DNA of 64,000 nt from an uncultured Lachnospiraceae bacterium (GTDB taxonomy: Bacteria > Bacillota > Clostridia > Lachnospirales > Lachnospiraceae): assembly GCA_947589315.1 (NCBI GenBank), contig CANPZE010000007.1, forward strand, positions 1-64,000, read 5' to 3'. The first letter of the stretch is position 1; every line of letters starts with the position of its first letter. Below, piece by piece: positions 1 to 64,000 of the stretch. The position numbers and the translations under genes were made by a program. The notes beneath the pieces are model-generated. The model made no database searches, was not told the origin of the DNA, and saw only the letters and a list, made by a program, of their open reading frames with translations.

Positions 1-1
1 G

Positions 2-181
2 AACGGCCCTAGGCTGCTGTTTAACCGGAATCTTCTGTATACTGGAGTGACCCGGGCTAAAAAATGTGTAACCATGGTGGGCAGTTCCGCTATGATCAGC
101 AGAATGATCCAGAATGTGAACGAGCAAAAGCGGTATTCCAGCCTGGAACAATGTATTCGGGAAATGGAAGGGGAGGATTGA
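2..181 (+). CDS. recD2: C-terminal end of a RecD2-like DNA helicase (cut by left edge)
   Basis: The window opens inside this gene. The frame ending at TGA 179-181 gives 59 residues. It contains YTGVTRAKK, the motif VI region of superfamily 1 helicases, where the arginine finger lies, followed by a basic helical tail. The tail resembles RecD2, the stand-alone RecD-type 5'-3' DNA helicase of Firmicutes used in DNA repair. Another UvrD_C_2-containing helicase is possible because the Walker A part is outside the window. comF starts 22 bp later, so the two are probably co-transcribed. Confidence 0.7.
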   Translation, partial: NGPRLLFNRNLLYTGVTRAKKCVTMVGSSAMISRMIQNVNEQKRYSSLEQCIREMEGED

Positions 182-203
182 GATATCGGCGGAAGGAACG
201 GAA

Positions 204-974
204 ATGTCAGATGTAGAAGAGCAGGAGAAAAGAGAGGGGATCTGGAACGGGATCGGCAGGGGATTTTGGAATCTTTTGTTCCCAAGGCGGTGCCCGATAT
301 GCGATCAGGCGCTTCCTGCGGGACAGGAGGCGGTCTGTGGGGCATGCCGCCAATATGTGTCTCCTTTGGCGGAGGACATCCCCCGCTGCAGAAAATGTGG
401 AAAGCCATTGGAAGACGAGGAAGAGTATTGCCTGGACTGCCAGGGGAAAAGAACCTCTTATGAATATGGATATGGGGCGTATCTTTATGACAGCCGCATG
501 CAGGAGGCTGTAGGGAGGTTGAAATATAATGGAAGAAAAGAATATGCCCGGATCTTTGCCCGGGAAATGTATGAAAGATATGGGGCCTGGATGAAGAAGA
601 CTGGCGCCCAGGCGTTGATACCGGTGCCTGTCCACAGAAAACGGTACCGGCAGAGAGGGTATAATCAGTCTGCCCTTCTGGCCAGGGAATTGTCCCGTTA
701 TTCCGGAATACCTGTGTGGGAGGACTATTTGCTGAGAGTCCGGGACACCCTTCCCCAGAAGGATCTGAGCCCGGGAGAACGGAAACAGAATCTCGTGGGA
801 GCTTTTCAGATAGACCCGGTGCAGTTAGAGTTGAAACCCAAACCAGAGTGTGTTATAATTATAGACGATATTTATACCACAGGCAGTACGATAGATGCCT
901 GTTCGGTACAGATGAAAACGCAAGGGGTCAAGCGTATTTATTTTTTGTGCCTATGTGTAGGAAAGGGATACTGA
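204..974 (+). CDS. comF: ComF family phosphoribosyltransferase-like protein
   Basis: 256 residues, the usual ComF length. The N-terminal part has paired zinc-ribbon cysteines (CPIC, CGAC, CRKCG, CLDC at residues 31-79). The C-terminal part is a type I phosphoribosyltransferase fold with the PRPP-binding loop IIIDDIYTTGST near residue 225. In naturally competent bacteria ComF helps handle single-stranded DNA entering the cytoplasm; many non-competent Firmicutes keep it. ATG 204 is preceded by GGAAGG. The helicase upstream fits a DNA-processing role. The next gene begins 14 bp after the stop. Confidence 0.88.
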   Translation: MSDVEEQEKREGIWNGIGRGFWNLLFPRRCPICDQALPAGQEAVCGACRQYVSPLAEDIPRCRKCGKPLEDEEEYCLDCQGKRTSYEYGYGAYLYDSRMQEAVGRLKYNGRKEYARIFAREMYERYGAWMKKTGAQALIPVPVHRKRYRQRGYNQSALLARELSRYSGIPVWEDYLLRVRDTLPQKDLSPGERKQNLVGAFQIDPVQLELKPKPECVIIIDDIYTTGSTIDACSVQMKTQGVKRIYFLCLCVGKGY

Positions 975-988
975 AAAGAGGGATTGAT

Positions 989-1396
989 ATGGATGTGAGG
1001 TATTGTAAAAACTGTAAACAGATGTTTCACTATCAGGGGTCTCCTTTATGTCCTGAATGTGAAAAGGAAATGGAAAAGAAGTTTGTTGACGTAAAGAACT
1101 ATATAAAAGAGAATCCCTCCGCCAAGATGGGGGATGTTGCAGAGGAGAATGATGTCCCAATGCAGCAGATCAAGCGGTGGATCCGGGAAGAACGCCTTTC
1201 CTTTAGTAAAGATTCCGGGGTGAGGCTAAGCTGTGAGAAATGTGGGGCTGCCATTACTACGGGACGTTTCTGCCAAAACTGTAAAAATGATATGGCCCAT
1301 CAATTCAGCGGCATATACCAGCCGGCCAAAGCGGAACAGGCAGCATTAAAATCAGGAGACAGCAAAAGCAAAATGAGATTTCTTGGCAAGGAATGA
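989..1396 (+). CDS. YvyF-like flagellar-operon zinc-ribbon protein
   Basis: 135 residues from ATG 989. The longer track start at 716 runs back through comF and was rejected; GAAAAGAGGG precedes ATG 989. The N-terminal zinc ribbon (CKNCK, CPEC) is followed by a helix-turn-helix-like stretch (GDVAEENDVPMQQIKRWI) and a second ribbon (CEKCG, CQNC). This matches the YvyF family, which in Bacillus lies between comF and the anti-sigma factor flgM in the late flagellar region. Here comF is adjacent but flgM, flgK and flgL are not; CheX-like and CheY-like genes follow. It may be a regulator or a relic of a motility operon. Confidence 0.7.
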   Translation: MDVRYCKNCKQMFHYQGSPLCPECEKEMEKKFVDVKNYIKENPSAKMGDVAEENDVPMQQIKRWIREERLSFSKDSGVRLSCEKCGAAITTGRFCQNCKNDMAHQFSGIYQPAKAEQAALKSGDSKSKMRFLGKE

Positions 1397-1427
1397 TTTA
1401 TGCGTGTGCATCAGGAGGTGAGGATAG

Positions 1428-1889
1428 ATGACAGAGATTCTTAATATGGAGGAGACTTTTGATAAAATTGTAGTCTCCATTACAGAATCCCTTTCGGGGC
1501 TTACATTGTCCAGAGTAGAATCCGTTTCCGCTTCCCTGTTGCGTATGTGCAGGATCATCATACATACAAGAGGGCAATTTGAGGCATGCATGGTTTGCGA
1601 AGCAGAGCCGTCATTGTTGCAATATATCATTACACAAATGCACGGCGGCAGCCCGCCTGACCCGGAAGAGGCAGTATTATATATGAATGAATATATGAAT
1701 ATTGTCTGCGGAAGAGCAGTATCAGCGGTCAATAACGCTACGGGGAACTCCTCCCGCCTGTCAGTACCTGTCTTTTATGCACAGGAAGAAGAATTTCCTG
1801 GTACGGACAAAAAGGAACAGGAAGAGGAATTATGTTATCAATCTGCTAAAGGTTCTATGCGCTTTAAAGTATCTTACACCTTGCACTGA
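1428..1889 (+). CDS. CheX-like chemotaxis phosphatase-domain protein
   Basis: 153 residues. AGGAGGTGAGG lies just before ATG 1428. The centre contains NEYMNIVCGRAVSAVNN, similar to the conserved E-x2-N helix of CheX/CheC proteins, which dephosphorylate CheY-P. The length fits a single CheX domain. The partner is obvious: a stand-alone CheY-like receiver starts 22 bp downstream. No other chemotaxis gene is visible, so the pair may control something other than a flagellar motor. Family assignment is moderate because the sequence is divergent. Confidence 0.6.
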   Translation: MTEILNMEETFDKIVVSITESLSGLTLSRVESVSASLLRMCRIIIHTRGQFEACMVCEAEPSLLQYIITQMHGGSPPDPEEAVLYMNEYMNIVCGRAVSAVNNATGNSSRLSVPVFYAQEEEFPGTDKKEQEEELCYQSAKGSMRFKVSYTLH

Positions 1890-1911
1890 AAATTAATAGG
1901 AGGGAAGAGTT

Positions 1912-2298
1912 ATGGAAAAAACGACCATCATGGTAGTGGACGATTCTCCGTTCGCTTCCAAGCAGATCAAAGATCTGGTGGAGGAGAATGGATATGAAGT
2001 GATTGGTTATGCCAAAAACGGAGAGGAAGGAATTCAGCTGTATAAGGAATTGTCGCCGGAGATTGTCATTATGGACATTATCATGCCGGGGATCGATGGG
2101 CTTGAGACAGCGGAGAGGATTTTGAAAAATGATCCCAAGGCTACTATAATGATGCTGAGTTCATTGTGTGATGCCGGTACCTTGGAAGAGGTGCACAGTA
2201 TTGGGCTGAAATATCTGATCCCCAAGCCATGGGAGGATGATGTGCTGCTTGCGACTCTGGAGATCCTGAAGAAGCAGAGGAAGGCGAACAGAGAATAA
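1912..2298 (+). CDS. CheY-like single-domain response regulator
   Basis: 128 residues, one receiver domain with no output domain. The acidic pocket (VVDDS), phospho-acceptor Asp in IVIMDIIMPGIDG (around residue 54), switch Ser in MMLSS and Lys in IPKPW are all present, so it should be phosphorylated normally. TAGGAGGG precedes ATG 1912. It follows the CheX-like gene and probably works with it. No cognate histidine kinase is encoded here. A candidate promoter for the fatty-acid operon follows it. Confidence 0.85.
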   Translation: MEKTTIMVVDDSPFASKQIKDLVEENGYEVIGYAKNGEEGIQLYKELSPEIVIMDIIMPGIDGLETAERILKNDPKATIMMLSSLCDAGTLEEVHSIGLKYLIPKPWEDDVLLATLEILKKQRKANRE

Positions 2299-2324
2299 AA
2301 TATAAAAATCTTAGGGCTGGATAG

Positions 2325-2354
2325 TTGACGAAGAGAGACAATATAGAATATACT
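2325..2354 (+). promoter_or_regulatory. Candidate promoter of the fab/acc operon
   Basis: TTGACG (2325-2330), an 18-bp spacer and TATACT (2349-2354) lie about 55 bp before the fabH start. No terminator precedes it, so read-through from the CheY-like gene is possible. I see no recognisable FapR or FabT operator here. Confidence 0.45.
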
Positions 2355-2409
2355 TTCCTTGTCTGCAGAGAATTATATAAAATATGAGATAGAATATAGG
2401 AGTACAGAG

Positions 2410-3387
2410 ATGATTAGATCAAAAATAGTAGCGACGGGTGCCGGGATTCCGGATCAAGTGATCACCAATGATGATTTGGCAAAGATAATGGATACCAGCG
2501 ATGAGTGGATCACCCAGAGAACCGGGATCAAGCAGAGACATATTTCCTCCGGAGAGAACCTGTCTGTGCTGGCTACCAGGGCGGCACGGCAGATTCTGGA
2601 GAGGGCAGGGATGGATGCCCGGGATTTGGAACTGATTATTATGGCGACCTGTACTGCAGATTACGGGACTCCTTGTCTTGCTTGTATGGTGCAGAAGGAA
2701 ATTGGCGCTGACAGGGCAGTGGCTTTTGATGTGACGGCAGCTTGTTCCGGGTTCTTATTTGCTACCAGCGTAGCGGACAAGTTTCTCCGGACCGGTGTCT
2801 ATAAGAATGCTTTAGTAGTGGGCGGAGAAATGATATCCAAGATCGTAGACTGGACAGACCGTTCTACCTGCGTCCTCTTTGGGGATGGCGCAGCCGGAGT
2901 GCTGCTTCAGACCACGGAGGAGGAAGAAGGCATTATGGTAGAAGAGCTGGGTTCCAAGGGAGATATGTATGAAGTGTTGACCGATGGATATACGCCGGCC
3001 GCCAATGCGTTTAATGATGTGCCGCCTTTGGACAAAATGGATTTTGTCCATATGGACGGAAGGGCAGTTTTCAAATTTGCTACCAAAAAGATCGTAGAGA
3101 GTGTGAACCGCGTATTGGATCAGGCGGGACTGACTCCGGAAGATATTAAGTATTTCATTCCCCATCAGGCCAATGCACGGATCATTGATGTGGCGGTAAG
3201 CAAGCTAAAGATACCTAAGGAGAAGTTTTATGTAAATATCGAGAGATATGCCAATACTTCTTCCGCCAGCATACCTACTGCATTGAATGAGATGAATGAA
3301 ATGGGGATGCTCCAGAAGGGGGATAAGATCGTTCTCTGCGGTTTTGGCGGCGGTCTTTCCTGGGGGACGATTTTGATCACATGGTAG
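2410..3387 (+). CDS. fabH: 3-oxoacyl-ACP synthase III
   Basis: Starts fatty-acid synthesis by condensing acyl-CoA with malonyl-ACP. 325 residues from ATG 2410, which has AGGAG seven bases upstream; the TTG at 2359 lacks a site. The nucleophile is Cys112 in VTAACSGF, with His in IPHQANAR and Asn in ERYANTSSASIP completing the Cys-His-Asn triad. It is the first gene of an operon running through accA. acpP follows after 75 bp. Confidence 0.95.
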   Translation: MIRSKIVATGAGIPDQVITNDDLAKIMDTSDEWITQRTGIKQRHISSGENLSVLATRAARQILERAGMDARDLELIIMATCTADYGTPCLACMVQKEIGADRAVAFDVTAACSGFLFATSVADKFLRTGVYKNALVVGGEMISKIVDWTDRSTCVLFGDGAAGVLLQTTEEEEGIMVEELGSKGDMYEVLTDGYTPAANAFNDVPPLDKMDFVHMDGRAVFKFATKKIVESVNRVLDQAGLTPEDIKYFIPHQANARIIDVAVSKLKIPKEKFYVNIERYANTSSASIPTALNEMNEMGMLQKGDKIVLCGFGGGLSWGTILITW

Positions 3388-3462
3388 CCATAATAAAGTA
3401 TATTGCTGTGACATCACAGTATATATAAATCAATCAAACAAGAATAACAGGAGGAAATTCAA

Positions 3463-3690
3463 ATGGTATTTGAGAAGATCAGAGAAATCATTGCAGAGCA
3501 GACAGGAAAGGATGAGAGCGAGATTACATTGGAGACCAATGTAAAAGAAGATCTTGATGCTGACTCTCTGGATTTATTTCAGATCATCAATGACATTGAG
3601 GACGAGTTCGAGGTTTCTATCGAGGATCCGGAGAGCATTGTGACTGTCAAGGATGCGGTAGACTTTGTGGAGAGCCACAAGGAGGACTAA
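3463..3690 (+). CDS. acpP: Acyl carrier protein
   Basis: 75 residues, acidic, with the DADSLDLFQ motif; Ser35 would carry the 4'-phosphopantetheine arm on which acyl chains grow. CAGGAGGAAATTCAA precedes ATG 3463. In many Firmicutes fabK (flavin enoyl-ACP reductase) lies between acpP and fabD. Here only 126 bp separate them. Confidence 0.96.
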   Translation: MVFEKIREIIAEQTGKDESEITLETNVKEDLDADSLDLFQIINDIEDEFEVSIEDPESIVTVKDAVDFVESHKED

Positions 3691-3816
3691 GAAACAAAAG
3701 GGTTTTCTGCTTGCAGAGAACCTGCAGGAGAAGACATACTGGCTGGGAGGCGTTCCGGAAAGGGACGCCGATACTCAGCTTATTTCTTTGGTTGGAAAGG
3801 GAAAAGGCTGTAAAGG
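3691..3816 (+). other. 126-bp acpP-fabD gap with a hairpin and a short open frame
   Basis: The stretch holds an inverted repeat GGCGTTCC (3749-3756) / GGGACGCC (3762-3769) with a 5-base loop and no following T-run, so it is not a typical terminator. A frame without stop or obvious start codon (containing YWLGGVPERDADTQ) crosses the gap and ends at a TGA overlapping the fabD ATG. It could be the remnant of a lost gene at the place fabK usually occupies, but it does not look like FabK. Confidence 0.4.
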
Positions 3817-4758
3817 ATGAAGACGGTATTTATGTTTAGCGGCCAGGGCGCGCAGTATGCTGGCATGGGAAAAGAACTGTATCAGAATTATGCAGTAGCA
3901 AAGGACATATTTGACAGAGCAGATGCGGTGTTGGGATATTCCATCAAAGAGCTTTGTTTTCAGGATGAAGAAAAGCTGGGAGAGACAGAGTATGCGCAGC
4001 CGGCTATCCTTACAATGAGCATTGCGGCCATGAAGGTGTTGCAGGAGCAGGGCGTTCGGGCTGATATGACGGCCGGATTAAGCCTCGGCGAATATTCGGC
4101 TTATGTTGCCAGTGGGGCCATGGATTTTGAAGAGGCGGTAGCATTGGTACAAAAAAGAGGAAAATTTATGGCGGAAGCAGTCCCCTCAGGAGAGGGAGGA
4201 ATGTACGCCATTATAGGATTAGAGCAGGAATTGGTTGAGGAGGCATGCCGGCAGGCCACAGAAGAGGGCCTGGGACTGGCAGTTCCGGCCAATTATAATG
4301 CGCCGGGGCAGATCGTTATTGCCGGCAGGACGCCTGCTGTAGCGAGAGCTGCGGAACTGGCGAAGGAAAAGGGAGCAAAGCTGGCGGTCAAGCTAAAGGT
4401 GAGCGGCCCCTTCCATACGGAGCTGCTGGAACCGGCTTCCCAACGGTTGAAACCGGAGCTGGAGAAGCTGACGATCTCACCGATGCAGATACCGGTATAT
4501 ACTAATGTAAATGCCCAGGTTGTAGAGAAGAAGGAAGATATTGTCCCTATTCTTACCAGACAGATCTGCTGCCCGGTAAAATGGGAGGAGATCATAAGAA
4601 ATATGGCACAGCAGGGAGCGGACACCTTCATTGAGCTGGGGCCGGGGAAGGCTCTTGCCGGCTTTGTCAAGAGAACCTTAAAAGGAGTAACGATCCTGAA
4701 TGTAGAAGATGTATCTTCTCTGGATAAAACGATGAAGAAGCTCCATGAAATTGTATAA
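3817..4758 (+). CDS. fabD: Malonyl-CoA:ACP transacylase
   Basis: 313 residues. It moves malonyl groups from CoA to ACP. Visible features are the N-terminal GQGAQ loop, Ser89 in the nucleophile elbow GLSLGEYSA, and His200 in SGPFHTELL. The start is ATG 3817; the ribosome site is weak (AAAAGG nine bases away), so translation may partly depend on the frame that ends across this ATG. fabG begins 20 bp after the stop. Confidence 0.95.
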   Translation: MKTVFMFSGQGAQYAGMGKELYQNYAVAKDIFDRADAVLGYSIKELCFQDEEKLGETEYAQPAILTMSIAAMKVLQEQGVRADMTAGLSLGEYSAYVASGAMDFEEAVALVQKRGKFMAEAVPSGEGGMYAIIGLEQELVEEACRQATEEGLGLAVPANYNAPGQIVIAGRTPAVARAAELAKEKGAKLAVKLKVSGPFHTELLEPASQRLKPELEKLTISPMQIPVYTNVNAQVVEKKEDIVPILTRQICCPVKWEEIIRNMAQQGADTFIELGPGKALAGFVKRTLKGVTILNVEDVSSLDKTMKKLHEIV

Positions 4759-4777
4759 AAATGGAATGAGGTGGAAT

Positions 4778-5506
4778 ATGTTAAAAGGAAAGACAGTGAT
4801 TGTGACCGGAGCTGCAAAGGGGATTGGCAGGGAGATTGCGCTGCAGTTTGCCAAAAAGGGCTGCAATATCGTGCTGAACTATCGTAGCAATGTGTCGGAT
4901 GACCTGATCCAGGAGATTGAAGGATGCGGGGTGCAGTGCATGCCGGTCCAGGGCGATGTAAGCGACTTCGCTTTTGCCGGCCAGATGGTCAAAGAGGCGA
5001 AGAAGGCCCTGGGGACGATAGACGTATTGGTGAACAATGCAGGAATCACAAGAGACATGCTTTTAATGCGTATGTCGGAGGAGGATTTTGACGCAGTGAT
5101 CAATACCAATCTGAAAGGAACTTTTAACATGATCCGCCATGTGAGTAATGTGATGTTAAAGCAGCGCAGCGGGGCGATCATTAATATGTCTTCTGTGGTG
5201 GGTGTTACAGGGAATGCCGGACAGGCGAATTATGCGGCTTCCAAGGCCGGGGTCATTGGCCTGACCAAATCTACGGCAAAAGAATTGGCGGCGAGAGGAG
5301 TTACCTGCAATGCAATAGCGCCTGGTTTTGTGGAGACCGATATGACCGGCGCATTATCTGAGGAAGTACAGAAGGCGATCCTGGATACGATACCATTGAA
5401 AAAGTATGGTCATGTAGACGACATTGCCAGAGCAGCAGTATTTTTGGCAGAGAATTCCTATATCACCGGTCAGGTGCTGAATGTTGACGGCGGCATGGTG
5501 ATGTAG
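4778..5506 (+). CDS. fabG: 3-oxoacyl-ACP reductase
   Basis: Short-chain dehydrogenase that reduces 3-oxoacyl-ACP with NADPH. 242 residues from ATG 4778, just after GAGGTGG; the track start at 4745 overlaps the end of fabD and lacks a site. TGAAKGIG (residues 10-17) binds the cofactor, and Asn111, Ser139, Tyr152 (YAASK) and Lys156 form the catalytic set. The C-terminus VDGGMVM is typical of the family. Confidence 0.95.
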   Translation: MLKGKTVIVTGAAKGIGREIALQFAKKGCNIVLNYRSNVSDDLIQEIEGCGVQCMPVQGDVSDFAFAGQMVKEAKKALGTIDVLVNNAGITRDMLLMRMSEEDFDAVINTNLKGTFNMIRHVSNVMLKQRSGAIINMSSVVGVTGNAGQANYAASKAGVIGLTKSTAKELAARGVTCNAIAPGFVETDMTGALSEEVQKAILDTIPLKKYGHVDDIARAAVFLAENSYITGQVLNVDGGMVM

Positions 5507-5526
5507 GTGGATTGCGGAGGTAGAAA

Positions 5527-6765
5527 ATGGCAAGAAGAGTTGTAGTTACGGGAATGGGAGCGGTAACGCCCCTGGGAAGCACAGTGGACACCCTTTGGGA
5601 AGGGATCCGCAATGGCGTCTGTGGGATTGACTATATCAAGAAATTTGACACAACAGATTTTAAGGTGAAGGTAGCGGGTGAAGTGAAAGGCTTTGATGCT
5701 GAGCAATATATGTCAAAGAAGGATGCGAAGCGGAATGATCTTTTTGCGGTGTATGCCATGGGAGCGGCAGTACAGGCCTTTGAGGACAGCGGACTGGATA
5801 TGGAAAAGGAAGACAGCGACCGCATTGGTGTGATTATTGGTTCCGGTGTGGGCGGCCTGATGACAATGCAGGAGCAGGTTACCCGGATGAATGAAAAGGG
5901 ACCGGCCAGAGTATCGCCTCTGTTTATTCCTATGACTATCGGTAACATGGCGGCAGGAAATGTTGCGATCCGTTTTGGGATTACCGGCGTCTGTGAGAAT
6001 ATCGTTACTGCCTGCGCAACAGGTACAAACTGTGTCGGAGAAGCTTTCCGGAACATCAAGCACGGTTATCTGGATGCCTGTATCGCCGGAGGGGCGGAGG
6101 GATCGATTTGTGAGATTGGCGTGGCAGGATTTACGAACCTGACGGCTTTATCCCAAAGCGAGGATCCGAAGGATGCCTGCAAGCCCTTTGATAAGGACAG
6201 AAACGGGTTTGTGATGTCGGATGGCTCCGGCATCCTGGTCCTGGAGGAATTAGAGCATGCTAAGGCCAGAGGAGCGAAGATCTATGGAGAGATTGTTGGC
6301 TATGGAACGAACAGTGACGCCTATCATATGACGGCTCCCCTTCCGGATGGCTCCGGCGCTGCCAAGGCTATGAAGCTGGCCATGGAGGAGGCCGGTATCA
6401 CTCCGGAACAGGTGGGATATATCAATGCGCATGGGACCGGTACCCATGCGAATGACAGTGGAGAGACAGCAGCGATCAAGCTGGCCATGGGAGAGGCTGC
6501 TTACCAGATCCCGATCAGTTCCACCAAGTCTATGACAGGACATTTGCTGGGGGCTGCGGGCGCAGTAGAAGCGATTGTTGCGATCCGGGCTCTGGAAGAA
6601 GGATTTCTGCCACCCACCATCAATTATAAGACGCCGGATGAAGAATGCGATCTGGATTACATCCCCAATGTGGGAAGGGCTGTGGAAAATGTGGAATATG
6701 CGTTGTCCAATTCCCTTGGCTTTGGTGGGCACAATGCAGTGCTTTGTCTGAAAAAATATAAATAA
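5527..6765 (+). CDS. fabF: 3-oxoacyl-ACP synthase II
   Basis: 412 residues. Elongating condensing enzyme. Cys163 in VTACATGTN is the nucleophile; the two histidines are in NAHGTGTHAND and SMTGHLLGAAGA. GCGGAGGTAGAAA precedes ATG 5527. It is the only elongation condensing enzyme in the window, so it presumably carries most chain elongation in this operon. Confidence 0.95.
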   Translation: MARRVVVTGMGAVTPLGSTVDTLWEGIRNGVCGIDYIKKFDTTDFKVKVAGEVKGFDAEQYMSKKDAKRNDLFAVYAMGAAVQAFEDSGLDMEKEDSDRIGVIIGSGVGGLMTMQEQVTRMNEKGPARVSPLFIPMTIGNMAAGNVAIRFGITGVCENIVTACATGTNCVGEAFRNIKHGYLDACIAGGAEGSICEIGVAGFTNLTALSQSEDPKDACKPFDKDRNGFVMSDGSGILVLEELEHAKARGAKIYGEIVGYGTNSDAYHMTAPLPDGSGAAKAMKLAMEEAGITPEQVGYINAHGTGTHANDSGETAAIKLAMGEAAYQIPISSTKSMTGHLLGAAGAVEAIVAIRALEEGFLPPTINYKTPDEECDLDYIPNVGRAVENVEYALSNSLGFGGHNAVLCLKKYK

Positions 6766-6787
6766 CAGATGGGAAGGAGACAGAAAT

Positions 6788-7291
6788 ATGCAGTATGAAC
6801 AGGTAAAAGAATTGATCGCTATCTTTGAGAAAACAGATCTGAATGATATGGAACTGACTCTGGATAACATGTCTATCCGCTTGAACCGAAGCAGGCCTTC
6901 CACAGTCGGAGCAGTTCCTGCTTACGGAGCTCCTATACCTGTGGCGCAGCCCCAGATCCCAGCAGCCGCAGCGCCGGCGATACCTGCAGTGGCAGAGGCA
7001 GCGCAGGCGCCCGTGGCAGAGACAGAGGAAGCAGCTGACGACAAGGAAAAGAAGGAAGGGACTATCGTAAAGGCGCCTATCGTTGGGACATTTTATGCCA
7101 GCCCGGAGCCGGATAAGCCGCCCTATGTCAAGGTGGGAGATACCGTTGCCCAGGGAGACATACTCTGTATTATAGAAGCAATGAAGTTTATGAATGAAGT
7201 TCCCAGTGAGGCTGGGGGAAAGATTGCAGAGATTTTTGTTAAGGATGGGGATTTTGTAGAATTTGGCCAGGAATTATTCCGGATCGTATAA
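6788..7291 (+). CDS. accB: Biotin carboxyl carrier protein of acetyl-CoA carboxylase
   Basis: 167 residues. A helical N-terminus and an Ala/Pro-rich linker (about residues 48-80) lead to a biotinyl domain with EAMKF; Lys133 is the biotin attachment site. It carries CO2 from AccC to the AccDA carboxyltransferase. The stop lies 16 bp before the fabZ start. Confidence 0.95.
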   Translation: MQYEQVKELIAIFEKTDLNDMELTLDNMSIRLNRSRPSTVGAVPAYGAPIPVAQPQIPAAAAPAIPAVAEAAQAPVAETEEAADDKEKKEGTIVKAPIVGTFYASPEPDKPPYVKVGDTVAQGDILCIIEAMKFMNEVPSEAGGKIAEIFVKDGDFVEFGQELFRIV

Positions 7292-7307
7292 GAGAGGAGA
7301 AAAGGAT

Positions 7308-7733
7308 ATGATGATGGATATCCAGGAAATCATGAACATCATTCCCCACAGGCCGCCGTTTCTTCTGGTGGACCGGATCATTGATATGGTTCCCGGAGAG
7401 AGTGTTACGGCGCTGAAGAATGTGAGCATGAATGAGCCCTATTTTGTAGGGCATTTTCCGCAGGAGCCGGTAATGCCGGGGGTTCTCATTGTAGAGGCAA
7501 TGGCCCAGGCAGGGGCGGTAGCGATTTTGTCTATGGAGGATTTTAAAGGGAAGACCGCTTATTTTGGCGGGATTAAAAATGCCAAGTTTAAGCAGAAGGT
7601 AGTTCCGGGAGACGCACTGCGAATGGAAGTCTCCATTGTAAAATTGAAGAAAAATGCCGGTGTGGGCCAGGGAACTGCTTACGTAGGGGACAAAGTGGCC
7701 GCTCAGGCGGAATTTATATTTATGATAGGCTGA
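7308..7733 (+). CDS. fabZ: 3-hydroxyacyl-ACP dehydratase
   Basis: 141 residues from ATG 7308, placed after AGAGGAGA; two further ATG codons follow at once (7311, 7314) and one may be used instead. The track start at 7263 lies inside accB. Hot-dog fold with [10 protein letters not shown] near the N-terminus, catalytic His49 (GHFP) and Glu63 (IVEAMAQ). It dehydrates 3-hydroxyacyl-ACP to trans-2-enoyl-ACP, the substrate of the enoyl reductase that is not encoded here. Confidence 0.95.
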
Positions 7734-7777
7734 CAGGAATACCGGATGGATTCTAAATGGCCTGATGGGAGGAGCGA

Positions 7778-9127
7778 ATGTTTGATAAAATCTTAATCGC
7801 CAATCGTGGAGAGATTGCGGTACGTGTAATACGGGCCTGTCGGGAAATGGGCATTCAGACCGTGGCTGTATTTTCCGAGCCGGACAGAGAGGCGCTGCAT
7901 GCCCAATTGGCAGATGAGGCAGTATGTATCGGTTCTGCCAAGGTGACAGACAGTTATCTGAATATGAAGAACATTATCAGCGCTGCTGTGGAGAAAAAAG
8001 CGCAGGCTATCCATCCAGGTTTTGGATTTCTGTCAGAGAACAGCACGTTTGCCGCTATGTGCCAGGAGTGTAATATCCAATTTATCGGGCCGTCTCCTTC
8101 TGTGATCGATGCCATGGGGAACAAAGCCCATGCCAGGGATATGATGATCCAGGCGGGAGTTCCGGTCATTCCCGGCAGCGATGGCGTGGTCAAGGATCTG
8201 GATCAGGCCTATCAGGTAGCAGAACAGCTGGGATATCCGGTGATGGTAAAGGCTTCTGCCGGCGGCGGCGGTAAGGGGATCCGGATCGTACGCAGCCGGG
8301 AAGAGCTGCAGAATGCCTATGAATCTGCCAAAAGTGAGACCATGGCGGCCTTCGGGGATGATACCATGTATATGGAAAAGGTTATCGAATATGCCCGCCA
8401 TATAGAGGTGCAGGTGCTGGGAGACCATTATGGGAATATCATCCATCTGGGGGAAAGAGATTGTTCCCTCCAGAGAAGGAATCAAAAGGTACTGGAGGAA
8501 GCGCCAAGTCCGGCGATCTCTCAGGAGGTACGCGAGAGAATGTGCGACTCCGCAGTGAAGGCGGCCAGGGCAGCCGGCTATCAGAGCGCAGGTACCATTG
8601 AATTTCTTTATGATAAGTCCGGAAATTATTATTTCATGGAAATGAATACCAGAGTACAGGTGGAGCATCCAGTTACAGAAATGGTCACTAATGTGGACAT
8701 CATCAAGGAACAGATACGGATTGCCGCCGGAGAGAGGCTTTCTCTGTCCCAGGAGGATATTAAGATCCAGGGGCATGCAATGGAATGCCGGATCAATGCG
8801 GAGAATCCAGAACGGGGCTTTGCTCCCTGTCCGGGGATCATCGATTATCTTCTCCTTCCCGGAGGAGGACTGGGGCTGCGCGTGGATACTGCAGTATATG
8901 AGGGATACGAGATTCCGCCCTATTATGATTCTATGATCGCTAAGCTGATCGTTCATGGCAAGACCCGTGAGGAAGCGATCTCCAAAATGAAACGGGCATT
9001 GTATGAATTTATTATTTCCGGGATTGACACGAATATTGAGTTCCAGAACCGGATTCTGAACGATCCTCAGTACATCAAAGGGGAATTTGACACCTCGTTT
9101 TTGGAGGAACATATTTTGAGAAAATAA
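7778..9127 (+). CDS. accC: Biotin carboxylase subunit of acetyl-CoA carboxylase
   Basis: 449 residues. N-terminal biotin-carboxylase domain begins ILIANRGEIAVRVIRA. The ATP-grasp domain carries the glycine-rich loop AGGGGKGIRIV, HIEVQVLGD and the catalytic stretch EMNTRVQVEHPVTE. It carboxylates the biotin on AccB using ATP and bicarbonate. ATG 7778 follows GGGAGCGA. The 359-residue ORF on the opposite strand is a shadow. Confidence 0.96.
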   Translation: MFDKILIANRGEIAVRVIRACREMGIQTVAVFSEPDREALHAQLADEAVCIGSAKVTDSYLNMKNIISAAVEKKAQAIHPGFGFLSENSTFAAMCQECNIQFIGPSPSVIDAMGNKAHARDMMIQAGVPVIPGSDGVVKDLDQAYQVAEQLGYPVMVKASAGGGGKGIRIVRSREELQNAYESAKSETMAAFGDDTMYMEKVIEYARHIEVQVLGDHYGNIIHLGERDCSLQRRNQKVLEEAPSPAISQEVRERMCDSAVKAARAAGYQSAGTIEFLYDKSGNYYFMEMNTRVQVEHPVTEMVTNVDIIKEQIRIAAGERLSLSQEDIKIQGHAMECRINAENPERGFAPCPGIIDYLLLPGGGLGLRVDTAVYEGYEIPPYYDSMIAKLIVHGKTREEAISKMKRALYEFIISGIDTNIEFQNRILNDPQYIKGEFDTSFLEEHILRK

Positions 9128-9181
9128 TCGGCGGCAGGCAAGTGACGCAGCTTTGTACCGCAGACGGAAAGGAATGGTCTC

Positions 9182-10081
9182 GTGAATTTATTTGGAAAGA
9201 AAAGTTATTTCTCCCTGGACAACCCAGAGGATAAAAGAAAAAATGATAAAAGAAGACAACAGTCCGAGCCATCGATTCCGGATGGGATGTGGATCAAGTG
9301 CAATACTTGTAAAATGATCATATATAAGAAAGAGGTTACGGAATATAAGCTTTGCCCCAACTGTGGGGCCCATTTCCGTATGAGTCCCCAGGAACGGATC
9401 GCTGTGACCTGTGACCAAGGCAGTTTTGAAGAATTTGACAGGGAAATGCTTCCCGCAAATCCCATGGGATACCCGGATTATGAAGGGATTATCCGTAAAG
9501 CCCAGGACAAGTCCGGCATCCAGGAGGGGGTTGTTACCGGGCGGTGCCGCATTGAAGGGAATGCTGCGGTGATAGCCATTATGGATAGCCATTTCATGAT
9601 GGGCAGCATGGGATCTGTCGTGGGAGAGAAGGTGACCAGGGCAGTGGAACGGGCTACCAGAGAAAAGCTCCCCATTATTATCTTTACTACATCAGGGGGA
9701 GCCAGGATGCAGGAGGGGATCATCTCCCTGATGCAAATGGCCAAGGTATCTGAGGCTTTGGGGCGTCATGACGAGGCGGGGCTTCTGTATGTTACGGTGT
9801 TGACAGATCCCACCACGGGAGGCGTGACGGCCAGTTTTGCTATGCTGGGGGACATTATCCTCTCAGAACCTAAGGCATTGATCGGCTTTGCCGGACAGAG
9901 GGTGATCCAGGGAACGATTCATCAGAAGCTGCCGGAAGGCTTCCAGCGGGCAGAGTTCCAGCTGGAGCATGGTTTTGTAGATCGGATCGTGCACCGGGAA
10001 GAGTTGCGGGAGGAGCTGGGAAGAATCCTGAGGCTGCACAGCTTGTCAGGGGATTGTAAGGAAGAGGGGGAATGGAAATGA
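9182..10081 (+). CDS. accD: Acetyl-CoA carboxylase carboxyltransferase beta subunit
   Basis: 299 residues from a GTG start at 9182 with AAAGGAATGG upstream. The N-terminal four-cysteine zinc ribbon (Cys40, Cys43, Cys58, Cys61) precedes a crotonase-fold carboxyltransferase domain with [10 protein letters not shown]. With AccA it transfers CO2 from biotin to acetyl-CoA. Its TGA overlaps the accA ATG (ATGA), which suggests coupled translation of the two subunits. Confidence 0.95.
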
Positions 10082-10875
10082 ATGAGTCTATGAAATCGGT
10101 TACCATTGCCCGTATGATAGAACGTCCTAATGCAAGGCAGTTTATCCAGGAAATCTTTGAGGAATTTATGGAATTTCATGGAGACCGGCTTTTTGCGGAC
10201 GATGGAGCCGTGGTGGGAGGCATCGCTTCCCTGAATGGAATGCCGGTGACCGTGATCGGGATCCAGAAGGGACACAGTCTGGAGGAAAACGTGCAGTGTA
10301 ATTTTGGCTGTCCCAATCCGGAAGGCTACCGAAAGGCACTGCGGCTGATGCATCAGGCTGAGAAATTTCACCGGCCGGTGATCACCTTTATTAATACTTC
10401 CGGGGCTTTCTGTGGAATTGGCGCCGAAGAGAGAGGGCAGGGAGAGGCGATTGCCCGGAATCTTCTGGAAATGTCCCGGCTGCGGACTCCCATTATCAGC
10501 ATCTTTATCGGTGAGGGGGGCAGCGGCGGCGCCCTGGGCCTGGCAGTGGCTGACCAGGTATGGATGCTGGAGCATGGAGTGTATTCGGTACTCTCCCCGG
10601 AGGGCTTTGCCAGCATTTTATGGCGGGATTCCACACGGGTGGAAGAGGCTGCAGAAATGATGAAGCTGACAGCAGGGGACCTGTTGGAAAATCACGTGGT
10701 AGACCGGGTATTCCGGGAACCACGGGAAGGCTTGGAAAAGAACTTTACAGAGACAGCGGAGCAGTTAAAGAAGGCTTTGGAAGAAACGCTTCCGCAGTTA
10801 CAGCGATTGCCGGAAGAGGAATTATTGCAGAAGCGGTATGACCGTTTCCGGCAGTATGGAGAATATACAGAATAA
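10078..10875 (+). CDS. accA: Acetyl-CoA carboxylase carboxyltransferase alpha subunit
   Basis: 265 residues from ATG 10078, which overlaps the accD stop and sits seven bases after GAGGGGG; the ATG at 10072 is too close to that site. The oxyanion-forming [10 protein letters not shown] segment is present. It is shorter than Gram-negative AccA, as in other Firmicutes. Last gene of the operon; a hairpin shared with the convergent cvfB follows. Confidence 0.95.
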
Positions 10876-10888
10876 GCAGGCAGGTAAA

Positions 10889-10922
10889 GGCAGAGGGTCA
10901 TTTCTGACGGATTCCCTCTGCC
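10889..10922. terminator. Hairpin between convergent accA and cvfB
   Basis: Perfect 9-bp inverted repeat GGCAGAGGG / CCCTCTGCC with a 16-base loop. The right arm lies inside the last cvfB codons. Neither side has a strong T-run (TTTACC for cvfB, CAACTATT for accA), so its termination strength is uncertain. Confidence 0.42.
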
Positions 10923-11743
10923 TCAACTATTATCTTTCCTTCTTTTAGCAATCGGCCCACGGCGCGTTTATAAGCATTCTTACTCATATGGAAATATTCT
11001 TTGATCGCTTGGGCATCGCTCTTGTCGTGATAGGGGAGGAAGCCGCCGGCTTCTTCCAGGAGGCTCATGATATATTCACTGTCTTCCCTCATCTGCTCAG
11101 GGATCTTTTTGCGTACACTGAGGGTCAGGCGCCCGTCTTCCGTGATATTGGCCACCCGCGCATAGACTGGCTGGTTGATGCGGTAATGTTCAAAGACCTC
11201 TTTTTTCGGGATCAGGGCAGAATATTGGTCGTCCACTGCTACAAACACACCAAAATTGTCGCTGATCTCATAAACCCGTCCGAAGACCTCATCATTTTTC
11301 TGATAACCAGAGTTATTTTTTAACTGTTCGTATACATGCATGGAAGCGCAGAGACGTTCGCTTTTGTCTATATAAAGTGTGACCAGTATGGCGTCTCCTG
11401 CTTTCACAGGATAAAGCTGTTCCCGGAAGGGCAGGAGAAGATCTTTAGGCAGCCCCCACTCCAGAAAGGCGCCAATGGAGGTGACCTCTTTTACCTTCAA
11501 ACGGGCCACCTGATGTAATTCCAGTTCCGGCTCCAGGGTAGTGGCAATGGGGCGGTCCTGAGAGTCCTTGTAGACAAATACCTGCAGGGCGTCCTTGAGC
11601 TGGGTGCCTTTCGGGACCTGGGCCTTGGGAAGCAAGATTTTATTTTTATCATTTCCTGCCGGGGTATTCAGATACACACCGAAGTCTGTGATCTTTACAA
11701 CGATAAGCTCCTGGGAACGTCCCAGCTGGATATCTGGTTTCAT
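10898..11743 (-). CDS. cvfB: S1-domain RNA-binding protein, CvfB/YitL family
   Basis: 281 residues from the ATG at 11743 (nine bases after AGGAG); the ATG at 11749 is only three bases from it. It has successive S1-like beta-barrel segments (ELIVVKITDFGVYL, RLKVKEVTSIGAFLEWG, FGRVYEISDNFGVFVAV) and a C-terminal winged-helix part (AYKRAVGRLLKEGKI), the CvfB layout. CvfB affects virulence-gene expression in Staphylococcus. One of only two - strand genes in the window. Confidence 0.85.
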   Translation of the reverse strand: MKPDIQLGRSQELIVVKITDFGVYLNTPAGNDKNKILLPKAQVPKGTQLKDALQVFVYKDSQDRPIATTLEPELELHQVARLKVKEVTSIGAFLEWGLPKDLLLPFREQLYPVKAGDAILVTLYIDKSERLCASMHVYEQLKNNSGYQKNDEVFGRVYEISDNFGVFVAVDDQYSALIPKKEVFEHYRINQPVYARVANITEDGRLTLSVRKKIPEQMREDSEYIMSLLEEAGGFLPYHDKSDAQAIKEYFHMSKNAYKRAVGRLLKEGKIIVEAEGIRQK

Positions 11744-11788
11744 ATACATAATCTCCTGTCTGATGATATTTTTCGGTTGTCTTTTTCA

Positions 11789-11794
11789 ATTATA
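11789..11794 (-). promoter_or_regulatory. Candidate -10 element of cvfB
   Basis: Read on the - strand this is TATAAT, about 45 bp before the cvfB start. The -35 region 17 bp upstream is only a T-rich TAGTTT, so the call rests mainly on the -10. Confidence 0.35.
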
Positions 11795-11835
11795 GCCGGA
11801 ACTGAGAAAAAAAACTAGTCTTATTCCCAAAAGAA

Positions 11836-11844
11836 TGCTATACT
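11836..11844 (+). promoter_or_regulatory. Candidate extended -10 of ridA
   Basis: TGCTATACT is an extended -10 (TGn-TATACT) about 50 bp before ridA, in the divergent cvfB-ridA gap. The -35 is weak. Confidence 0.4.
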
Positions 11845-11893
11845 GGATAAGCAAAAGTGGGAATTTGAAAAGCTAAGAAAGGAATGAGACAGT

Positions 11894-12271
11894 ATGAAAA
11901 CAGTAATCAGTACAGACAAAGCGCCGGCAGCGATCGGACCGTATTCACAGGCCATAGAAGTGAATGGGATGGTATATACCTCAGGAGTGATCCCTATTAA
12001 CCCTGCCACGGGAGAATTGGTAACAGGAGCCGCAAAGGATCAGGCAGACCAGGCATTCCGGAATCTGAAGGCATTGCTGGAAGAGGCAGGCTCTTCTATG
12101 GAAAAGGTGGTTAAGACGGTAGTATTTATTAAGGATATGAATGAATTTGGGGCGATCAATGAGGTGTATGCCCAGTATTTCCCCGCTCCCTATCCGGCAC
12201 GTTCCTGTGTAGAAGTGGCAAGGCTTCCCAAGGATGTGGCAATTGAGATTGAAGCAGTGGCGCTGAAATAA
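11894..12271 (+). CDS. ridA: RidA family enamine/imine deaminase
   Basis: 125 residues, full length for the YjgF/YER057c/UK114 family. Conserved segments are [12 protein letters not shown] near the N-terminus, [12 protein letters not shown] and the C-terminal [21 protein letters not shown], which holds the substrate-binding arginine. RidA hydrolyses reactive 2-aminoacrylate formed by PLP enzymes. AAAGGAATGAGACAGT precedes the ATG. It appears to form its own transcription unit. Confidence 0.93.
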
Positions 12272-12375
12272 CGCCCCTCAAGTCAACTTTAACAGTAGAA
12301 TGACGTAGAATAACACAAAAATGATACAAGTTGACAGAAAACACCAAAAACATTGAAAAATCAACAGGAACCGTA

Positions 12376-12404
12376 TTGACAAAGGGGAACGACGTTGTTA
12401 TAAT
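12376..12404 (+). promoter_or_regulatory. Perfect consensus sigma-A promoter before the NlpC/P60 gene
   Basis: TTGACA (12376-12381), exactly 17 bp, TATAAT (12399-12404). Both hexamers match the consensus fully. The start site would be near 12411, giving an untranslated leader of about 90 bases before ATG 12503. Confidence 0.85.
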
Positions 12405-12502
12405 TAACATTGTTGTGTAACATATTTGTAATAATTTGCAGAACATATTTAATAACTGAAGGAATAAGAGTACATAGTGGATGATTCAGTTTGGAGGTTT
12501 TT

Positions 12503-14005
12503 ATGATAAGAACACATTGGGTTAAGAAAGCGGTTAGCCTTGGTGTAGCAGCGACATTATCCTTAACAACTTGTGTTACATTAGAAGATGCCACCAACAG
12601 CGCGGCGTCTACCCTTTGCCAGGAGACAGAGATGGCAGGTCTGTCATTATCCTTGGACAAGTATTATACTTCCGTCCATGAGAATGCAGATTATATAACG
12701 GATGAGACTACTGATGTAGCCTCTAGCGGTATAACGGATGTTGCAACATCAGGTGGGATAACGGCAGAGGATACTGGGGAGCTTCCTTCTGAGGAGGAGA
12801 AGGCAAAGGATTCTGAGAAGAAGTCTTCTGACAAGAAGAAGGAAAAGAAAGAGGAAAAGGTTTCAGAGCGTTTCCAGACCATGGGTATTTCTGTTGCCAG
12901 TGATTATGTAAATATAAGGAAGCATCCCTCTACCGACAGCAAGATTTTAGGAAAGCTTTATGAAGGTTCTTCTGCAACGATCAAAGCTACGAAGGGGAAT
13001 TGGGTGAAGATTGAGTCCGGACAGGTAACCGGCTATATTAATAAAGATTATTTGGCTATTGGCGCAGAAGCGCAGAAATTGAAAGACAAGTATGGCAGGA
13101 AGTTCGCTTCTGTAAAGCCGGGTGTCATCACCTTGAATGTAAGGGCTAAAATGAGCCGGAAGGCAACAATCCTGACTCAGATCCCAGAGGATGAAGAATA
13201 CGATGTAGTCCGTGAGGATGATGACTGGGTAAAGGTTTCTATCGATGATGGCACAGAAGGATATGTAGCCTCAGAATATGTGAAGGTGGTAGCAAAGTTT
13301 AAGCATGCTATTTCCATCAAGGAGGAGAAAGCAAAGATTGCCAGAAGAAAGGCGGCAGAGAGAGCAGAGCAGGAACGTCTCCGTCAGTTGGCAGCAGAGC
13401 GCAGGGCTCAGGCGGCCCAGGCATCTCAGAGCAGCAGTAATACAGGAAGCAGCACTTCTCAGAGCAGCACTTCTCAGAGTAGTACTTCCCATAGCAGCTC
13501 TTCCCAGAGCAGTACTTCTCACAGCAGCGTTTCTCAGAGCAGCTCTTCTCGCAGCAGTTCTGCAGGAAGCTCTTCCCACAGTAGCTCTGCAGGAAGCTCC
13601 AGCTCCAGCAGCTCTTCCGGCAGTACCGTTTCCTCTTCCGTGGGAAGCGGGACGGGGTCGGAGATTGCATCCTATGCCAGAAAGTTTGTAGGCAATCCTT
13701 ACGTATATGGTGGAAGCAGCCTGACAAATGGAACGGATTGCTCCGGATTTACAATGAGCATATATGCCCAGTTTGGTTATAGCCTGCCTCATTCTTCCCG
13801 GGCGCAGTCAGGGTATGGGACAAGCGTTAGCCTGGCAAATGTAAAGCCTGGCGACCTGATCTTCTATAAGAATGGAAGTACGATAGGCCATGTAGCCCTC
13901 TATATCGGAGGCGGCCAGGTAGTGCATGCCAGCAATGCGAGAGACGGGATCAAGATTTCCAATATGTATTACAGACAGCCTTGTGCTGCAAGAAGGATTG
14001 TATAA
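12503..14005 (+). CDS. Secreted SH3-domain NlpC/P60 peptidoglycan hydrolase
   Basis: 500 residues from ATG 12503 (GGAGG five bases upstream; the track TTG at 12491 was rejected). N-terminal signal peptide with a hydrophobic core (AVSLGVAATLSLTTC). Two SH3_3 domains follow (about residues 128-190 and 205-270), then a charged helix and a Ser/Thr/Gln-rich linker (about 305-380). The C-terminal NlpC/P60 domain has Cys413 (TDCSGF) and His463 (GHVALYIG), the papain-like pair that cleaves gamma-D-Glu-diamino acid peptide bonds. Probably a cell-wall remodelling or daughter-cell separation enzyme, strongly expressed as a single-gene unit between a consensus promoter and terminator. Confidence 0.92.
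   Translation: MIRTHWVKKAVSLGVAATLSLTTCVTLEDATNSAASTLCQETEMAGLSLSLDKYYTSVHENADYITDETTDVASSGITDVATSGGITAEDTGELPSEEEKAKDSEKKSSDKKKEKKEEKVSERFQTMGISVASDYVNIRKHPSTDSKILGKLYEGSSATIKATKGNWVKIESGQVTGYINKDYLAIGAEAQKLKDKYGRKFASVKPGVITLNVRAKMSRKATILTQIPEDEEYDVVREDDDWVKVSIDDGTEGYVASEYVKVVAKFKHAISIKEEKAKIARRKAAERAEQERLRQLAAERRAQAAQASQSSSNTGSSTSQSSTSQSSTSHSSSSQSSTSHSSVSQSSSSRSSSAGSSSHSSSAGSSSSSSSSGSTVSSSVGSGTGSEIASYARKFVGNPYVYGGSSLTNGTDCSGFTMSIYAQFGYSLPHSSRAQSGYGTSVSLANVKPGDLIFYKNGSTIGHVALYIGGGQVVHASNARDGIKISNMYYRQPCAARRIV
13431..13640 (+). repeat. Low-complexity Ser-rich linker repeats in the NlpC/P60 gene
   Basis: Imperfect short repeats of CAGAGCAGCACTTCT-type units encode runs of SQSSTSQSSTSHSS. They form the flexible spacer between the SH3/helical part and the catalytic domain. 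Such tracts can change length by slippage in units of three bases without breaking the frame. Confidence 0.7.
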
Positions 14006-14024
14006 TTATAAAAAATAAAAGAAG

Positions 14025-14070
14025 GAACTGTTGCAAAGCTGCTTATCCGCAGAAGCAACAGTTCTTTTTT
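14025..14070 (+). terminator. Intrinsic terminator after the NlpC/P60 gene
   Basis: Perfect stem GAACTGTTGC / GCAACAGTTC with a 20-base loop, followed by TTTTTT. It lies 20 bp after the stop codon. Confidence 0.85.
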
Positions 14071-14151
14071 ATGGGAAAAATGAAGGCCCTTTCCGGCGGT
14101 CTTGTCTTTTCCGGGGAAATTAGACGGCAATCTGCCCTGTGGAAATAAATC

Positions 14152-14179
14152 TTGAAAAAATTATATATTTTGATACAAT
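14152..14179 (+). promoter_or_regulatory. Promoter of the FapA/DUF342 gene
   Basis: TTGAAA (14152-14157), 16 bp, TACAAT (14174-14179), 46 bp before ATG 14226. A terminator lies upstream, so this is the likely start of a new unit. Confidence 0.6.
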
Positions 14180-14225
14180 GAAAAAAGAGTATTGTTGTGT
14201 ATGAAAATGCGTATGAGGAGGATCA

Positions 14226-16403
14226 ATGAAAGACATTTTACATATGGAGATAATAGATGATCAATATGATCCAGATCAACAGAGGGAGATAGAAGTGGGA
14301 GAGAAAGAAGGGCTGAACGTCTCCTGCTATGCGAAAAAAGAATTTATGGCAATACAGATGCGGCAGATCCGTCTGGGCCTGGAAGAAGGGCTGGACGTAA
14401 GCCTGTATGCCAAGCCGGAATACGATTGGTTTCAGATGGAAGAAATCCGAAAGGGGATCCAGGCTGGCATTGATGTAAGTCTATATGCGTTTCCGGATGT
14501 ATCCTATGATAAAATGCGGCAGGTGCGCAAGGGGCTTATCCAGGGGATCGACCTGTCTGTTTTCCTGCATTTGGATGCCAGGATATTGAGGCAGCAGCGT
14601 AAGGCCTACTTTTCCAAAGTAAATATTGCAGAGTACGTAAAACAGGGATATGAGCCGGAGCAATTGGAGGAGATCCGGCTTGGGCTGGAAAAGGGACTGA
14701 ATATTGGACCCTACCTGAAGAAAGGATTCCGGGGAGTAGCGATCCATGAAATCTGCCAGGGCCTGGAGCGGGGATTGGATGTGAGCGCTTATGCCAGGGA
14801 GGAATATTCCTGGCAGCAGATGAGGGAGCTCCGCCTGGGACTGGAACATCGGGCAGATATCAGCCAGTTTAATAATAGCATGTATTCCTGGAGGCAGATG
14901 CGGGAGATCCGTCTCGGCATTGAGATGGGGCTTGACGTGACGCCCTACCGCACGTTGATGTATACTTCCAGCGATATGAAAAGGATCCGTCATGATATCA
15001 TGAGTGGGAACCGCAGGGCCTCGATCCGGAGCAGAGAGAGTTCCGTTACTGTGGATAATTTTCTGGTGACGATTTCCGGAGACGAAATGGAAGCTTATCT
15101 GGAGGTTATGGGAGATCCGGAAGCTGCCTATAGCCGGGATCAGGTTCTGGGGGCGTTACAGGAAGCTGGTGTTAAGATAGGGATACTCAAGGAAGTGATA
15201 GATATTCTTCTGGCAGGGAAACGGTATCACCAGCAAATTCTGGTAGCGAAGGGTACCCAGCCGGAGAGAGGGACGGATGGCTGGCATGAATATTTCTTCC
15301 GCACAAAAAAGGAAACTGGCAAAACGTATTTTCCAGATGGTTCTGTTGACTATGGGGCTCTGTATGGGTTTGAGCTTGTGGAGGCAGGGCAGACGGTTGC
15401 AGTCTACCATGAGGCAGAACAGGGGAGACCTGGAGTTACTGTCACAGGAAAGATGTGTGGAGCAAGAAAGGGGAGGGAGCAGGCCGTACTTTCCGGGATT
15501 GGCGTACATCTGGCAGAGGACAAGAAAACTTATGTAGCAGCAGTGGGTGGCAAGATAGAGATCAAAGAGGGACAGCTGGTGGTATCCCCCAACTGTGTAC
15601 GGGATGAGATCCTCGATCCCAGCGGCAGCATTGATTTTGACGGCAGCGTATACGTCCGGGGACGGGTGGCTAATGGCGTCATCATAAGAGCCAGCGGCGA
15701 TATCATAATAGATGGGCTGGTAGAAGGGGCAGTGCTTCAGAGCGGAGGAAGCATCCTGCTGCGCCAGGGAATCAAAGGAATGGGAGAAGCCCATATTGAG
15801 GCAGAAGGCCATGTGGCCGCCCGTTCGCTGGACTTAGTCAGAGTGATCTGCCAGGGAAATATTTATGCCAATTATGCTACCAACAGTAATCTGCATTCGG
15901 GAGGCAGGATTGTTATCTCAGGAAGCCAGAGCGTGATCAGCGGAGGGCTGGCTCAGGCTGTAAAAGGAATACAGGCGGGGCAGGTGGGAGACCCTTCGGG
16001 CAACAAGATCCTGTTAAAGCTGGGAGTGACGGATGATGCATTGGAGCGGCAATGGACTCTGGAAAGAAAAATTCAAAAAGTCAATAAAGAACTTTCTATG
16101 TTAGGCAACATCCATTTGAAATTTCAACGTAAATATCCGCCAGAAGTGCGGAATAACATGGAGGCATATTTAAAGATAGAAGCGGCGATCTACACAAAGG
16201 AAATGCAGCAGGAGAAATTATATAAAAAGAAATTAAAAGTGGAGGAAGAGATTCAGAAGATGTCTGATACAGAGCTGGTTGTCCTGGGGAATCTTTATGA
16301 GGGGACAGCCGTGGAGATTGATAAGATCCACTGGAATGCCATGACCATCAGCAATGTAACGGTAAAGAAGGAGGGAGACAGGATCGCTGTATATAATAAT
16401 TAA
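14226..16403 (+). CDS. FapA/DUF342 family protein with N-terminal 26-residue repeats
   Basis: 725 residues; GAGGAGGATCA precedes ATG 14226. Residues 14-263 are about 9.5 copies of a 26-residue unit with the core R-x-I-R-x-G-L-x-x-G-L-D-V-S-x-Y. From about residue 330 the sequence is a DUF342 (FapA) right-handed beta-helix-like region (EILDPSGSIDFDGSVYVRG, SGGSILLRQGI, SGGRIVISG), followed by a C-terminal coiled coil (about 620-690). No signal peptide or membrane segment is evident. FapA-type proteins are linked to flagella, polar positioning or cell-surface control in other bacteria. The function here is unknown; the next gene is a REC-HD-GYP regulator. Confidence 0.75.
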   Translation: MKDILHMEIIDDQYDPDQQREIEVGEKEGLNVSCYAKKEFMAIQMRQIRLGLEEGLDVSLYAKPEYDWFQMEEIRKGIQAGIDVSLYAFPDVSYDKMRQVRKGLIQGIDLSVFLHLDARILRQQRKAYFSKVNIAEYVKQGYEPEQLEEIRLGLEKGLNIGPYLKKGFRGVAIHEICQGLERGLDVSAYAREEYSWQQMRELRLGLEHRADISQFNNSMYSWRQMREIRLGIEMGLDVTPYRTLMYTSSDMKRIRHDIMSGNRRASIRSRESSVTVDNFLVTISGDEMEAYLEVMGDPEAAYSRDQVLGALQEAGVKIGILKEVIDILLAGKRYHQQILVAKGTQPERGTDGWHEYFFRTKKETGKTYFPDGSVDYGALYGFELVEAGQTVAVYHEAEQGRPGVTVTGKMCGARKGREQAVLSGIGVHLAEDKKTYVAAVGGKIEIKEGQLVVSPNCVRDEILDPSGSIDFDGSVYVRGRVANGVIIRASGDIIIDGLVEGAVLQSGGSILLRQGIKGMGEAHIEAEGHVAARSLDLVRVICQGNIYANYATNSNLHSGGRIVISGSQSVISGGLAQAVKGIQAGQVGDPSGNKILLKLGVTDDALERQWTLERKIQKVNKELSMLGNIHLKFQRKYPPEVRNNMEAYLKIEAAIYTKEMQQEKLYKKKLKVEEEIQKMSDTELVVLGNLYEGTAVEIDKIHWNAMTISNVTVKKEGDRIAVYNN
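14265..15014 (+). repeat. About 9.5 tandem 26-residue protein repeats
   Basis: Units begin at residues 14, 41, 67, 93, 119, 143, 169, 195, 221 and 247 (last one partial). The best copies read MRQIRLGLEEGLDVSLYA and MREIRLGIEMGLDVTPY. The fifth copy is shortened to 24 residues and diverged. The DNA copies are no longer identical, so the array is old and kept by selection on protein. Confidence 0.85.
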
Positions 16404-16419
16404 GGATAGCCTGTAACCG

Positions 16420-16447
16420 TTGAAGAAAAATACATAATTGATATAGA
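16420..16447 (+). promoter_or_regulatory. Candidate promoter of the HD-GYP gene
   Basis: TTGAAG (16420-16425), 16 bp, TATAGA (16442-16447). The -10 is only 11 bp from ATG 16458, so the leader would be very short; read-through from the FapA gene is equally possible. Confidence 0.35.
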
Positions 16448-16457
16448 AAGGAAAGCT

Positions 16458-17561
16458 ATGAGAAATAAGATTTTAGTCGTAGACGACATGGAAGTAAACA
16501 GGGAGCTGCTTCAGCAGATCCTAAAGGATGAATATGACATTGCCCAGGCAGAGAATGGGAAGCAGGCGATCCAATACTTAAACAAAATGCATGATGAGAT
16601 CACTGTTATCCTTTTGGACCTGATGATGCCGGAAATGGATGGCTTTGCTGTCCTGGACATGATGCGTAAGCAGGGATGGCTGAAGAAGATTGCCGTTCTG
16701 GTGATCAGCGGAGAGACTTCCTCCCAGATCGAGAGTAAATGCTTTAAATATGGCGTATCTGATTTTATCAGCAAACCTTTTGAAGTATCTGTGGTGAAAC
16801 GCCGTGTAAGAAATATCGTAGACCTGTTTTCCTATAAAAATCAATTGGAAGAAAAGGTGCAGAAACAGACAGAGACTTTGCGGAAACAGAATAAGATGCT
16901 GCAGTTCCAGGCGGAAAAGCTGCAGGAAAATAATGTGCGTATCATTGATATCCTTGGCACAGTAGTAGAGTCCAGGAACCTGGAGAGTGGGGAACATATC
17001 AAGAGGGTGAAGGGCTTTACCCGGATACTGGGTTGCCATCTGATGCAGGATTATCCGGAGTATGGACTGGATAAGAAACAGATAGACATGATCGCATCTG
17101 CCAGCGCCCTCCACGATGTAGGAAAGATTGCAATTCCGGATAATATTTTACTTAAGCCGGGGAAACTGACAAAGGATGAATTTGAATATATGAAATCCCA
17201 CACCACCAGAGGCTGTGAGATCCTGAACAGCATTGAGGGCATATGGGAAGAAGATTACCGCAAGACAAGTTATGACATCTGCCGTCATCATCATGAGAGA
17301 TGGGATGGGAGAGGATATCCGGATGGACTGAAGGGGGAGGCGATCCCTATTTCCGCCCAGATTGTATCGGTGGCTGATGTATACGATGCGCTGGTCAGTG
17401 AGCGGGTATATAAGGAGGCATGCTCCTGCGAACAGACATTCCATATGATCATTTCCGGAGAATGCGGCGTATTTTCTCCTAAGCTGCTGGAGAGCTTCCG
17501 CAATGCCAGAAAAGAGTTTGAAGAACTGGCGGGAAGCAATGGCGAGTCCCAGGAAGGCTAA
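16458..17561 (+). CDS. Response regulator with HD-GYP output domain
   Basis: 367 residues. Receiver domain (about 1-120) with phospho-acceptor Asp54 in VILLDLMMPEMDGF and switch Lys in ISKPF. A coiled-coil linker (about 128-162) leads to an HD-GYP domain with His219-Asp220 (ALHDVGKIAIPDN) and HHHERWDGRGYPDG (277-290), all intact. Such enzymes usually hydrolyse cyclic di-GMP, so this is probably a phosphorylation-controlled c-di-GMP phosphodiesterase. It is 54 bp downstream of the FapA-like gene. The upstream kinase is not in the window. Confidence 0.88.
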   Translation: MRNKILVVDDMEVNRELLQQILKDEYDIAQAENGKQAIQYLNKMHDEITVILLDLMMPEMDGFAVLDMMRKQGWLKKIAVLVISGETSSQIESKCFKYGVSDFISKPFEVSVVKRRVRNIVDLFSYKNQLEEKVQKQTETLRKQNKMLQFQAEKLQENNVRIIDILGTVVESRNLESGEHIKRVKGFTRILGCHLMQDYPEYGLDKKQIDMIASASALHDVGKIAIPDNILLKPGKLTKDEFEYMKSHTTRGCEILNSIEGIWEEDYRKTSYDICRHHHERWDGRGYPDGLKGEAIPISAQIVSVADVYDALVSERVYKEACSCEQTFHMIISGECGVFSPKLLESFRNARKEFEELAGSNGESQEG

Positions 17562-17581
17562 GAAGATTCCGTGCAATAGAA

Positions 17582-17634
17582 ATTGTCTGATTATTGCAAG
17601 AAAATATTCTCAATAATCAGACAATATTTTTTTT
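17582..17634 (+). terminator. Strong intrinsic terminator after the HD-GYP gene
   Basis: Perfect 15-bp stem ATTGTCTGATTATTG / CAATAATCAGACAAT with a 14-base loop, followed by ATTTTTTTT. Confidence 0.92.
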
Positions 17635-17712
17635 ATAAAAACATTTGACAATTTGAAATTTGTATGTTCTGCACAAAATTAAAAATAAAAGATGGGAAAA
17701 GGAATGAAAAAA

Positions 17713-17800
17713 TGTGGATAACTGGAAATGTTATTCACATTTTTGGGGATAAAATATCCCGAAAAATAAGTTATGCACGGAGTTATCCACAGTATTCACA
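17713..17800. promoter_or_regulatory. Cluster of DnaA-box-like 9-mers
   Basis: Three exact matches to TTATNCACA: TGTGGATAA at 17713-17721 (- strand box TTATCCACA), TTATTCACA at 17731-17739, TTATCCACA at 17783-17791. Three one-mismatch copies: TGGGGATAA 17744-17752, TTATGCACG 17771-17779, GTATTCACA 17792-17800. Six boxes in 88 bp beside an AT-rich tract is origin-like architecture, but dnaA, dnaN and rpmH are not nearby, so a secondary DnaA-binding cluster is more likely than the chromosomal origin. Confidence 0.7.
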
Positions 17801-17911
17801 TTTTTCTTCCATCAACGGAGGAAAATGATCGCAATAAAAATCAGGGCATTTTTTTGTCAAAATAGATGAAAATGAAAAAAAACATTTTTTTACAAAAATC
17901 CCTTGACAGAA

Positions 17912-17926
17912 AAATTGTCCAACAAT
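17912..17926. promoter_or_regulatory. Dyad symmetry before hpf
   Basis: AATTGTCCAACAATT is a perfect 6+6 inverted repeat with a 3-bp centre. It starts 3 bp after an isolated TTGACA (17903-17908) and lies 36 bp before the hpf -35. It has operator-like geometry; the binding protein is unknown. Confidence 0.35.
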
Positions 17927-17961
17927 TCCGAAAAATCGACAAGATTATTGTGCATTTTTAC

Positions 17962-17990
17962 TTGATAAAGTTTTTGTTGTAGAGTATAAT
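17962..17990 (+). promoter_or_regulatory. hpf promoter
   Basis: TTGATA (17962-17967), 17 bp, TATAAT (17985-17990). It lies 32 bp before ATG 18023. Near-consensus, with ideal spacing. Confidence 0.8.
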
Positions 17991-18022
17991 AGACCTATCA
18001 AACAACAAAGGAGTTGATAATT

Positions 18023-18550
18023 ATGCAGTACATAATCAGTGGTAAGAACATCGATGTGACAGAAGGCTTGAAGTCGGCTGTGTATGAGAAGATCGGCAAG
18101 CTGGAACGGTATTTTACGCCGGACACAGAGGTTCATGTTACGCTAAGTGTAGAAAAAGAAAGGCAGAAGATAGAAATTACGATTCCGATGAAAGGCAATA
18201 TTGTGCGGGCAGAGCAGGTAAGCAATGATATGTACGTTTCCATTGACCTGGTTCAGGAGATCATTGAACGTCAGCTCCGTAAATATAAGAATAAAATAGT
18301 AGATCAGCAGCAGGCGGCTACCAGCTTGAGCAAAGCGTTTGTGGAAGAAGAGATTACTGACGATGATGAGATTAAGATCATCCGTTCCAAGAGGTTTGCA
18401 ATGAAGCCGATGGATCCGGAGGAGGCATGCATCCAGATGGAGCTTTTGGGACATAATTTTTATGTATTCCGCAATGCTGCTACGGATGAGGTAAATGTGG
18501 TATACAAGAGAAAGGGGAATACCTTTGGACTGATCGAACCGGAGTTTTAA
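18023..18550 (+). CDS. hpf: Long-form ribosome hibernation-promoting factor
   Basis: 175 residues from ATG 18023 (AAAGGAG nine bases upstream; the track TTG at 18014 directly abuts that site). The N-terminal HPF/RaiA domain begins QYIISGKNIDVTEGLK; the C-terminal domain (about 120-175, ending KRKGNTFGLIEPEF) is the dimerisation unit that joins 70S ribosomes into 100S dimers. This is the usual long form of Firmicutes, which stores inactive ribosomes in stationary phase. It is a single-gene unit with its own promoter and terminator. Confidence 0.94.
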   Translation: MQYIISGKNIDVTEGLKSAVYEKIGKLERYFTPDTEVHVTLSVEKERQKIEITIPMKGNIVRAEQVSNDMYVSIDLVQEIIERQLRKYKNKIVDQQQAATSLSKAFVEEEITDDDEIKIIRSKRFAMKPMDPEEACIQMELLGHNFYVFRNAATDEVNVVYKRKGNTFGLIEPEF

Positions 18551-18608
18551 GAGAAGGACAAGCCAGGGGTAAGCGGCGCAGGATGCGCAGAGAAGGATGA
18601 AATGATAT

Positions 18609-18640
18609 AAAAGGGCAAGCTTAGCGGCTTGCTCTTTTCT
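18609..18640 (+). terminator. Intrinsic terminator after hpf
   Basis: Stem GGGCAAGC / GCTTGCTC (one G-U pair) with a 6-base loop, flanked by AAAA before and TTTT-C-TGTTTTC after. Confidence 0.7.
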
Positions 18641-18718
18641 GTTTTCTTTTGGGATAGGAAAAGCCTCTTTTCTATATACTGTTTATTGAGAACAAAGGGA
18701 TTCCGATGGGAGCTTATG

Positions 18719-19540
18719 ATGAAGGAAAAAGTAAAAATGGTATTGGGAGTTTTCCTGTTGTGGGGGGCGATGTTCCTGGCAGGCCGGGGAACCGCCGCAC
18801 TGGTACAGGGAATCCGGGGAAATACGATGGAGACTGTATCGGGACAGACGGATAACTGGGGACTGGGCTTTGGAGAGGATGGCGCCAAACCTACAGGCAA
18901 TGCCAGCCCCAAGGAACTGGAACAATATCAGGCCTATTACATGGGAGAATCCGAAGAAAAGGTAATTTACCTCACCTTTGATTGTGGCTATGAAAATGGG
19001 AACACAGAACCAATCTTAGATGCCTTAAAGAAGCACAAGGCGCCGGGAACCTTCTTTGTAGTAGGGCATTTCCTGGAGACCAGCCCGGACCTGGTCAGAC
19101 GGATGGTGGCAGAGGGGCATACCGTAGGCAACCATACCTTTCACCATCCGGATATGTCACAGATATCCGAGGAGTCTGCCTTCCGGGAGGAGATGGAGGC
19201 TACGGAAAAGCTATATAAGGAAGTGACAGGAAAGGAGATAGCCCGGTATTACCGCCCGCCTCAGGGCAAGTATAATGTACAGAACCTGGAAATGGCAAAG
19301 AAGCTTGGCTACCACACATTCTTCTGGAGCCTGGCCTATGTAGATTGGAATGTCGATAACCAGCCCTCAAAGGAAGAAGCTTTTGATAAGCTTTTAACCA
19401 GAATCCACCCTGGGGCGATCGTACTGCTCCACAATACCTCTGATACGAATGGTGCGATCCTGGATGAGCTGTTGACGAAATGGGAGGAAATGGGATATAC
19501 ATTTAAGCCTCTGGAGGATTTGATCCGGCAGGCAGGCTGA
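18719..19540 (+). CDS. PdaA-like polysaccharide (peptidoglycan) deacetylase
   Basis: 273 residues from ATG 18719 (GATGGGAG six bases upstream; ATG 18716 is the alternative; the track start at 18629 lies in the hpf terminator). An N-terminal hydrophobic segment (VLGVFLLWGAMFLAGRG) suggests a signal peptide or anchor. The NodB domain has LTFDCGYENGNT, HTVGNHTFHHPDM and RPPQGKY. TFDxGYENG is the PdaA version of the NodB motif. PdaA in Bacillus makes muramic delta-lactam in spore cortex, which suits a spore former. The second motif position is Cys where Bacillus has Asn. Confidence 0.82.
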   Translation: MKEKVKMVLGVFLLWGAMFLAGRGTAALVQGIRGNTMETVSGQTDNWGLGFGEDGAKPTGNASPKELEQYQAYYMGESEEKVIYLTFDCGYENGNTEPILDALKKHKAPGTFFVVGHFLETSPDLVRRMVAEGHTVGNHTFHHPDMSQISEESAFREEMEATEKLYKEVTGKEIARYYRPPQGKYNVQNLEMAKKLGYHTFFWSLAYVDWNVDNQPSKEEAFDKLLTRIHPGAIVLLHNTSDTNGAILDELLTKWEEMGYTFKPLEDLIRQAG

Positions 19541-19644
19541 CTGCTGTTGTGTCAATGGATATGCATGGGAAAGGGGAGCTGCGGCATGTTACAGAATGAT
19601 GCCCGGCGGCTCCCCTGGATTTGGGCAAGCCGAATTTTTGGCGG

Positions 19645-19673
19645 TTGATTTGCAGACGGAATAATGCTATACT
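19645..19673 (+). promoter_or_regulatory. secA promoter
   Basis: TTGATT (19645-19650), 17 bp, TATACT (19668-19673) preceded by TGC, giving an extended -10. It lies 74 bp before the secA start. Upstream, AGGGGAGC...GCTCCCCT (about 19571-19615) can form a hairpin without a T-run. Confidence 0.7.
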
Positions 19674-19747
19674 CTAATGTGGTTTGTTTTATGAATTGCT
19701 TTGCTGCATCACGATATTTCGTGAAATATATATTAGGAGTGAATAAG

Positions 19748-22312
19748 ATGAGCATTTTTACCAAAATATTTGGTACACACAGTCAGCACGAATTAAAACG
19801 TATTATACCATTAGTGGATAAAATTGAAGAACTGGGGCCGGAGTATGAGCAGCTCAGTGATGAAGAGCTTCGGGACAAGACTCAGGAATTCAAAGATAGG
19901 TTAGAACAGGGAGAGACACTGGATGACATCTTGGTAGAAGCCTTCGCTACGGTAAGAGAGGCAGCAACCCGCGTATTAGGGATGCGCCATTACCGGGTAC
20001 AGCTGATGGGCGGCATTATTCTCCACCAGGGCCGCATCACAGAAATGCGTACTGGTGAAGGTAAGACCCTGGTGGCCACATTGCCGGCATATTTGAATGC
20101 CCTGGAAGGAAAAGGCGTCCATATTGTTACTGTCAATGACTATCTGGCCAAGCGTGATGCAGAATGGATGGGACAAGTCCATGAATTTCTGGGCCTGCGC
20201 GTAGGCGTGATCCTGAACTCTATGGATAACGATGAGAGGCGGGAGGCTTACCAGTGCGATATCACCTATGCTACCAACAATGAGCTGGGCTTTGATTATC
20301 TTCGTGACAACATGGTAGTGTATAAGGAACAGCTGGTACAGAGAGATCTCCATTATGCGATCATCGATGAGGTGGATTCAGTCCTGATCGATGAGGCGCG
20401 TACCCCCTTGATCATATCAGGGCAGAGTGGGAAATCCACTAAATTATATGAGGCCTGTGATATTTTTGTAAGGCAGCTGACCCGGGGAACCTATAAAGAA
20501 TTGTCCAAGATGGACATTCTGATGAATGAAGAGGAAGAAGAGACCGGAGATTACGTAGTAGATGAGAAGGATAAGAATGTCAATCTGACAGAGGATGGCG
20601 TGCGTAAGGCAGAGCGGTTCTTCAGTGTTGAGAACCTTGCCGATCCGGATAATCTGGAGCTGCAGCACAATATTAATCTGGCGCTGCGGGCGCATTCCCT
20701 GATGTTCCGGGATAAGGATTATGTGGTAGATAATGATGAAGTCCTGATCGTGGACGAGTTTACAGGGCGTATCATGCCGGGACGCCGTTTCTCAGACGGC
20801 CTTCATCAGGCAATAGAGGCGAAGGAGCATGTAAAGGTAAAAAGAGAAAGCAAAACCCTGGCTACGATCACCTTCCAGAACTTCTTTAATAAATATGCGA
20901 AGACCTGCGGGATGACGGGTACTGCCCTGACAGAGGAGAAGGAGTTCCGCGAGATTTATGGGATGGATGTGATCGAGGTGCCCACCAATCTTCCCATTGC
21001 CCGCGTAGATTATGATGATGCTGTATACAAATCCAAAGAGGATAAATTTAATGCTGTAGTTGCAGATATTGTAGCGTCCCATGAGAAGGGGCAGCCGGTG
21101 CTGGTCGGTACGATCACGATTGAGACATCAGAGCTGCTAAGCCAGATGCTGCGCCGGAAAGGGATCCCTCATAAGGTCCTGAATGCCAAGTTCCATGAAT
21201 TGGAGGCAGAGATCATTGCCGATGCAGGGCAGATGGGCGCCGTAACCATTGCCACTAATATGGCAGGACGGGGTACCGATATTAAGCTGGGTGAGGGAGT
21301 GAAAGAATTAGGCGGCCTTAAGATTATCGGAACGGAACGGCATGAGTCGCGCCGTATTGATAACCAGCTGCGCGGACGTGCCGGCCGTCAGGGAGACCCC
21401 GGGGAATCCCGCTTTTATATTTCCCTCGAGGATGACCTGATGCGTCTCTTTGGTTCCGAGAGGCTGATGGGGTTGTTTGGGGCTATGCCCGATGGGGAAC
21501 AGGTAGAACACAAGATGCTGTCCGGGGCGATAGAGAATGCCCAGAAGAAGATTGAAGGGAACAACTTTGGGATCCGTAAAAATCTGCTGGAATTTGACCA
21601 GGTCAACAACGAGCAGAGAGAAGTGATCTATAAGGAACGGCGCATGGTCCTGGACGGTGAGAGCATGAGGGATACCGTCTATAAGATGATCATGGATGTG
21701 GTGGAGAAGTGTGTGAACAAGGTGGTCGGCGATGAGCAGGCGCCGGAGGAATGGGATATCCAGGAACTGAATAATATGCTCCTGCCAATCATCCCTATGC
21801 CTAAGATCATTCTGTCAGAGGAACAGCAGAAGCATATGACCAAGGAAGAGCTGATGCAGCAGCTGAAGGAAGCGGCAGATAAGGTATATGAGGCTAAGGA
21901 GGCAGAATTCCCGGAACCGGATCAGATCCGTGAGGTGGAGCGTATTATCCTGTTGAAGATCATTGACAGGAAGTGGATGGACCATATTGATGATATGGAC
22001 CAGCTCCGTCAGGGAATTGGGCTGCAGGCTTATGGACAGCGGGATCCGGTCATCGAATACAAATTTGCCGGATTTGATATGTTCCAGGAAATGATCGATG
22101 CCATTGCAGAGGAGACGGTAAAGGCGCTGACGCATATTAAGATAGAGCAGAAGGTAGAGAGAGAGCAGGTAGCCAAGGTGACAGGCACTAATAAGGATGA
22201 CACCGCCGCCAAGGCTCCCAAGCGCAGAAGCAGTAAGAAGATCCAGCCAAACGATCCTTGTCCCTGCGGCAGCGGTAAGAAATATAAGCAGTGTTGTGGG
22301 AAGAAATATTAA
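19748..22312 (+). CDS. secA: Preprotein translocase ATPase SecA
   Basis: 854 residues from ATG 19748 (TTAGGAGTGAATAAG upstream; the track TTG start at 19664 overlaps the promoter and was rejected). Walker [15 protein letters not shown] near residue 100, [15 protein letters not shown], and [10 protein letters not shown] in the second ATPase domain are intact. The C-terminus ends with the zinc-binding SecB/ribosome tail [14 protein letters not shown]. It drives export through SecYEG. prfB follows 51 bp later, as in Bacillus. Confidence 0.97.
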
Positions 22313-22363
22313 AGCGGTTGGATGGCCGGAAGGAAATAGCAAAATCAGAAAGAGGTGAGAGAA

Positions 22364-23480
22364 ATGGTAGAGTTTGACGCGATCAAGCATACATTGTCAA
22401 ATTTCGCACAGCCATTACTTGAAATGGGGGATTCACTTTGACCTGGCAAATAAAAAGGACAGAGTGGAAGAATTAGACAGAACAATGGAGGAACCTGGGT
22501 TTTGGGATGATCCCCAGCGTTCTGCCGCCATTGTGCAGGAGAGCAAGAAATTAAAAACGGTGATCGAGCGTTACGATAAGCTGTGCGGTGACCGGGAGGA
22601 TATCCTGACCTTGATCGAGCTTGCAGAGGAAGAGCAGGACGTGGGGATGCTTTCTGAGATCCAGGAAGCGGCGGATGTCTTCCAACAGGAATATGAGGCA
22701 TTGCGGATTGAAACGCTTTTGTCGGGAGAGTATGATAAGGACAATGCGATCTTAACCCTGCATGCCGGGGCAGGAGGAACCGAAAGCTGCGACTGGGCCG
22801 GCATGCTGTGCCGGATGTATCAGCGATGGGCAGAAAAACATGGGTTCCAGGTGCAGATGCTGGACTTCCTGGATGGAGAAGAAGCCGGCTATAAGTCTGT
22901 TACCCTGCAGATCAATGGAATGAATGCCTACGGTTATCTGAAATCAGAGCATGGAGTACACCGGCTGGTACGGATTTCCCCATTTAATGCGGCGGGGAAA
23001 CGGCAGACCTCCTTTGTCTCCTGTGATGTGATGCCGGATCTTGAGGAAGACCTTGATATTGAGATTGCCGATGATGATATCCGCATTGATACCTATCGTT
23101 CCAGTGGAGCAGGGGGACAGCACATCAATAAGACATCGTCTGCCATCCGTATCACCCATTTCCCTACCGGGATCGTGGTACAGTGCCAGAATGAGCGTTC
23201 CCAGCATATGAATAAGGATAAGGCTATGCAGATGCTGAAGGCAAAGCTGTATCTTCTGAAGCAGCAGGAACAGCTGGAAAAGGCCAGCGGCATCCGCGGG
23301 GAGTCGAAAGAGATCGGCTGGGGAAGCCAGATCCGTTCCTATGTGATGCAGCCCTATACTATGGTAAAGGATCATCGGACAAATGAAGAGATTGCCAACG
23401 TCCAGGGCGTGATGGATGGGAATATTGATCCGTTTATCAATGCTTATCTGGGGTATCTTCAGGCAGGCCAGTCAGAATAA
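22364..23480 (+). CDS. prfB: Peptide chain release factor 2, made by +1 programmed frameshift
   Basis: Translation starts at ATG 22364 (AGAGGTGAGAGA upstream) and meets an in-frame TGA at 22439 after 25 codons. Reading continues in the +1 frame from GAC 22440 through the track ORF to 23480, giving about 371 residues. The slip site CTT-TGA-C (22436-22442) is the classic RF2 autoregulatory frameshift, with an internal SD-like GGGGG at 22426-22430. RF2 hallmarks are the SPF tripeptide (VRISPFNA) that reads UGA/UAA and the catalytic GGQ (GAGGQHINKT). Low RF2 slows termination at the TGA and so raises its own synthesis. Confidence 0.95.
22426..22442 (+). promoter_or_regulatory. prfB programmed frameshift signal
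   Basis: GGGGG (22426-22430), five bases, then CTT TGA C. The slippery CUU-U and weak UGA-C stop context are as in E. coli. The SD-like element is a little farther from the slip site than the three-base gap of E. coli (AGGGGG-TAT-CTT). Confidence 0.9.
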
Positions 23481-23510
23481 TAGAACAATAGTGTAGAAAT
23501 GAGGAGAACA

Positions 23511-24725
23511 ATGATAAAAGTCAGTGTATTAGGATATGGCACCGTAGGTTCCGGTGTGGTAGAGATTTTACGGGAGAATCATGATATCATTCAGAAACGG
23601 GTGGGGGAGGAACTTCAGCTGAAATATGTGCTGGATCTGAGAGATTTTCCCGGGGATCCGGTAGAGCAGGTATTGGTACATGATTTCCAGATCATCGCTG
23701 ATGACCCGGAGGTCCAGATTGTAGTGGAGACTATGGGCGGGCTTCATCCAGCCTATGAATTTGTAAAAACCTGCCTGGAGAGAGGGAAGAGTGTCTGCAC
23801 CTCTAATAAGGCGTTGGTGGCGGCATATGGGCCGGAGCTTCTGGAACTGGCCAAGAGCAGGAACGCCAATTTCCTGTTTGAAGCCAGTGTGGGCGGCGGT
23901 ATTCCGATCATCCGCCCGTTAAAGACTTCTCTTGCGCCTGATGAGATCCAGGAAATCTCCGGTATCCTGAATGGTACTACTAACTATATTTTGACAAAGA
24001 TGACCGAGGAAGGCCTGGATTTTGATACGGTATTAAAGGACGCCCAGGAAAAGGGATATGCGGAGAAGGATCCCACTGCAGATGTGGAGGGGTATGATGC
24101 CTGCCGTAAGATTGCCATTCTTACTTCATTGGCATACGGAAAGCAGTTGGATTTTGAGGATATTTACACAGAGGGAATTACCAAGATTACCAAAAGAGAC
24201 ATCGCATATGGAAAGAAGCTGGGCGGCAAGATTAAGATATTCGGCTCCAGCCGGAAGATCGGTGACAAAGTGAGCGCTATGGTAGCGCCGGCCCTGATCG
24301 ATGCGCAGCATCCGCTGTACAGTGTAGACGGCGTGTTTAATGCGATCCTGGTAAAGGGAAATATGGTAGGGGATGTGATGTTCTATGGGCAGGGAGCCGG
24401 CAAACTGGCTACAGCCAGCGCCGTGGTGTCTGATGTTATGGACTGCTCCAAGCATGTGAATGTCAACATCAATACTCTGTGGGATGCTGAAAAACTGGAT
24501 CTGGTACCCATGGAGGATGCAAGAAGTAAGTTCTTTGTCCGTGTCAGCGGCGCTCCTGAGGAGAACCGGGAAAAGGTCACAGCGGCCTTTGGCAGTGTGC
24601 AGCCGGTAGACGGGGGATATGGCGATGAATATGCCTTTGTGACAGAGGAGATCACAGAGGGCGCTTATGAAAAGGCGGCCCGGGAAGTAGGAAATGTGAT
24701 CAATAAGATCCGCGTCCAAATGTAA
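23511..24725 (+). CDS. hom: Homoserine dehydrogenase
   Basis: 404 residues from ATG 23511, after GAGGAGAACA (track start 23499 lies in front of that site). N-terminal NAD(P)-binding GYGTVGSGVVEIL, a central catalytic region (ISGILNGTTNYILTKM, GYAEKDPTADVEGYDA) and a C-terminal ACT-like domain from about residue 340 (FFVRVSGAPEENREKV), probably for threonine feedback control. It reduces aspartate semialdehyde to homoserine. The next gene, 21 bp downstream, is a candidate homoserine kinase. Confidence 0.94.
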   Translation: MIKVSVLGYGTVGSGVVEILRENHDIIQKRVGEELQLKYVLDLRDFPGDPVEQVLVHDFQIIADDPEVQIVVETMGGLHPAYEFVKTCLERGKSVCTSNKALVAAYGPELLELAKSRNANFLFEASVGGGIPIIRPLKTSLAPDEIQEISGILNGTTNYILTKMTEEGLDFDTVLKDAQEKGYAEKDPTADVEGYDACRKIAILTSLAYGKQLDFEDIYTEGITKITKRDIAYGKKLGGKIKIFGSSRKIGDKVSAMVAPALIDAQHPLYSVDGVFNAILVKGNMVGDVMFYGQGAGKLATASAVVSDVMDCSKHVNVNINTLWDAEKLDLVPMEDARSKFFVRVSGAPEENREKVTAAFGSVQPVDGGYGDEYAFVTEEITEGAYEKAAREVGNVINKIRVQM

Positions 24726-24746
24726 AAGCCAGGAAAGGGGATTGAA

Positions 24747-25949
24747 ATGAAATATATCGTGGTATTGGGAGATGGGATGGCAGATGAGCCCATTAGCCAG
24801 TTAGGGGGAAAAACGCCGCTGATGTATGCCAGTACAGAGGCGATGGACCGCCTGGCAGGCAGATCGGAACTGGGGCTGGCCTATACCATCCCAAAGGGAA
24901 TGAGCCCGGGAAGCGATACTGCCAATCTGGCAGTGATGGGATATGACCCGAAGATTTATTATACCGGCCGTTCTCCTCTGGAAGCACTGAGCATCGGTGT
25001 GCCGATGAAAGATACGGATATTGCCATCCGCTGCAATATTGTTACTGTTTCAGAGGATGATGTTCCCTATGAAGAGAAGAGGATTCTGGACCACAGCTCC
25101 GGAGAGATTTCCACCCAGGAGGCGGAAGCATTGATCCAGGCGGTTCAGAAGGAATTTAACAATGAAACGTATCAATTCTATCTGGGGACCAGCTACCGCC
25201 ATCTGACGATATGGGATCAGGGGAGCGTGGTGGAATTGACGCCTCCCCACGATATCCTGGGCAAACAGATCGGAGAATATCTTCCCGCCCAGGAAGCCCT
25301 CCGCCAGATGATGGAAAAGAGCTACGCCCTGTTGAATAACCATCCTGTGAATCTGGCACGGGCGGAGAAGGGACTGAATAAAGCAAATTCGCTTTGGTTC
25401 TGGGGAGCCGGGACCCGGCCGGCGCTGGATTCCTTCCAGGAGAAATACGGCAAGAGAGGAGCTATGATCTCTGCTGTGGATCTCTTAAAGGGGATTGCCG
25501 TGGGAGCCGGGATGGATAATATTACAGTGCCGGGAGCCAACGGCACTTTGGAGACCAATTGGGAAGGCAAGGCCGATGCTGCAGTAAAGGCATTGCTGCA
25601 GGATGGGTATGACTTTGTCTACATCCATATGGAGGCTCCGGATGAAATGGGGCACCAGGGAAGCATAGAGCGGAAGGTCAAGGCCATTGAGTATCTGGAC
25701 AGCCGGGTGCTGGCCAGACTCACACAGCAGATGGATGCTTCGGGCGAGGAATACCGTCTGTTGCTCATGCCGGATCACCCCACGCCGATCGCCTGCAGGA
25801 CCCATACATCGGATCCGGTCCCTTATCTGTTGTATGACAGCAGAAAGGATCAGAAGGCTTCCTGGCATTATAATGAGCAAGAGGCTGCAGATAGCGGAAA
25901 TGTGATAAAAGAAGGGTATACCCTGATGGGGCGTCTCCTGGAGCAGTAA
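24747..25949 (+). CDS. Phosphoglycerate-mutase-like candidate homoserine kinase
   Basis: 400 residues of the archaeal-type cofactor-independent phosphoglycerate mutase (ApgM) family in the alkaline phosphatase superfamily. Metal and active-site segments include VVLGDGMADEPI, the Ser region GMSPGSDTANLAVMGYDP, HMEAPDEMGHQG and MPDHPTP. ApgM-type proteins encoded next to hom in Firmicutes have been proposed as homoserine kinases replacing ThrB; the position directly after hom fits this. A glycolytic mutase role cannot be excluded from sequence alone. Ends in a clear terminator. Confidence 0.75.
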   Translation: MKYIVVLGDGMADEPISQLGGKTPLMYASTEAMDRLAGRSELGLAYTIPKGMSPGSDTANLAVMGYDPKIYYTGRSPLEALSIGVPMKDTDIAIRCNIVTVSEDDVPYEEKRILDHSSGEISTQEAEALIQAVQKEFNNETYQFYLGTSYRHLTIWDQGSVVELTPPHDILGKQIGEYLPAQEALRQMMEKSYALLNNHPVNLARAEKGLNKANSLWFWGAGTRPALDSFQEKYGKRGAMISAVDLLKGIAVGAGMDNITVPGANGTLETNWEGKADAAVKALLQDGYDFVYIHMEAPDEMGHQGSIERKVKAIEYLDSRVLARLTQQMDASGEEYRLLLMPDHPTPIACRTHTSDPVPYLLYDSRKDQKASWHYNEQEAADSGNVIKEGYTLMGRLLEQ

Positions 25950-25954
25950 GTTTT

Positions 25955-25981
25955 AAGGGCGGCAGATACTGCCGCCCTTTT
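25955..25981 (+). terminator. Intrinsic terminator after the hom operon
   Basis: AAGGGCGGCAG / CTGCCGCCCTT, an 11-bp perfect stem with a 3-base loop, then TTTT. Only 16 bp separate it from the tex start. Confidence 0.85.
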
Positions 25982-25996
25982 AGAAATGAGGAAAAA

Positions 25997-28312
25997 ATGG
26001 ACATTGAAAAGACAATAGCGCAGGAACTGGGAATTAAGGAATGGCAGGCGCAGGCAGCCGTGAAGCTGATTGATGAAGGAAATACGATCCCCTTCATTGC
26101 CAGATACCGGAAGGAGGCCCACGGCTCCCTGGATGACGAACAGTTGCGAAACCTTCATGAGAGGCTGGTATATCTGAGGAATCTGGAGGAGAAGAAGACG
26201 CAGGTGCTGTCCAGCATCGAAGAGCAGGGCAAGCTGACGCCGGAGCTGCGGGAACAGATCGCAGGAGCCCAGACCCAGGTAGAGGTAGAGGATCTGTATC
26301 GTCCCTATCGCCCTAAAAGGAGGACACGCGCTACCGTAGCCAGAGAAAAAGGCCTGGAAGGGCTGGCCAGCCTGATCCTCGCTCAGGAGACGGAGCTGCC
26401 TTTAGAAGAGGAGGCAAAGGCTTATCTCTCAGAGGAGAAAGAAGTACCGACTGTGGAGGAGGCGATTGCCGGTGCCCGGGATATCATTGCGGAAGAGATC
26501 TCCGACAATGCAGATTACCGCAGCTATATCCGCAGGCTTACTATGGAGGAAGGTAAGATCATTTCTACAGCGAAGGAAGAAAATGCCCAATCAGTTTATG
26601 AAATGTATTATTCCTTCGAGGAAGGAGTATCCAAGATTGCCGGCCATCGGGTGCTGGCTTTGAACCGCGGGGAGAAGGAGAAGTTCCTGGCCGTAAAGCT
26701 GGAGGCTCCGGAGGACAGGATTCTGCAGTATCTGCGTACTAAGATCATTACGATTGGCAATACTAATACCGGATCCGTCCTGGAGGAAGCGATCGAGGAC
26801 AGTTATAAACGGCTGATCGCTCCTGCTATTGAGAGGGAGATCCGTAATGATTTGACGGAAAAGGCAGAAGATGGAGCGATCAAGGTCTTCGGCAAGAATC
26901 TGGAACAGCTGCTGATGCAGCCTCCCATCGCCGGCAGGACGGTGCTGGGATGGGATCCGGCCTTCCGTACCGGCTGTAAGCTGGCGGTAGTAGATCCTAC
27001 GGGAAAGGTGCTGGACACTACTGTTGTTTATCCCACGCCTCCTCAGAATAAAGTGGAAGAGACGAAACGGGTCGTAAAAGCCTTGATTGAAAAGTATGAT
27101 ATTTCCCTGATCTCTGTGGGGAATGGGACGGCATCCCGGGAATCGGAAATGATCATTGCAGATATGCTCCGGGAATTGAAAAAGCCGGTGCAGTATATTA
27201 TTGTCAATGAGGCAGGAGCTTCTGTATATTCTGCCAGCAAGCTGGCCACCCAGGAGTTCCCGAACTTCGATGTGGGGCAGAGGAGCGCGGCATCCATTGC
27301 CAGAAGGCTGCAGGATCCGTTGGCAGAGCTGGTGAAGATTGACCCTCAGTCTATCGGAGTGGGGCAGTACCAGCATGATATGAACCAGAAGAAGCTGTCG
27401 GAAGCTCTCCATGGCGTGGTAGAGGATTGTGTAAATAAAGTAGGGGTAGATCTGAATACAGCATCCGCCTCCTTGTTAGAGTATATTGCGGGAATTTCCA
27501 AGACGGTGGCGCAGAACATTGTAACCTACCGGGAAGCCAATGGAAGGTTTACTGACCGCAAACAATTGCTGAAGGTAACTAAGCTGGGGCCCAAGGCATT
27601 TGAACAGTGCGCCGGCTTTATGCGGATCCAGGACGGAGATAATCCTCTGGATGCTACCAGCGTACATCCGGAATCTTATGATGCGGCCAGGGGACTGTTG
27701 GCCAGGCTGGGGCTGACTATGGAGGATGTAAAGCAATTGCAGGTACAGGCGTCCAGGCGTGGGACGGAGAAAAAGGTACAGCCGAAGGCAAAGAAGGAAT
27801 TTGTGGTACGCAATACCAGTTCTGCTTTTGGCGCCGCCTTTGCCAGGGCATTTTCCCAGGGAGGCATAGAGCTTCCACAGGAAAAGGAAGACAATGGCAG
27901 GGGGAATAGGCCGGCTGGCCTGGCGGCAAGAGTGAAGGACAGGAAAAAGATGGCGCAGGAATTGTCTATAGGGGAAATCACACTGGAGGATATTCTGAAG
28001 GAGCTGGAAAAACCGGCCAGAGACCCCAGAGACGAAATGCCGCGGCCAATCCTGCGCACGGACGTACTGGAAATGAAGGATCTGAAGGAAGGAATGATCC
28101 TAAAAGGGACAGTGCGTAATGTGATCGACTTTGGCGCTTTTGTGGATATCGGCGTGCATCAGGATGGACTGGTCCATATTTCCCAGATGTCGGACAAAAA
28201 GTTTGTAAAGCATCCTTTGGATGTGGTCAGCGTGGGTGATATCGTGGATGTTCAGGTGATGAGCGTAGATCTGAAAAAGCAGAGAATTCAGCTTACAATG
28301 AAATTGAAATAA
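25997..28312 (+). CDS. tex: Tex-family RNA-binding transcription accessory protein
   Basis: 771 residues. Tex N-terminal helical domain begins IAQELGIKEWQAQAAVKLIDEGNTIPFIARYR; a YqgF/RNase H-like domain follows (VLGWDPAFRTGCKLAVVD), then helix-hairpin-helix repeats (TASASLLEYIAGISKTVAQNI) and a C-terminal S1 domain (GTVRNVIDFGAFVDIGVHQDGLVH). Tex binds nucleic acids and affects transcription and RNA processing. A lysine-rich insert lies between HhH and S1 (about 590-660), making it longer than the usual 720-740 residues. GAGG lies before ATG 25997. Confidence 0.94.
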   Translation: MDIEKTIAQELGIKEWQAQAAVKLIDEGNTIPFIARYRKEAHGSLDDEQLRNLHERLVYLRNLEEKKTQVLSSIEEQGKLTPELREQIAGAQTQVEVEDLYRPYRPKRRTRATVAREKGLEGLASLILAQETELPLEEEAKAYLSEEKEVPTVEEAIAGARDIIAEEISDNADYRSYIRRLTMEEGKIISTAKEENAQSVYEMYYSFEEGVSKIAGHRVLALNRGEKEKFLAVKLEAPEDRILQYLRTKIITIGNTNTGSVLEEAIEDSYKRLIAPAIEREIRNDLTEKAEDGAIKVFGKNLEQLLMQPPIAGRTVLGWDPAFRTGCKLAVVDPTGKVLDTTVVYPTPPQNKVEETKRVVKALIEKYDISLISVGNGTASRESEMIIADMLRELKKPVQYIIVNEAGASVYSASKLATQEFPNFDVGQRSAASIARRLQDPLAELVKIDPQSIGVGQYQHDMNQKKLSEALHGVVEDCVNKVGVDLNTASASLLEYIAGISKTVAQNIVTYREANGRFTDRKQLLKVTKLGPKAFEQCAGFMRIQDGDNPLDATSVHPESYDAARGLLARLGLTMEDVKQLQVQASRRGTEKKVQPKAKKEFVVRNTSSAFGAAFARAFSQGGIELPQEKEDNGRGNRPAGLAARVKDRKKMAQELSIGEITLEDILKELEKPARDPRDEMPRPILRTDVLEMKDLKEGMILKGTVRNVIDFGAFVDIGVHQDGLVHISQMSDKKFVKHPLDVVSVGDIVDVQVMSVDLKKQRIQLTMKLK

Positions 28313-28314
28313 TT

Positions 28315-28344
28315 TTGCCTTTTATTGTCGATATGTGTTATAAT
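28315..28344 (+). promoter_or_regulatory. Candidate promoter of the sulfate-activation operon
   Basis: TTGCCT (28315-28320), 18 bp, TATAAT (28339-28344). The leader to the first large gene is about 128 bases and holds an upstream ORF and inverted repeats. The -35 starts just after the tex stop codon. Confidence 0.5.
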
Positions 28345-28422
28345 ATGCAAAATGTGGAAGAAAATACTGTTTTGCGAACATAAAAAGGAGCAAGCTGGCC
28401 GGCAGACTATAAGGATGGAGGA

Positions 28423-28468
28423 GTGCATGCTGCCTGTAGGCAATGTCATAGATATGACATAAATGCAC
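28423..28468 (+). promoter_or_regulatory. Leader with an 18-bp palindrome and possible three-stem RNA
   Basis: Nested pairings: outer GTGCAT (28423-28428) / ATGCAC (28463-28468); TGCC (28431-28434) / GGCA (28439-28442) with a 4-base loop; and ATGTCATA-GA-TATGACAT (28443-28460), a perfect 18-bp palindrome. CTGCC (28430-28434) could instead pair with GGCAG at 28401-28405, enclosing the upstream-ORF ribosome site. It could act as a DNA operator, an RNA switch or both. Confidence 0.55.
28427..28462 (+). CDS. 11-codon upstream ORF (leader peptide candidate)
   Basis: ATG 28427 follows a strong GGAGGAG site (28417-28423) and encodes MLPVGNVIDMT before TAA 28460-28462. It is too short for the ORF track. 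The next large gene starts 17 bases after this stop and has no ribosome site of its own, so this ORF may bring ribosomes to it by coupling. The 18-bp palindrome is inside its second half. A second start, ATG 28463, directly follows the stop (TAAATG) and opens a 9-codon frame. Confidence 0.5.
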   Translation: MLPVGNVIDMT

Positions 28469-28478
28469 GCTAGAATAA

Positions 28479-30380
28479 ATGGGAATATTTAGCAGACGTA
28501 TTGATATTAAGAAGGGGACGAAGGTTACCTACAGCGAGGATGACATCCGAAAGCTGGAAATGAATTTTAACCGGGAGTTCAGATCCCAGGAGGGGCCTGT
28601 TATCTATACCCCCTTCCGAAAAGAGCCGCCCCGGGCATATTTGACTCAGCTTCGGGAAATGGTGTTTGAGTCGGTCCTGGACAAGCATCTATATACCTTT
28701 AAACATCTTCTGGTGGTTCCCAACCCATACGGGGTGTCGGTACAGACGGCTCTGATACTGTTTAATACCTCAAAGGAATGCCGGGTAAGGTACCGGGTAC
28801 GGGGCAATACACCGGAGACTGATTTTGTGGGGGAGACAGGAATGAATACCCGCCACCGGGTACCCATCATGGGGCTGTATACTGGCAGGACTAATAAACT
28901 GGTATTAGAACTGCTGGATGAGGAGGGTGAGGTGATCCGGCGGAGGGATCTGACGATTTATGCCAGGGAGCTTCCCCTGAAGATGCGTCAGCTCGTTTCC
29001 CGGGTGGTTCATCAGGAAGCTTCCCAATTTCCGTTTCTGCTGGTCAATGGGCTTCGGTTCAATCCTATTGTGCTGGATCAGGATGGAGAGGTGCGGTATG
29101 CGTTGCAGCTCAAGACGAATAAGATTGGAATGATTCCCTTGCAAAACGGGCACTTTCTGTATCCGGATATTTCTGCCAGCCGTGCAGGAGAGGATGGGGC
29201 TCCCATGACCTGCCAATATCATGAGATGGATTATATGGGGAGGATTTACCGCACCTTTTATCTGGAGTATCCCATACGCCGGGCTGTGGCGCAGGACGGG
29301 GATTCCCTTTTCCTCGTGACCGCCTCTTCTTCAGAATATTCGGGAGACCGTATCCTGCAGGTGGATATGAATAGCGGAAAGGTCCGGAAGCAATGTGATC
29401 TGGTAGATATTCTGGGAGACCGTTACCGGGACCGCAGGGGATGGGTTCCTGTCACCCATATGGAATACCGGGACGGGAAACTTCTTTTAACATTAAAAAG
29501 GTTTCACACCATACTGCTGTTGGGATGGGAGGATTTATCGGTACAATGGATCCTGGCGCCAGAACAGATCTGGAAGGATACGCCGTTAGCCCCATATGTA
29601 CTCAGGCAGGAGGGAGAGATCGGGCTGTTACCGGAATACGCAGCATTTCAGGAGGGGACAGAGGAAAGGCTCCTGGTCTACAATATTCAGGATCCGGGCA
29701 GCATCCCGGTGGAGGGAGAAGCAGGAAGCCCTAAGTCCAGGGCGGCCCTCTATGAGATCGATGCCGGAAAAGGAACCTGCCGGGTCCTGGAACAGGTCAG
29801 GACGGCAAAGGCTGCGCACTTTGGGAAAGCGATTCCCGGGGAAGGCCGGATATTGGCGGCGTCCGGGCTGCTCCAGGAAAGGACGGAGAAACGGCGGGGG
29901 GTTATTGTGGAGGCAGACCTGGCTGCCGGAAAGGCGATCAACCGTTTCATTCTGCGCAGGGGCTTTGGCAATGTCTGGGAATTTACTCCTGATATCTCTT
30001 CCTATGGAACTCCGTTGGACAGGAAGGAGAATGTGATCCTGGGACAGCTGGAACCGCCGGAGAGATTCTGCGGCGAACTGCCGCCTCTTTCCGAGGAAAA
30101 GCTCAAGAAACGGTATTTTGGAAAGATCCATTTATGTGGAAGCCTGCTGCTGTTCCGCTTCTATCCGGGAATGATCCAGAGAGTATATCTGGTGGGGGAA
30201 AAGAATTCCTATGTCCAGGATTATTCCGGGCTGCTGCCCAGGCAGGTACGCAGATCCTTTGGGATCGCCCTGGGTCAGCTGGCCTGTGATGAGTATCGGA
30301 TCTTTGTAGAATATGACGGCAGTGTTTATCAGTTGAAAAACGAGGTCCGTATAGAGACGCAGAAAGATAAGCAACGCTAA
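28479..30380 (+). CDS. Cytoplasmic arylsulfotransferase (ASST)-family protein, probably catalytically altered
   Basis: 633 residues. Residues about 60-170 match the ASST N-terminal beta domain (NPYGVSVQTALILFNT, PIMGLYTGRTNKLVLELLDE); the rest resembles the ASST six-blade propeller (YHEMDYMGRIYRTFYLEYPI, RILQVDMNSGKVRKQCDL). Known ASSTs are exported and transfer sulfuryl groups between phenols through an active-site His. This protein has no signal peptide, and the places where I expect the conserved His-His, His-x-Asn and QHDA segments read YPIRRAV, GWVPVTH and LPEYAAF. An in-frame TAA just upstream fixes the start at or after 28479, yet no ribosome site precedes it. It heads the cysD-cysNC-cysQ cluster. 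Family likely; activity doubtful. Confidence 0.65.
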   Translation: MGIFSRRIDIKKGTKVTYSEDDIRKLEMNFNREFRSQEGPVIYTPFRKEPPRAYLTQLREMVFESVLDKHLYTFKHLLVVPNPYGVSVQTALILFNTSKECRVRYRVRGNTPETDFVGETGMNTRHRVPIMGLYTGRTNKLVLELLDEEGEVIRRRDLTIYARELPLKMRQLVSRVVHQEASQFPFLLVNGLRFNPIVLDQDGEVRYALQLKTNKIGMIPLQNGHFLYPDISASRAGEDGAPMTCQYHEMDYMGRIYRTFYLEYPIRRAVAQDGDSLFLVTASSSEYSGDRILQVDMNSGKVRKQCDLVDILGDRYRDRRGWVPVTHMEYRDGKLLLTLKRFHTILLLGWEDLSVQWILAPEQIWKDTPLAPYVLRQEGEIGLLPEYAAFQEGTEERLLVYNIQDPGSIPVEGEAGSPKSRAALYEIDAGKGTCRVLEQVRTAKAAHFGKAIPGEGRILAASGLLQERTEKRRGVIVEADLAAGKAINRFILRRGFGNVWEFTPDISSYGTPLDRKENVILGQLEPPERFCGELPPLSEEKLKKRYFGKIHLCGSLLLFRFYPGMIQRVYLVGEKNSYVQDYSGLLPRQVRRSFGIALGQLACDEYRIFVEYDGSVYQLKNEVRIETQKDKQR

Positions 30381-30405
30381 ATTATAAAAATAATGGAGGA
30401 AAACA

Positions 30406-31305
30406 ATGAGTCAATTATCACACTTGGAGGAACTGGAGGCAGAGGCGATCTACATTATGCGCGAAGTAGCTGCAGAATGCGAGAAGCCGGTTATGTTGTA
30501 TTCGATAGGAAAGGACAGTTCGGTGATGCTTCATCTGGCATTGAAAGCATTTTATCCGGAGAAACCGCCGTTTCCCTTTCTTCATGTGGATACTACCTGG
30601 AAATTCCGGGAAATGATCGAGTTCCGTGACAAGATGGCTAAGAAGTACGGACTGGAAATGCTGGTGTATACCAATGAAGAAGGAGCAAAGCAGGGGATAA
30701 ACCCCTTTGACCATGGCTCTGCTTACACCGATATTATGAAGACCCAGGCTTTGAAGCAGGCATTGGATAAGTATCAGTTTACTGCGGCTTTTGGCGGCGG
30801 ACGCAGGGATGAGGAGAAGTCCAGGGCCAAGGAGAGGATTTTCTCCTTCCGGAATTCTTCTCATGGCTGGGATCCCAAGAACCAACGGCCGGAAATGTGG
30901 AAGCTGTTTAATACCAAGCTGTTCAAGGGGGAGGAAGTCCGGGTATTCCCTCTCTCCAACTGGACAGAGAAGGATATCTGGCAGTATATCCGTCAGGAGA
31001 ATATAGAGATCCCGTCTCTTTATTACGCTAAGGAACGCCCGGTAGTATACCGGGATGGCAATATCATTATGGTGGACGATGACCGTATGCGGCTGGAGCC
31101 GGGAGAGACTCCGGTTATGAAAAAGGTACGGTTCCGGACCCTGGGCTGTTATCCGCTGACTGGCGGCGTAGAGTCTGAGGCAGACACTTTGGATGCCATC
31201 ATTGAGGAAACACTGAGCGCAGTATCTTCCGAACGTACCAGCCGCGTGATCGACAATGAGGCGGCGGGAAGCATGGAAAGAAGAAAAAGAGAGGGGTATT
31301 TCTAA
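30406..31305 (+). CDS. cysD: Sulfate adenylyltransferase small subunit
   Basis: 299 residues. PP-loop type ATP pyrophosphatase with [18 protein letters not shown] near residue 35, [12 protein letters not shown] and the conserved [20 protein letters not shown] segment. With CysN it makes adenosine 5'-phosphosulfate (APS) from sulfate and ATP. AATGGAGGAAAACA precedes the ATG. cysNC begins 1 bp after its stop, and the ASST-like gene ends 25 bp before it. Confidence 0.96.
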
Positions 31306-31306
31306 T

Positions 31307-33133
31307 ATGCAAAGTTTACTGAAATTTATCACCTGTGGTAGTGTGGATGACGGAAAATCTACATTGATTGGGCATATGCTTTATGATGCGAAGCTGATCT
31401 TTGCAGATCAGGAAAAGGCCCTGGAATTAGACAGTAAGGTGGGAAGCCGCAATGGGCAGATCGACTACTCTCTGCTGCTGGACGGCCTGATGGCAGAGAG
31501 AGAGCAGGGAATCACGATTGATGTGGCGTACCGTTATTTTACAACGGAGCGCCGGAGCTTTATTGTAGCGGACACACCGGGACATGAAGAGTATACCAGG
31601 AACATGGCGGTAGGAGCTTCCTTTGCTGACCTGGCAGTGATCCTGGTCGATGCCTCCAAGGGGGTACTGGTGCAGACGAAACGCCATACCCGTATCTGTT
31701 CCCTCATGGGAATCCGCCACGTTGTGTATGCGGTAAATAAGATGGACCTGATCAATTATGATAAATATGATTTCCAGGATATCCAGCGTCAGATCAAGCA
31801 GATGGTATCAGAATATAATTTTGAGACCCTGCACATTATCCCGGTATCAGCTACCGAAGGCGACAATGTGACCAAGCCTTCCAACAAAATGGGCTGGTAC
31901 AAGGAAGGAACCCTCCTGGAGTATCTGGAAAATATTGATGTGACAGATCACTCAGACGAGACGGGCTTTGTAATGCCAGTACAGAGAGTGAGCCGCCCCG
32001 ACCATACCTTCCGTGGATTCCAGGGACAGATTGAAGTGGGAGGGATCTCTGTGGGGGATGAAGTGGTGTCTCTGCCCAGCGGGGAGAAGTCCCATGTTAA
32101 GAGTATCCTGAGGACCAATCAGGAAGTAACCACCGCAGGCAAAGGCGAGGCTGTAACGATCCAGCTCGAGGATGAGATTGATGTGTCCAGGGGCTGTATG
32201 CTGGCCAAGGATGTGAATCTCCATTGTGGCAAGATGTTTACCTCCCGCCTCCTGTGGATGGATGATTCCAATCTGGTAGCCGGTAAGAACTATTTCCTGA
32301 AGATCGGTACCAAGATGGTGCCCTGTGTGGTTATGAACATCAAGTACAAGGTGGATGTAAATGAAGGAAACCATGTGCAGACAGACCGCCTGTACAAGAA
32401 TGAGATTGCCTGCTGTGACATTTCCTGCGCAGACAAGATCGTTTATGATGAGTTTGCGCATCATAAAGAGCTGGGCGGATTTATTCTGATCGACCGAGTG
32501 ACCAACATGACTTCGGCCTGCGGTATCGTAGAACACTCTCTCCGCAGGGATGATAACCTGACCTGGCATACAATGGATATTACCCGTGATCTCCGGGCGC
32601 AGCAGAAGGGACAGAACCCGAAGACGATCTGGATGACGGGCCTGTCCGGAGCCGGTAAATCTACGCTGATCAATGAGGTAGAGAAGCGGCTTTTCGCCTT
32701 AGGCAAACATACAATGCTGCTGGATGGCGACAATGTACGTATGGGACTGAACCGGAACTTGGGCTTTAAGGAGCAGGATCGGATCGAGAACATCCGGCGT
32801 GTAGCTGAGGTGGCCAAATTGATGAATGATGCGGGCCTGATCGTCCTGACATCCTTTATCTCGCCTTTTGCCAGCGACCGTCTCAGGGCCAGAGAAATCA
32901 TTGGCGGGGATAACTTTATTGAAATTTATGTCAGCACTCCTCTCGAGGAATGTGAGAAGCGGGATGTAAAGGGGCTGTACAAGAAGGCGCGCGCCGGCGA
33001 AATCCCCAATTTCTCCGGTATCTCCAGCCCATATGAGCCGCCTAAGGATGCGGAAGTGGAGATCAATACCACAGGAAAGACTATAGAGGAGTCGGTGGAT
33101 TACATTATGGAGCAGCTGGAAAGCATACTGTAA
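31307..33133 (+). CDS. cysNC: Sulfate adenylyltransferase large subunit fused to APS kinase
   Basis: 608 residues from ATG 31307 (track start 31256 lies inside cysD). The N-terminal EF-Tu-like GTPase has CGSVDDGKSTLIGHML, ADTPGHEEYTRN and NKMDL; GTP hydrolysis drives APS formation with CysD. The C-terminal APS kinase (from about residue 435) has GLSGAGKST, LDGDNVRMGLNRNLGF, FISPF and the KARAGEIPNFSGISSPYE loop, so the fusion converts sulfate through APS to PAPS. PAPS serves sulfotransferases or assimilatory reduction; no reductase is in this window. Confidence 0.95.
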   Translation: MQSLLKFITCGSVDDGKSTLIGHMLYDAKLIFADQEKALELDSKVGSRNGQIDYSLLLDGLMAEREQGITIDVAYRYFTTERRSFIVADTPGHEEYTRNMAVGASFADLAVILVDASKGVLVQTKRHTRICSLMGIRHVVYAVNKMDLINYDKYDFQDIQRQIKQMVSEYNFETLHIIPVSATEGDNVTKPSNKMGWYKEGTLLEYLENIDVTDHSDETGFVMPVQRVSRPDHTFRGFQGQIEVGGISVGDEVVSLPSGEKSHVKSILRTNQEVTTAGKGEAVTIQLEDEIDVSRGCMLAKDVNLHCGKMFTSRLLWMDDSNLVAGKNYFLKIGTKMVPCVVMNIKYKVDVNEGNHVQTDRLYKNEIACCDISCADKIVYDEFAHHKELGGFILIDRVTNMTSACGIVEHSLRRDDNLTWHTMDITRDLRAQQKGQNPKTIWMTGLSGAGKSTLINEVEKRLFALGKHTMLLDGDNVRMGLNRNLGFKEQDRIENIRRVAEVAKLMNDAGLIVLTSFISPFASDRLRAREIIGGDNFIEIYVSTPLEECEKRDVKGLYKKARAGEIPNFSGISSPYEPPKDAEVEINTTGKTIEESVDYIMEQLESIL

Positions 33134-33173
33134 TGCGGACAGGCGATCCTGGCAAAATAAAATTACGGATAAG

Positions 33174-33205
33174 CGGGGTTTTGCTGACAACAGCAAGCCC
33201 CACTT
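33174..33205 (+). other. Hairpin between cysNC and cysQ
   Basis: GGGGTTTTGCT and AGCAAGCCCC can pair with one bulged base around a 6-base loop. No T-run follows, so it may stabilise or process the transcript rather than end it. Confidence 0.3.
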
Positions 33206-33235
33206 TCATATGAAAGAAGAAAGGACATGGATGGT

Positions 33236-34024
33236 ATGAATTTAGAAAGAGAGCTTCAGGTGGCAAAGGAGGCGGCAGTAAAGGCCGGCGCGGCGATCAT
33301 GGATGTTTATGAGAACGCTGAGGACATGGAGGTTACCTATAAGGACGGAGACATGCCGCTGACAGCAGCGGACAAGGCTTCCAACCGGATCATTGTAGAT
33401 GCTTTAAAAAAGGCTTTTCCGGAATACAGTATCTTGTCCGAGGAAGAAAAGGATGACAGGAGCCGGCTGGAAAATGACTATTGCTTTGTTGTAGATCCCC
33501 TGGATGGGACGAAGGAATTTATCAAGCGGAACGGTCAGTTTACCGTTAATATTGCATTGGCCTACCAGCATAAATCCATTATGGGCGTGATCTATGTCCC
33601 AACGGCTGGGGAACTGTATTACGCAGCGCAGGGCTATGGGGCCTATCTGGATACCCGGGAAGAGACCGGAAAGAAGCTGCAGGTATCGGACCGCACAGAT
33701 ATAAAAGAGCTGCGCATGGTCATGAGCAGCTCCCATGGCTGTGAACAGATGGACCGCCTGTTAGAAAAATATCAATTTAAAAATTTTGTCAAAATGGGAA
33801 GCTCCCTAAAAGGCTGCGTGATCGCAAAGGGAGAAGCAGAGGTATATTACCGCTTTAATCCCACAATGGAATGGGATACCGCAGCAATGCAGTGTATTGT
33901 AGAGGAGGCGGGAGCAATCTTCCGCCAGATGGATGACAGCCCGATGCTCTATAATCGGGAGGACAGCTTGAATGGAAAGGGATTTTATATCATTAACAGG
34001 GCAAAGAATAAGCTGGAATATTAA
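33236..34024 (+). CDS. cysQ: 3'(2'),5'-bisphosphate nucleotidase CysQ
   Basis: 262 residues from ATG 33236; ATG 33227 is in frame but only one or two bases after AAAGGA. Inositol monophosphatase-fold enzyme with the metal sites EE (residues about 67-68), DPLDGTKEFI and EWDTAAMQCIVEEAGA. It hydrolyses 3'-phosphoadenosine 5'-phosphate (PAP), the product left after PAPS-dependent sulfonation or reduction. Its place after cysNC supports real PAPS use in this cell. It is followed by a CHR transporter. Confidence 0.92.
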   Translation: MNLERELQVAKEAAVKAGAAIMDVYENAEDMEVTYKDGDMPLTAADKASNRIIVDALKKAFPEYSILSEEEKDDRSRLENDYCFVVDPLDGTKEFIKRNGQFTVNIALAYQHKSIMGVIYVPTAGELYYAAQGYGAYLDTREETGKKLQVSDRTDIKELRMVMSSSHGCEQMDRLLEKYQFKNFVKMGSSLKGCVIAKGEAEVYYRFNPTMEWDTAAMQCIVEEAGAIFRQMDDSPMLYNREDSLNGKGFYIINRAKNKLEY

Positions 34025-34079
34025 AAGCTTTTCAGGATGGACACCAGTGTAGGAACTATTGCAGGATGGAGATAGCAAT

Positions 34080-35585
34080 ATGAAAAAGGATAAAAACATG
34101 GCAGAGAAGGGCCAGGGCTGGGAAGACAAAAAGTCCCAGAGGAAGAAAGAATTTGGGATGATGGCTTCTCTATTAAAGATCGGCTGTATCGGCTTCGGAG
34201 GAGGGAGCGCTTTGATCCCGGTCATTGAAAAAGAGGTAGTGGAGGAGCAGAAGCTGGTAACAGAGGAAGAGTACAATAAAGATGTAGTGGTAGCCAGCAT
34301 CACACCCGGCGCCCTGCCTATGGAGATCGCTACCGGACTGGGCAAGCGGGCCTACGGTGTGGGCGGGATGATACTCTCTGCCAATATGATGGCTTTTCCC
34401 GGGGCTTTGGCCACTGTATTGTTATTGTCTGTTATGTCCAGGGTGAGCAGCTCCGTACTGGCCCAGATTGAGATCCTGTCCATGGGGATCTCTGCTTTTA
34501 TTGCCTGCCTTTTGACAGAGTATGCCCGAAAGACGTTGGCAGAGGCCAGGGCGGAGAGCAAAGGGAGATGGAAGCGGGCCGTAGTGATATTGGCCGGTGT
34601 TTTCCTGCTGTCAGGGGGGAAGGCAGTGTACAATATTCTTGGGATCAAGTCAGATCCTATATTCTGCCTGTCTACTTTACAGGTCCTGGGAATCGCCTTT
34701 TTTGGCATTTTGTATACCCGCTGTAAATTTACCAGGAAAAATGTATTAATAGCAGGAATCATTATTGCCATGTATATCTTTACTATCAGCCAGCCCTGGT
34801 TCGCTCTGGGATATCTGGAAATGGGGTTGAAGATCCTGATGGCAGTCTTGTCTGTATGGGGGCTTTATGGCAGTATTGCTGCCTCGGGCAAGAGGAAGAA
34901 GGTCTCCTGTGTCAGGCTGACAAAGGAGCTGGCGGCCTGGCTCCTTTTTATGCTTCTTTTGTCGGCTCCGGCGCTGGTCATAGGGAAAGAGCTGGTGGTA
35001 TTCCTGTCCCGGGGATTTGCCTCCTCCATTATGTCCTTTGGCGGAGGGGATGCCTATTTGTCTGTGGCAGACGGTATGTTCGTCCATTCTGGGATGATCC
35101 CCCAGAATGAGTTCTACGCCCATCTGGTCCCTCTGGTCAATCTGCTTCCCGGTTCCATCCTGTGCAAGACCCTGTCAGGGGTAGGGTATCTTCTGGGATA
35201 CGAAATGACCGGAAGTACAATGACAGGATACCTGGCAGCCCTGGCTGGATTTTCCAGCAGCGTCATGGCTTCCGGAGGTGTATTTTGCCTGGTCTACTAT
35301 ATTTATGAATGTTTTGAAAAGCTGGATGTATTTCGCCTGCTGAGCCGCTGGATCCGTCCGATCATCGCAGGGCTTTTACTGACTGTCATGTGTTCTCTGA
35401 TCTTTCAGAACCTCCAGACTGGCGCCAAACTGGGGCTGCATGGGATAACAGCCATGGGCGTTACCGTTCTGATCTATGGGCTGAATCTGGTTCTGCTCTA
35501 TGTGGGAAAGAAGAAAAATGGAACCTTGATTGCATTCTCTGCAATTACTGTGCTGATCCTGTGCAATCTCCTGACGGTATTGTAA
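34080..35585 (+). CDS. chrA: Fused two-domain CHR (chromate/sulfate) transporter
   Basis: 501 residues from ATG 34080, after GGATGGAG. Two homologous CHR domains: the first begins LLKIGCIGFGGGSALIPVIEKEVV with ITPGALPMEIA; the second has SFGGGDAYLSVADGMFV and LVNLLPGSILCKTLSG. About ten membrane segments are visible. The family (TC 2.A.51) is known for chromate efflux, and chromate mimics sulfate. Location 55 bp after cysQ suggests movement of sulfate or a related oxyanion; direction unknown. No other sulfate importer is present. Confidence 0.85.
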   Translation: MKKDKNMAEKGQGWEDKKSQRKKEFGMMASLLKIGCIGFGGGSALIPVIEKEVVEEQKLVTEEEYNKDVVVASITPGALPMEIATGLGKRAYGVGGMILSANMMAFPGALATVLLLSVMSRVSSSVLAQIEILSMGISAFIACLLTEYARKTLAEARAESKGRWKRAVVILAGVFLLSGGKAVYNILGIKSDPIFCLSTLQVLGIAFFGILYTRCKFTRKNVLIAGIIIAMYIFTISQPWFALGYLEMGLKILMAVLSVWGLYGSIAASGKRKKVSCVRLTKELAAWLLFMLLLSAPALVIGKELVVFLSRGFASSIMSFGGGDAYLSVADGMFVHSGMIPQNEFYAHLVPLVNLLPGSILCKTLSGVGYLLGYEMTGSTMTGYLAALAGFSSSVMASGGVFCLVYYIYECFEKLDVFRLLSRWIRPIIAGLLLTVMCSLIFQNLQTGAKLGLHGITAMGVTVLIYGLNLVLLYVGKKKNGTLIAFSAITVLILCNLLTVL

Positions 35586-35653
35586 AAAAGCTCCTCTCTG
35601 GCCAGGCGGGGAAGCCCAAAGGCTTACGGCGGGCAGAGAAAAGGTTGGATTTC

Positions 35654-35682
35654 TTGACAAATAGGGGCTGTATTGATAAAAT
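35654..35682 (+). promoter_or_regulatory. ilvN promoter
   Basis: TTGACA (35654-35659), 17 bp, TAAAAT (35677-35682), 41 bp before ATG 35724. It rules out the upstream track start at 35673. The leader is too short for a T-box. Confidence 0.75.
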
Positions 35683-35723
35683 CGGATATAGCGTTTACAG
35701 GAGGATGGAAATGGAGGGAAATC

Positions 35724-36236
35724 ATGAAGAAAAAGGTATTATCCATTTTAGTTGAGAATACCTCCGGCGTGCTGAGCCGCGTTGCCGGTTTATTTAGCCG
35801 CCGCGGTTATAATATAGACAGTCTTACGGTTGGTGAGACAGAGGTGTCCGGATATTCCAGGATGACGGTGGTAGCCAGGGGAGACGACCAGATCTTGGAG
35901 CAGATTGAGAAGCAGCTGGCAAAGCTGGAGGATGTAAGAGAGGTCCGGGAGCTGGTAGACGGACATGCCGTATGCCGGGAACTGGTGCTGATCACCATCG
36001 GGGTTACCCCGGAGGAGCGTCCTGCGCTGGTCTCTGTGGTGGATATCTTCCGCGCCAATATCGTTGATGTGGAGATTGATTCCGTGATGATCGAGCTGAC
36101 AGGCAACCAGTCTAAGATCAATGCATTTATCCGGCTTTTAGACGGCTATGAGATCAAGGAAATGGTGCGCACCGGAATCGCCGGTCTGAGCAGGGGCGCC
36201 CAGAACGGTCTGGCCGATGAGGAAGAAATGGAGTAA
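35724..36236 (+). CDS. ilvN: Acetolactate synthase regulatory small subunit
   Basis: 170 residues from ATG 35724, preceded by GGAGGG. N-terminal ACT domain (VLSILVENTSGVLSRVAGLFSRRGYNIDSLTVG) and the C-terminal ALS small-subunit domain. It activates the catalytic subunit (IlvB) and gives valine feedback. No ilvB lies next to it, so the catalytic subunit must be elsewhere. ilvC follows after 113 bp. Confidence 0.93.
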   Translation: MKKKVLSILVENTSGVLSRVAGLFSRRGYNIDSLTVGETEVSGYSRMTVVARGDDQILEQIEKQLAKLEDVREVRELVDGHAVCRELVLITIGVTPEERPALVSVVDIFRANIVDVEIDSVMIELTGNQSKINAFIRLLDGYEIKEMVRTGIAGLSRGAQNGLADEEEME

Positions 36237-36261
36237 AACGCCGTTGCTTGCATGGCGGTCT

Positions 36262-36285
36262 GCTGATACATAATGTAGTGTCAGC
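36262..36285 (+). other. Hairpin in the ilvC leader
   Basis: GCTGATAC (36262-36269) and GTGTCAGC (36278-36285) pair with one G-U. No T-run follows. Possibly an RNA-stability or leader element between ilvN and ilvC. Confidence 0.35.
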
Positions 36286-36334
36286 TCAGTCATATCAGGC
36301 TTGCGCTTTGCATATATCATTAAATTTAATTTAA

Positions 36335-37372
<1,038 letters not shown>

Positions 37373-37402
37373 TCAAGGCGTCCAGATCGATCAGAAATGT
37401 CA

Positions 37403-37449
37403 GATACCGGGGACGGGATGGATATCATCCCTTCTTCGGTATTTTTTTG
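37403..37449 (+). terminator. Terminator after ilvC
   Basis: Outer arms GATACCG / CGGTAT enclose a second stem GGGATG / CATCCC; the structure is followed by TTTTTTT at 37442-37448. Confidence 0.75.
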
Positions 37450-37474
37450 ACTTCTGGCAGGCCTTTGGTATAGA
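37447..37474 (+). promoter_or_regulatory. Candidate promoter of the FGGY kinase gene
   Basis: TTGACT (37447-37452) overlaps the T-run of the ilvC terminator; TATAGA follows after 16 bp (37469-37474). Confidence 0.45.
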
Positions 37475-37520
37475 CAAATGATAGAGAAGTAGTAGAATGG
37501 GAGTAGAAGGGAGGAAAGCT

Positions 37521-39116
37521 ATGCGGGAGAAAATAAGTGAAATGATCCGGGCGGGGAAGACCAGCCTTGGGATAGAATTTGGTTCTACCAGGATCAAGGC
37601 AGTATTGGTCGGGGAAGATCATGTGCCTGTCGCATCAGGCAGCCATGAATGGGAAAATCAGCTGATAGACCATATCTGGACCTATTCCCTGGAGGATATC
37701 ATCCAGGGGATGCAGGATTGCTATGCCAGCCTTGCCAATGAGGTGGAGGAACATTACGGGGTGCCGTTGGAAACGATCGGGGCTCTTGGGATCAGTGGAA
37801 TGATGCATGGCTATATGGCCTTTGACCGGAATGACCGTCTGCTGGTGCCTTTTCGCACGTGGAGGAATACAATGACAGAGGAGGCGGCCGGGAAATTAAC
37901 GGATCTGTTTGCGTTTCCCATTCCCCAGAGGTGGAGTATTGCCCATCTGTATCAGGCGATCTGCAACGGGGAAGAGCATGTGGGGGAAATTGCTTATCTT
38001 ACCACACTGGCCGGTTACGTCCATTGGCGGCTCACCGGGCAGAAGGCAGTGGGGATTGGGGAAGCATCGGGAATGTTTCCTATTGATTCCCGGACCCGGA
38101 ATTATCATCAGGACATGCTTCGCAAATTTGACTGCTATATTGAGGAGAAGGGCTATCCCTGGAAGATAGAGGAGATTCTCCCGCAGGTTCTGACTGCCGG
38201 GGAACAGGGCGGCGTCCTGACCCAGGAAGGGGCAAGGCTTCTGGATGTCAGCGGCCGTCTCCGCAGCGGTGTGAAATTATGTCCCCCGGAGGGAGATGCA
38301 GGGACGGGAATGACTGCGACCAATAGCGTGGCCGTGCGTACCGGCAATATTTCCGCCGGAACCTCCGTATTTGCCATGATTGTATTAGAGAAGGAACTGT
38401 CCCGGCTGCACCCGGAACTGGATCTGGTGACAACGCCCACCGGGAAGCCGGTGGCTATGGTACATTGTAACAACTGTACCTCTGATTTGAATGCCTGGAT
38501 CAACTTATTTGGAGAGTTTGCCGCCTTGCTTGGCGCAGAGCAGGATAAGGACAGGCTGTTTGAACTGCTGTATGGCAAGGCAATGGAAGCAGAGGCGGAT
38601 GGGGGCGGTATGCTGGCCTGCAATTATTTCTCCGGGGAACATATTACCCGGTTGGAGGAGGGGCGTCCCTTCTTTGTACGAAGGCCGGACAGCGCCTTGA
38701 ATCTGGCTAATTTTATGCGGACACATCTATTTTCCGCGCTGGCTACCTTAAAGCTGGGGCTGGACATCCTCCTGCAGGAGGAGAAGGTGAAAGTAGATAA
38801 GATTTATGGGCATGGGGGGCTTTTCCGGACAAAGGGAGTGGGGCAGAGCCTGGTGGCAGCTGCGATGGATACTCCCGTGTCCCTCATGGATACTGCCGGG
38901 GAAGGGGGAGCCTGGGGAATTGCCCTGCTGGCCTCATATATGAATACCCGGGAGGAAGGGGAAGCTTTGGAGAGTTTTCTGCAGAAAAAAGTATTTTCCC
39001 ACAGCAGAGAGCAGAGGGTGGAACCCAGGAAGCAGGATGTAGACGGGTTTAACACATTTATGGAACGGTACCGGAGGGGACTGGCAGTCGAACGAAGCGC
39101 AGTGGAGCAGCTGTAG
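37521..39116 (+). CDS. FGGY-family carbohydrate kinase (candidate L-ribulokinase)
   Basis: 531 residues from ATG 37521 (GGGAGG seven bases upstream; the track start 37497 precedes it). Two-domain FGGY kinase: [18 protein letters not shown] (phosphate loop), [15 protein letters not shown], and the C-terminal ATP domain with [18 protein letters not shown] and [14 protein letters not shown]. The adjacent araD-like gene (18 bp downstream) suggests the substrate is L-ribulose or another ketopentose. It differs from classical AraB, so the substrate is an inference from context. No isomerase, transporter or regulator is linked. Confidence 0.75.
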
Positions 39117-39134
39117 GCGCTGGAAAGGGGTATT

Positions 39135-39827
39135 ATGTTAGAAGAGTTAAAGCAAAAGGTATATGAGGCAAATATGATGCTGCCGGAATATGGCTTAGTG
39201 ACCTTTACCTGGGGAAATGTCAGTGGGATAGACCGGGAGAGCGGTATCTTTGCTATTAAGCCCAGTGGCGTGGAATATGAAAAGCTGACGCCGGAGGCGA
39301 TGGTCCTGGTGGACCTGGATGGAAATCCGGTGGAAGGGGAATACCGGCCCTCCTCCGATACGCCTACCCATGCAGAACTGTATAAAGCCTTTCCTGACAT
39401 CGGAGGGATTGTACATACCCATTCTGACTATGCGACCAGTTGGGCGCAGGCCGGCAGGAGCCTCCCCTGCTATGGGACTACCCACGCCGATTACTTTTAT
39501 GGAGAGATTCCCTGCGTGCGCTGTCTGGACAGAGAGGAGCTGGAGGAAGCTTATGAGAAAAATACCGGCATACTGATCGCCCGGTCCTTTCAGGAAATGG
39601 GAAAGGACCCCAAGGCAGTGCCGGCGGTCCTGTGCAAAAACCATGGGCCATTTACCTGGGGCAGGGATGCAGGAGAGGCGGTATATCATGCAGCAGTCCT
39701 GGAGAGGGTGGCAAGGCTGGCCTGCCATACGGAGCAGCTGAAAAAAGACGTGGCTCCCGCCCCTCAGGAGCTTCAGGACAAGCATTATTACAGAAAGCAT
39801 GGGGCAAATGCCTATTATGGGCAATAA
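39135..39827 (+). CDS. araD: L-ribulose-5-phosphate 4-epimerase
   Basis: 230 residues. Class II aldolase/adducin fold with [10 protein letters not shown] and [10 protein letters not shown] near the N-terminus, zinc-binding HTHSDYA (about residue 96) and [14 protein letters not shown]. It converts L-ribulose 5-phosphate to D-xylulose 5-phosphate, feeding the pentose phosphate pathway. It follows the FGGY kinase as a two-gene unit. Confidence 0.9.
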
Positions 39828-39864
39828 AATACTGGAAAAATAAGGAAAATCAAGGCTTTTCCAG

Positions 39865-39893
39865 TTGAAATTTATGTAAGGTTCGTCTATAAT
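39865..39893 (+). promoter_or_regulatory. Promoter of the 36-residue miniprotein
   Basis: TTGAAA (39865-39870), 17 bp, TATAAT (39888-39893), 45 bp before the ATG of the small gene. Confidence 0.75.
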
Positions 39894-39938
39894 GTATGAA
39901 AACATAGTATAAATACTGATATTCGAGGAGGGATCATC

Positions 39939-40049
39939 ATGGCTTTACTTGGGGGGATTATCTTATTGGTAGTAATCGTGGTGGCTGTAATCGCAGGTAT
40001 TGTAACCGCTGTGACGGCAGGGGTAAAGGATACTCTGGATGACGAATAG
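39939..40049 (+). CDS. 36-residue single-span membrane miniprotein
   Basis: Missed by the ORF track. ATG 39939 lies six bases after GAGGAGGG and reads to TAG 40047. The peptide begins MALLGGIILLVVIVVAVIAG, continues through more hydrophobic residues, and ends with a charged tail (GVKDTLDDE): one membrane helix with an acidic end, probably inserted in the cytoplasmic membrane. It has its own near-consensus promoter and a downstream hairpin, so it is a separate unit. Function unknown; toxin-like or membrane-protein-modulating roles are possible. Confidence 0.7.
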   Translation: MALLGGIILLVVIVVAVIAGIVTAVTAGVKDTLDDE

Positions 40050-40070
40050 TAGTATAGAAAGCGTAAATGA

Positions 40071-40104
40071 GGGTGTTGTTTTCGGATATCACAGCACCCT
40101 TTTC
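40071..40104 (+). terminator. Terminator after the miniprotein gene
   Basis: GGGTGTTG / CAGCACCC (one G-U pair), 13-base loop, then TTTTC. It lies between the miniprotein and aroD. Confidence 0.6.
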
Positions 40105-40142
40105 TATTTCCAGGTTCATAAAATACGGGGGAGGATAAGCTT

Positions 40143-40937
40143 ATGGTTCAGGTTGGGGCAGTTACCATTGGAGAAGGACAGCCGAAGATTTGCGCTTCTA
40201 TTACAGAATCCGACAGGAAGGCAGTGATTGCTGCAGCAGATATCCTGGTGCAGAAATCCATTGATATCATTGAATGGCGTTTGGATTTTTTCAATGATAT
40301 GGAAGACCGGGACAGAATGAAGGATACGCTTCTTCGTTTAAAAATGTCCCTGGGAAATAAGCCGCTTCTGATCACCTTCCGCAGTGAAGAGGAGGGTGGA
40401 AACGGAACACTGGGAAGAGAGGCTTATGAAGAGCTTTTGCTTTGGATCGCTGAGAGTGGATATGCAGATATGATTGATGTGGAAATATTCCGGGAGCTGT
40501 CTTACCAGGAGGCGGCGGCTGGCCAGGCAGAGCGGCGGATGGACGAGATCCGGGAATTTATCCGGCAGCTGCAGCAAAAAGTGATCGTGGTGGGGTCCTA
40601 TCATGATTTTGGCAGGACGCCTTCCCGGGAGGAAATGATGGGAAGGCTGGAGCTGATGGACGCCCTGGGGGCGGACATTCCCAAGCTGGCGGTGATGCCG
40701 CAGAATAAAAAAGACGCATTGACGCTAATGACTGTTACACTGGAGTATAGTTCTAATACAAGTAAGCCCCTGATCACAATGGCGATGGGAGGGCTGGGGG
40801 TAGTGAGCCGGCTGGCGGGAGAATCCTTTGGCTCGGCCGTGACCTTTGGATGCGTAGGCCAGCCCAGCGCCCCGGGCCAGGTGGCAGTAGACCGCCTGGA
40901 GGATGCCCTGGAGCTGATCCATCAATGCTATCGATGA
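40143..40937 (+). CDS. aroD: Type I 3-dehydroquinate dehydratase
   Basis: 264 residues. TIM-barrel class I enzyme with IEWRLDFF, catalytic His in VGSYHDFGRTP and the Schiff-base Lys in ADIPKLAVMP (about residue 181). It dehydrates 3-dehydroquinate to 3-dehydroshikimate. GGGGGAGGATAAGCTT precedes the ATG. aroK follows 18 bp later; aroE lies about 6 kb away on the other strand. Confidence 0.94.
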   Translation: MVQVGAVTIGEGQPKICASITESDRKAVIAAADILVQKSIDIIEWRLDFFNDMEDRDRMKDTLLRLKMSLGNKPLLITFRSEEEGGNGTLGREAYEELLLWIAESGYADMIDVEIFRELSYQEAAAGQAERRMDEIREFIRQLQQKVIVVGSYHDFGRTPSREEMMGRLELMDALGADIPKLAVMPQNKKDALTLMTVTLEYSSNTSKPLITMAMGGLGVVSRLAGESFGSAVTFGCVGQPSAPGQVAVDRLEDALELIHQCYR

Positions 40938-40955
40938 CAGAGGAGAGTTCTAACA

Positions 40956-41468
40956 ATGAAAAAATTAACGCAACATATCTTTCTGATCGGTTTCATGGGG
41001 GTAGGCAAGACAAGCACCTCCCATGCCTTGGGGAAGAAGTTGGGCGTGGGCGAGATTGATACGGATGCTGTGATCGTAGAGCGGGAAGGCAGGGAGATCG
41101 CGGCAATCTTCCAACAGGAGGGAGAGGAATATTTCCGGCGGAAGGAGACGGCCCTTTTAGACGAGATTGGAAAGCGGAGCCCCTGTGTGGTATCCTGCGG
41201 CGGCGGAATGGCCATGCGTCCGGAAAATGTAGAGAAAATGAAAAGCCAGGGGCGGATTGTATTTCTGACGGCAGAGCCGGAGACTATTTATGAACATGTG
41301 AAGGATAGCAGCAGCCGTCCTCTCCTCAATGGCAATATGAACGTAGAGTATATCCGGGAACTGATGGCGAGCCGGACGCCGGCTTATCAGGCGGCGGCGG
41401 ATGTGACAGTAAAGACGGATCAGATGATTCCCTGGCAGGTGGCGGAAAAGATCCTGCAGCTTTTATAA
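40956..41468 (+). CDS. aroK: Shikimate kinase
   Basis: 170 residues. P-loop [15 protein letters not shown] (residues 13-27), shikimate-binding DTD (about 36-38), SCGGGMAMR and the lid arginines in SSRPLL. Phosphorylates shikimate with ATP. AGAGGAGAGTTCTAACA lies before the ATG. Confidence 0.94.
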
Positions 41469-41518
41469 GAGGCGCGATAGCCTTTGCAAGGGACAGACAG
41501 GGAACTGATAGAAAATAC

Positions 41519-41545
41519 TTGAAAAATATCTGTAAATCATATAAA
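41519..41545 (+). promoter_or_regulatory. Weak candidate efp promoter
   Basis: TTGAAA (41519-41524) and TATAAA (41540-41545) are separated by only 15 bp, which is short. It lies about 60 bp before efp. Confidence 0.3.
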
Positions 41546-41602
41546 CTAATCAAAGGATTGTGTGGATTTGACATCCGTGACTACATTAAGGAGGATTTTT
41601 TC

Positions 41603-42157
41603 ATGGTATCAGCAGGTGATTTCAGAAATGGTTTGACCATTGAAGTAGAAGGCAATGTGTACCAGGTTATGGAATTTCAGCATGTAAAGCCGGGTAAGGG
41701 AGCTGCTTTTGTCAGAACAAAGCTCAAGAACATTAAGAACGGAGGCGTGGTAGAGAAAACCTTCCGTCCAACAGAGAAGTGCCCACAGGCTCATATTGAA
41801 CGTGCCGATATGCAGTATCTGTACAGTGATGATATGTATCATTTCATGAATACGGAGACATATGACCAGGTTGATATGACAGCAGAGCAGGTGGGAGATT
41901 CCATGAAGTTTGTCAAGGAAAACGAAATGGTAAAGATGCTCTCCCACAACGGTCAGATTTTTGCAATTGAGCCTCCTCTGTTTGTAGAGCTGGCAGTGAC
42001 AGAGACAGAACCTGGATTTAAAGGAGATACAGCCACAGGAGCCAATAAGCCGGCTACTGTTGAGACAGGGGCTGTGGTTAATGTACCCCTGTTTGTAGAG
42101 ACAGGAGATGTGATCAGTATTGATACCCGTACAGGAGAATATCTGAAGCGCGTGTGA
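41603..42157 (+). CDS. efp: Translation elongation factor P
   Basis: 184 residues from ATG 41603 (AAGGAGG upstream; the track start 41519 is rejected). Three beta-barrel domains begin [38 protein letters not shown]. Lys in KPGKGAA (about residue 32) is the tip that in many bacteria is modified and reaches the peptidyl-transfer centre to relieve stalling at polyproline. No modification enzyme is in the window. Confidence 0.96.
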
Positions 42158-42192
42158 TCTGACGGAGACATCTTCGGTAAAAAAGGCGAACG

Positions 42193-42228
42193 CAGAGAGT
42201 TCTCATGATATTTTGTGAGGGCTCTCTG
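42193..42228 (+). terminator. Hairpin after efp
   Basis: CAGAGAG / CTCTCTG with inner CTCA / TGAG and a 10-base loop. The following TTAGTTATTG is only moderately T-rich. Confidence 0.45.
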
Positions 42229-42295
42229 TTAGTTATTGTCTTTTCCAGCCAGATGTACGATAAGGATCAGGATAAGATAAGATTTTGTAAGAAAA

Positions 42296-42323
42296 TTGAA
42301 AGAAATTCTTAAAATCTTATAAT
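42296..42323 (+). promoter_or_regulatory. Candidate upstream promoter of the sulfotransferase genes
   Basis: TTGAAA (42296-42301), 16 bp, TATAAT (42318-42323). A second possible -10, TACAAT at 42386-42391, lies closer to the gene and has no good -35, which would fit an activator-dependent promoter. Confidence 0.5.
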
Positions 42324-42350
42324 TGACACAGTATTGATATAAAGTTGACA
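42323..42350 (+). promoter_or_regulatory. Three TTGAYA direct repeats at 11-bp period
   Basis: TTGACA (42323-42328), TTGATA (42334-42339) and TTGACA (42345-42350), each separated by 5 bp. Hexamers in direct repeat once per helical turn are the pattern bound by OmpR/PhoB-family regulators (Pho-box style). They lie 36-63 bp upstream of the TACAAT -10 candidate and overlap the upstream TATAAT by one base. Confidence 0.5.
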
Positions 42351-42439
42351 CATTCCGTTGGTTAAATGGATGATGTTGGAAGAGATACAATAAATATCCT
42401 TTTCTATGGAATGTGCCTGATCAACAGAAAGGAAAAAGA

Positions 42440-43675
42440 ATGGGAATCAGCACAAGAGAAGAGCTTTTGCAGGCAGCAGACGGCAGTATGCCGGTCATTC
42501 TTTATGGGAAGGCTTCTTTGATCCGGATTATTCTTCGTTTCCTGGAACGGGAAGGGAAGAAAAAAGCCGTGGTTGGGGTCTGTTTTGCAGATACGGACCG
42601 CAAAGAGGGAAGTCTGGGAATCCCAATCTGCTCGCTGAAAGAGCTGGCAGAGTACCGGGAACAGGCTCAGGTACTTGTGGCGCTGGCCAGAGAGAAGCAG
42701 GAGAAAACGGCTTTGCAAAAGCTGGAGAAAAAGGGTTATCAGAAAAGGATATGTATTGAATACAACCTGTTGTCAGAGATTGGCAGCAGCGAGCATGTTC
42801 ATCTGGACTTTATCTGTGTCGGTTTTGTAAAATGTGGCACTACATCGCTGCAGGAGGCACTGATATTGAACCCTGATATATATCTGCCGAAGAAAAAAGA
42901 AACCTTGTATATGGGGTGGCGCAACCGTTTCGAGGATGCTCCTGAGAGATTTAACCGGATTTATTACAGCGATGTAAAAGAGGGGCAGACGGTAGGCAAT
43001 ATAGAACCCAGCTATCATGCAAATGCAGAGGGGATCTATGAATGCTTTGGCAGTGGCACCAAGGTTATCTTTATGGTGCGCAATCCTATGGATGCAACGT
43101 ATTCTTATTTTAAGATGCTGATGCGCAAAACGGAAGAGCTGCAGCAGGTCAAATATTACAAGCAGTACCATAAATTTGATGTGCGCATGTTCGACAACTA
43201 CATTTCTGACTACATTTTATCTGGCAAGGAGACACGTTTCCAGTATATGAAATGGATCAACCGTTATCTCCGCTTTTACGATAGGAGCCAGATCAAGGTG
43301 GTGTTCTTTGAGGATGTGATCCGGGAACCGGAAAAGACGCTGAATGAGATTCAGGAATTTATTGGCGTTAAAGCCAAATCATTTTCCTCCCTTCCCCATT
43401 CTAATGAAGGGAAGGAGGTCTCCAGGAACTATCTGAGCGCCAGGATCAACCGATGGCTGTACCGTAAGGACAGAGAGCTGCGGTACATATCTTCTCCCAA
43501 GAAGAAGACCAGGCAGAATCAAAGAAAGAAGCTGCTGCACAAATATACCCTGCTGGAAAACAGGGATAAGATGCTTCCAGAGAGCCGGAAAGTCCTTTTG
43601 GATCATTACATGGACAGTATCCATGAGCTGGAGGAATTTTGCGGCAGAGATCTGAAGGGAATGTGGTACGAATAG
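42440..43675 (+). CDS. Two-domain PAPS-type sulfotransferase (first paralogue)
   Basis: 411 residues from ATG 42440 (AAAGGA six bases upstream; the GTG 42413 has no site). Residues about 1-115 form a small Rossmann-like domain (PVILYGKASLIRIILRFLE, GIPICSLKELAEYREQAQV). The sulfotransferase domain follows: HLDFICVGFVKCGTTSL is the 5'-phosphosulfate loop, where Thr-Ser contact the sulfonate, and VIFMVRNPMDATYSYFKM is the 3'-phosphate motif. The residue usually Lys in GFPKxGTT is kept (VKCG). The acceptor is unknown; a paralogue and a teichoic-type polymerase follow, so a cell-surface glycan is likely. Confidence 0.85.
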   Translation: MGISTREELLQAADGSMPVILYGKASLIRIILRFLEREGKKKAVVGVCFADTDRKEGSLGIPICSLKELAEYREQAQVLVALAREKQEKTALQKLEKKGYQKRICIEYNLLSEIGSSEHVHLDFICVGFVKCGTTSLQEALILNPDIYLPKKKETLYMGWRNRFEDAPERFNRIYYSDVKEGQTVGNIEPSYHANAEGIYECFGSGTKVIFMVRNPMDATYSYFKMLMRKTEELQQVKYYKQYHKFDVRMFDNYISDYILSGKETRFQYMKWINRYLRFYDRSQIKVVFFEDVIREPEKTLNEIQEFIGVKAKSFSSLPHSNEGKEVSRNYLSARINRWLYRKDRELRYISSPKKKTRQNQRKKLLHKYTLLENRDKMLPESRKVLLDHYMDSIHELEEFCGRDLKGMWYE

Positions 43676-43775
43676 GCCAGGGAGGAATCCTTTGGCAGAT
43701 ATCATCCGTATAATATCCAGGATTTTGATTGATACTTGAGGGGTAGATGAAAATCTTAAGAAAGGTATTATATGG

Positions 43776-45008
43776 ATGGTTAAAAGCGAAGAGTCGTTAA
43801 AAGAACTGTTACAACACTATAACAGAGTGGTCGTATGCGGGCCCAGGGCCACAGTAACTATTATTTTAAGATGGTTCCGGCAGGAGGGCCTTCTGGAAAA
43901 GGTGATGGGAACCAGCCGTTTAGACAGCCGGAAGTCCCATACCACTTACCTGGAGTTAGAAGACAGGCCGTTGAATGAGTGGAGGCCCCAGCCGGATGCC
44001 GCCCTGCTGATGGTATGCCGGGATCCGGAAGAAAAGAGCCTTCTTCTGGAGAAGGCATGGCGTGGCTGGAGCGAGGAACAGATCGTGGATGTGGATTATC
44101 CCCTTCTTGCCTCTATGTCCTGGAGGGATCATGTAAAGTTAGATTTCCTCTGCGTTGGCTTTCCCAAGACAGGGACTACCTCCCTGCATGCGGCTTTACG
44201 CAAAAATAAAAGGATTTATTTGCCCAGGGAGAAGGAGACAAAATACGGCAATTGGAAGTATAGCTATCTGGACGCCCCGGAACGCTTCCGGGAAATGTAT
44301 TGCCAGAATATCCCCGAGGATAGTCTGTTTGGCGGGGTAGAGCCCAGTTATTTTCAAAAAGCCTCCTTTGTCTACGAGACTTACGGACCGGATGTAAAGC
44401 TGATCTTTATGCTGCGGAATCCGGCAGACGCTACCTATTCTTATTTTAAGATGATGATGCGGCGTAGTGTTGAAACAGAAATGAGGAAATACTATAGAAA
44501 ATACAGAAAATATTGTCCGGACATGTTCCAGGACTATATGCAGGATTTTACTTATTCTAACAAAGACCAGAGGTTCCAGTATGATATCTGGATTCGGGAA
44601 TATCTGAAATATTTCAGGAAAGAGCAGATGATGTTTCTTATTTTTGAAGAGGTGATCCGGGAACCGGAACGGATCCTGAATGAGGTGCAAAAATTTATCG
44701 GAGTGAAACCGAAAAAGTTTACAGAACTGCCTCATTCCAATTCCGGTAAGGAGGTTGCCAGGGACTATCTGTGCTACCGTATCAATGCCAAGCTTCAGCG
44801 GATGAAGCTCAACCGGAAGGAAGATGCGGATCCGAAGCAAAGAGAGCGTTTCCGGCAGTTTCAGAAGTGGGTGTGGAAATATACACTGATCGAAAACAAT
44901 GAGAAGATACCCGAGGCAGACAGGGAAGAATTGTTGGAATTTTATAAGCTTTCCATTCAGGAAACGGAAAGGCTGGTGGGTAAGAGCCTGGAAGGTCTAT
45001 GGTATTGA
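43776..45008 (+). CDS. Two-domain PAPS-type sulfotransferase (second paralogue)
   Basis: 410 residues. Same layout as its neighbour: a Rossmann-like N-terminal part (RVVVCGPRATVTIILRWFR) and a sulfotransferase domain with LDFLCVGFPKTGTTSLHAAL and LIFMLRNPADATYSYFKMMM, both PAPS motifs intact. The two proteins share RFQYxxWI, IFEEVIREPE-type and PHSNxGKEVxRxYL segments, showing an old tandem duplication with clear divergence; they may sulfate different positions. Weak start site (AAAGG). The 100-bp gap before it has no terminator. The next gene starts 23 bp later. Confidence 0.86.
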   Translation: MVKSEESLKELLQHYNRVVVCGPRATVTIILRWFRQEGLLEKVMGTSRLDSRKSHTTYLELEDRPLNEWRPQPDAALLMVCRDPEEKSLLLEKAWRGWSEEQIVDVDYPLLASMSWRDHVKLDFLCVGFPKTGTTSLHAALRKNKRIYLPREKETKYGNWKYSYLDAPERFREMYCQNIPEDSLFGGVEPSYFQKASFVYETYGPDVKLIFMLRNPADATYSYFKMMMRRSVETEMRKYYRKYRKYCPDMFQDYMQDFTYSNKDQRFQYDIWIREYLKYFRKEQMMFLIFEEVIREPERILNEVQKFIGVKPKKFTELPHSNSGKEVARDYLCYRINAKLQRMKLNRKEDADPKQRERFRQFQKWVWKYTLIENNEKIPEADREELLEFYKLSIQETERLVGKSLEGLWY

Positions 45009-45031
45009 CAGGAGAATATGAGGAGTGACCC

Positions 45032-46888
45032 ATGAGTTATGATGTTGCAATCAACCAATTAAAGATTGAAGGGAATAAGCTGGAACTGGCTGTCAGTGTG
45101 CGGGGGCAGTGGAACCACAAGGTGAGGGATCCCAAACTGACAGTAGTATTTGACAATGGAGAACAGAACAGAAGGCTGCCTCTCCGGGTGCGTTATTACC
45201 GGAAGCAGGAGGATGGGACCTTCTATCTGTTGGGATACAGCAATTACCTGGTATCCTTTTTGTTTTACCAACAGCCTAAGAATAAAAGCTTTCATCTTAG
45301 CCTGGAGCTGATCTATGGTACGGAATTAACTGAGAGGCTGCCCTTCCAGATTGATCTGGAAGACGAGCGGGCCCAGCAGATCCTGGAAATGTATACAAAG
45401 GATAAGGCGCTGGAGTATCAGGTCTCTTCAGAGGAAGGAGAAGAGGAGGAGCCGAAGGAGATCCTTTATGATATTGCCCAGGCATCGGATCGCCGCAGTG
45501 TGGTGTTCACAGCCAAACCGGGACAGGAGGCTAAATTTCTGGACCATCCGGTGCAGGACTGGATAAGGAAGCTGGCGGGCGGTCTTTGGAAGCTGATCCT
45601 TTTTGTAGTGTCTATCGGCCTGCTGCCCTTCTTCTTTGTGGAAGCCTTGCTGACGCTGGGCGGCTGCCTGCCCCGGCATAAGAATATCCCCGACAAGGGA
45701 ATCGTGTATATTCTGAAATATATGCGCTCCAAAATGGAGTGGTTCTCTGGCAAGAGAATAGGCATCCTTGCCGCCAAGCTGAGCTGTATGCAGATGGTCC
45801 ATTGGCTTGCCTGCCATCTGCCGCTGAAGAAGAATCGGATCGCATTTCTGTCCAATCGCCGGAATGACCTGAGCGGCAATTTTGAATTTGTCGATGTGCT
45901 GTTAAAAAAGAATCCCAAATGGGAGTTGAAATATGTTCTGGACAACCGGGAGATCAAGTATATGGGCTTTGCCAATATGCTGAAGATGGGATATTATCTG
46001 GGCAATGCCAAGGTGGTGCTGATTGATGATTACAATGAATTGTACTTTAAGCTGCCAAGGAGAGAGGGGACCAGTTTGATCCAGCTGTGGCATGCCTGCG
46101 GCGCATTTAAGACCTTTGGCTGCAGCCGTCTGGGACGGCCCGGCGGACAGGGACAGCGCAGCAAAAACCATAGAAGTTATTCTTATGCCACTGTCAGTTC
46201 CCAGAATATTGCCCGGTTCTATGCCGAGGGCTTTGGAATCTCACTGGAAAAAGTAGCGGCTACCGGGGTTCCCCGCACCGATGTCTTTTTTGATGAAGGA
46301 TACAAAAAGAAAGTAACAGAGGAATTTTACAGCGCTTATCCCCAACTGAAGGATAAGAAGATCCTGCTTTTTGCTCCCACTTTCCGGGGAAATGGAAAGC
46401 TCAGCGGCTATTATCCGGTTAATAAGCTGGATGTGAACCGGCTGTATGAGGATCTGCAGGAGGAATATGCGATCATTGTCAAGCACCATCCTTTTGTGCA
46501 GAACCGCTGCCCTATTAAGAAAAAATATAGGGATTACATCATTGATCTTTCTGAGAATTCAGAACTGAACGATCTGCTTTTTGTGACAGATGTACTGGTC
46601 ACAGACTATTCCTCTGTGGTATTTGAGGCCTCTTTACTGGACATACCGATCCTGCTTTATGCTTTTGACATGGAAGAATACATTTCCACGCGGGGCTTCT
46701 ATTTTGAATTTGAAGAAATGGCCCCAGGTAATATCCTCCATACCTATCAGGAGCTGGCAGATGCCATTGGTCGGCAGGATTGGCAGAAGGATAAGCTGGG
46801 GCAGTTCCGGGATTACTTCTTTGACCATCTGGATGGGAAATCTTCCCAGAGGACTGTGGAACTCATTGAAAGCTGCATGGAAGATTAA
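45032..46888 (+). CDS. CDP-glycerol:glycerophosphotransferase-family (TagF/TagB-like) polymer enzyme
   Basis: 618 residues. N-terminal beta-rich domain (about 1-110), an acidic linker (SSEEGEEEEPKE) and a membrane-associated hydrophobic segment (about 187-210, LILFVVSIGLLPFFFVEALL). The C-terminal GT-B-type domain has QLWHACGAFKTFG, FAPTFRG, VKHHPF and LVTDYSSVVFEA, the signatures of teichoic-acid glycerol/ribitol phosphotransferases. It probably builds or primes a poly(polyol-phosphate) chain at the inner membrane face. Directly follows two sulfotransferases, pointing to a sulfated surface polymer. It overlaps the convergent aroE by 4 bp at the tails. Confidence 0.85.
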   Translation: MSYDVAINQLKIEGNKLELAVSVRGQWNHKVRDPKLTVVFDNGEQNRRLPLRVRYYRKQEDGTFYLLGYSNYLVSFLFYQQPKNKSFHLSLELIYGTELTERLPFQIDLEDERAQQILEMYTKDKALEYQVSSEEGEEEEPKEILYDIAQASDRRSVVFTAKPGQEAKFLDHPVQDWIRKLAGGLWKLILFVVSIGLLPFFFVEALLTLGGCLPRHKNIPDKGIVYILKYMRSKMEWFSGKRIGILAAKLSCMQMVHWLACHLPLKKNRIAFLSNRRNDLSGNFEFVDVLLKKNPKWELKYVLDNREIKYMGFANMLKMGYYLGNAKVVLIDDYNELYFKLPRREGTSLIQLWHACGAFKTFGCSRLGRPGGQGQRSKNHRSYSYATVSSQNIARFYAEGFGISLEKVAATGVPRTDVFFDEGYKKKVTEEFYSAYPQLKDKKILLFAPTFRGNGKLSGYYPVNKLDVNRLYEDLQEEYAIIVKHHPFVQNRCPIKKKYRDYIIDLSENSELNDLLFVTDVLVTDYSSVVFEASLLDIPILLYAFDMEEYISTRGFYFEFEEMAPGNILHTYQELADAIGRQDWQKDKLGQFRDYFFDHLDGKSSQRTVELIESCMED

Positions 46889-47652
46889 GCCGTCTTCCCT
46901 GCGGCGATCTGCCGGACAATTTCCTGGATCCTGTCCTCTTCCAGGCTGGTATCCAGGAAGAATTCCACCGCATACAAGGCCTGGGCTACCAGCATTTCCA
47001 GGCCGGTCACGCCTTTGATCCCTAATTCCCTGGCCTGGGCAGTGAGCTTAGTCTCCAGGGGATTATAAATGATATCCAGGACAGCTTCACAGGAAGTAAA
47101 GGCGGCCAGATCCAGCGGGGAGGCATCTATATCAGGGAACATGCCTACCGGCGTGGTATTTACGATGATCTGGGCGTCTGTGTGGTTCTGATAGCAATCT
47201 TCATAAGTAATGGTTTTTTCACTGATACGCCGGGAGACCAGCAGGATCTCTCCGGCCTTTTCTTTTTTCAGGACGGCGGTTATTGCTTTCGAGGCCCCTC
47301 CATTTCCCAATACAAGACATTTTTTGCCTTCGATGGCAATCTGATTCTTCTTCACCATATAAAGGAAACCGGAAAAGTCAGTATTATGCCCGATCAGCCG
47401 CCCATTTCGGTTTACGATCGTATTGACGGCCCCAATGGCGCGGGCATTGTCGTCCAGTTCGTCCAGATAGGGGATCACTTCCTGCTTGTAAGGAATTGTT
47501 ACATTGATCGCCCGGAAATCACGTTGTTCCAGGAAGCTTTTCAGCTCCTGCCGGGGCAGGGGATGAAGGGTATAGGTATAGTCTGCCAGCTGTTCGTGGA
47601 TCTCTTTGGAAAAGCTGTGTCCCAGTTTTTCCCCAATCAGTCCGTATTCCAT
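46885..47652 (-). CDS. aroE: Shikimate 5-dehydrogenase
   Basis: 255 residues from the ATG at 47652, five bases after GGGAGG on the - strand; the track start at 47673 was rejected. Substrate residues in GLIGEKLGHSFSKEIH, NVTIPYK (catalytic Lys) and HNTDFSGF; NADP site LGNGGASKAI. Reduces 3-dehydroshikimate to shikimate, completing the step between aroD and aroK encoded 6 kb to the left. Divergent from spoIIIAA and tail-to-tail with the polymer enzyme gene. Confidence 0.95.
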   Translation of the reverse strand: MEYGLIGEKLGHSFSKEIHEQLADYTYTLHPLPRQELKSFLEQRDFRAINVTIPYKQEVIPYLDELDDNARAIGAVNTIVNRNGRLIGHNTDFSGFLYMVKKNQIAIEGKKCLVLGNGGASKAITAVLKKEKAGEILLVSRRISEKTITYEDCYQNHTDAQIIVNTTPVGMFPDIDASPLDLAAFTSCEAVLDIIYNPLETKLTAQARELGIKGVTGLEMLVAQALYAVEFFLDTSLEEDRIQEIVRQIAAGKTA

Positions 47653-47737
47653 AATAACCTCCCATGTATTCACATATTTTTTTCTATAATACCGTATTTC
47701 TTTTTAAATAGCAATTTTTCAAAGTTTCTCCCTTCCA

Positions 47738-47766
47738 GTCATTTTTAGAAAAAGCGGACATATATA
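47738..47766 (+). promoter_or_regulatory. Candidate sigma-E promoter of spoIIIAA
   Basis: GTCATTT about 14 bp before CATATATA (47759-47766) resembles the sigma-E -35/-10 pair (ATATT / CATACAT type). SpoIIIA operons are sigma-E-dependent in Bacillus. Transcription would begin near 47773, just at the AAGGAGG site, supporting TTG 47789 as the start codon. Confidence 0.45.
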
Positions 47767-47788
47767 TGGAATGAAGGAGGTGCTTGGC

Positions 47789-48784
47789 TTGAAGAAAGGA
47801 CAACATGATCACCGCAGGGAAGAGATCCTTCAGATCTTATCTGTACGCCTGCGGCGGATTCTGGAGTATGCGGATATAGACTATGCCCATCTGCAGGAAA
47901 TCCGGATCCGGATAGGGGCCCCTCTGATGATCCTGTACCGCGGAGAAGAATATTTCGTTACGGAAAAAGGAGGACTGGCCTCCCATCCGGCAGATGCGCA
48001 TACAGTCACATTGGCAGAGCTGCGGGAGACTATGGAGTTTGTCAGCAATTATTCCCTATATGCTTTTGAGGAAGAACTGCGCCACGGTTTTGTGACGATA
48101 CAGGGAGGGCACCGGGTAGGGGTAGCGGGAAAAATGATCGTGGAAAGGAATCAGATTAAGAGCATCCGCCATATTTCTTTTCTGAATATCCGGCTGGCCC
48201 ATCAGGTCCTGGGGTGCGCCGACAGGCTCCTGCCATATGTCCGGCGGGGGGACAGCCTGTATCACACATTGATCATTTCCCCTCCCCGCTGTGGCAAGAC
48301 TACTTTGCTGCGGGATATGATCCGGCAGCTATCCAACGGGGGAAATGGCTGTAAGGGGATGACAGTAGGGGTGGTAGATGAGCGTTCGGAGCTGGGAGCC
48401 TGCTATCTGGGACGGCCCCAAAATGACCTGGGCTGCCGGACCGATATACTGGATTGCTGTCCCAAGGAAGAGGGGATGATGATGCTGGTACGGTCTATGG
48501 CTCCCAAGGTGATCGCAGTAGATGAGATCGGCTCCCGGTCAGATGTGGAAGCTTTGGAATATGTGATGAATTGTGGCGTGCGGGTGGTGGCCACCGTTCA
48601 TGGGGACAGTATGGAAGACATTGAAAATAAACCGGTGATGGGACGTCTGGTAAAGGAACGGATTTTTCAACGCTATGTCCTTTTAGGGGGACAGGCAGGA
48701 AAGATCCAGGCTGTGTTTGACGAGCGGGGTTCTTGTCTGGCATGGGAAAAGGACTTTGCAGGAATGGGAGGCCGGGTATGCTAA
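47789..48784 (+). CDS. spoIIIAA: Stage III sporulation protein AA (ATPase)
   Basis: 331 residues from TTG 47789, eight bases after AAGGAGG; the ATG 47771 lies before that site. Secretion-type ATPase with Walker A SPPRCGKTTLLRDM, VVDERSELG and Walker B VIAVDEIGS. It is thought to power or organise the SpoIIIA-SpoIIQ channel linking mother cell and forespore. First gene of a complete eight-gene operon; spoIIIAB overlaps its end. Confidence 0.95.
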   Translation: MKKGQHDHRREEILQILSVRLRRILEYADIDYAHLQEIRIRIGAPLMILYRGEEYFVTEKGGLASHPADAHTVTLAELRETMEFVSNYSLYAFEEELRHGFVTIQGGHRVGVAGKMIVERNQIKSIRHISFLNIRLAHQVLGCADRLLPYVRRGDSLYHTLIISPPRCGKTTLLRDMIRQLSNGGNGCKGMTVGVVDERSELGACYLGRPQNDLGCRTDILDCCPKEEGMMMLVRSMAPKVIAVDEIGSRSDVEALEYVMNCGVRVVATVHGDSMEDIENKPVMGRLVKERIFQRYVLLGGQAGKIQAVFDERGSCLAWEKDFAGMGGRVC

Positions 48785-49305
48785 AGCTGGCAGGAGCCTG
48801 TCTGGTCATTGCCGGCGGGGCAGGGATCGGGTGGTATATGGCGCAGCTGTATGCGTTGCGGATCCGCCTGCTCCGGGAACTGAACCAGGCGATCCAATTA
48901 CTCTATGGGGAAATTGAATATGCGGCAACAGATATGGTAGAGATCTTATGGCTTCTGGGAGAACGAGGGGAATATTTCCGTCCTTTTTTTGGACAGGTTG
49001 CCCGGAGCCTGGAGGAGAGGAATGGGGAGCCATTGTATCATATCTGGGAACGGGAGGCAGACCGGCTGTCCAGGACAGGAGAGAACCGGCTGGCGTTCAC
49101 CAGAGAGGATATCCGCTTCCTGAAGGGGCTGGGGAAGAACCTGGGCAATGTGGACAGAGCGACCCAGCTTCATACCTTGGGGTCTTTTCAGAGACAGTTG
49201 GAAGGGATGATCGCACAGGCGGAAGAAAGCTGCCGGGGACAGGCAAAAATATGCCGGGTAGTGGGAACGGTAGGCGGACTTCTGACAGCGGTGCTGCTGT
49301 TCTGA
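48778..49305 (+). CDS. spoIIIAB: Stage III sporulation protein AB
   Basis: 175 residues from ATG 48778 (GGGAGG upstream), overlapping the spoIIIAA stop. GspF-like protein with an N-terminal membrane segment (LAGACLVIAGGAGIGWYMA), a central helical cytoplasmic-type region, and a C-terminal membrane segment (VVGTVGGLLTAVLLF). Part of the mother-cell side of the SpoIIIA-Q channel. Confidence 0.9.
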   Translation: MLKLAGACLVIAGGAGIGWYMAQLYALRIRLLRELNQAIQLLYGEIEYAATDMVEILWLLGERGEYFRPFFGQVARSLEERNGEPLYHIWEREADRLSRTGENRLAFTREDIRFLKGLGKNLGNVDRATQLHTLGSFQRQLEGMIAQAEESCRGQAKICRVVGTVGGLLTAVLLF

Positions 49306-49374
49306 ACGGCCGCTCCGGCTGGCGGGCCCGGGCCTGCAGCAACGCTGAAAATATGTGCAAGAATGGGGATAAGG

Positions 49375-49575
49375 ATGAGTATTGATCTGATATTTAGGAT
49401 TGCGGCGGTGGGAATCCTGGTGTCTGTACTGGGACAGGTATTAAAACATGCCGGCAGGGATGAACAGGCTTTTCTTGTCAGCCTGTCCGGCCTGATCCTG
49501 GTGCTGCTCTGGGTTGTACCGTACATACTGGAATTGTTTGAGACGATTCAGAGGCTTTTTGCTCTGGGAGGATAA
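49375..49575 (+). CDS. spoIIIAC: Stage III sporulation protein AC
   Basis: 66 residues from ATG 49375 (MSIDLIFRIAAVGILVSVLGQVLKHAG... is the family start; the in-frame 49363 ATG is less likely). Two membrane helices. Small integral membrane component of the channel, fused or adjacent to SpoIIIAD in all operons of this type. Confidence 0.92.
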   Translation: MSIDLIFRIAAVGILVSVLGQVLKHAGRDEQAFLVSLSGLILVLLWVVPYILELFETIQRLFALGG

Positions 49576-49587
49576 GGAGGTGGGGGC

Positions 49588-49965
49588 TTGCAGAAGGTGG
49601 CAGTCATTGGCGTGATGGGGGTATTTCTGGCCATCCTGCTGAAAAAGGAACGAGGGGAATTCGCCATGTTGGTCATTATGGGAGCCTGTCTGCTGATCGC
49701 CTCCCTGGCGCTGGATAAGATCCAGGATATTCTGGCTCTGTTCCGCCGGCTGAAGGGGTATATGGAGGATGGGAATATCTATCTGGCCATCCTGCTGAAA
49801 ATGGTGGGGATTACCTATGTGGCAGAGTTCGGATCCAATCTATGCCGGGATGTGGGGTATCAGGCAGTAGCGGAGCAGATCACCTTTTATGGGAAATTAA
49901 TGATCCTGGCCGTGAGCATTCCCATAATGACTACATTGCTGGATACCCTGGAGAATTTCTGGTAA
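49588..49965 (+). CDS. spoIIIAD: Stage III sporulation protein AD
   Basis: 125 residues from TTG 49588, which follows AAGGAGGTGGGGGC. Membrane protein with about four hydrophobic stretches (AVIGVMGVFLAILL, MLVIMGACLLIASLAL, LAILLKMVGITYVA, LMILAVSIPIMTTLL). The conserved ITYVAEFGSNLCRDVGY block is present. Confidence 0.93.
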   Translation: MQKVAVIGVMGVFLAILLKKERGEFAMLVIMGACLLIASLALDKIQDILALFRRLKGYMEDGNIYLAILLKMVGITYVAEFGSNLCRDVGYQAVAEQITFYGKLMILAVSIPIMTTLLDTLENFW

Positions 49966-50000
49966 TTAACAGGCAATGGAAAGCGAGGAAAGAGGGCTAT

Positions 50001-51050
50001 ATGGAGGAAGATTTTCTGGAAGAACTTTCTACGGAAGAGATCCAGAGTATGATGGATGGGATACTGCAGGACAATAGCTTTGATTTTGCAGGATATGTGG
50101 AAGGGCTGGTGAACGGAAGCCAGAAGGTGTCCTTTCTGGATGTCATGCGCCAGCTGTTCCGGGGACTTGCGCAAAATATGTTCCAGGAGAAAAAGATGAT
50201 CATCTATCTTCTGCTGATCGTAGTGGTCGGAGCGGTATTTTCTAATTTTTCTAAATTATTTCAGGGAAAGCAGGTATCCCAGAGCGCTTTTTATGCCGTA
50301 TATCTTTTATTTTTTGCGGTGCTGGCCGCCTCCTTCTCCCAGGTCAGCCAGATTGCCGCAGACACTATGGGACAGATGCTGGATTTTACCAAGGTGCTGC
50401 TGCCCGCCTATTTTCTCAGCATGTCTTTTTCCCATGGCAGTATGGCGGCGGGGGCATACTACGAATTTACGCTGGCAGTGATCACATTAGCAGACTTTGT
50501 GCTGGTGACCTTTGCCCTGCCCGCCGTCCACTTATATTTTTTCCTTCAGGTAGCCAATCAGCTGAGCGAGGAGGACATGTTCTCCAAAATGGCAGAGCTG
50601 ATCCGGGATTGTCTTCGTCTGGCCATAAAGACCATGTTTGGCATCGTAATGGGAATGAATGTGGTCCAGGGGCTGATCGTGCCAGTAACGGCGCAGGTGA
50701 AAAATATGGCCGTTGTGAAGGCTGGCAGCGCCATTCCCGGTGTGGGCAATACCATCGGATCTGTGACAGAGACGGTACTCTGCGCCGCCACCCTGGTGAA
50801 GAATGCAGTGGGTGTCACCGGCGTGGTCGTAGTGTTCCTGATCTGTGCCGCCCCCGTCCTGCGGATGCTCACCAGCCAGCTTTTGTATCAGGGGATCACC
50901 GCCCTGGTACAGCCGGTATCGGATAAAAGACTGCTGTCCTGTCTTGGCGGCACGGTGGAAGCCATCCGGCTTCTCGTATATATCGTGGGAACAGGAGGGA
51001 TGCTGTTCGTCTCTTCCATCGCCATCATCAGCGCCATGACAGGCAATTGA
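50001..51050 (+). CDS. spoIIIAE: Stage III sporulation protein AE
   Basis: 349 residues from ATG 50001 (GAGGAAAGAGGG upstream). Six or more membrane segments with the conserved TMGQMLDFTKVLLPAYFLSM and GAGSAIPGVGNT-type (AGSAIPGVGNTIGSVTETVL) blocks. Bacillus SpoIIIAE is about 400 residues and starts with a signal-like sequence; here the protein begins with an acidic soluble stretch (MEEDFLEELSTEEIQ) and no signal. Polytopic core of the channel. Confidence 0.93.
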   Translation: MEEDFLEELSTEEIQSMMDGILQDNSFDFAGYVEGLVNGSQKVSFLDVMRQLFRGLAQNMFQEKKMIIYLLLIVVVGAVFSNFSKLFQGKQVSQSAFYAVYLLFFAVLAASFSQVSQIAADTMGQMLDFTKVLLPAYFLSMSFSHGSMAAGAYYEFTLAVITLADFVLVTFALPAVHLYFFLQVANQLSEEDMFSKMAELIRDCLRLAIKTMFGIVMGMNVVQGLIVPVTAQVKNMAVVKAGSAIPGVGNTIGSVTETVLCAATLVKNAVGVTGVVVVFLICAAPVLRMLTSQLLYQGITALVQPVSDKRLLSCLGGTVEAIRLLVYIVGTGGMLFVSSIAIISAMTGN

Positions 51051-51081
51051 GAAAACATCGTCTGTGGAAGGAGGAGTATCA

Positions 51082-51705
51082 GTGGAAGAGTGGATCCGGA
51101 ATATATTGGTGTATGTGATATTATCAGCGCTGCTGCGGGGGCTGATATCCAATCAGTCCTATCTTGGCTTTTACCAGTTTACCAGCGGGATGATCCTGCT
51201 TTTGCTGCTGGCCCATCCGCTGCTCTCGTTGGGCAAGCTGGATGGCCAGTGGTACCAGAAGCTGGAGCAGAACCTGTTCCAGGCCGACACGGACCAGATC
51301 CAAGAGGAGCTTTCCGTAGCAGATAGGAAATTTCAGGACATCCTTCAGTCAGAGTATGAACAAAAAATAGAAGAGCAGATCCGGGAACTGGCCAGGGAGC
51401 AGGGAAAGGAAGTGGCTTCGGCAGACATTTCCTGGGAGAAGGGGCAGGACGGCGCTTTGACGGTATCCGGGCTGGAGGTATGCCTGGGACAGGAAAGGCC
51501 TGTCAGGGCGGCCGCAGCCATACAGGGCAGTCCTCTTCCCCAGATTGGGCAGATACAGATCGGTGGGGAAACAGAAGGGGAGGAAGGGGAAGAAAAAGCG
51601 ATAGAAGAGGAGGGGCGGAAGGAGGACCGGCAAATGGAAAAGGCCATCTGCAGGCAATTTGGCTGGAAAAGGAAGGATGTTACAGTATGGAAGATTCAGG
51701 AATAG
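51082..51705 (+). CDS. spoIIIAF: Stage III sporulation protein AF
   Basis: 207 residues from GTG 51082, five bases after AAGGAGGAG; the track GTG at 51064 precedes that site. Two N-terminal membrane helices (VYVILSALLRGLI, GMILLLLLAHPLLSL) and a soluble C-terminal domain with the family end CRQFGWKRKDVTVW. A long acidic insert (GGETEGEEGEEKAIEEEGRKE) interrupts the soluble domain. Confidence 0.9.
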   Translation: MEEWIRNILVYVILSALLRGLISNQSYLGFYQFTSGMILLLLLAHPLLSLGKLDGQWYQKLEQNLFQADTDQIQEELSVADRKFQDILQSEYEQKIEEQIRELAREQGKEVASADISWEKGQDGALTVSGLEVCLGQERPVRAAAAIQGSPLPQIGQIQIGGETEGEEGEEKAIEEEGRKEDRQMEKAICRQFGWKRKDVTVWKIQE

Positions 51706-51718
51706 AGAGGGGGCTCCC

Positions 51719-52342
51719 ATGGGGATATGGAGAAGGAAAGAAGAAGGGGAGAATAGAAAAAAAATTACGTTGCAGGAGATCGGGCTTCCCCGGCTGATTA
51801 TTATCGTACTTGCGGGAATCTTTCTGTTGGTATTTTCCTTTCCGGCAAAAAAATCCCCCAACAGGGAAGAGGCGGGAGAGACGCAGAAAGAGACGGAGAG
51901 TGCGGAGAAGCTGGCCGGCGGGGAAGGAGGGGTCTGGCAGGCGGCAAGCCAATATGCCCGCCAGCAGGAGGAACAATTAGAAAAGGTATTAGGGGAAGTA
52001 GAGGGGGTGGGAAAGGTGAATGTAATGATCACGCTGGCTTCCTCGGAGGAGAGGATCCCCCTGAATAATGAAACGCTTTCCCAGGATACTACCCAGGAGA
52101 AGGATAGCGCTGGCGGCAGCCGGGATAATACCAGCTATCAGAAGCAGGAGGAGCCGGTGATGATCCAGGGGCAGGAGGGAGACCAGCCATATATCATCCA
52201 GCTCCAGGCGCCGGTGGTAGAGGGTGTGGTAGTGGTGGCGCAGGGGGCAGGGAAGGGAACTGTGGATACGGAAATTATTCAGGCAGTAGAGGCATTATTC
52301 CCTATAGAGTCTCATAAGATTAAAGTAATGAAAATGAACTAG
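51719..52342 (+). CDS. spoIIIAG: Stage III sporulation protein AG
   Basis: 207 residues from ATG 51719 (GAGAGGGGG upstream). One membrane anchor (LIIIVLAGIFLLVFSF) and an intermembrane domain of the ring-building motif type (LEKVLGEVEGVGKVNVMITL ... GVVVVAQGAGKGTVDTEIIQAV). In Bacillus SpoIIIAG forms a large ring in the space between the two membranes. Confidence 0.93.
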   Translation: MGIWRRKEEGENRKKITLQEIGLPRLIIIVLAGIFLLVFSFPAKKSPNREEAGETQKETESAEKLAGGEGGVWQAASQYARQQEEQLEKVLGEVEGVGKVNVMITLASSEERIPLNNETLSQDTTQEKDSAGGSRDNTSYQKQEEPVMIQGQEGDQPYIIQLQAPVVEGVVVVAQGAGKGTVDTEIIQAVEALFPIESHKIKVMKMN

Positions 52343-52414
52343 CGTACTGCGCTAGTGTGCTGACGCAGGACAGGAAGGCCTGCAGATCATGCAGTACAGG
52401 AATGGAGGGATATC

Positions 52415-53170
52415 ATGAAGAAATTCGCAAGAAAAAACCAGATCATCATTACAGCTCTGGCAGTAATGATCGCCGTAGCAGGCTACTTAAACTTTACCGG
52501 ACAGGAGATCAGCCAGAATGGCCTGCGTTCGGCATCCACAGTAATCGAAGGGAAGACAGGGGACAGCTCGGAGGACAGCACGGACGAAAGCACAGGTGGG
52601 GAAGAAGGGGAAGAGAAAAAGGAAGACAAGGAGGAAGAGGGCGCTGTGGAAGAGGGAAGCCTGGATCTTTCTGCAGAGGATCTGGGAGAGGACTCCTATA
52701 CGGTGGCAGACAATGGAGAACTGGAGAGCGTTTCACAGGAGAATCCGGGAGAGGCTGTCATGGTCTCCAATACGCTGGGATCAGATTATTTTGCTTCCGC
52801 CCGTTTGAGCAGGGAACAAAGCAGGGCTAAGAACAAGGAAACCCTGATGGAGATCATTAATAATGAGGGGATCGCTTCTGAGGATAAGCGCAGCGCCATC
52901 CGGCAGGTAGCAAAGCTGACCAAGGCCTCTGAACAGGAAAATGCAGCGGAGTTAATGCTGGAAGCCAAGGGCTTTACAGATGTGGTGGTGAGTATTGAAA
53001 ATAAGAATGCAGACGTGATCGTCAACGGGGAGCAGCTGACCCAGCAGCAGATTGCCCAGATCGAGGATATCGTAAAGCGTAAGACTGGTATTGATGCGCA
53101 GAATATTGTCATTACTCCGGTGGCGGTAAAAGAGGGAGAGACCGCTTCGCCTTCCCCTTCAGAAAAGTAA
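52415..53170 (+). CDS. spoIIIAH: Stage III sporulation protein AH
   Basis: 251 residues. N-terminal anchor (IIITALAVMIAVAGYLNF), a long acidic Ser/Glu-rich linker (about 45-100) and a C-terminal YscJ/FliF-like ring domain (SREQSRAKNKETLMEIINN ... VIVNGEQLTQQQIAQIEDIV). SpoIIIAH meets SpoIIQ from the forespore across the intermembrane space. Last gene of the operon; ATGGAGGGATATC precedes the ATG. Confidence 0.94.
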   Translation: MKKFARKNQIIITALAVMIAVAGYLNFTGQEISQNGLRSASTVIEGKTGDSSEDSTDESTGGEEGEEKKEDKEEEGAVEEGSLDLSAEDLGEDSYTVADNGELESVSQENPGEAVMVSNTLGSDYFASARLSREQSRAKNKETLMEIINNEGIASEDKRSAIRQVAKLTKASEQENAAELMLEAKGFTDVVVSIENKNADVIVNGEQLTQQQIAQIEDIVKRKTGIDAQNIVITPVAVKEGETASPSPSEK

Positions 53171-53198
53171 TTGCAAATGAAAGGGAATTTGGTATAAT
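53171..53198 (+). promoter_or_regulatory. Promoter of the asp23-nusB operon
   Basis: TTGCAA (53171-53176), 16 bp, TATAAT (53193-53198). It starts directly after the spoIIIAH stop and would let these vegetative genes be expressed without the sporulation operon. Confidence 0.65.
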
Positions 53199-53258
53199 AT
53201 TACAGACAACAAGGAATATTTTAGATATAAAATAGAAAGAAACGAAGGAGGGCTTATC

Positions 53259-53636
53259 GTGGCAGCAGAACAGAAATCCGGAGACTTTGTGGGGAACGGA
53301 AAGAAGATTGGCGAGGTGAAGATCGCAGCAGATGTAGTAGCTGTGATCGCCGGGCTGGCAGCAACAGAGATCGAGGGCGTAGCGTCTATGGCAGGCAATA
53401 TTACCAATGAGCTGATCAGCAGATTCGGGATGCGCCAGTTGTCCCGGGGGGTTCGTGTGATCATGGAAGGCGGTGTGGTTCGGGTAGAGATCATGCTGAA
53501 TGTAAAATATGGCTACAGTATCCCGGAGGTGTGCGGGCAGGTACAGGAGAGGGTGAGCCAGCAGATCGAAAACATGACCGGGCTTGTGGTTCCAGAGGTA
53601 AATGTGCGGGTGGCCGGCGTTGCCTCGCCATATTGA
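53259..53636 (+). CDS. Asp23/Gls24 family envelope-stress-type protein
   Basis: 125 residues from GTG 53259 with AAGGAGGG upstream. One Asp23 domain: VKIAADVVAVIAGLAATEIEGVASMAG and VRVEIMLNVKYGYSIPEVCGQVQERV. Bacillus YqhY occupies the same place before nusB and affects acetyl-CoA carboxylase control and envelope stress. Likely cytoplasmic, membrane-associated. Confidence 0.9.
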   Translation: MAAEQKSGDFVGNGKKIGEVKIAADVVAVIAGLAATEIEGVASMAGNITNELISRFGMRQLSRGVRVIMEGGVVRVEIMLNVKYGYSIPEVCGQVQERVSQQIENMTGLVVPEVNVRVAGVASPY

Positions 53637-53664
53637 TGTACCAATGTAGAGAGGACAGAAGATC

Positions 53665-54069
53665 ATGACCAGAAAAAAGATCAGAGAACATATCTATATC
53701 CTGCTGTTCCGTGTCGATTTCCATTCCGATGGGGAATTGGAAGAGCAGGCGGAGGATTATCTCGAGGGAATGGAAAATGTTTCTGAGAAGGAGAAGAAGG
53801 AGATCGAAGGAAAGTATCGGGCGGTCCTGGAACATTTACCGGAGCTGGACGCCCTGATCGAACAGAAGTCGAAGGGGTGGGAACTGAAAAGGATCGCCAA
53901 GGCGGACCTTACAGCGCTCCGATTGGCGGCTTATGAGATCCTGTTTGACCAGGAGGTGCCGGAGGGGGTAGCCATCAATGAGGCAGTGGAACTCTGCAAG
54001 GCATACGGTACAGACAGGTCAGCCTCCTTTGTCAACGGCGTGCTGGGTTCCATTGCCAGGGAGCAGTGA
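53665..54069 (+). CDS. nusB: Transcription antitermination factor NusB
   Basis: 134 residues, all-helical NusB fold. N-terminal REHIYILLFRVDFH and C-terminal VAINEAVELCKAYGTDRSASFVNGVLGSI are conserved. With NusE(S10) it binds boxA RNA in rRNA antitermination. GAGAGGACAGAAGATC precedes the ATG. Confidence 0.94.
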   Translation: MTRKKIREHIYILLFRVDFHSDGELEEQAEDYLEGMENVSEKEKKEIEGKYRAVLEHLPELDALIEQKSKGWELKRIAKADLTALRLAAYEILFDQEVPEGVAINEAVELCKAYGTDRSASFVNGVLGSIAREQ

Positions 54070-54122
54070 ACGGCAGCCAGTCATAGGAAATCAGTACACG
54101 AAATTAGTTTGGAGTAATGGCA

Positions 54123-55328
54123 ATGGAAGCAAATACTGTATCTCAGGTAAATCACTATATTAAAAATATGTTTATCCGGGACCATACGCTAAGCCACATT
54201 TATGTGAAGGGTGAGATATCCAATTGCAAATACCACACTTCCGGCCATATTTATTTTACATTGAAGGATCAGGCTTCCGCCCTGTCCTGCGTTATGTTTG
54301 CATCCCGGCGGAGGGGGCTGGATTTCCGCCTGGAAGAGGGACAGAGTGTGGTAGTCCTGGGAAACATCAGTGTGTATGAGAGAGATGGAAAATATCAGCT
54401 GTATGCAGACAGCATTACCCAGGATGGTGTGGGACGGCTCTATGAAGAATACGAGAAACGAAAGAAACGCCTTTCCCAGGAAGGGCTTTTTCTGGCGGAA
54501 CGAAAAAAGAAGATCCCCCTGTATGCCTCCCGGATCGGCGTAGTCACAGCCAGTACCGGCGCTGTGATCCAGGATATCTGTAATGTGGCAGGGCGGAGAA
54601 ATCCATACATACAGATCATCCTATATCCTGCCAGGGTGCAGGGACAGGGAGCGGCAGAGACGATCATCCGGGGACTGGACTATTTTGAACAGACGGATGT
54701 GGATACGGTCATTATTGCCCGGGGAGGTGGCTCTATTGAAGACCTCTGGGCGTTTAATGAGGAGTCTCTGGCCCGGGCTATCGCTGCTTGCAGTAAGCCG
54801 GTGATCTCTGCAGTAGGACATGAGACTGATACAACGATTGCAGATTTTGTGGCAGACCTGCGGGCGCCCACTCCCTCTGCGGCAGCAGAGCTGGCGGTCT
54901 ATTCTCTGAGAGAGCTGGATATGAGGCTGGAACAGGGAGTGGTTGACCTGCAGCAATTGATGGGACAGAGGCTGGAACGATGCCGTATGCGCCTGCGCCA
55001 GTATAATCTGCTGCTGACGGCAGCCAACCCGGAGGATCTGCTGCGCCAGCAAAAGATCTATCTGGCAGATTGCCAGGAACGGCTTGCCCGGCTGTTGGAG
55101 CAGAGGCTGGAAGCGGCCCGCCATCAAATGGAATTGTATATCCGGGAATTGAAAGGGCTTTCCCCGCTGTACAAGCTCCAGGGGGGATATTCTTATGTAG
55201 AGGATATGCAGGGACAGGCTGTCTGTTCGGTGGAACAGCTGGCTCCGGGGCAGAAGCTTACTCTGACCCTGCAGGATGGCAAGGCAGGCGTGACTGTAGA
55301 GGATGCCGTCAGGCACAAAGAGCTGTGA
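54123..55328 (+). CDS. xseA: Exodeoxyribonuclease VII large subunit
   Basis: 401 residues from ATG 54123, eight bases after GGAG; ATG 54117 is only two bases away from it. N-terminal OB-fold (YVKGEISNCKYHTSGHIYFTLKD) and catalytic domain with GVVTASTGAVIQDI and IARGGGSIEDLWAFNEE, plus a C-terminal coiled coil. With XseB it degrades single-stranded DNA. Confidence 0.95.
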   Translation: MEANTVSQVNHYIKNMFIRDHTLSHIYVKGEISNCKYHTSGHIYFTLKDQASALSCVMFASRRRGLDFRLEEGQSVVVLGNISVYERDGKYQLYADSITQDGVGRLYEEYEKRKKRLSQEGLFLAERKKKIPLYASRIGVVTASTGAVIQDICNVAGRRNPYIQIILYPARVQGQGAAETIIRGLDYFEQTDVDTVIIARGGGSIEDLWAFNEESLARAIAACSKPVISAVGHETDTTIADFVADLRAPTPSAAAELAVYSLRELDMRLEQGVVDLQQLMGQRLERCRMRLRQYNLLLTAANPEDLLRQQKIYLADCQERLARLLEQRLEAARHQMELYIRELKGLSPLYKLQGGYSYVEDMQGQAVCSVEQLAPGQKLTLTLQDGKAGVTVEDAVRHKEL

Positions 55329-55365
55329 GGCTGCAGGGTTTTACAGATGGAAAGGGAAACAGGCT

Positions 55366-55560
55366 ATGGCAAAGAAAATGACATTGGAAGAATCCTTTGA
55401 TAAACTGGACGAGGTGATCCAGGAGCTGCAGGGAGGGGAACTGACCCTGGAAGAGGCGTTTAAAAAATATGAAGAGGGGATGAAGCTCATCAAAAACTGT
55501 AACGACTCTATTGAGCGGGTAGAGAAGAAGTTAGAAGTGATAGAGCAGGAGGGGAAATAA
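55366..55560 (+). CDS. xseB: Exodeoxyribonuclease VII small subunit
   Basis: 64 residues from ATG 55366; the track start 55303 overlaps xseA without a site. Helical protein LEESFDKLDEVIQELQGGELTLEEAFKKYEEGM, the family core. Partner of XseA directly upstream. Confidence 0.93.
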   Translation: MAKKMTLEESFDKLDEVIQELQGGELTLEEAFKKYEEGMKLIKNCNDSIERVEKKLEVIEQEGK

Positions 55561-55564
55561 CATT

Positions 55565-56506
55565 ATGCTGGGGAAAAAATACTGGCGGGAAGATAAAAAG
55601 AAGGATCTGGAATATATTGAAAGGATCCTGAAGAAACATCTTCAGGAGGAATTGCTGAGGATAGGGGGAGACCAGATGGCGCCGGGGCAGCAGAAGCTTT
55701 GCGATGCCATGCTGTATAGCGCTATGGGCTCCGGCAAACGGATCCGGCCTTTGCTGCTGCTGGAGACTTATCGCACGGTGAGCGGGATGCCTCCCCTGGA
55801 TGAGATTCCGGAAGAAATAGAATTATATATGGCGGCTATTGAGATGATCCATGCCTACTCTTTGGTACACGATGACCTTCCGGCTATGGATGATGACGAG
55901 TACCGCAGGGGACGGAAGACTACCCACATTGTATTTGGGGAGGATATGGGGATTCTGGCGGGGGATGCCCTGTTAAACTATGCCTATGAGCTGACCAGCA
56001 GGGCCTATCTCGTTTCTGCATCTGTTTACCGCATGGCTGGCGCCCAGATGATCCTTGCCAATAAGGCGGGCGTATTTGGAATGGTAGGCGGACAGGCGCA
56101 GGATGTAGAGGGGACCGGACGAAGGATGGAATGGAAGGACCTGCAGCAGATTTACAGAAAGAAGACCGGCTGCCTGTTGGAAGCTGCTATGATGGTGGGG
56201 GCTGTTCTGGGGGGAGGAGACGCCCAGATCATATCGGCCATGGAGAGAGCCGGGCATTGTATTGGCATGGCCTTTCAGATTCAGGACGATATCCTGGATG
56301 TGGTCAGTACCACGGAAGAACTGGGCAAGAATGTACATAGTGACGAGAAGAATGAAAAGACCACCTATGTGTCTCTTTTTGGGGTAGAAAAGGCCAAGGA
56401 GGCCGTAGAAAAGTATTCCCGGGAGGCAATGGAACAGATCGACAGATTTCCGGATAACGGTTATCTCCCCTGGGTGGTCGAAGAGCTGATAAATCGGAGG
56501 AAATGA
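55565..56506 (+). CDS. ispA: Farnesyl/geranyl diphosphate synthase
   Basis: 313 residues. Trans-prenyltransferase with the first aspartate-rich motif DDLPAMDDDEYRRG and the second QIQDDILDV, plus GSGKRIRPLL near residue 58. Makes C15 (or C20) prenyl diphosphate for undecaprenyl carriers and quinones. ATG 55565 is about 10 bases after GGAGGGG. Its TGA overlaps the dxs start region. Confidence 0.93.
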   Translation: MLGKKYWREDKKKDLEYIERILKKHLQEELLRIGGDQMAPGQQKLCDAMLYSAMGSGKRIRPLLLLETYRTVSGMPPLDEIPEEIELYMAAIEMIHAYSLVHDDLPAMDDDEYRRGRKTTHIVFGEDMGILAGDALLNYAYELTSRAYLVSASVYRMAGAQMILANKAGVFGMVGGQAQDVEGTGRRMEWKDLQQIYRKKTGCLLEAAMMVGAVLGGGDAQIISAMERAGHCIGMAFQIQDDILDVVSTTEELGKNVHSDEKNEKTTYVSLFGVEKAKEAVEKYSREAMEQIDRFPDNGYLPWVVEELINRRK

Positions 56507-56508
56507 CT

Positions 56509-58404
56509 GTGGGAAGATTACTGGAACAGATAAATCGGCCGAATGACATCAAAAATATATCACCAGAGGATTATCGGGCGCTTGCCCGGGAGATCCGCCA
56601 ATTTCTGGTACAGCGGGTGAGCCATACCGGAGGGCATCTGGCTTCTAACCTGGGAGTAGTGGAGCTGACTATGGCCCTCCATTTGTGCTGCGTTCTTCCT
56701 GAAGACAAGATTGTCTGGGATGTAGGACACCAGTGCTATACGCACAAGATCCTTACCGGCAGAAAGGAAGGGTTTGACCGTCTGCGCCAGTTTGGCGGCA
56801 TGAGTGGATTTCCTAAACGGGGAGAGAGCGACTGTGATGTATTTGATACCGGGCACAGCTCTACTTCTATCAGTGTGGCGTTAGGACTGGCCAAGTCCCG
56901 GGATCTTCAGGGCCGGCAGAACAAGGTGTTCGCCGTGCTGGGGGACGGCGCCCTGTCTGGAGGCATGGCCTATGAGGCTTTGAATAATGCCGCGCGTCTG
57001 AAATCTAACCTGATCATTGTGATCAATGACAATCAAATGTCCATTGCCAGAAATGTAGGCGGGATGTCCAACTATCTGGGCAAGATCCGTACCAGCCGGA
57101 ATTATACCGGATTGAAGGAGGAAGTGGAGCAGGCTTTGTCCCGCCTTCCCAGGCTGGGAGACCGGGTGGCAGGCAAGATCCGCAGTGTAAAAGATCTGGT
57201 GAAACGGCTTTTTATTCCGGGAATGCTGTTTGAAGATATGGGGCTGACTTATATTGGCCCTATTGACGGACATGATATCCATCAGATGGTGTCCGCTTTT
57301 CAAAGTGCTTCTCAGATGCAGGAGGCAGTGATCGTCCATGTGTGTACCAAAAAGGGGAAAGGATATCTTCCGGCGGAGAAGAACCCCTCTGCCTTTCACG
57401 GGGTATCTCCCTTTCATATCCGGGATGGGGCGGCCCGGGGCATACAGAACGAAATAACCTATACCGATGTGTTCCGTGAGACGATGCTGGAACTGGCGCG
57501 GGAAGAGGAACGCATAGTAGGCATATCTGCCGCCATGCCATCGGGCACGGGGCTGGCAGAGCTGGCAGAAGAGTATCCGGAACGCTTTTTTGATGTGGGG
57601 ATTGCAGAAGAGCATGCCGTTACCTTTGCCGCAGGAATGGCGGCAGGGGGGCTGAAGCCGGTAGTTGCCCTATATTCCACTTTTTTACAGAGGGCGTACG
57701 ACCAGATGCTGCATGACGTGTGCATCGGAGGGCTTCCGGTAGTCTTTGCCATAGACCGGGCGGGGCTGGTGGGCAGTGACGGAGAGACGCATCAGGGGAT
57801 CTTCGACCTGGCTTTTATGCTGCCTATGCCTGGTTTGGTGATCATGGCGCCCAAAAATGCCTGGGAATTGAGAGAAATGCTGCGATATGGATTGGAGCTG
57901 GACAGGCCGGCGGCCATTCGCTATCCCAGAGGAGCTGCGTGGCAGGGGCTGGAGGAATACCGCCAGCCTATTGTACTGGGAAAGGGCGAATGGATCTTGC
58001 GGGGGCAGGATATCCTGATACTTGCGGTTGGCAATATGGTCCAGACCGGTTTGGAGATCTGCCGGAGCTTACAGGAGGAGGGGTATCAGATCTCCCTGGT
58101 GAATGTACGCTTTGTGAAGCCCCTGGATGAGGAACTGCTGGAAGAGGCAGCCCAGCACCACAGGCTGGTGGTCACTCTCGAGGAGGGAGTTGTCACTGGC
58201 GGGTTTGGACAGCAGATCGCTGCCTGGTATGAGGGAAAAGGAGTTATCGTGAGAAACGGGGCTCTTCCAGAGAGGTTTATTGAACATGGCTCGGTTGAGG
58301 AATTAAAACGGAAGTACAGATTAGATGCCCAGGGACTGACGGAGCAGATCCGCCAGTGGGCAGATCAGGCCTTCCAGAGCGGCCGGGACAGGAAAAGGGG
58401 CTGA
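56509..58404 (+). CDS. dxs: 1-Deoxy-D-xylulose-5-phosphate synthase
   Basis: 631 residues from GTG 56509, eight bases after CGGAGG; the ATG 56503 overlaps the ispA stop but is only two bases from that site. Thiamine-diphosphate enzyme: DVGHQCYTHKILTGR, GDGALSGGMAYEALNNA, the catalytic Glu in GIAEEHAVTFAAGMA. First step of the MEP isoprenoid pathway, feeding IspA next door. Confidence 0.95.
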   Translation: MGRLLEQINRPNDIKNISPEDYRALAREIRQFLVQRVSHTGGHLASNLGVVELTMALHLCCVLPEDKIVWDVGHQCYTHKILTGRKEGFDRLRQFGGMSGFPKRGESDCDVFDTGHSSTSISVALGLAKSRDLQGRQNKVFAVLGDGALSGGMAYEALNNAARLKSNLIIVINDNQMSIARNVGGMSNYLGKIRTSRNYTGLKEEVEQALSRLPRLGDRVAGKIRSVKDLVKRLFIPGMLFEDMGLTYIGPIDGHDIHQMVSAFQSASQMQEAVIVHVCTKKGKGYLPAEKNPSAFHGVSPFHIRDGAARGIQNEITYTDVFRETMLELAREEERIVGISAAMPSGTGLAELAEEYPERFFDVGIAEEHAVTFAAGMAAGGLKPVVALYSTFLQRAYDQMLHDVCIGGLPVVFAIDRAGLVGSDGETHQGIFDLAFMLPMPGLVIMAPKNAWELREMLRYGLELDRPAAIRYPRGAAWQGLEEYRQPIVLGKGEWILRGQDILILAVGNMVQTGLEICRSLQEEGYQISLVNVRFVKPLDEELLEEAAQHHRLVVTLEEGVVTGGFGQQIAAWYEGKGVIVRNGALPERFIEHGSVEELKRKYRLDAQGLTEQIRQWADQAFQSGRDRKRG

Positions 58405-58406
58405 AG

Positions 58407-59237
58407 ATGAAAGAACGGTTAGATGTACTTTTGGTGAAGCGGGGGCTGGCGGAGTCCAGGGAAAAGGCAAAGGCGATTATTATGAGCGGGAATGTCTTTG
58501 TGAAGGAGCAGCGCGAGGACAAGGCCGGAAGCACCTTCGATTCGGAAGTCCCTATCCAGGTACGGGGCAATCTCATGCCCTATGTCAGCCGGGGAGGCTA
58601 TAAGCTGGAAAAGGCTGTGGAGCAGTGGGGGATCGCCCTGCAGGGGAAGGTATGCATGGATGTAGGTTCCTCCACAGGAGGCTTTACCGACTGCATGCTG
58701 CAGAATGGCGCAGCCCGCGTCTATGCTATTGATGTGGGGACCAACCAGCTGGCGTGGAAGCTGCGTCAGGATGAACGGGTCATATCTATGGAGAAGACGA
58801 ATATCCGCTATGTTACCCCGGAGGATATTCCGGAGAAGATCTCCTTTTCTTCTATTGATGTGGCATTTATCTCTCTGACGAAGGTGCTCCTCCCTGTCCG
58901 CCAGCTTTTGGCCGGGGACGGGGAAATCGTCTGTCTGATCAAGCCTCAGTTTGAGGCAGGCAGGGAAAAGGTGGGCAAGAAAGGGGTCGTTCGGGATGCC
59001 GGAGTCCATCGGGAGGTGATCCTCCAGGTGATGGAGTACGCCCTTTCGATAGGATTCCAGATACGGGGACTTTCCTATTCTCCGATCAAGGGACCGGAGG
59101 GGAACATTGAATACCTGCTGTATCTGGGCAACCAGGGCACAGAGGCGGACCTCCCCCCTGGGACGGGAACGCTCTCCCAGGAGTATCAGGCGCTGGCAGG
59201 GGATACGGTGGAGAAAGCCCATGGGGAACTGGGATAA
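58407..59237 (+). CDS. tlyA: TlyA-type rRNA 2'-O-methyltransferase
   Basis: 276 residues from ATG 58407 (GGAAAAGGGG six bases upstream; track start 58356 lies in dxs). N-terminal S4 RNA-binding domain (RLDVLLVKRGLAESREKAKAII) and FtsJ-like methyltransferase (DVGSSTGGFTDCMLQNGA). Homologues modify 16S/23S rRNA; old name hemolysin A. Starts 2 bp after dxs. Confidence 0.92.
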   Translation: MKERLDVLLVKRGLAESREKAKAIIMSGNVFVKEQREDKAGSTFDSEVPIQVRGNLMPYVSRGGYKLEKAVEQWGIALQGKVCMDVGSSTGGFTDCMLQNGAARVYAIDVGTNQLAWKLRQDERVISMEKTNIRYVTPEDIPEKISFSSIDVAFISLTKVLLPVRQLLAGDGEIVCLIKPQFEAGREKVGKKGVVRDAGVHREVILQVMEYALSIGFQIRGLSYSPIKGPEGNIEYLLYLGNQGTEADLPPGTGTLSQEYQALAGDTVEKAHGELG

Positions 59238-59303
59238 AAGCGGAGGACGGAGCTGCTGCAGGAACGGGCGGCAGAGCAATATGGAATTGGAGTGAAAAGG
59301 AAA

Positions 59304-60167
59304 ATGGAACATTTTTGTGTGATTGCTAACCGGGATAAGGATGAGAACTTCCGGCTGGCACAATATGTGTCTGGTTATCTCCGGGAGAAGGGGAAAACAT
59401 GCCAGGTATTGGATAATCAGCTTTCCCTGCAGGACGGGATCTGTCATTTTACCAATGTCCGCCAGATTCCGCCGCAGACTCAGTGCGCCATCGTACTGGG
59501 GGGAGATGGGACTATGATCCAGGCAGCCATTGATCTGGTACATAGAGATCTTCCGATCCTGGGGATCAATATCGGGACAGTGGGCTTCCTCACCGAGGTA
59601 GACCGCCAGAATCTGGATTGGGCCCTGGAGAGGCTGCTGCGGGAGGAATATTCCATTGAGAGCCGCATTATGCTGAGAAGGCTTCCCCTGGAGGGGGAGA
59701 AGGATGTCCCGGACTGTTATGCGCTGAATGATTTTGTGATCAGTAAACGGGGAGGCTGCCGTCTGATCACGATCCAAGTAGCGGTCAATGGGGAGCTGGC
59801 AGATGTTTACCGGGCAGACGGATTGATCGTGTCTACTCCCACCGGCTCTACCGGCTACAACCTTTCGGCAGGGGGGCCGGTCATCGCCCCCCGCACCCAT
59901 GCCATGGTTATCACGCCCATTTGCGCCCACTCCCTGAATAAGCGGAGCCTGGTATTGGATGCAGGAGACCGGATTGAATTAAACATCGGACAGACCAAGG
60001 AATTCCAGCAGGACAGGGCCGTATTGGCGGCAGATGGCAGGAATGTGGGAGAGCTGATGACGGGAGACAGGATCATCATCGAGGTGCCGGATAGCATGAC
60101 AAGGCTGATCAAATTGTCGGATGTAGGTTTTTATGAAAGAATGCGGGACAAGCTGAATGGCAATTAG
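59304..60167 (+). CDS. nadK: NAD kinase
   Basis: 287 residues from ATG 59304; GTG 59292 is an in-frame alternative that directly abuts GGAG. GGDGTMIQAA is the conserved nucleotide site; LNDFVISKRG, ADGLIVSTPTGSTGYNLSAGGP and GRNVGELMTGD follow. Makes NADP from NAD, the reductant for fatty-acid and isoprenoid synthesis. argR is 14 bp downstream. Confidence 0.94.
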   Translation: MEHFCVIANRDKDENFRLAQYVSGYLREKGKTCQVLDNQLSLQDGICHFTNVRQIPPQTQCAIVLGGDGTMIQAAIDLVHRDLPILGINIGTVGFLTEVDRQNLDWALERLLREEYSIESRIMLRRLPLEGEKDVPDCYALNDFVISKRGGCRLITIQVAVNGELADVYRADGLIVSTPTGSTGYNLSAGGPVIAPRTHAMVITPICAHSLNKRSLVLDAGDRIELNIGQTKEFQQDRAVLAADGRNVGELMTGDRIIIEVPDSMTRLIKLSDVGFYERMRDKLNGN

Positions 60168-60181
60168 AGAGTGGAGGAGCT

Positions 60182-60643
60182 ATGAAAAAGGAACGGCGGG
60201 CTAAGATCATTGAACTGATCGGAAAATATCAGATCGAGACTCAGGAGGAGTTGGCGCAGAAGCTGGAGGAGGCCGGCTTTGCCGTAACACAGTCTACCAT
60301 TTCCAGGGACATCCGGGAATTAAAGCTGACGAAGGTCTCTGTAGACGGGATCCACCAGAAATATACTTATCTGAAGAGAAAAGAGACAGATCTGTCTTAC
60401 CGGTATGTGCGGGTGCTGCAGGACGGCTTTCTGTCCATGGATCCGGCTGAGAATCTTCTGGTCATCAAGACGTTGTCTGGCATGGCCATGGCGGTGGCGG
60501 CCGCCCTGGACAACCTGGAGGTACCGGGGGTGGTGGGATCCATAGCCGGGGATGATACGGTAATGTGCGCTGTCCGGTCTGTAGGGGAGGTCCCGGATGT
60601 GATGAACCGGATCGGGCGCCTGCTGAACCAGAGAGAGGGTTAA
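60182..60643 (+). CDS. argR: Arginine repressor ArgR
   Basis: 153 residues. Winged-helix DNA-binding N-terminus (TQEELAQKLEEAGFAVTQSTISRDIRELKLTKV) and C-terminal hexamerisation/arginine-binding domain (AAALDNLEVPGVVGSIAGDDTVMC). GAGTGGAGGAGCT precedes the ATG. recN, which usually follows in this gene order, is absent. Confidence 0.95.
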   Translation: MKKERRAKIIELIGKYQIETQEELAQKLEEAGFAVTQSTISRDIRELKLTKVSVDGIHQKYTYLKRKETDLSYRYVRVLQDGFLSMDPAENLLVIKTLSGMAMAVAAALDNLEVPGVVGSIAGDDTVMCAVRSVGEVPDVMNRIGRLLNQREG

Positions 60644-60755
60644 GGACAATAGCGCAACGGCCCGCCGGTGATATGGACAGATAGGAAAAGAAGTGATAAA
60701 ATAAAAAACAGTATTGTTCGATATAACTAATAGAATAAATAAAGGAGAATTTACT

Positions 60756-61484
60756 ATGTCAGGGCATTCAAAATTTGCAAATATTAAACATAAGAAGGAA
60801 AAAAATGATGTGGCAAAGGGGAAGATTTTTACGATCCTGGGCCGTGAGATTGCTGTTGCCGTAAAGGAGGGCGGAGCAGATCCGGCCAATAACGGAAAGC
60901 TGCGGGATGTGATTGCAAAAGCCAAGGCGAATAACATGCCTAACGATACAATAGAGCGTGGGATTAAAAAGGCGGCCGGGAATCTGGAAGCTGTGAATTA
61001 TGAAGAGGTAACCTATGAGGGATATGGCCCGAACGGGACGGCCATCATTGTGAAGGCACTCACGGATAATAAAAACCGTACCGCCAGCAATGTGCGCAAT
61101 GCCTTTACCAAGGGAGGCGGCAGTGTGGGCACCCAGGGCTGCGTGTCCTATATGTTTGATGAAAAGGGACAGATCATTGTGGCTAAGGAAGATTTTGAAA
61201 TGGCGGCGGATGATCTGATGATGCTGGCGCTGGATGCCGGCGCAGAAGACTTTGTAGAGGATGAGGACAGCTTTGAGATTATTACAGCGCCTGCAGATTT
61301 TAGTACAGTGCGCCAGAAGCTGGAGGAGGAAAAAGTGCCTATGGCCAGTGCAGAGGTCACAATGTTGCCACAAAATTATGTTACACTGACAGACGAGAAT
61401 GCTGTGAAGCAGCTGCAGCGTACATTGGATATGCTGGATGAAGATGACGATGTCCAGGATGTATATCACAATTGGGAGGAGTAA
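60756..61484 (+). CDS. yebC: YebC/PmpR family protein
   Basis: 242 residues from ATG 60756 (AAAGGAGAATTTACT upstream; track start 60714 rejected). Conserved MSGHSKFANIKHKKEK start and the three-domain YebC fold (NNMPNDTIERGIKKAAG, YEGYGPNGTAIIVKALTDNKNR). YebC proteins were described as transcriptional regulators; recent work connects some to translation of proline-rich stretches. Follows argR after 112 bp. Confidence 0.94.
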   Translation: MSGHSKFANIKHKKEKNDVAKGKIFTILGREIAVAVKEGGADPANNGKLRDVIAKAKANNMPNDTIERGIKKAAGNLEAVNYEEVTYEGYGPNGTAIIVKALTDNKNRTASNVRNAFTKGGGSVGTQGCVSYMFDEKGQIIVAKEDFEMAADDLMMLALDAGAEDFVEDEDSFEIITAPADFSTVRQKLEEEKVPMASAEVTMLPQNYVTLTDENAVKQLQRTLDMLDEDDDVQDVYHNWEE

Positions 61485-61523
61485 CGCTGTAGCAAATGGC
61501 CAGGAAATGCAAGGAGGATGCAT

Positions 61524-64000
61524 ATGAAAAAATTTTTCCAGTCAAAAGGAAAATGGGCAGCCGGGACAGTTGTTCTGCTGTTTTTGATATTTACTGTTGT
61601 CCAGTTATATCAAAGCAGAGACGTATCGAGGGCTGCTGACTACATAGTCAGGGACAGCAGCGGTCTGGAGGTTACCGGGGCATATCAGATGCGCCGGCTG
61701 ACAGATACGCTGACGATTTACGGAACAGAGTCCACAGATACATTGACCTGGGTCAGCGCCAATCCCGATATTTTGGAGGTGCCGGCCGGAGCCAATACGG
61801 AGTCCGTCCGGATACAGGCGAAGACTACCGGTACTGCCGCCATCAATATAACGGTCGAGCATCAGGATGGCAGCCGGGACCAGGTCATGATCGCTATAGA
61901 AGTTGTATTCTCCATCAGTGAATTCCTCAATGACACTACCGGGGGATCTTCTATTGTAAGAGTGAATCCGGAGGATACCAGAAGATCTCTGGTTATGAAT
62001 TACAATATAACCCTGTATTTTGGAAGCAATGCGCTGAATGATACGAATAAGCTGAATCTGACCTTTGGAGACGCCACAAAGGCTATATGGACCAGCGCCA
62101 ATGAAGATGTGCTCCGCGTCAACCGGAGCAATGGATTTGTGACAGCGGTAGGTACGGGGCGTACCACCCTGTCGGTAGAATATAATGACGGCGTCCGCAA
62201 TTATACGGACTCCATTGTGGTGTATGTGCGTCCCCAGCTGAGTTATGAAGGGACTCCGGTGGGATCGGAGACCGCAACGGAAAATATTACGATAGAGACA
62301 GGGGATTCCCTGCATGTATCGGCAAGGTTTGTAGCAAATCCTCTGGTTAGCATGTCCAGCAAACTGATCTGGGTGGTAGCTAAGTCACAGGGAGCCGATA
62401 TCGTCCTTGTCCGGGACTCTCTGGGCAATATGGGAGAGGGCGGGGAAGATGTCAATCTGATCTTCGACCAGACCACCTGCGATTACCGGTTAAACGCCAA
62501 AGCGGGGAGGTACACGGTATTATTCTATGTAGACGGCACTTATACGGATTTTGCCAGCGCCCAGGCCAATTCACCGGGCTGCGCACCAGTGTCATTGGGC
62601 GTGACCGTGAACAGCCGTTATACAGACAAGAGTGTGACGATCAATCTGGGAGGAAGCTATGACCTTGCGGATGCCTTTAACATTTCCAGAAGCATTTTGA
62701 AGGACAGCGTCTCTGTAGAGATCCTTGACAATCCGGAAGATTGTATTGAGTGGAGCCGGGGCACTATGACAGTGATGGGGCGTGCGATCGGCACTGCAAG
62801 GGTCCGGGTTACCCTGAACACCCATGTAGATATTCCCGGCCGGGAGGTAGATACCGTTATTTTGACTATTAATGTGGCAGATACCTTCACCATGAATATG
62901 ACTACAGCCAATATTGCGGTGGGTTCCAAGATCACATTGAGTGGGATCATTGGTTCCGGAACCCATGTGGAGGATACGGAATTTTCCTGGTCTACTACAG
63001 ATACGGATGAGACATATATTACAATAGAGCCCAATGGAAGGTATGCCACGGTCACCGGTAAGAGAACCACGCCCAGCAACCAGCCGGTAACGGTAACACT
63101 GGCCTGGACCGACACAGAGGGTGTGACCCGTATTGCGACCTGTACCATTTATGTCACAGAATCTGCCGAGAGGATTGGCTTGAACCACAGTGAACTGCAG
63201 ATGGAGGTAGGGGATACGGAATGGCTGGATACCGGCCTGTCCGGTACGCAGAACTTTACCTGGTTATCCTCCGATACCAGTATTGTGACAGTAACTGCGG
63301 ACAGCGGGAATACCAAGGCGATGCTGACAGCGGGAACCCAGGTGGGAAGAGCGGTTGTTACCGTTATCAATAAAGATAACAACGCCTATGCTACCTGTAT
63401 CGTTACTGTGTCTGCGCCTATCACAGAGTTAGCGATTGAGCAGGGGGAAAGTCTTGAAACTTACCTTTCCGCTGGTTTTATCTTTTTAAATGCGGTGTAT
63501 AAACCGGATAATGCGACAGCTACGGATCTGATCTGGACCTCCAGTAATCAGCGGGTAGCTACGATCGATGAACATGGAGTAGTGACATTACATGACGTTG
63601 GCACGACAACGATTCAGGTCCGGCCGGAATACAATCCCCATGGGTTGCTGGCTACCTGTATCATTACAGTAATTGAGAAGCCTATTACCAGGATCACACC
63701 GGCCGCTACAACACTGGATCTGATCTTGGGTGATACCTATACGATGAATGTCGAGATTGAGCCGCCGGATGCAACAGACCCTACCTTGCTGTGGCAGTCT
63801 GGCGATGAGTCTATTGTAGTTGTGGAAGGCGGGGATATCACTGGTGTGGGCGTAGGCACTACAACAGTTACTGTATCCGGCGGGGATGCGGCTCCTGTGA
63901 CGATTATGGTGACCGTCCGCAACCGATTGGAAAGTATTGAATTTTCCCAAAGCGAATATGACTTGAAGATGGGGGATACCCAGAAGCTGAATGTTATTTT
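61524..64000 (+). CDS. Large surface protein with repeated bacterial Ig-like (BIG2) domains, cut by right edge
   Basis: Not in the ORF track because no stop occurs before the window ends. ATG 61524 is six bases after AAGGAGG; 825 complete codons are open. An N-terminal signal/anchor (WAAGTVVLLFLIFTVVQLY) is followed by repeated Ig-like units with cores such as LTWVSANPDILEV, AIWTSANEDVLRV, FTWLSSDTSIVTV, LIWTSSNQRVATID and LLWQSGDESIVVV, each ending in a G-x-ttxxV-type strand. At least five units are visible. Likely exported and surface-attached; anchor type unknown. Confidence 0.85.
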   Translation, partial: MKKFFQSKGKWAAGTVVLLFLIFTVVQLYQSRDVSRAADYIVRDSSGLEVTGAYQMRRLTDTLTIYGTESTDTLTWVSANPDILEVPAGANTESVRIQAKTTGTAAINITVEHQDGSRDQVMIAIEVVFSISEFLNDTTGGSSIVRVNPEDTRRSLVMNYNITLYFGSNALNDTNKLNLTFGDATKAIWTSANEDVLRVNRSNGFVTAVGTGRTTLSVEYNDGVRNYTDSIVVYVRPQLSYEGTPVGSETATENITIETGDSLHVSARFVANPLVSMSSKLIWVVAKSQGADIVLVRDSLGNMGEGGEDVNLIFDQTTCDYRLNAKAGRYTVLFYVDGTYTDFASAQANSPGCAPVSLGVTVNSRYTDKSVTINLGGSYDLADAFNISRSILKDSVSVEILDNPEDCIEWSRGTMTVMGRAIGTARVRVTLNTHVDIPGREVDTVILTINVADTFTMNMTTANIAVGSKITLSGIIGSGTHVEDTEFSWSTTDTDETYITIEPNGRYATVTGKRTTPSNQPVTVTLAWTDTEGVTRIATCTIYVTESAERIGLNHSELQMEVGDTEWLDTGLSGTQNFTWLSSDTSIVTVTADSGNTKAMLTAGTQVGRAVVTVINKDNNAYATCIVTVSAPITELAIEQGESLETYLSAGFIFLNAVYKPDNATATDLIWTSSNQRVATIDEHGVVTLHDVGTTTIQVRPEYNPHGLLATCIITVIEKPITRITPAATTLDLILGDTYTMNVEIEPPDATDPTLLWQSGDESIVVVEGGDITGVGVGTTTVTVSGGDAAPVTIMVTVRNRLESIEFSQSEYDLKMGDTQKLNVI

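Follow-up and report, generated by a model that had tools for sequence, protein, structure and literature searches.

In the stretch of DNA analyzed here (64,000 nucleotides of an uncultured Lachnospiraceae bacterium; hereafter the window), two PAPS-type sulfotransferase genes (ST1 and ST2) and a gene for a TarL-like CDP-polyol phosphotransferase are arranged head to tail on the same strand between efp and aroE, and a set of genes for PAPS synthesis and PAP removal is located 7 kb upstream of ST1. On balance, these genes appear to form a PAPS-fed module that sulfates a surface glycan. This glycan may be, but is not shown to be, the product of the TarL-like enzyme; the activities, the acceptor, and the role of the polymerase are all predicted from sequence. 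The PAPS genes 7 kb away and the two PAPS-type sulfotransferases together make it very probable that this bacterium carries out sulfation, a surface polymer being one possible target.

efp (41519–42157, forward strand) and aroE (46885–47673, reverse strand) are the conserved left and right flanks of the site. Behind efp, a scan for consensus sequences only found a terminator-like hairpin (42192–42229, forward strand) and a sigma-70-like promoter (TTGAAA-16-TATAAT; 42296–42323, forward strand; 11/12 consensus matches), a candidate start of the three-gene unit. Since 12 promoter-like sites turned up in the 5 kb scanned where 7.1 were expected, this promoter is no more than suggestive. ST1 (42440–43675), ST2 (43776–45008; 410 aa), and the TarL-like gene (45032–46888; 618 aa) follow on the forward strand with intergenic gaps of 100 bp (ST1–ST2) and 23 bp (ST2–TarL-like gene). 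ST1 encodes 411 aa from ATG 42440 or 420 aa from the listed GTG 42413; ATG 42440, which is preceded by an aaagga-like ribosome site, is probably the start. The first-pass annotation described tandem sulfotransferases directly before a teichoic-type polymerase, and this arrangement was borne out; the three genes are a probable single transcription unit.

ST1 and ST2 showed 56 and 49 bits, respectively, to Sulfotransfer_1 (PF00685; cut-off, 22 bits) and 44 and 53 bits to Sulfotransfer_3 (PF13469; cut-off, 27 bits), and thus belong to these families (E-values of 4e-15 for ST1 with Sulfotransfer_1 and 6e-14 for ST2 with Sulfotransfer_3). Both have the 5′ and 3′ phosphate-binding motifs and a catalytic-type glutamate, and the PAPS motifs quoted earlier for the pair (GFVKCGTTSL and GFPKTGTTSL) are correct. 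K131, G133, T134, T135, S136, R214, and S222 of the PAPS site and E154, the presumed catalytic Glu (all ST2 numbering), did not vary among ten homologues; in the alignment, E154 corresponds to the Glu in the QEIHFF stretch of heparan-sulfate 3-O-sulfotransferases (3-OSTs). The structure model of ST2 was confident (pLDDT 85.2), and its best matches among solved structures were NDST1, an Alicyclobacillus sulfotransferase (3rnl), and 3-OSTs; the majority of these matches are polysaccharide-acting enzymes. Overall, ST1 and ST2 are very likely PAPS sulfotransferases. The added N-terminal domain noted in the first-pass annotation is also real. It comprises ca. 120 residues, which form alternating strands and helices (alpha/beta) in the ST2 model (pLDDT roughly 70–91 per block) and match no known family above threshold, and a sub-threshold match of ST1 to NeuD is the sole hint of its identity. 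Homology with the N-terminal part of FkbM-type proteins was not detected, nor did profile comparison detect homology between this domain and that of the sulfotransferases of another family genome, G060.

The first-pass annotation attributed the ST1–ST2 pair to duplication followed by divergence. ST1 shares 60% identity with a third copy in the same genome (ST3, contig C25) and 40% with ST2. In the tree, ST1 was sister to ST3 (93/90) and near a relative at locus L052 (92/96), and ST2 branched apart. This grouping rules out a recent tandem duplication and does not support divergence of the pair at the site; the two acceptor positions proposed from it are therefore only a guess. The third-position GC of the sulfotransferase genes was ordinary, with no foreign base composition marking recent acquisition. 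ST3 and the L052 relative are located near proS, with no adjoining polymer genes in the stretches read. A fourth sulfotransferase, which has a single domain, was found at L026:8629-9447 in a glycan-type cluster near a flagellar-cap-like gene; a flagellar glycan as its acceptor is a guess.

The PAPS block, which the first-pass annotation did not mention, consists of cysD (30406–31305; ATP sulfurylase small subunit), cysNC (31256–33133; ATP sulfurylase large subunit fused with APS kinase), and cysQ (33227–34024; 3′(2′),5′-bisphosphate nucleotidase, TIGR01331 above cut-off), all on the forward strand. An ASST-like gene (28479–30380) heads the block and a gene for a CHR-family ("chromate") transporter (34059–35585; 508 aa) follows it, both on the same strand. 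ATP sulfurylase, APS kinase, and CysQ are thus all present by gene content, and no APS kinase besides this CysNC was found in the genome, which is 93% complete. CysD and CysNC would make PAPS for ST1 and ST2, and CysQ would remove PAP. Recurrence of the CHR-family transporter gene beside cysD-cysNC in several family genomes suggests sulfate transport, and this candidate transporter may import sulfate for the block.

Contig C1 of the same genome carries genes for AprA and a second CysD, for a CysN that lacks an APS-kinase match in its C-terminal tail, for a MET17-like enzyme, and for a protein of the sulfite-reductase type. Sulfate reduction can therefore run via APS, by way of APS reductase, and need not pass through PAPS. 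The PF01507 matches in the genome (93% complete) were the two CysDs and one atypical gene on contig C12 beside a ParB-like gene, with no evident CysH among them. Since reduction is possible via APS, sulfation appears to be the purpose of PAPS synthesis, and from the gene content the PAPS supply looks reserved for that use and separate from assimilation. An assimilation-type cluster with AprA, CysD, and CysN, the last having a C-terminal tail without an APS-kinase match, was observed at L094:4007-10688.

To assess distribution, family genomes were searched with the ST2 protein, which matched in 6 of 200 genomes including its own, and with a ten-row sulfotransferase alignment, which matched in 8 of 397. 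Among the matches listed, two-domain sulfotransferases were found only in the genome of the window (G000) and in G060, that is, close two-domain homologues in one of the 396 other family genomes sampled. A close-relative scan of a named genome collection returned nothing with ST2 alone and ten loci with the alignment. In the 200-genome sample, all six sulfotransferase genomes had a strong APS kinase match versus 24 of the 194 others (Fisher p = 7e-6, a statistic that ignores relatedness), and the sulfotransferase gene was close to the APS-kinase gene in the five besides our own (G028, G060, G091, G130, and G198). The PAPS-dependent sulfation proposed in the first-pass annotation is strongly supported by the upstream cysD/cysNC/cysQ genes, by homologues elsewhere that adjoin cysD-cysNC, and by an assimilation route that does not need PAPS. 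For the G130 sulfotransferase, located at L034:9184-10125 beside PAPS genes, the search with a protein query reported a single in-frame TGA and the profile search none.

The neighborhoods of these homologues bear on the acceptor. In both G060 and L055, two-domain sulfotransferase genes stand as a tandem of three immediately next to cysD-cysNC-cysQ, and those of G060 lie within a surface-polysaccharide cluster containing sugar-nucleotide, epimerase, and glycosyltransferase-type genes; no PF04464 (polymerase family) gene was found near either three-gene locus in the stretches read. The only other two-domain locus with a nearby PF04464 gene is L053, a 9.9-kb contig that carries the end of cysNC, a CHR transporter gene, a two-domain sulfotransferase gene, and, ca. 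2 kb from the latter, the PF04464 gene. In two congeners (G200 and G201), the TarL-like gene occupies the same efp–aroE site without a sulfotransferase gene, and no PF13469 match was found in either genome (90% and 80% complete, respectively). The polymerase is therefore not dependent on the sulfotransferases. The latter look like later additions to a site that the polymerase already occupied in the genus, although among its three species arrival and loss are indistinguishable. The three genes are thus largely not kept together in relatives, an outcome that the first-pass annotation itself named as refuting its proposal and that weakens the teichoic reading; one contig, L053, gives partial support.

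The polymerase showed 288.9 bits (7e-86) to Glyphos_transf (PF04464), so its catalytic domain belongs to this family. Its best NCBIfam model was that of TarL (NF041713), with 355.5 bits; this does not reach the 1000-bit equivalog cut-off, and we therefore call the protein TarL-like, not TarL. The catalytic part begins at about residue 260. The N-terminal region of ca. 240 residues with one hydrophobic segment (residues 188–206) exists as the first-pass annotation described, but it is not unusual: it recurs in TarL-like proteins of G164, G074, and G021 and partly in a paralogue on contig C27 of the same genome. The structure model was unusable (pLDDT 35.6). The G164 relative, which shares 54% identity over the catalytic part, is encoded next to a D-ribitol-5-phosphate cytidylyltransferase gene and an alcohol dehydrogenase gene, and the activity of the window enzyme is predicted from this neighborhood and from its similarity to TarL. 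As regards genes for CDP-ribitol synthesis (TarI/TarJ), an IspD-like protein on contig C53 matched the D-ribitol-5-phosphate model weakly, with only 36 bits. A second TarL-like gene lies at L027:12104-15958 with a glycosyltransferase gene and a TarF-like gene, and has CheV-like and subtilase-like neighbors; CheV-like and subtilase-like genes are also found between the sulfotransferase and PF04464 genes of L053.

Taken together, ST1 and ST2 would be cytosolic sulfotransferases that depend on PAPS and belong to the carbohydrate-acting type, and their acceptor would most likely be a cell-surface glycan or a polymer precursor, modified before export. We lean toward a surface glycan, in line with the polysaccharide cluster around the G060 sulfotransferase genes. 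Probable co-transcription with the TarL-like gene makes either its polyol-phosphate polymer or a sugar-bearing lipid that it extends a plausible acceptor. The first-pass annotation envisaged a sulfated wall teichoic-like polymer or glycan; sulfation by PAPS and a surface glycan are retained from this, and the evidence falls short of establishing a teichoic-like polymer.

A narrower version of the surface-glycan explanation, compatible with it, is a single pathway in which a polyol-phosphate wall polymer is built by the TarL-like enzyme and sulfated by ST1 and ST2, yielding a sulfated teichoic acid. The 23-bp gap and shared strand of ST2 and the polymerase gene with one candidate promoter, the cytidylyltransferase-containing clusters in which TarL-like relatives occur, and the pairing in L053 are in its favor. 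However, the congeners retain the polymerase without sulfotransferases, no PF04464 gene appears in the parts of the G060 and L055 clusters that were read, and no sulfated teichoic acid was found described in the open-licence papers searched. We therefore regard this pathway as a tentative possibility. It would be equally speculative to credit a Gram-positive gut-type bacterium with a sulfated poly(polyol phosphate) wall teichoic acid produced by two-domain sulfotransferases that are co-expressed with a TarL-like polymerase and served by a PAPS block apart from assimilation.

Alternatively, the sulfotransferases may act on an unrelated acceptor, such as a lipid, a small molecule, a flagellar glycan, or a different surface polysaccharide, and may adjoin the polymerase gene only because efp–aroE is an insertion site. 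The content of this site does vary between species, with a flavodoxin gene in G200 and the same gene plus integrase- and phage-like genes in G201; ST3 is located elsewhere, beside unrelated genes; and single-domain sulfotransferase genes follow PAPS genes without a polymerase gene in G091, G198, and G028. On the other hand, the tight gap between ST2 and the polymerase gene argues for co-expression, and the sulfotransferase fold is closest to polysaccharide-acting enzymes. We regard an unrelated acceptor as likewise a tentative possibility.

The ASST-like protein has no evident signal peptide and no hydrophobic segment. The positions of His356 and His436 of the Escherichia coli ASST are apparently lost in it, and seemingly kept in a relative in G082; the stretch corresponding to His436 of canonical arylsulfate sulfotransferases (PF05935) has no histidine, although the alignment is weak there. 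The gene also heads the PAPS block in G200, G201, and G192. Because the block is present in two congeners that lack sulfotransferases, it probably did not arise to serve these enzymes. That it mainly feeds the ASST-like protein, with ST1 and ST2 as minor or occasional users, would suit the joint presence of the ASST-like, cysD, cysNC, cysQ, and CHR transporter genes in both congeners, which have no PF13469 sulfotransferases, and of the ASST-like gene with cysD-cysNC-cysQ in G192, but is very unlikely, as the ASSTs known to date do not depend on PAPS (PMC13426309) and this protein has apparently lost the sulfohistidine position that is reported to be conserved in all of them.

If surface polymers of some Lachnospiraceae carry sulfate, this would add a charged modification to those known for Gram-positive walls, one that we did not find described in the open-licence literature, and would alter how such bacteria appear to host lectins, phages, and mucus-degrading neighbors. 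The gene content also points to a PAPS supply separate from assimilation in these bacteria, which is directly testable.

ST1 and ST2 have the fold, the PAPS-site motifs, and the aligned glutamate in common with the heparan-sulfate sulfotransferases (the sulfotransferase domain of NDST1 and the 3-OST family) and 3rnl. In contrast to these enzymes, with which they share just 14–19% identity by structure alignment, they carry the extra N-terminal alpha/beta domain of ca. 120 residues. The TarL-like enzyme shares its catalytic part with TarL, the ribitol-phosphate teichoic acid polymerase (8va1; NF041713), whereas its N-terminal part has no sequence alignment to TarL and no cytidylyltransferase, dehydrogenase, or TagGH-type transporter gene is found beside it in the window. 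In bacterial clusters for sulfated polysaccharides, such as xss for synechan (PMC8205485, PMC13125312) and those for marine capsules (PMC11641403, PMC11766843), sulfotransferase genes are joined to polymer-building genes, as they are here. The hosts of those clusters are cyanobacteria or Gram-negative bacteria whose polysaccharide export machinery is of the ordinary kind, whereas the sulfotransferase genes described here belong to a member of the Lachnospiraceae and have a TarL-like gene as their neighbor.
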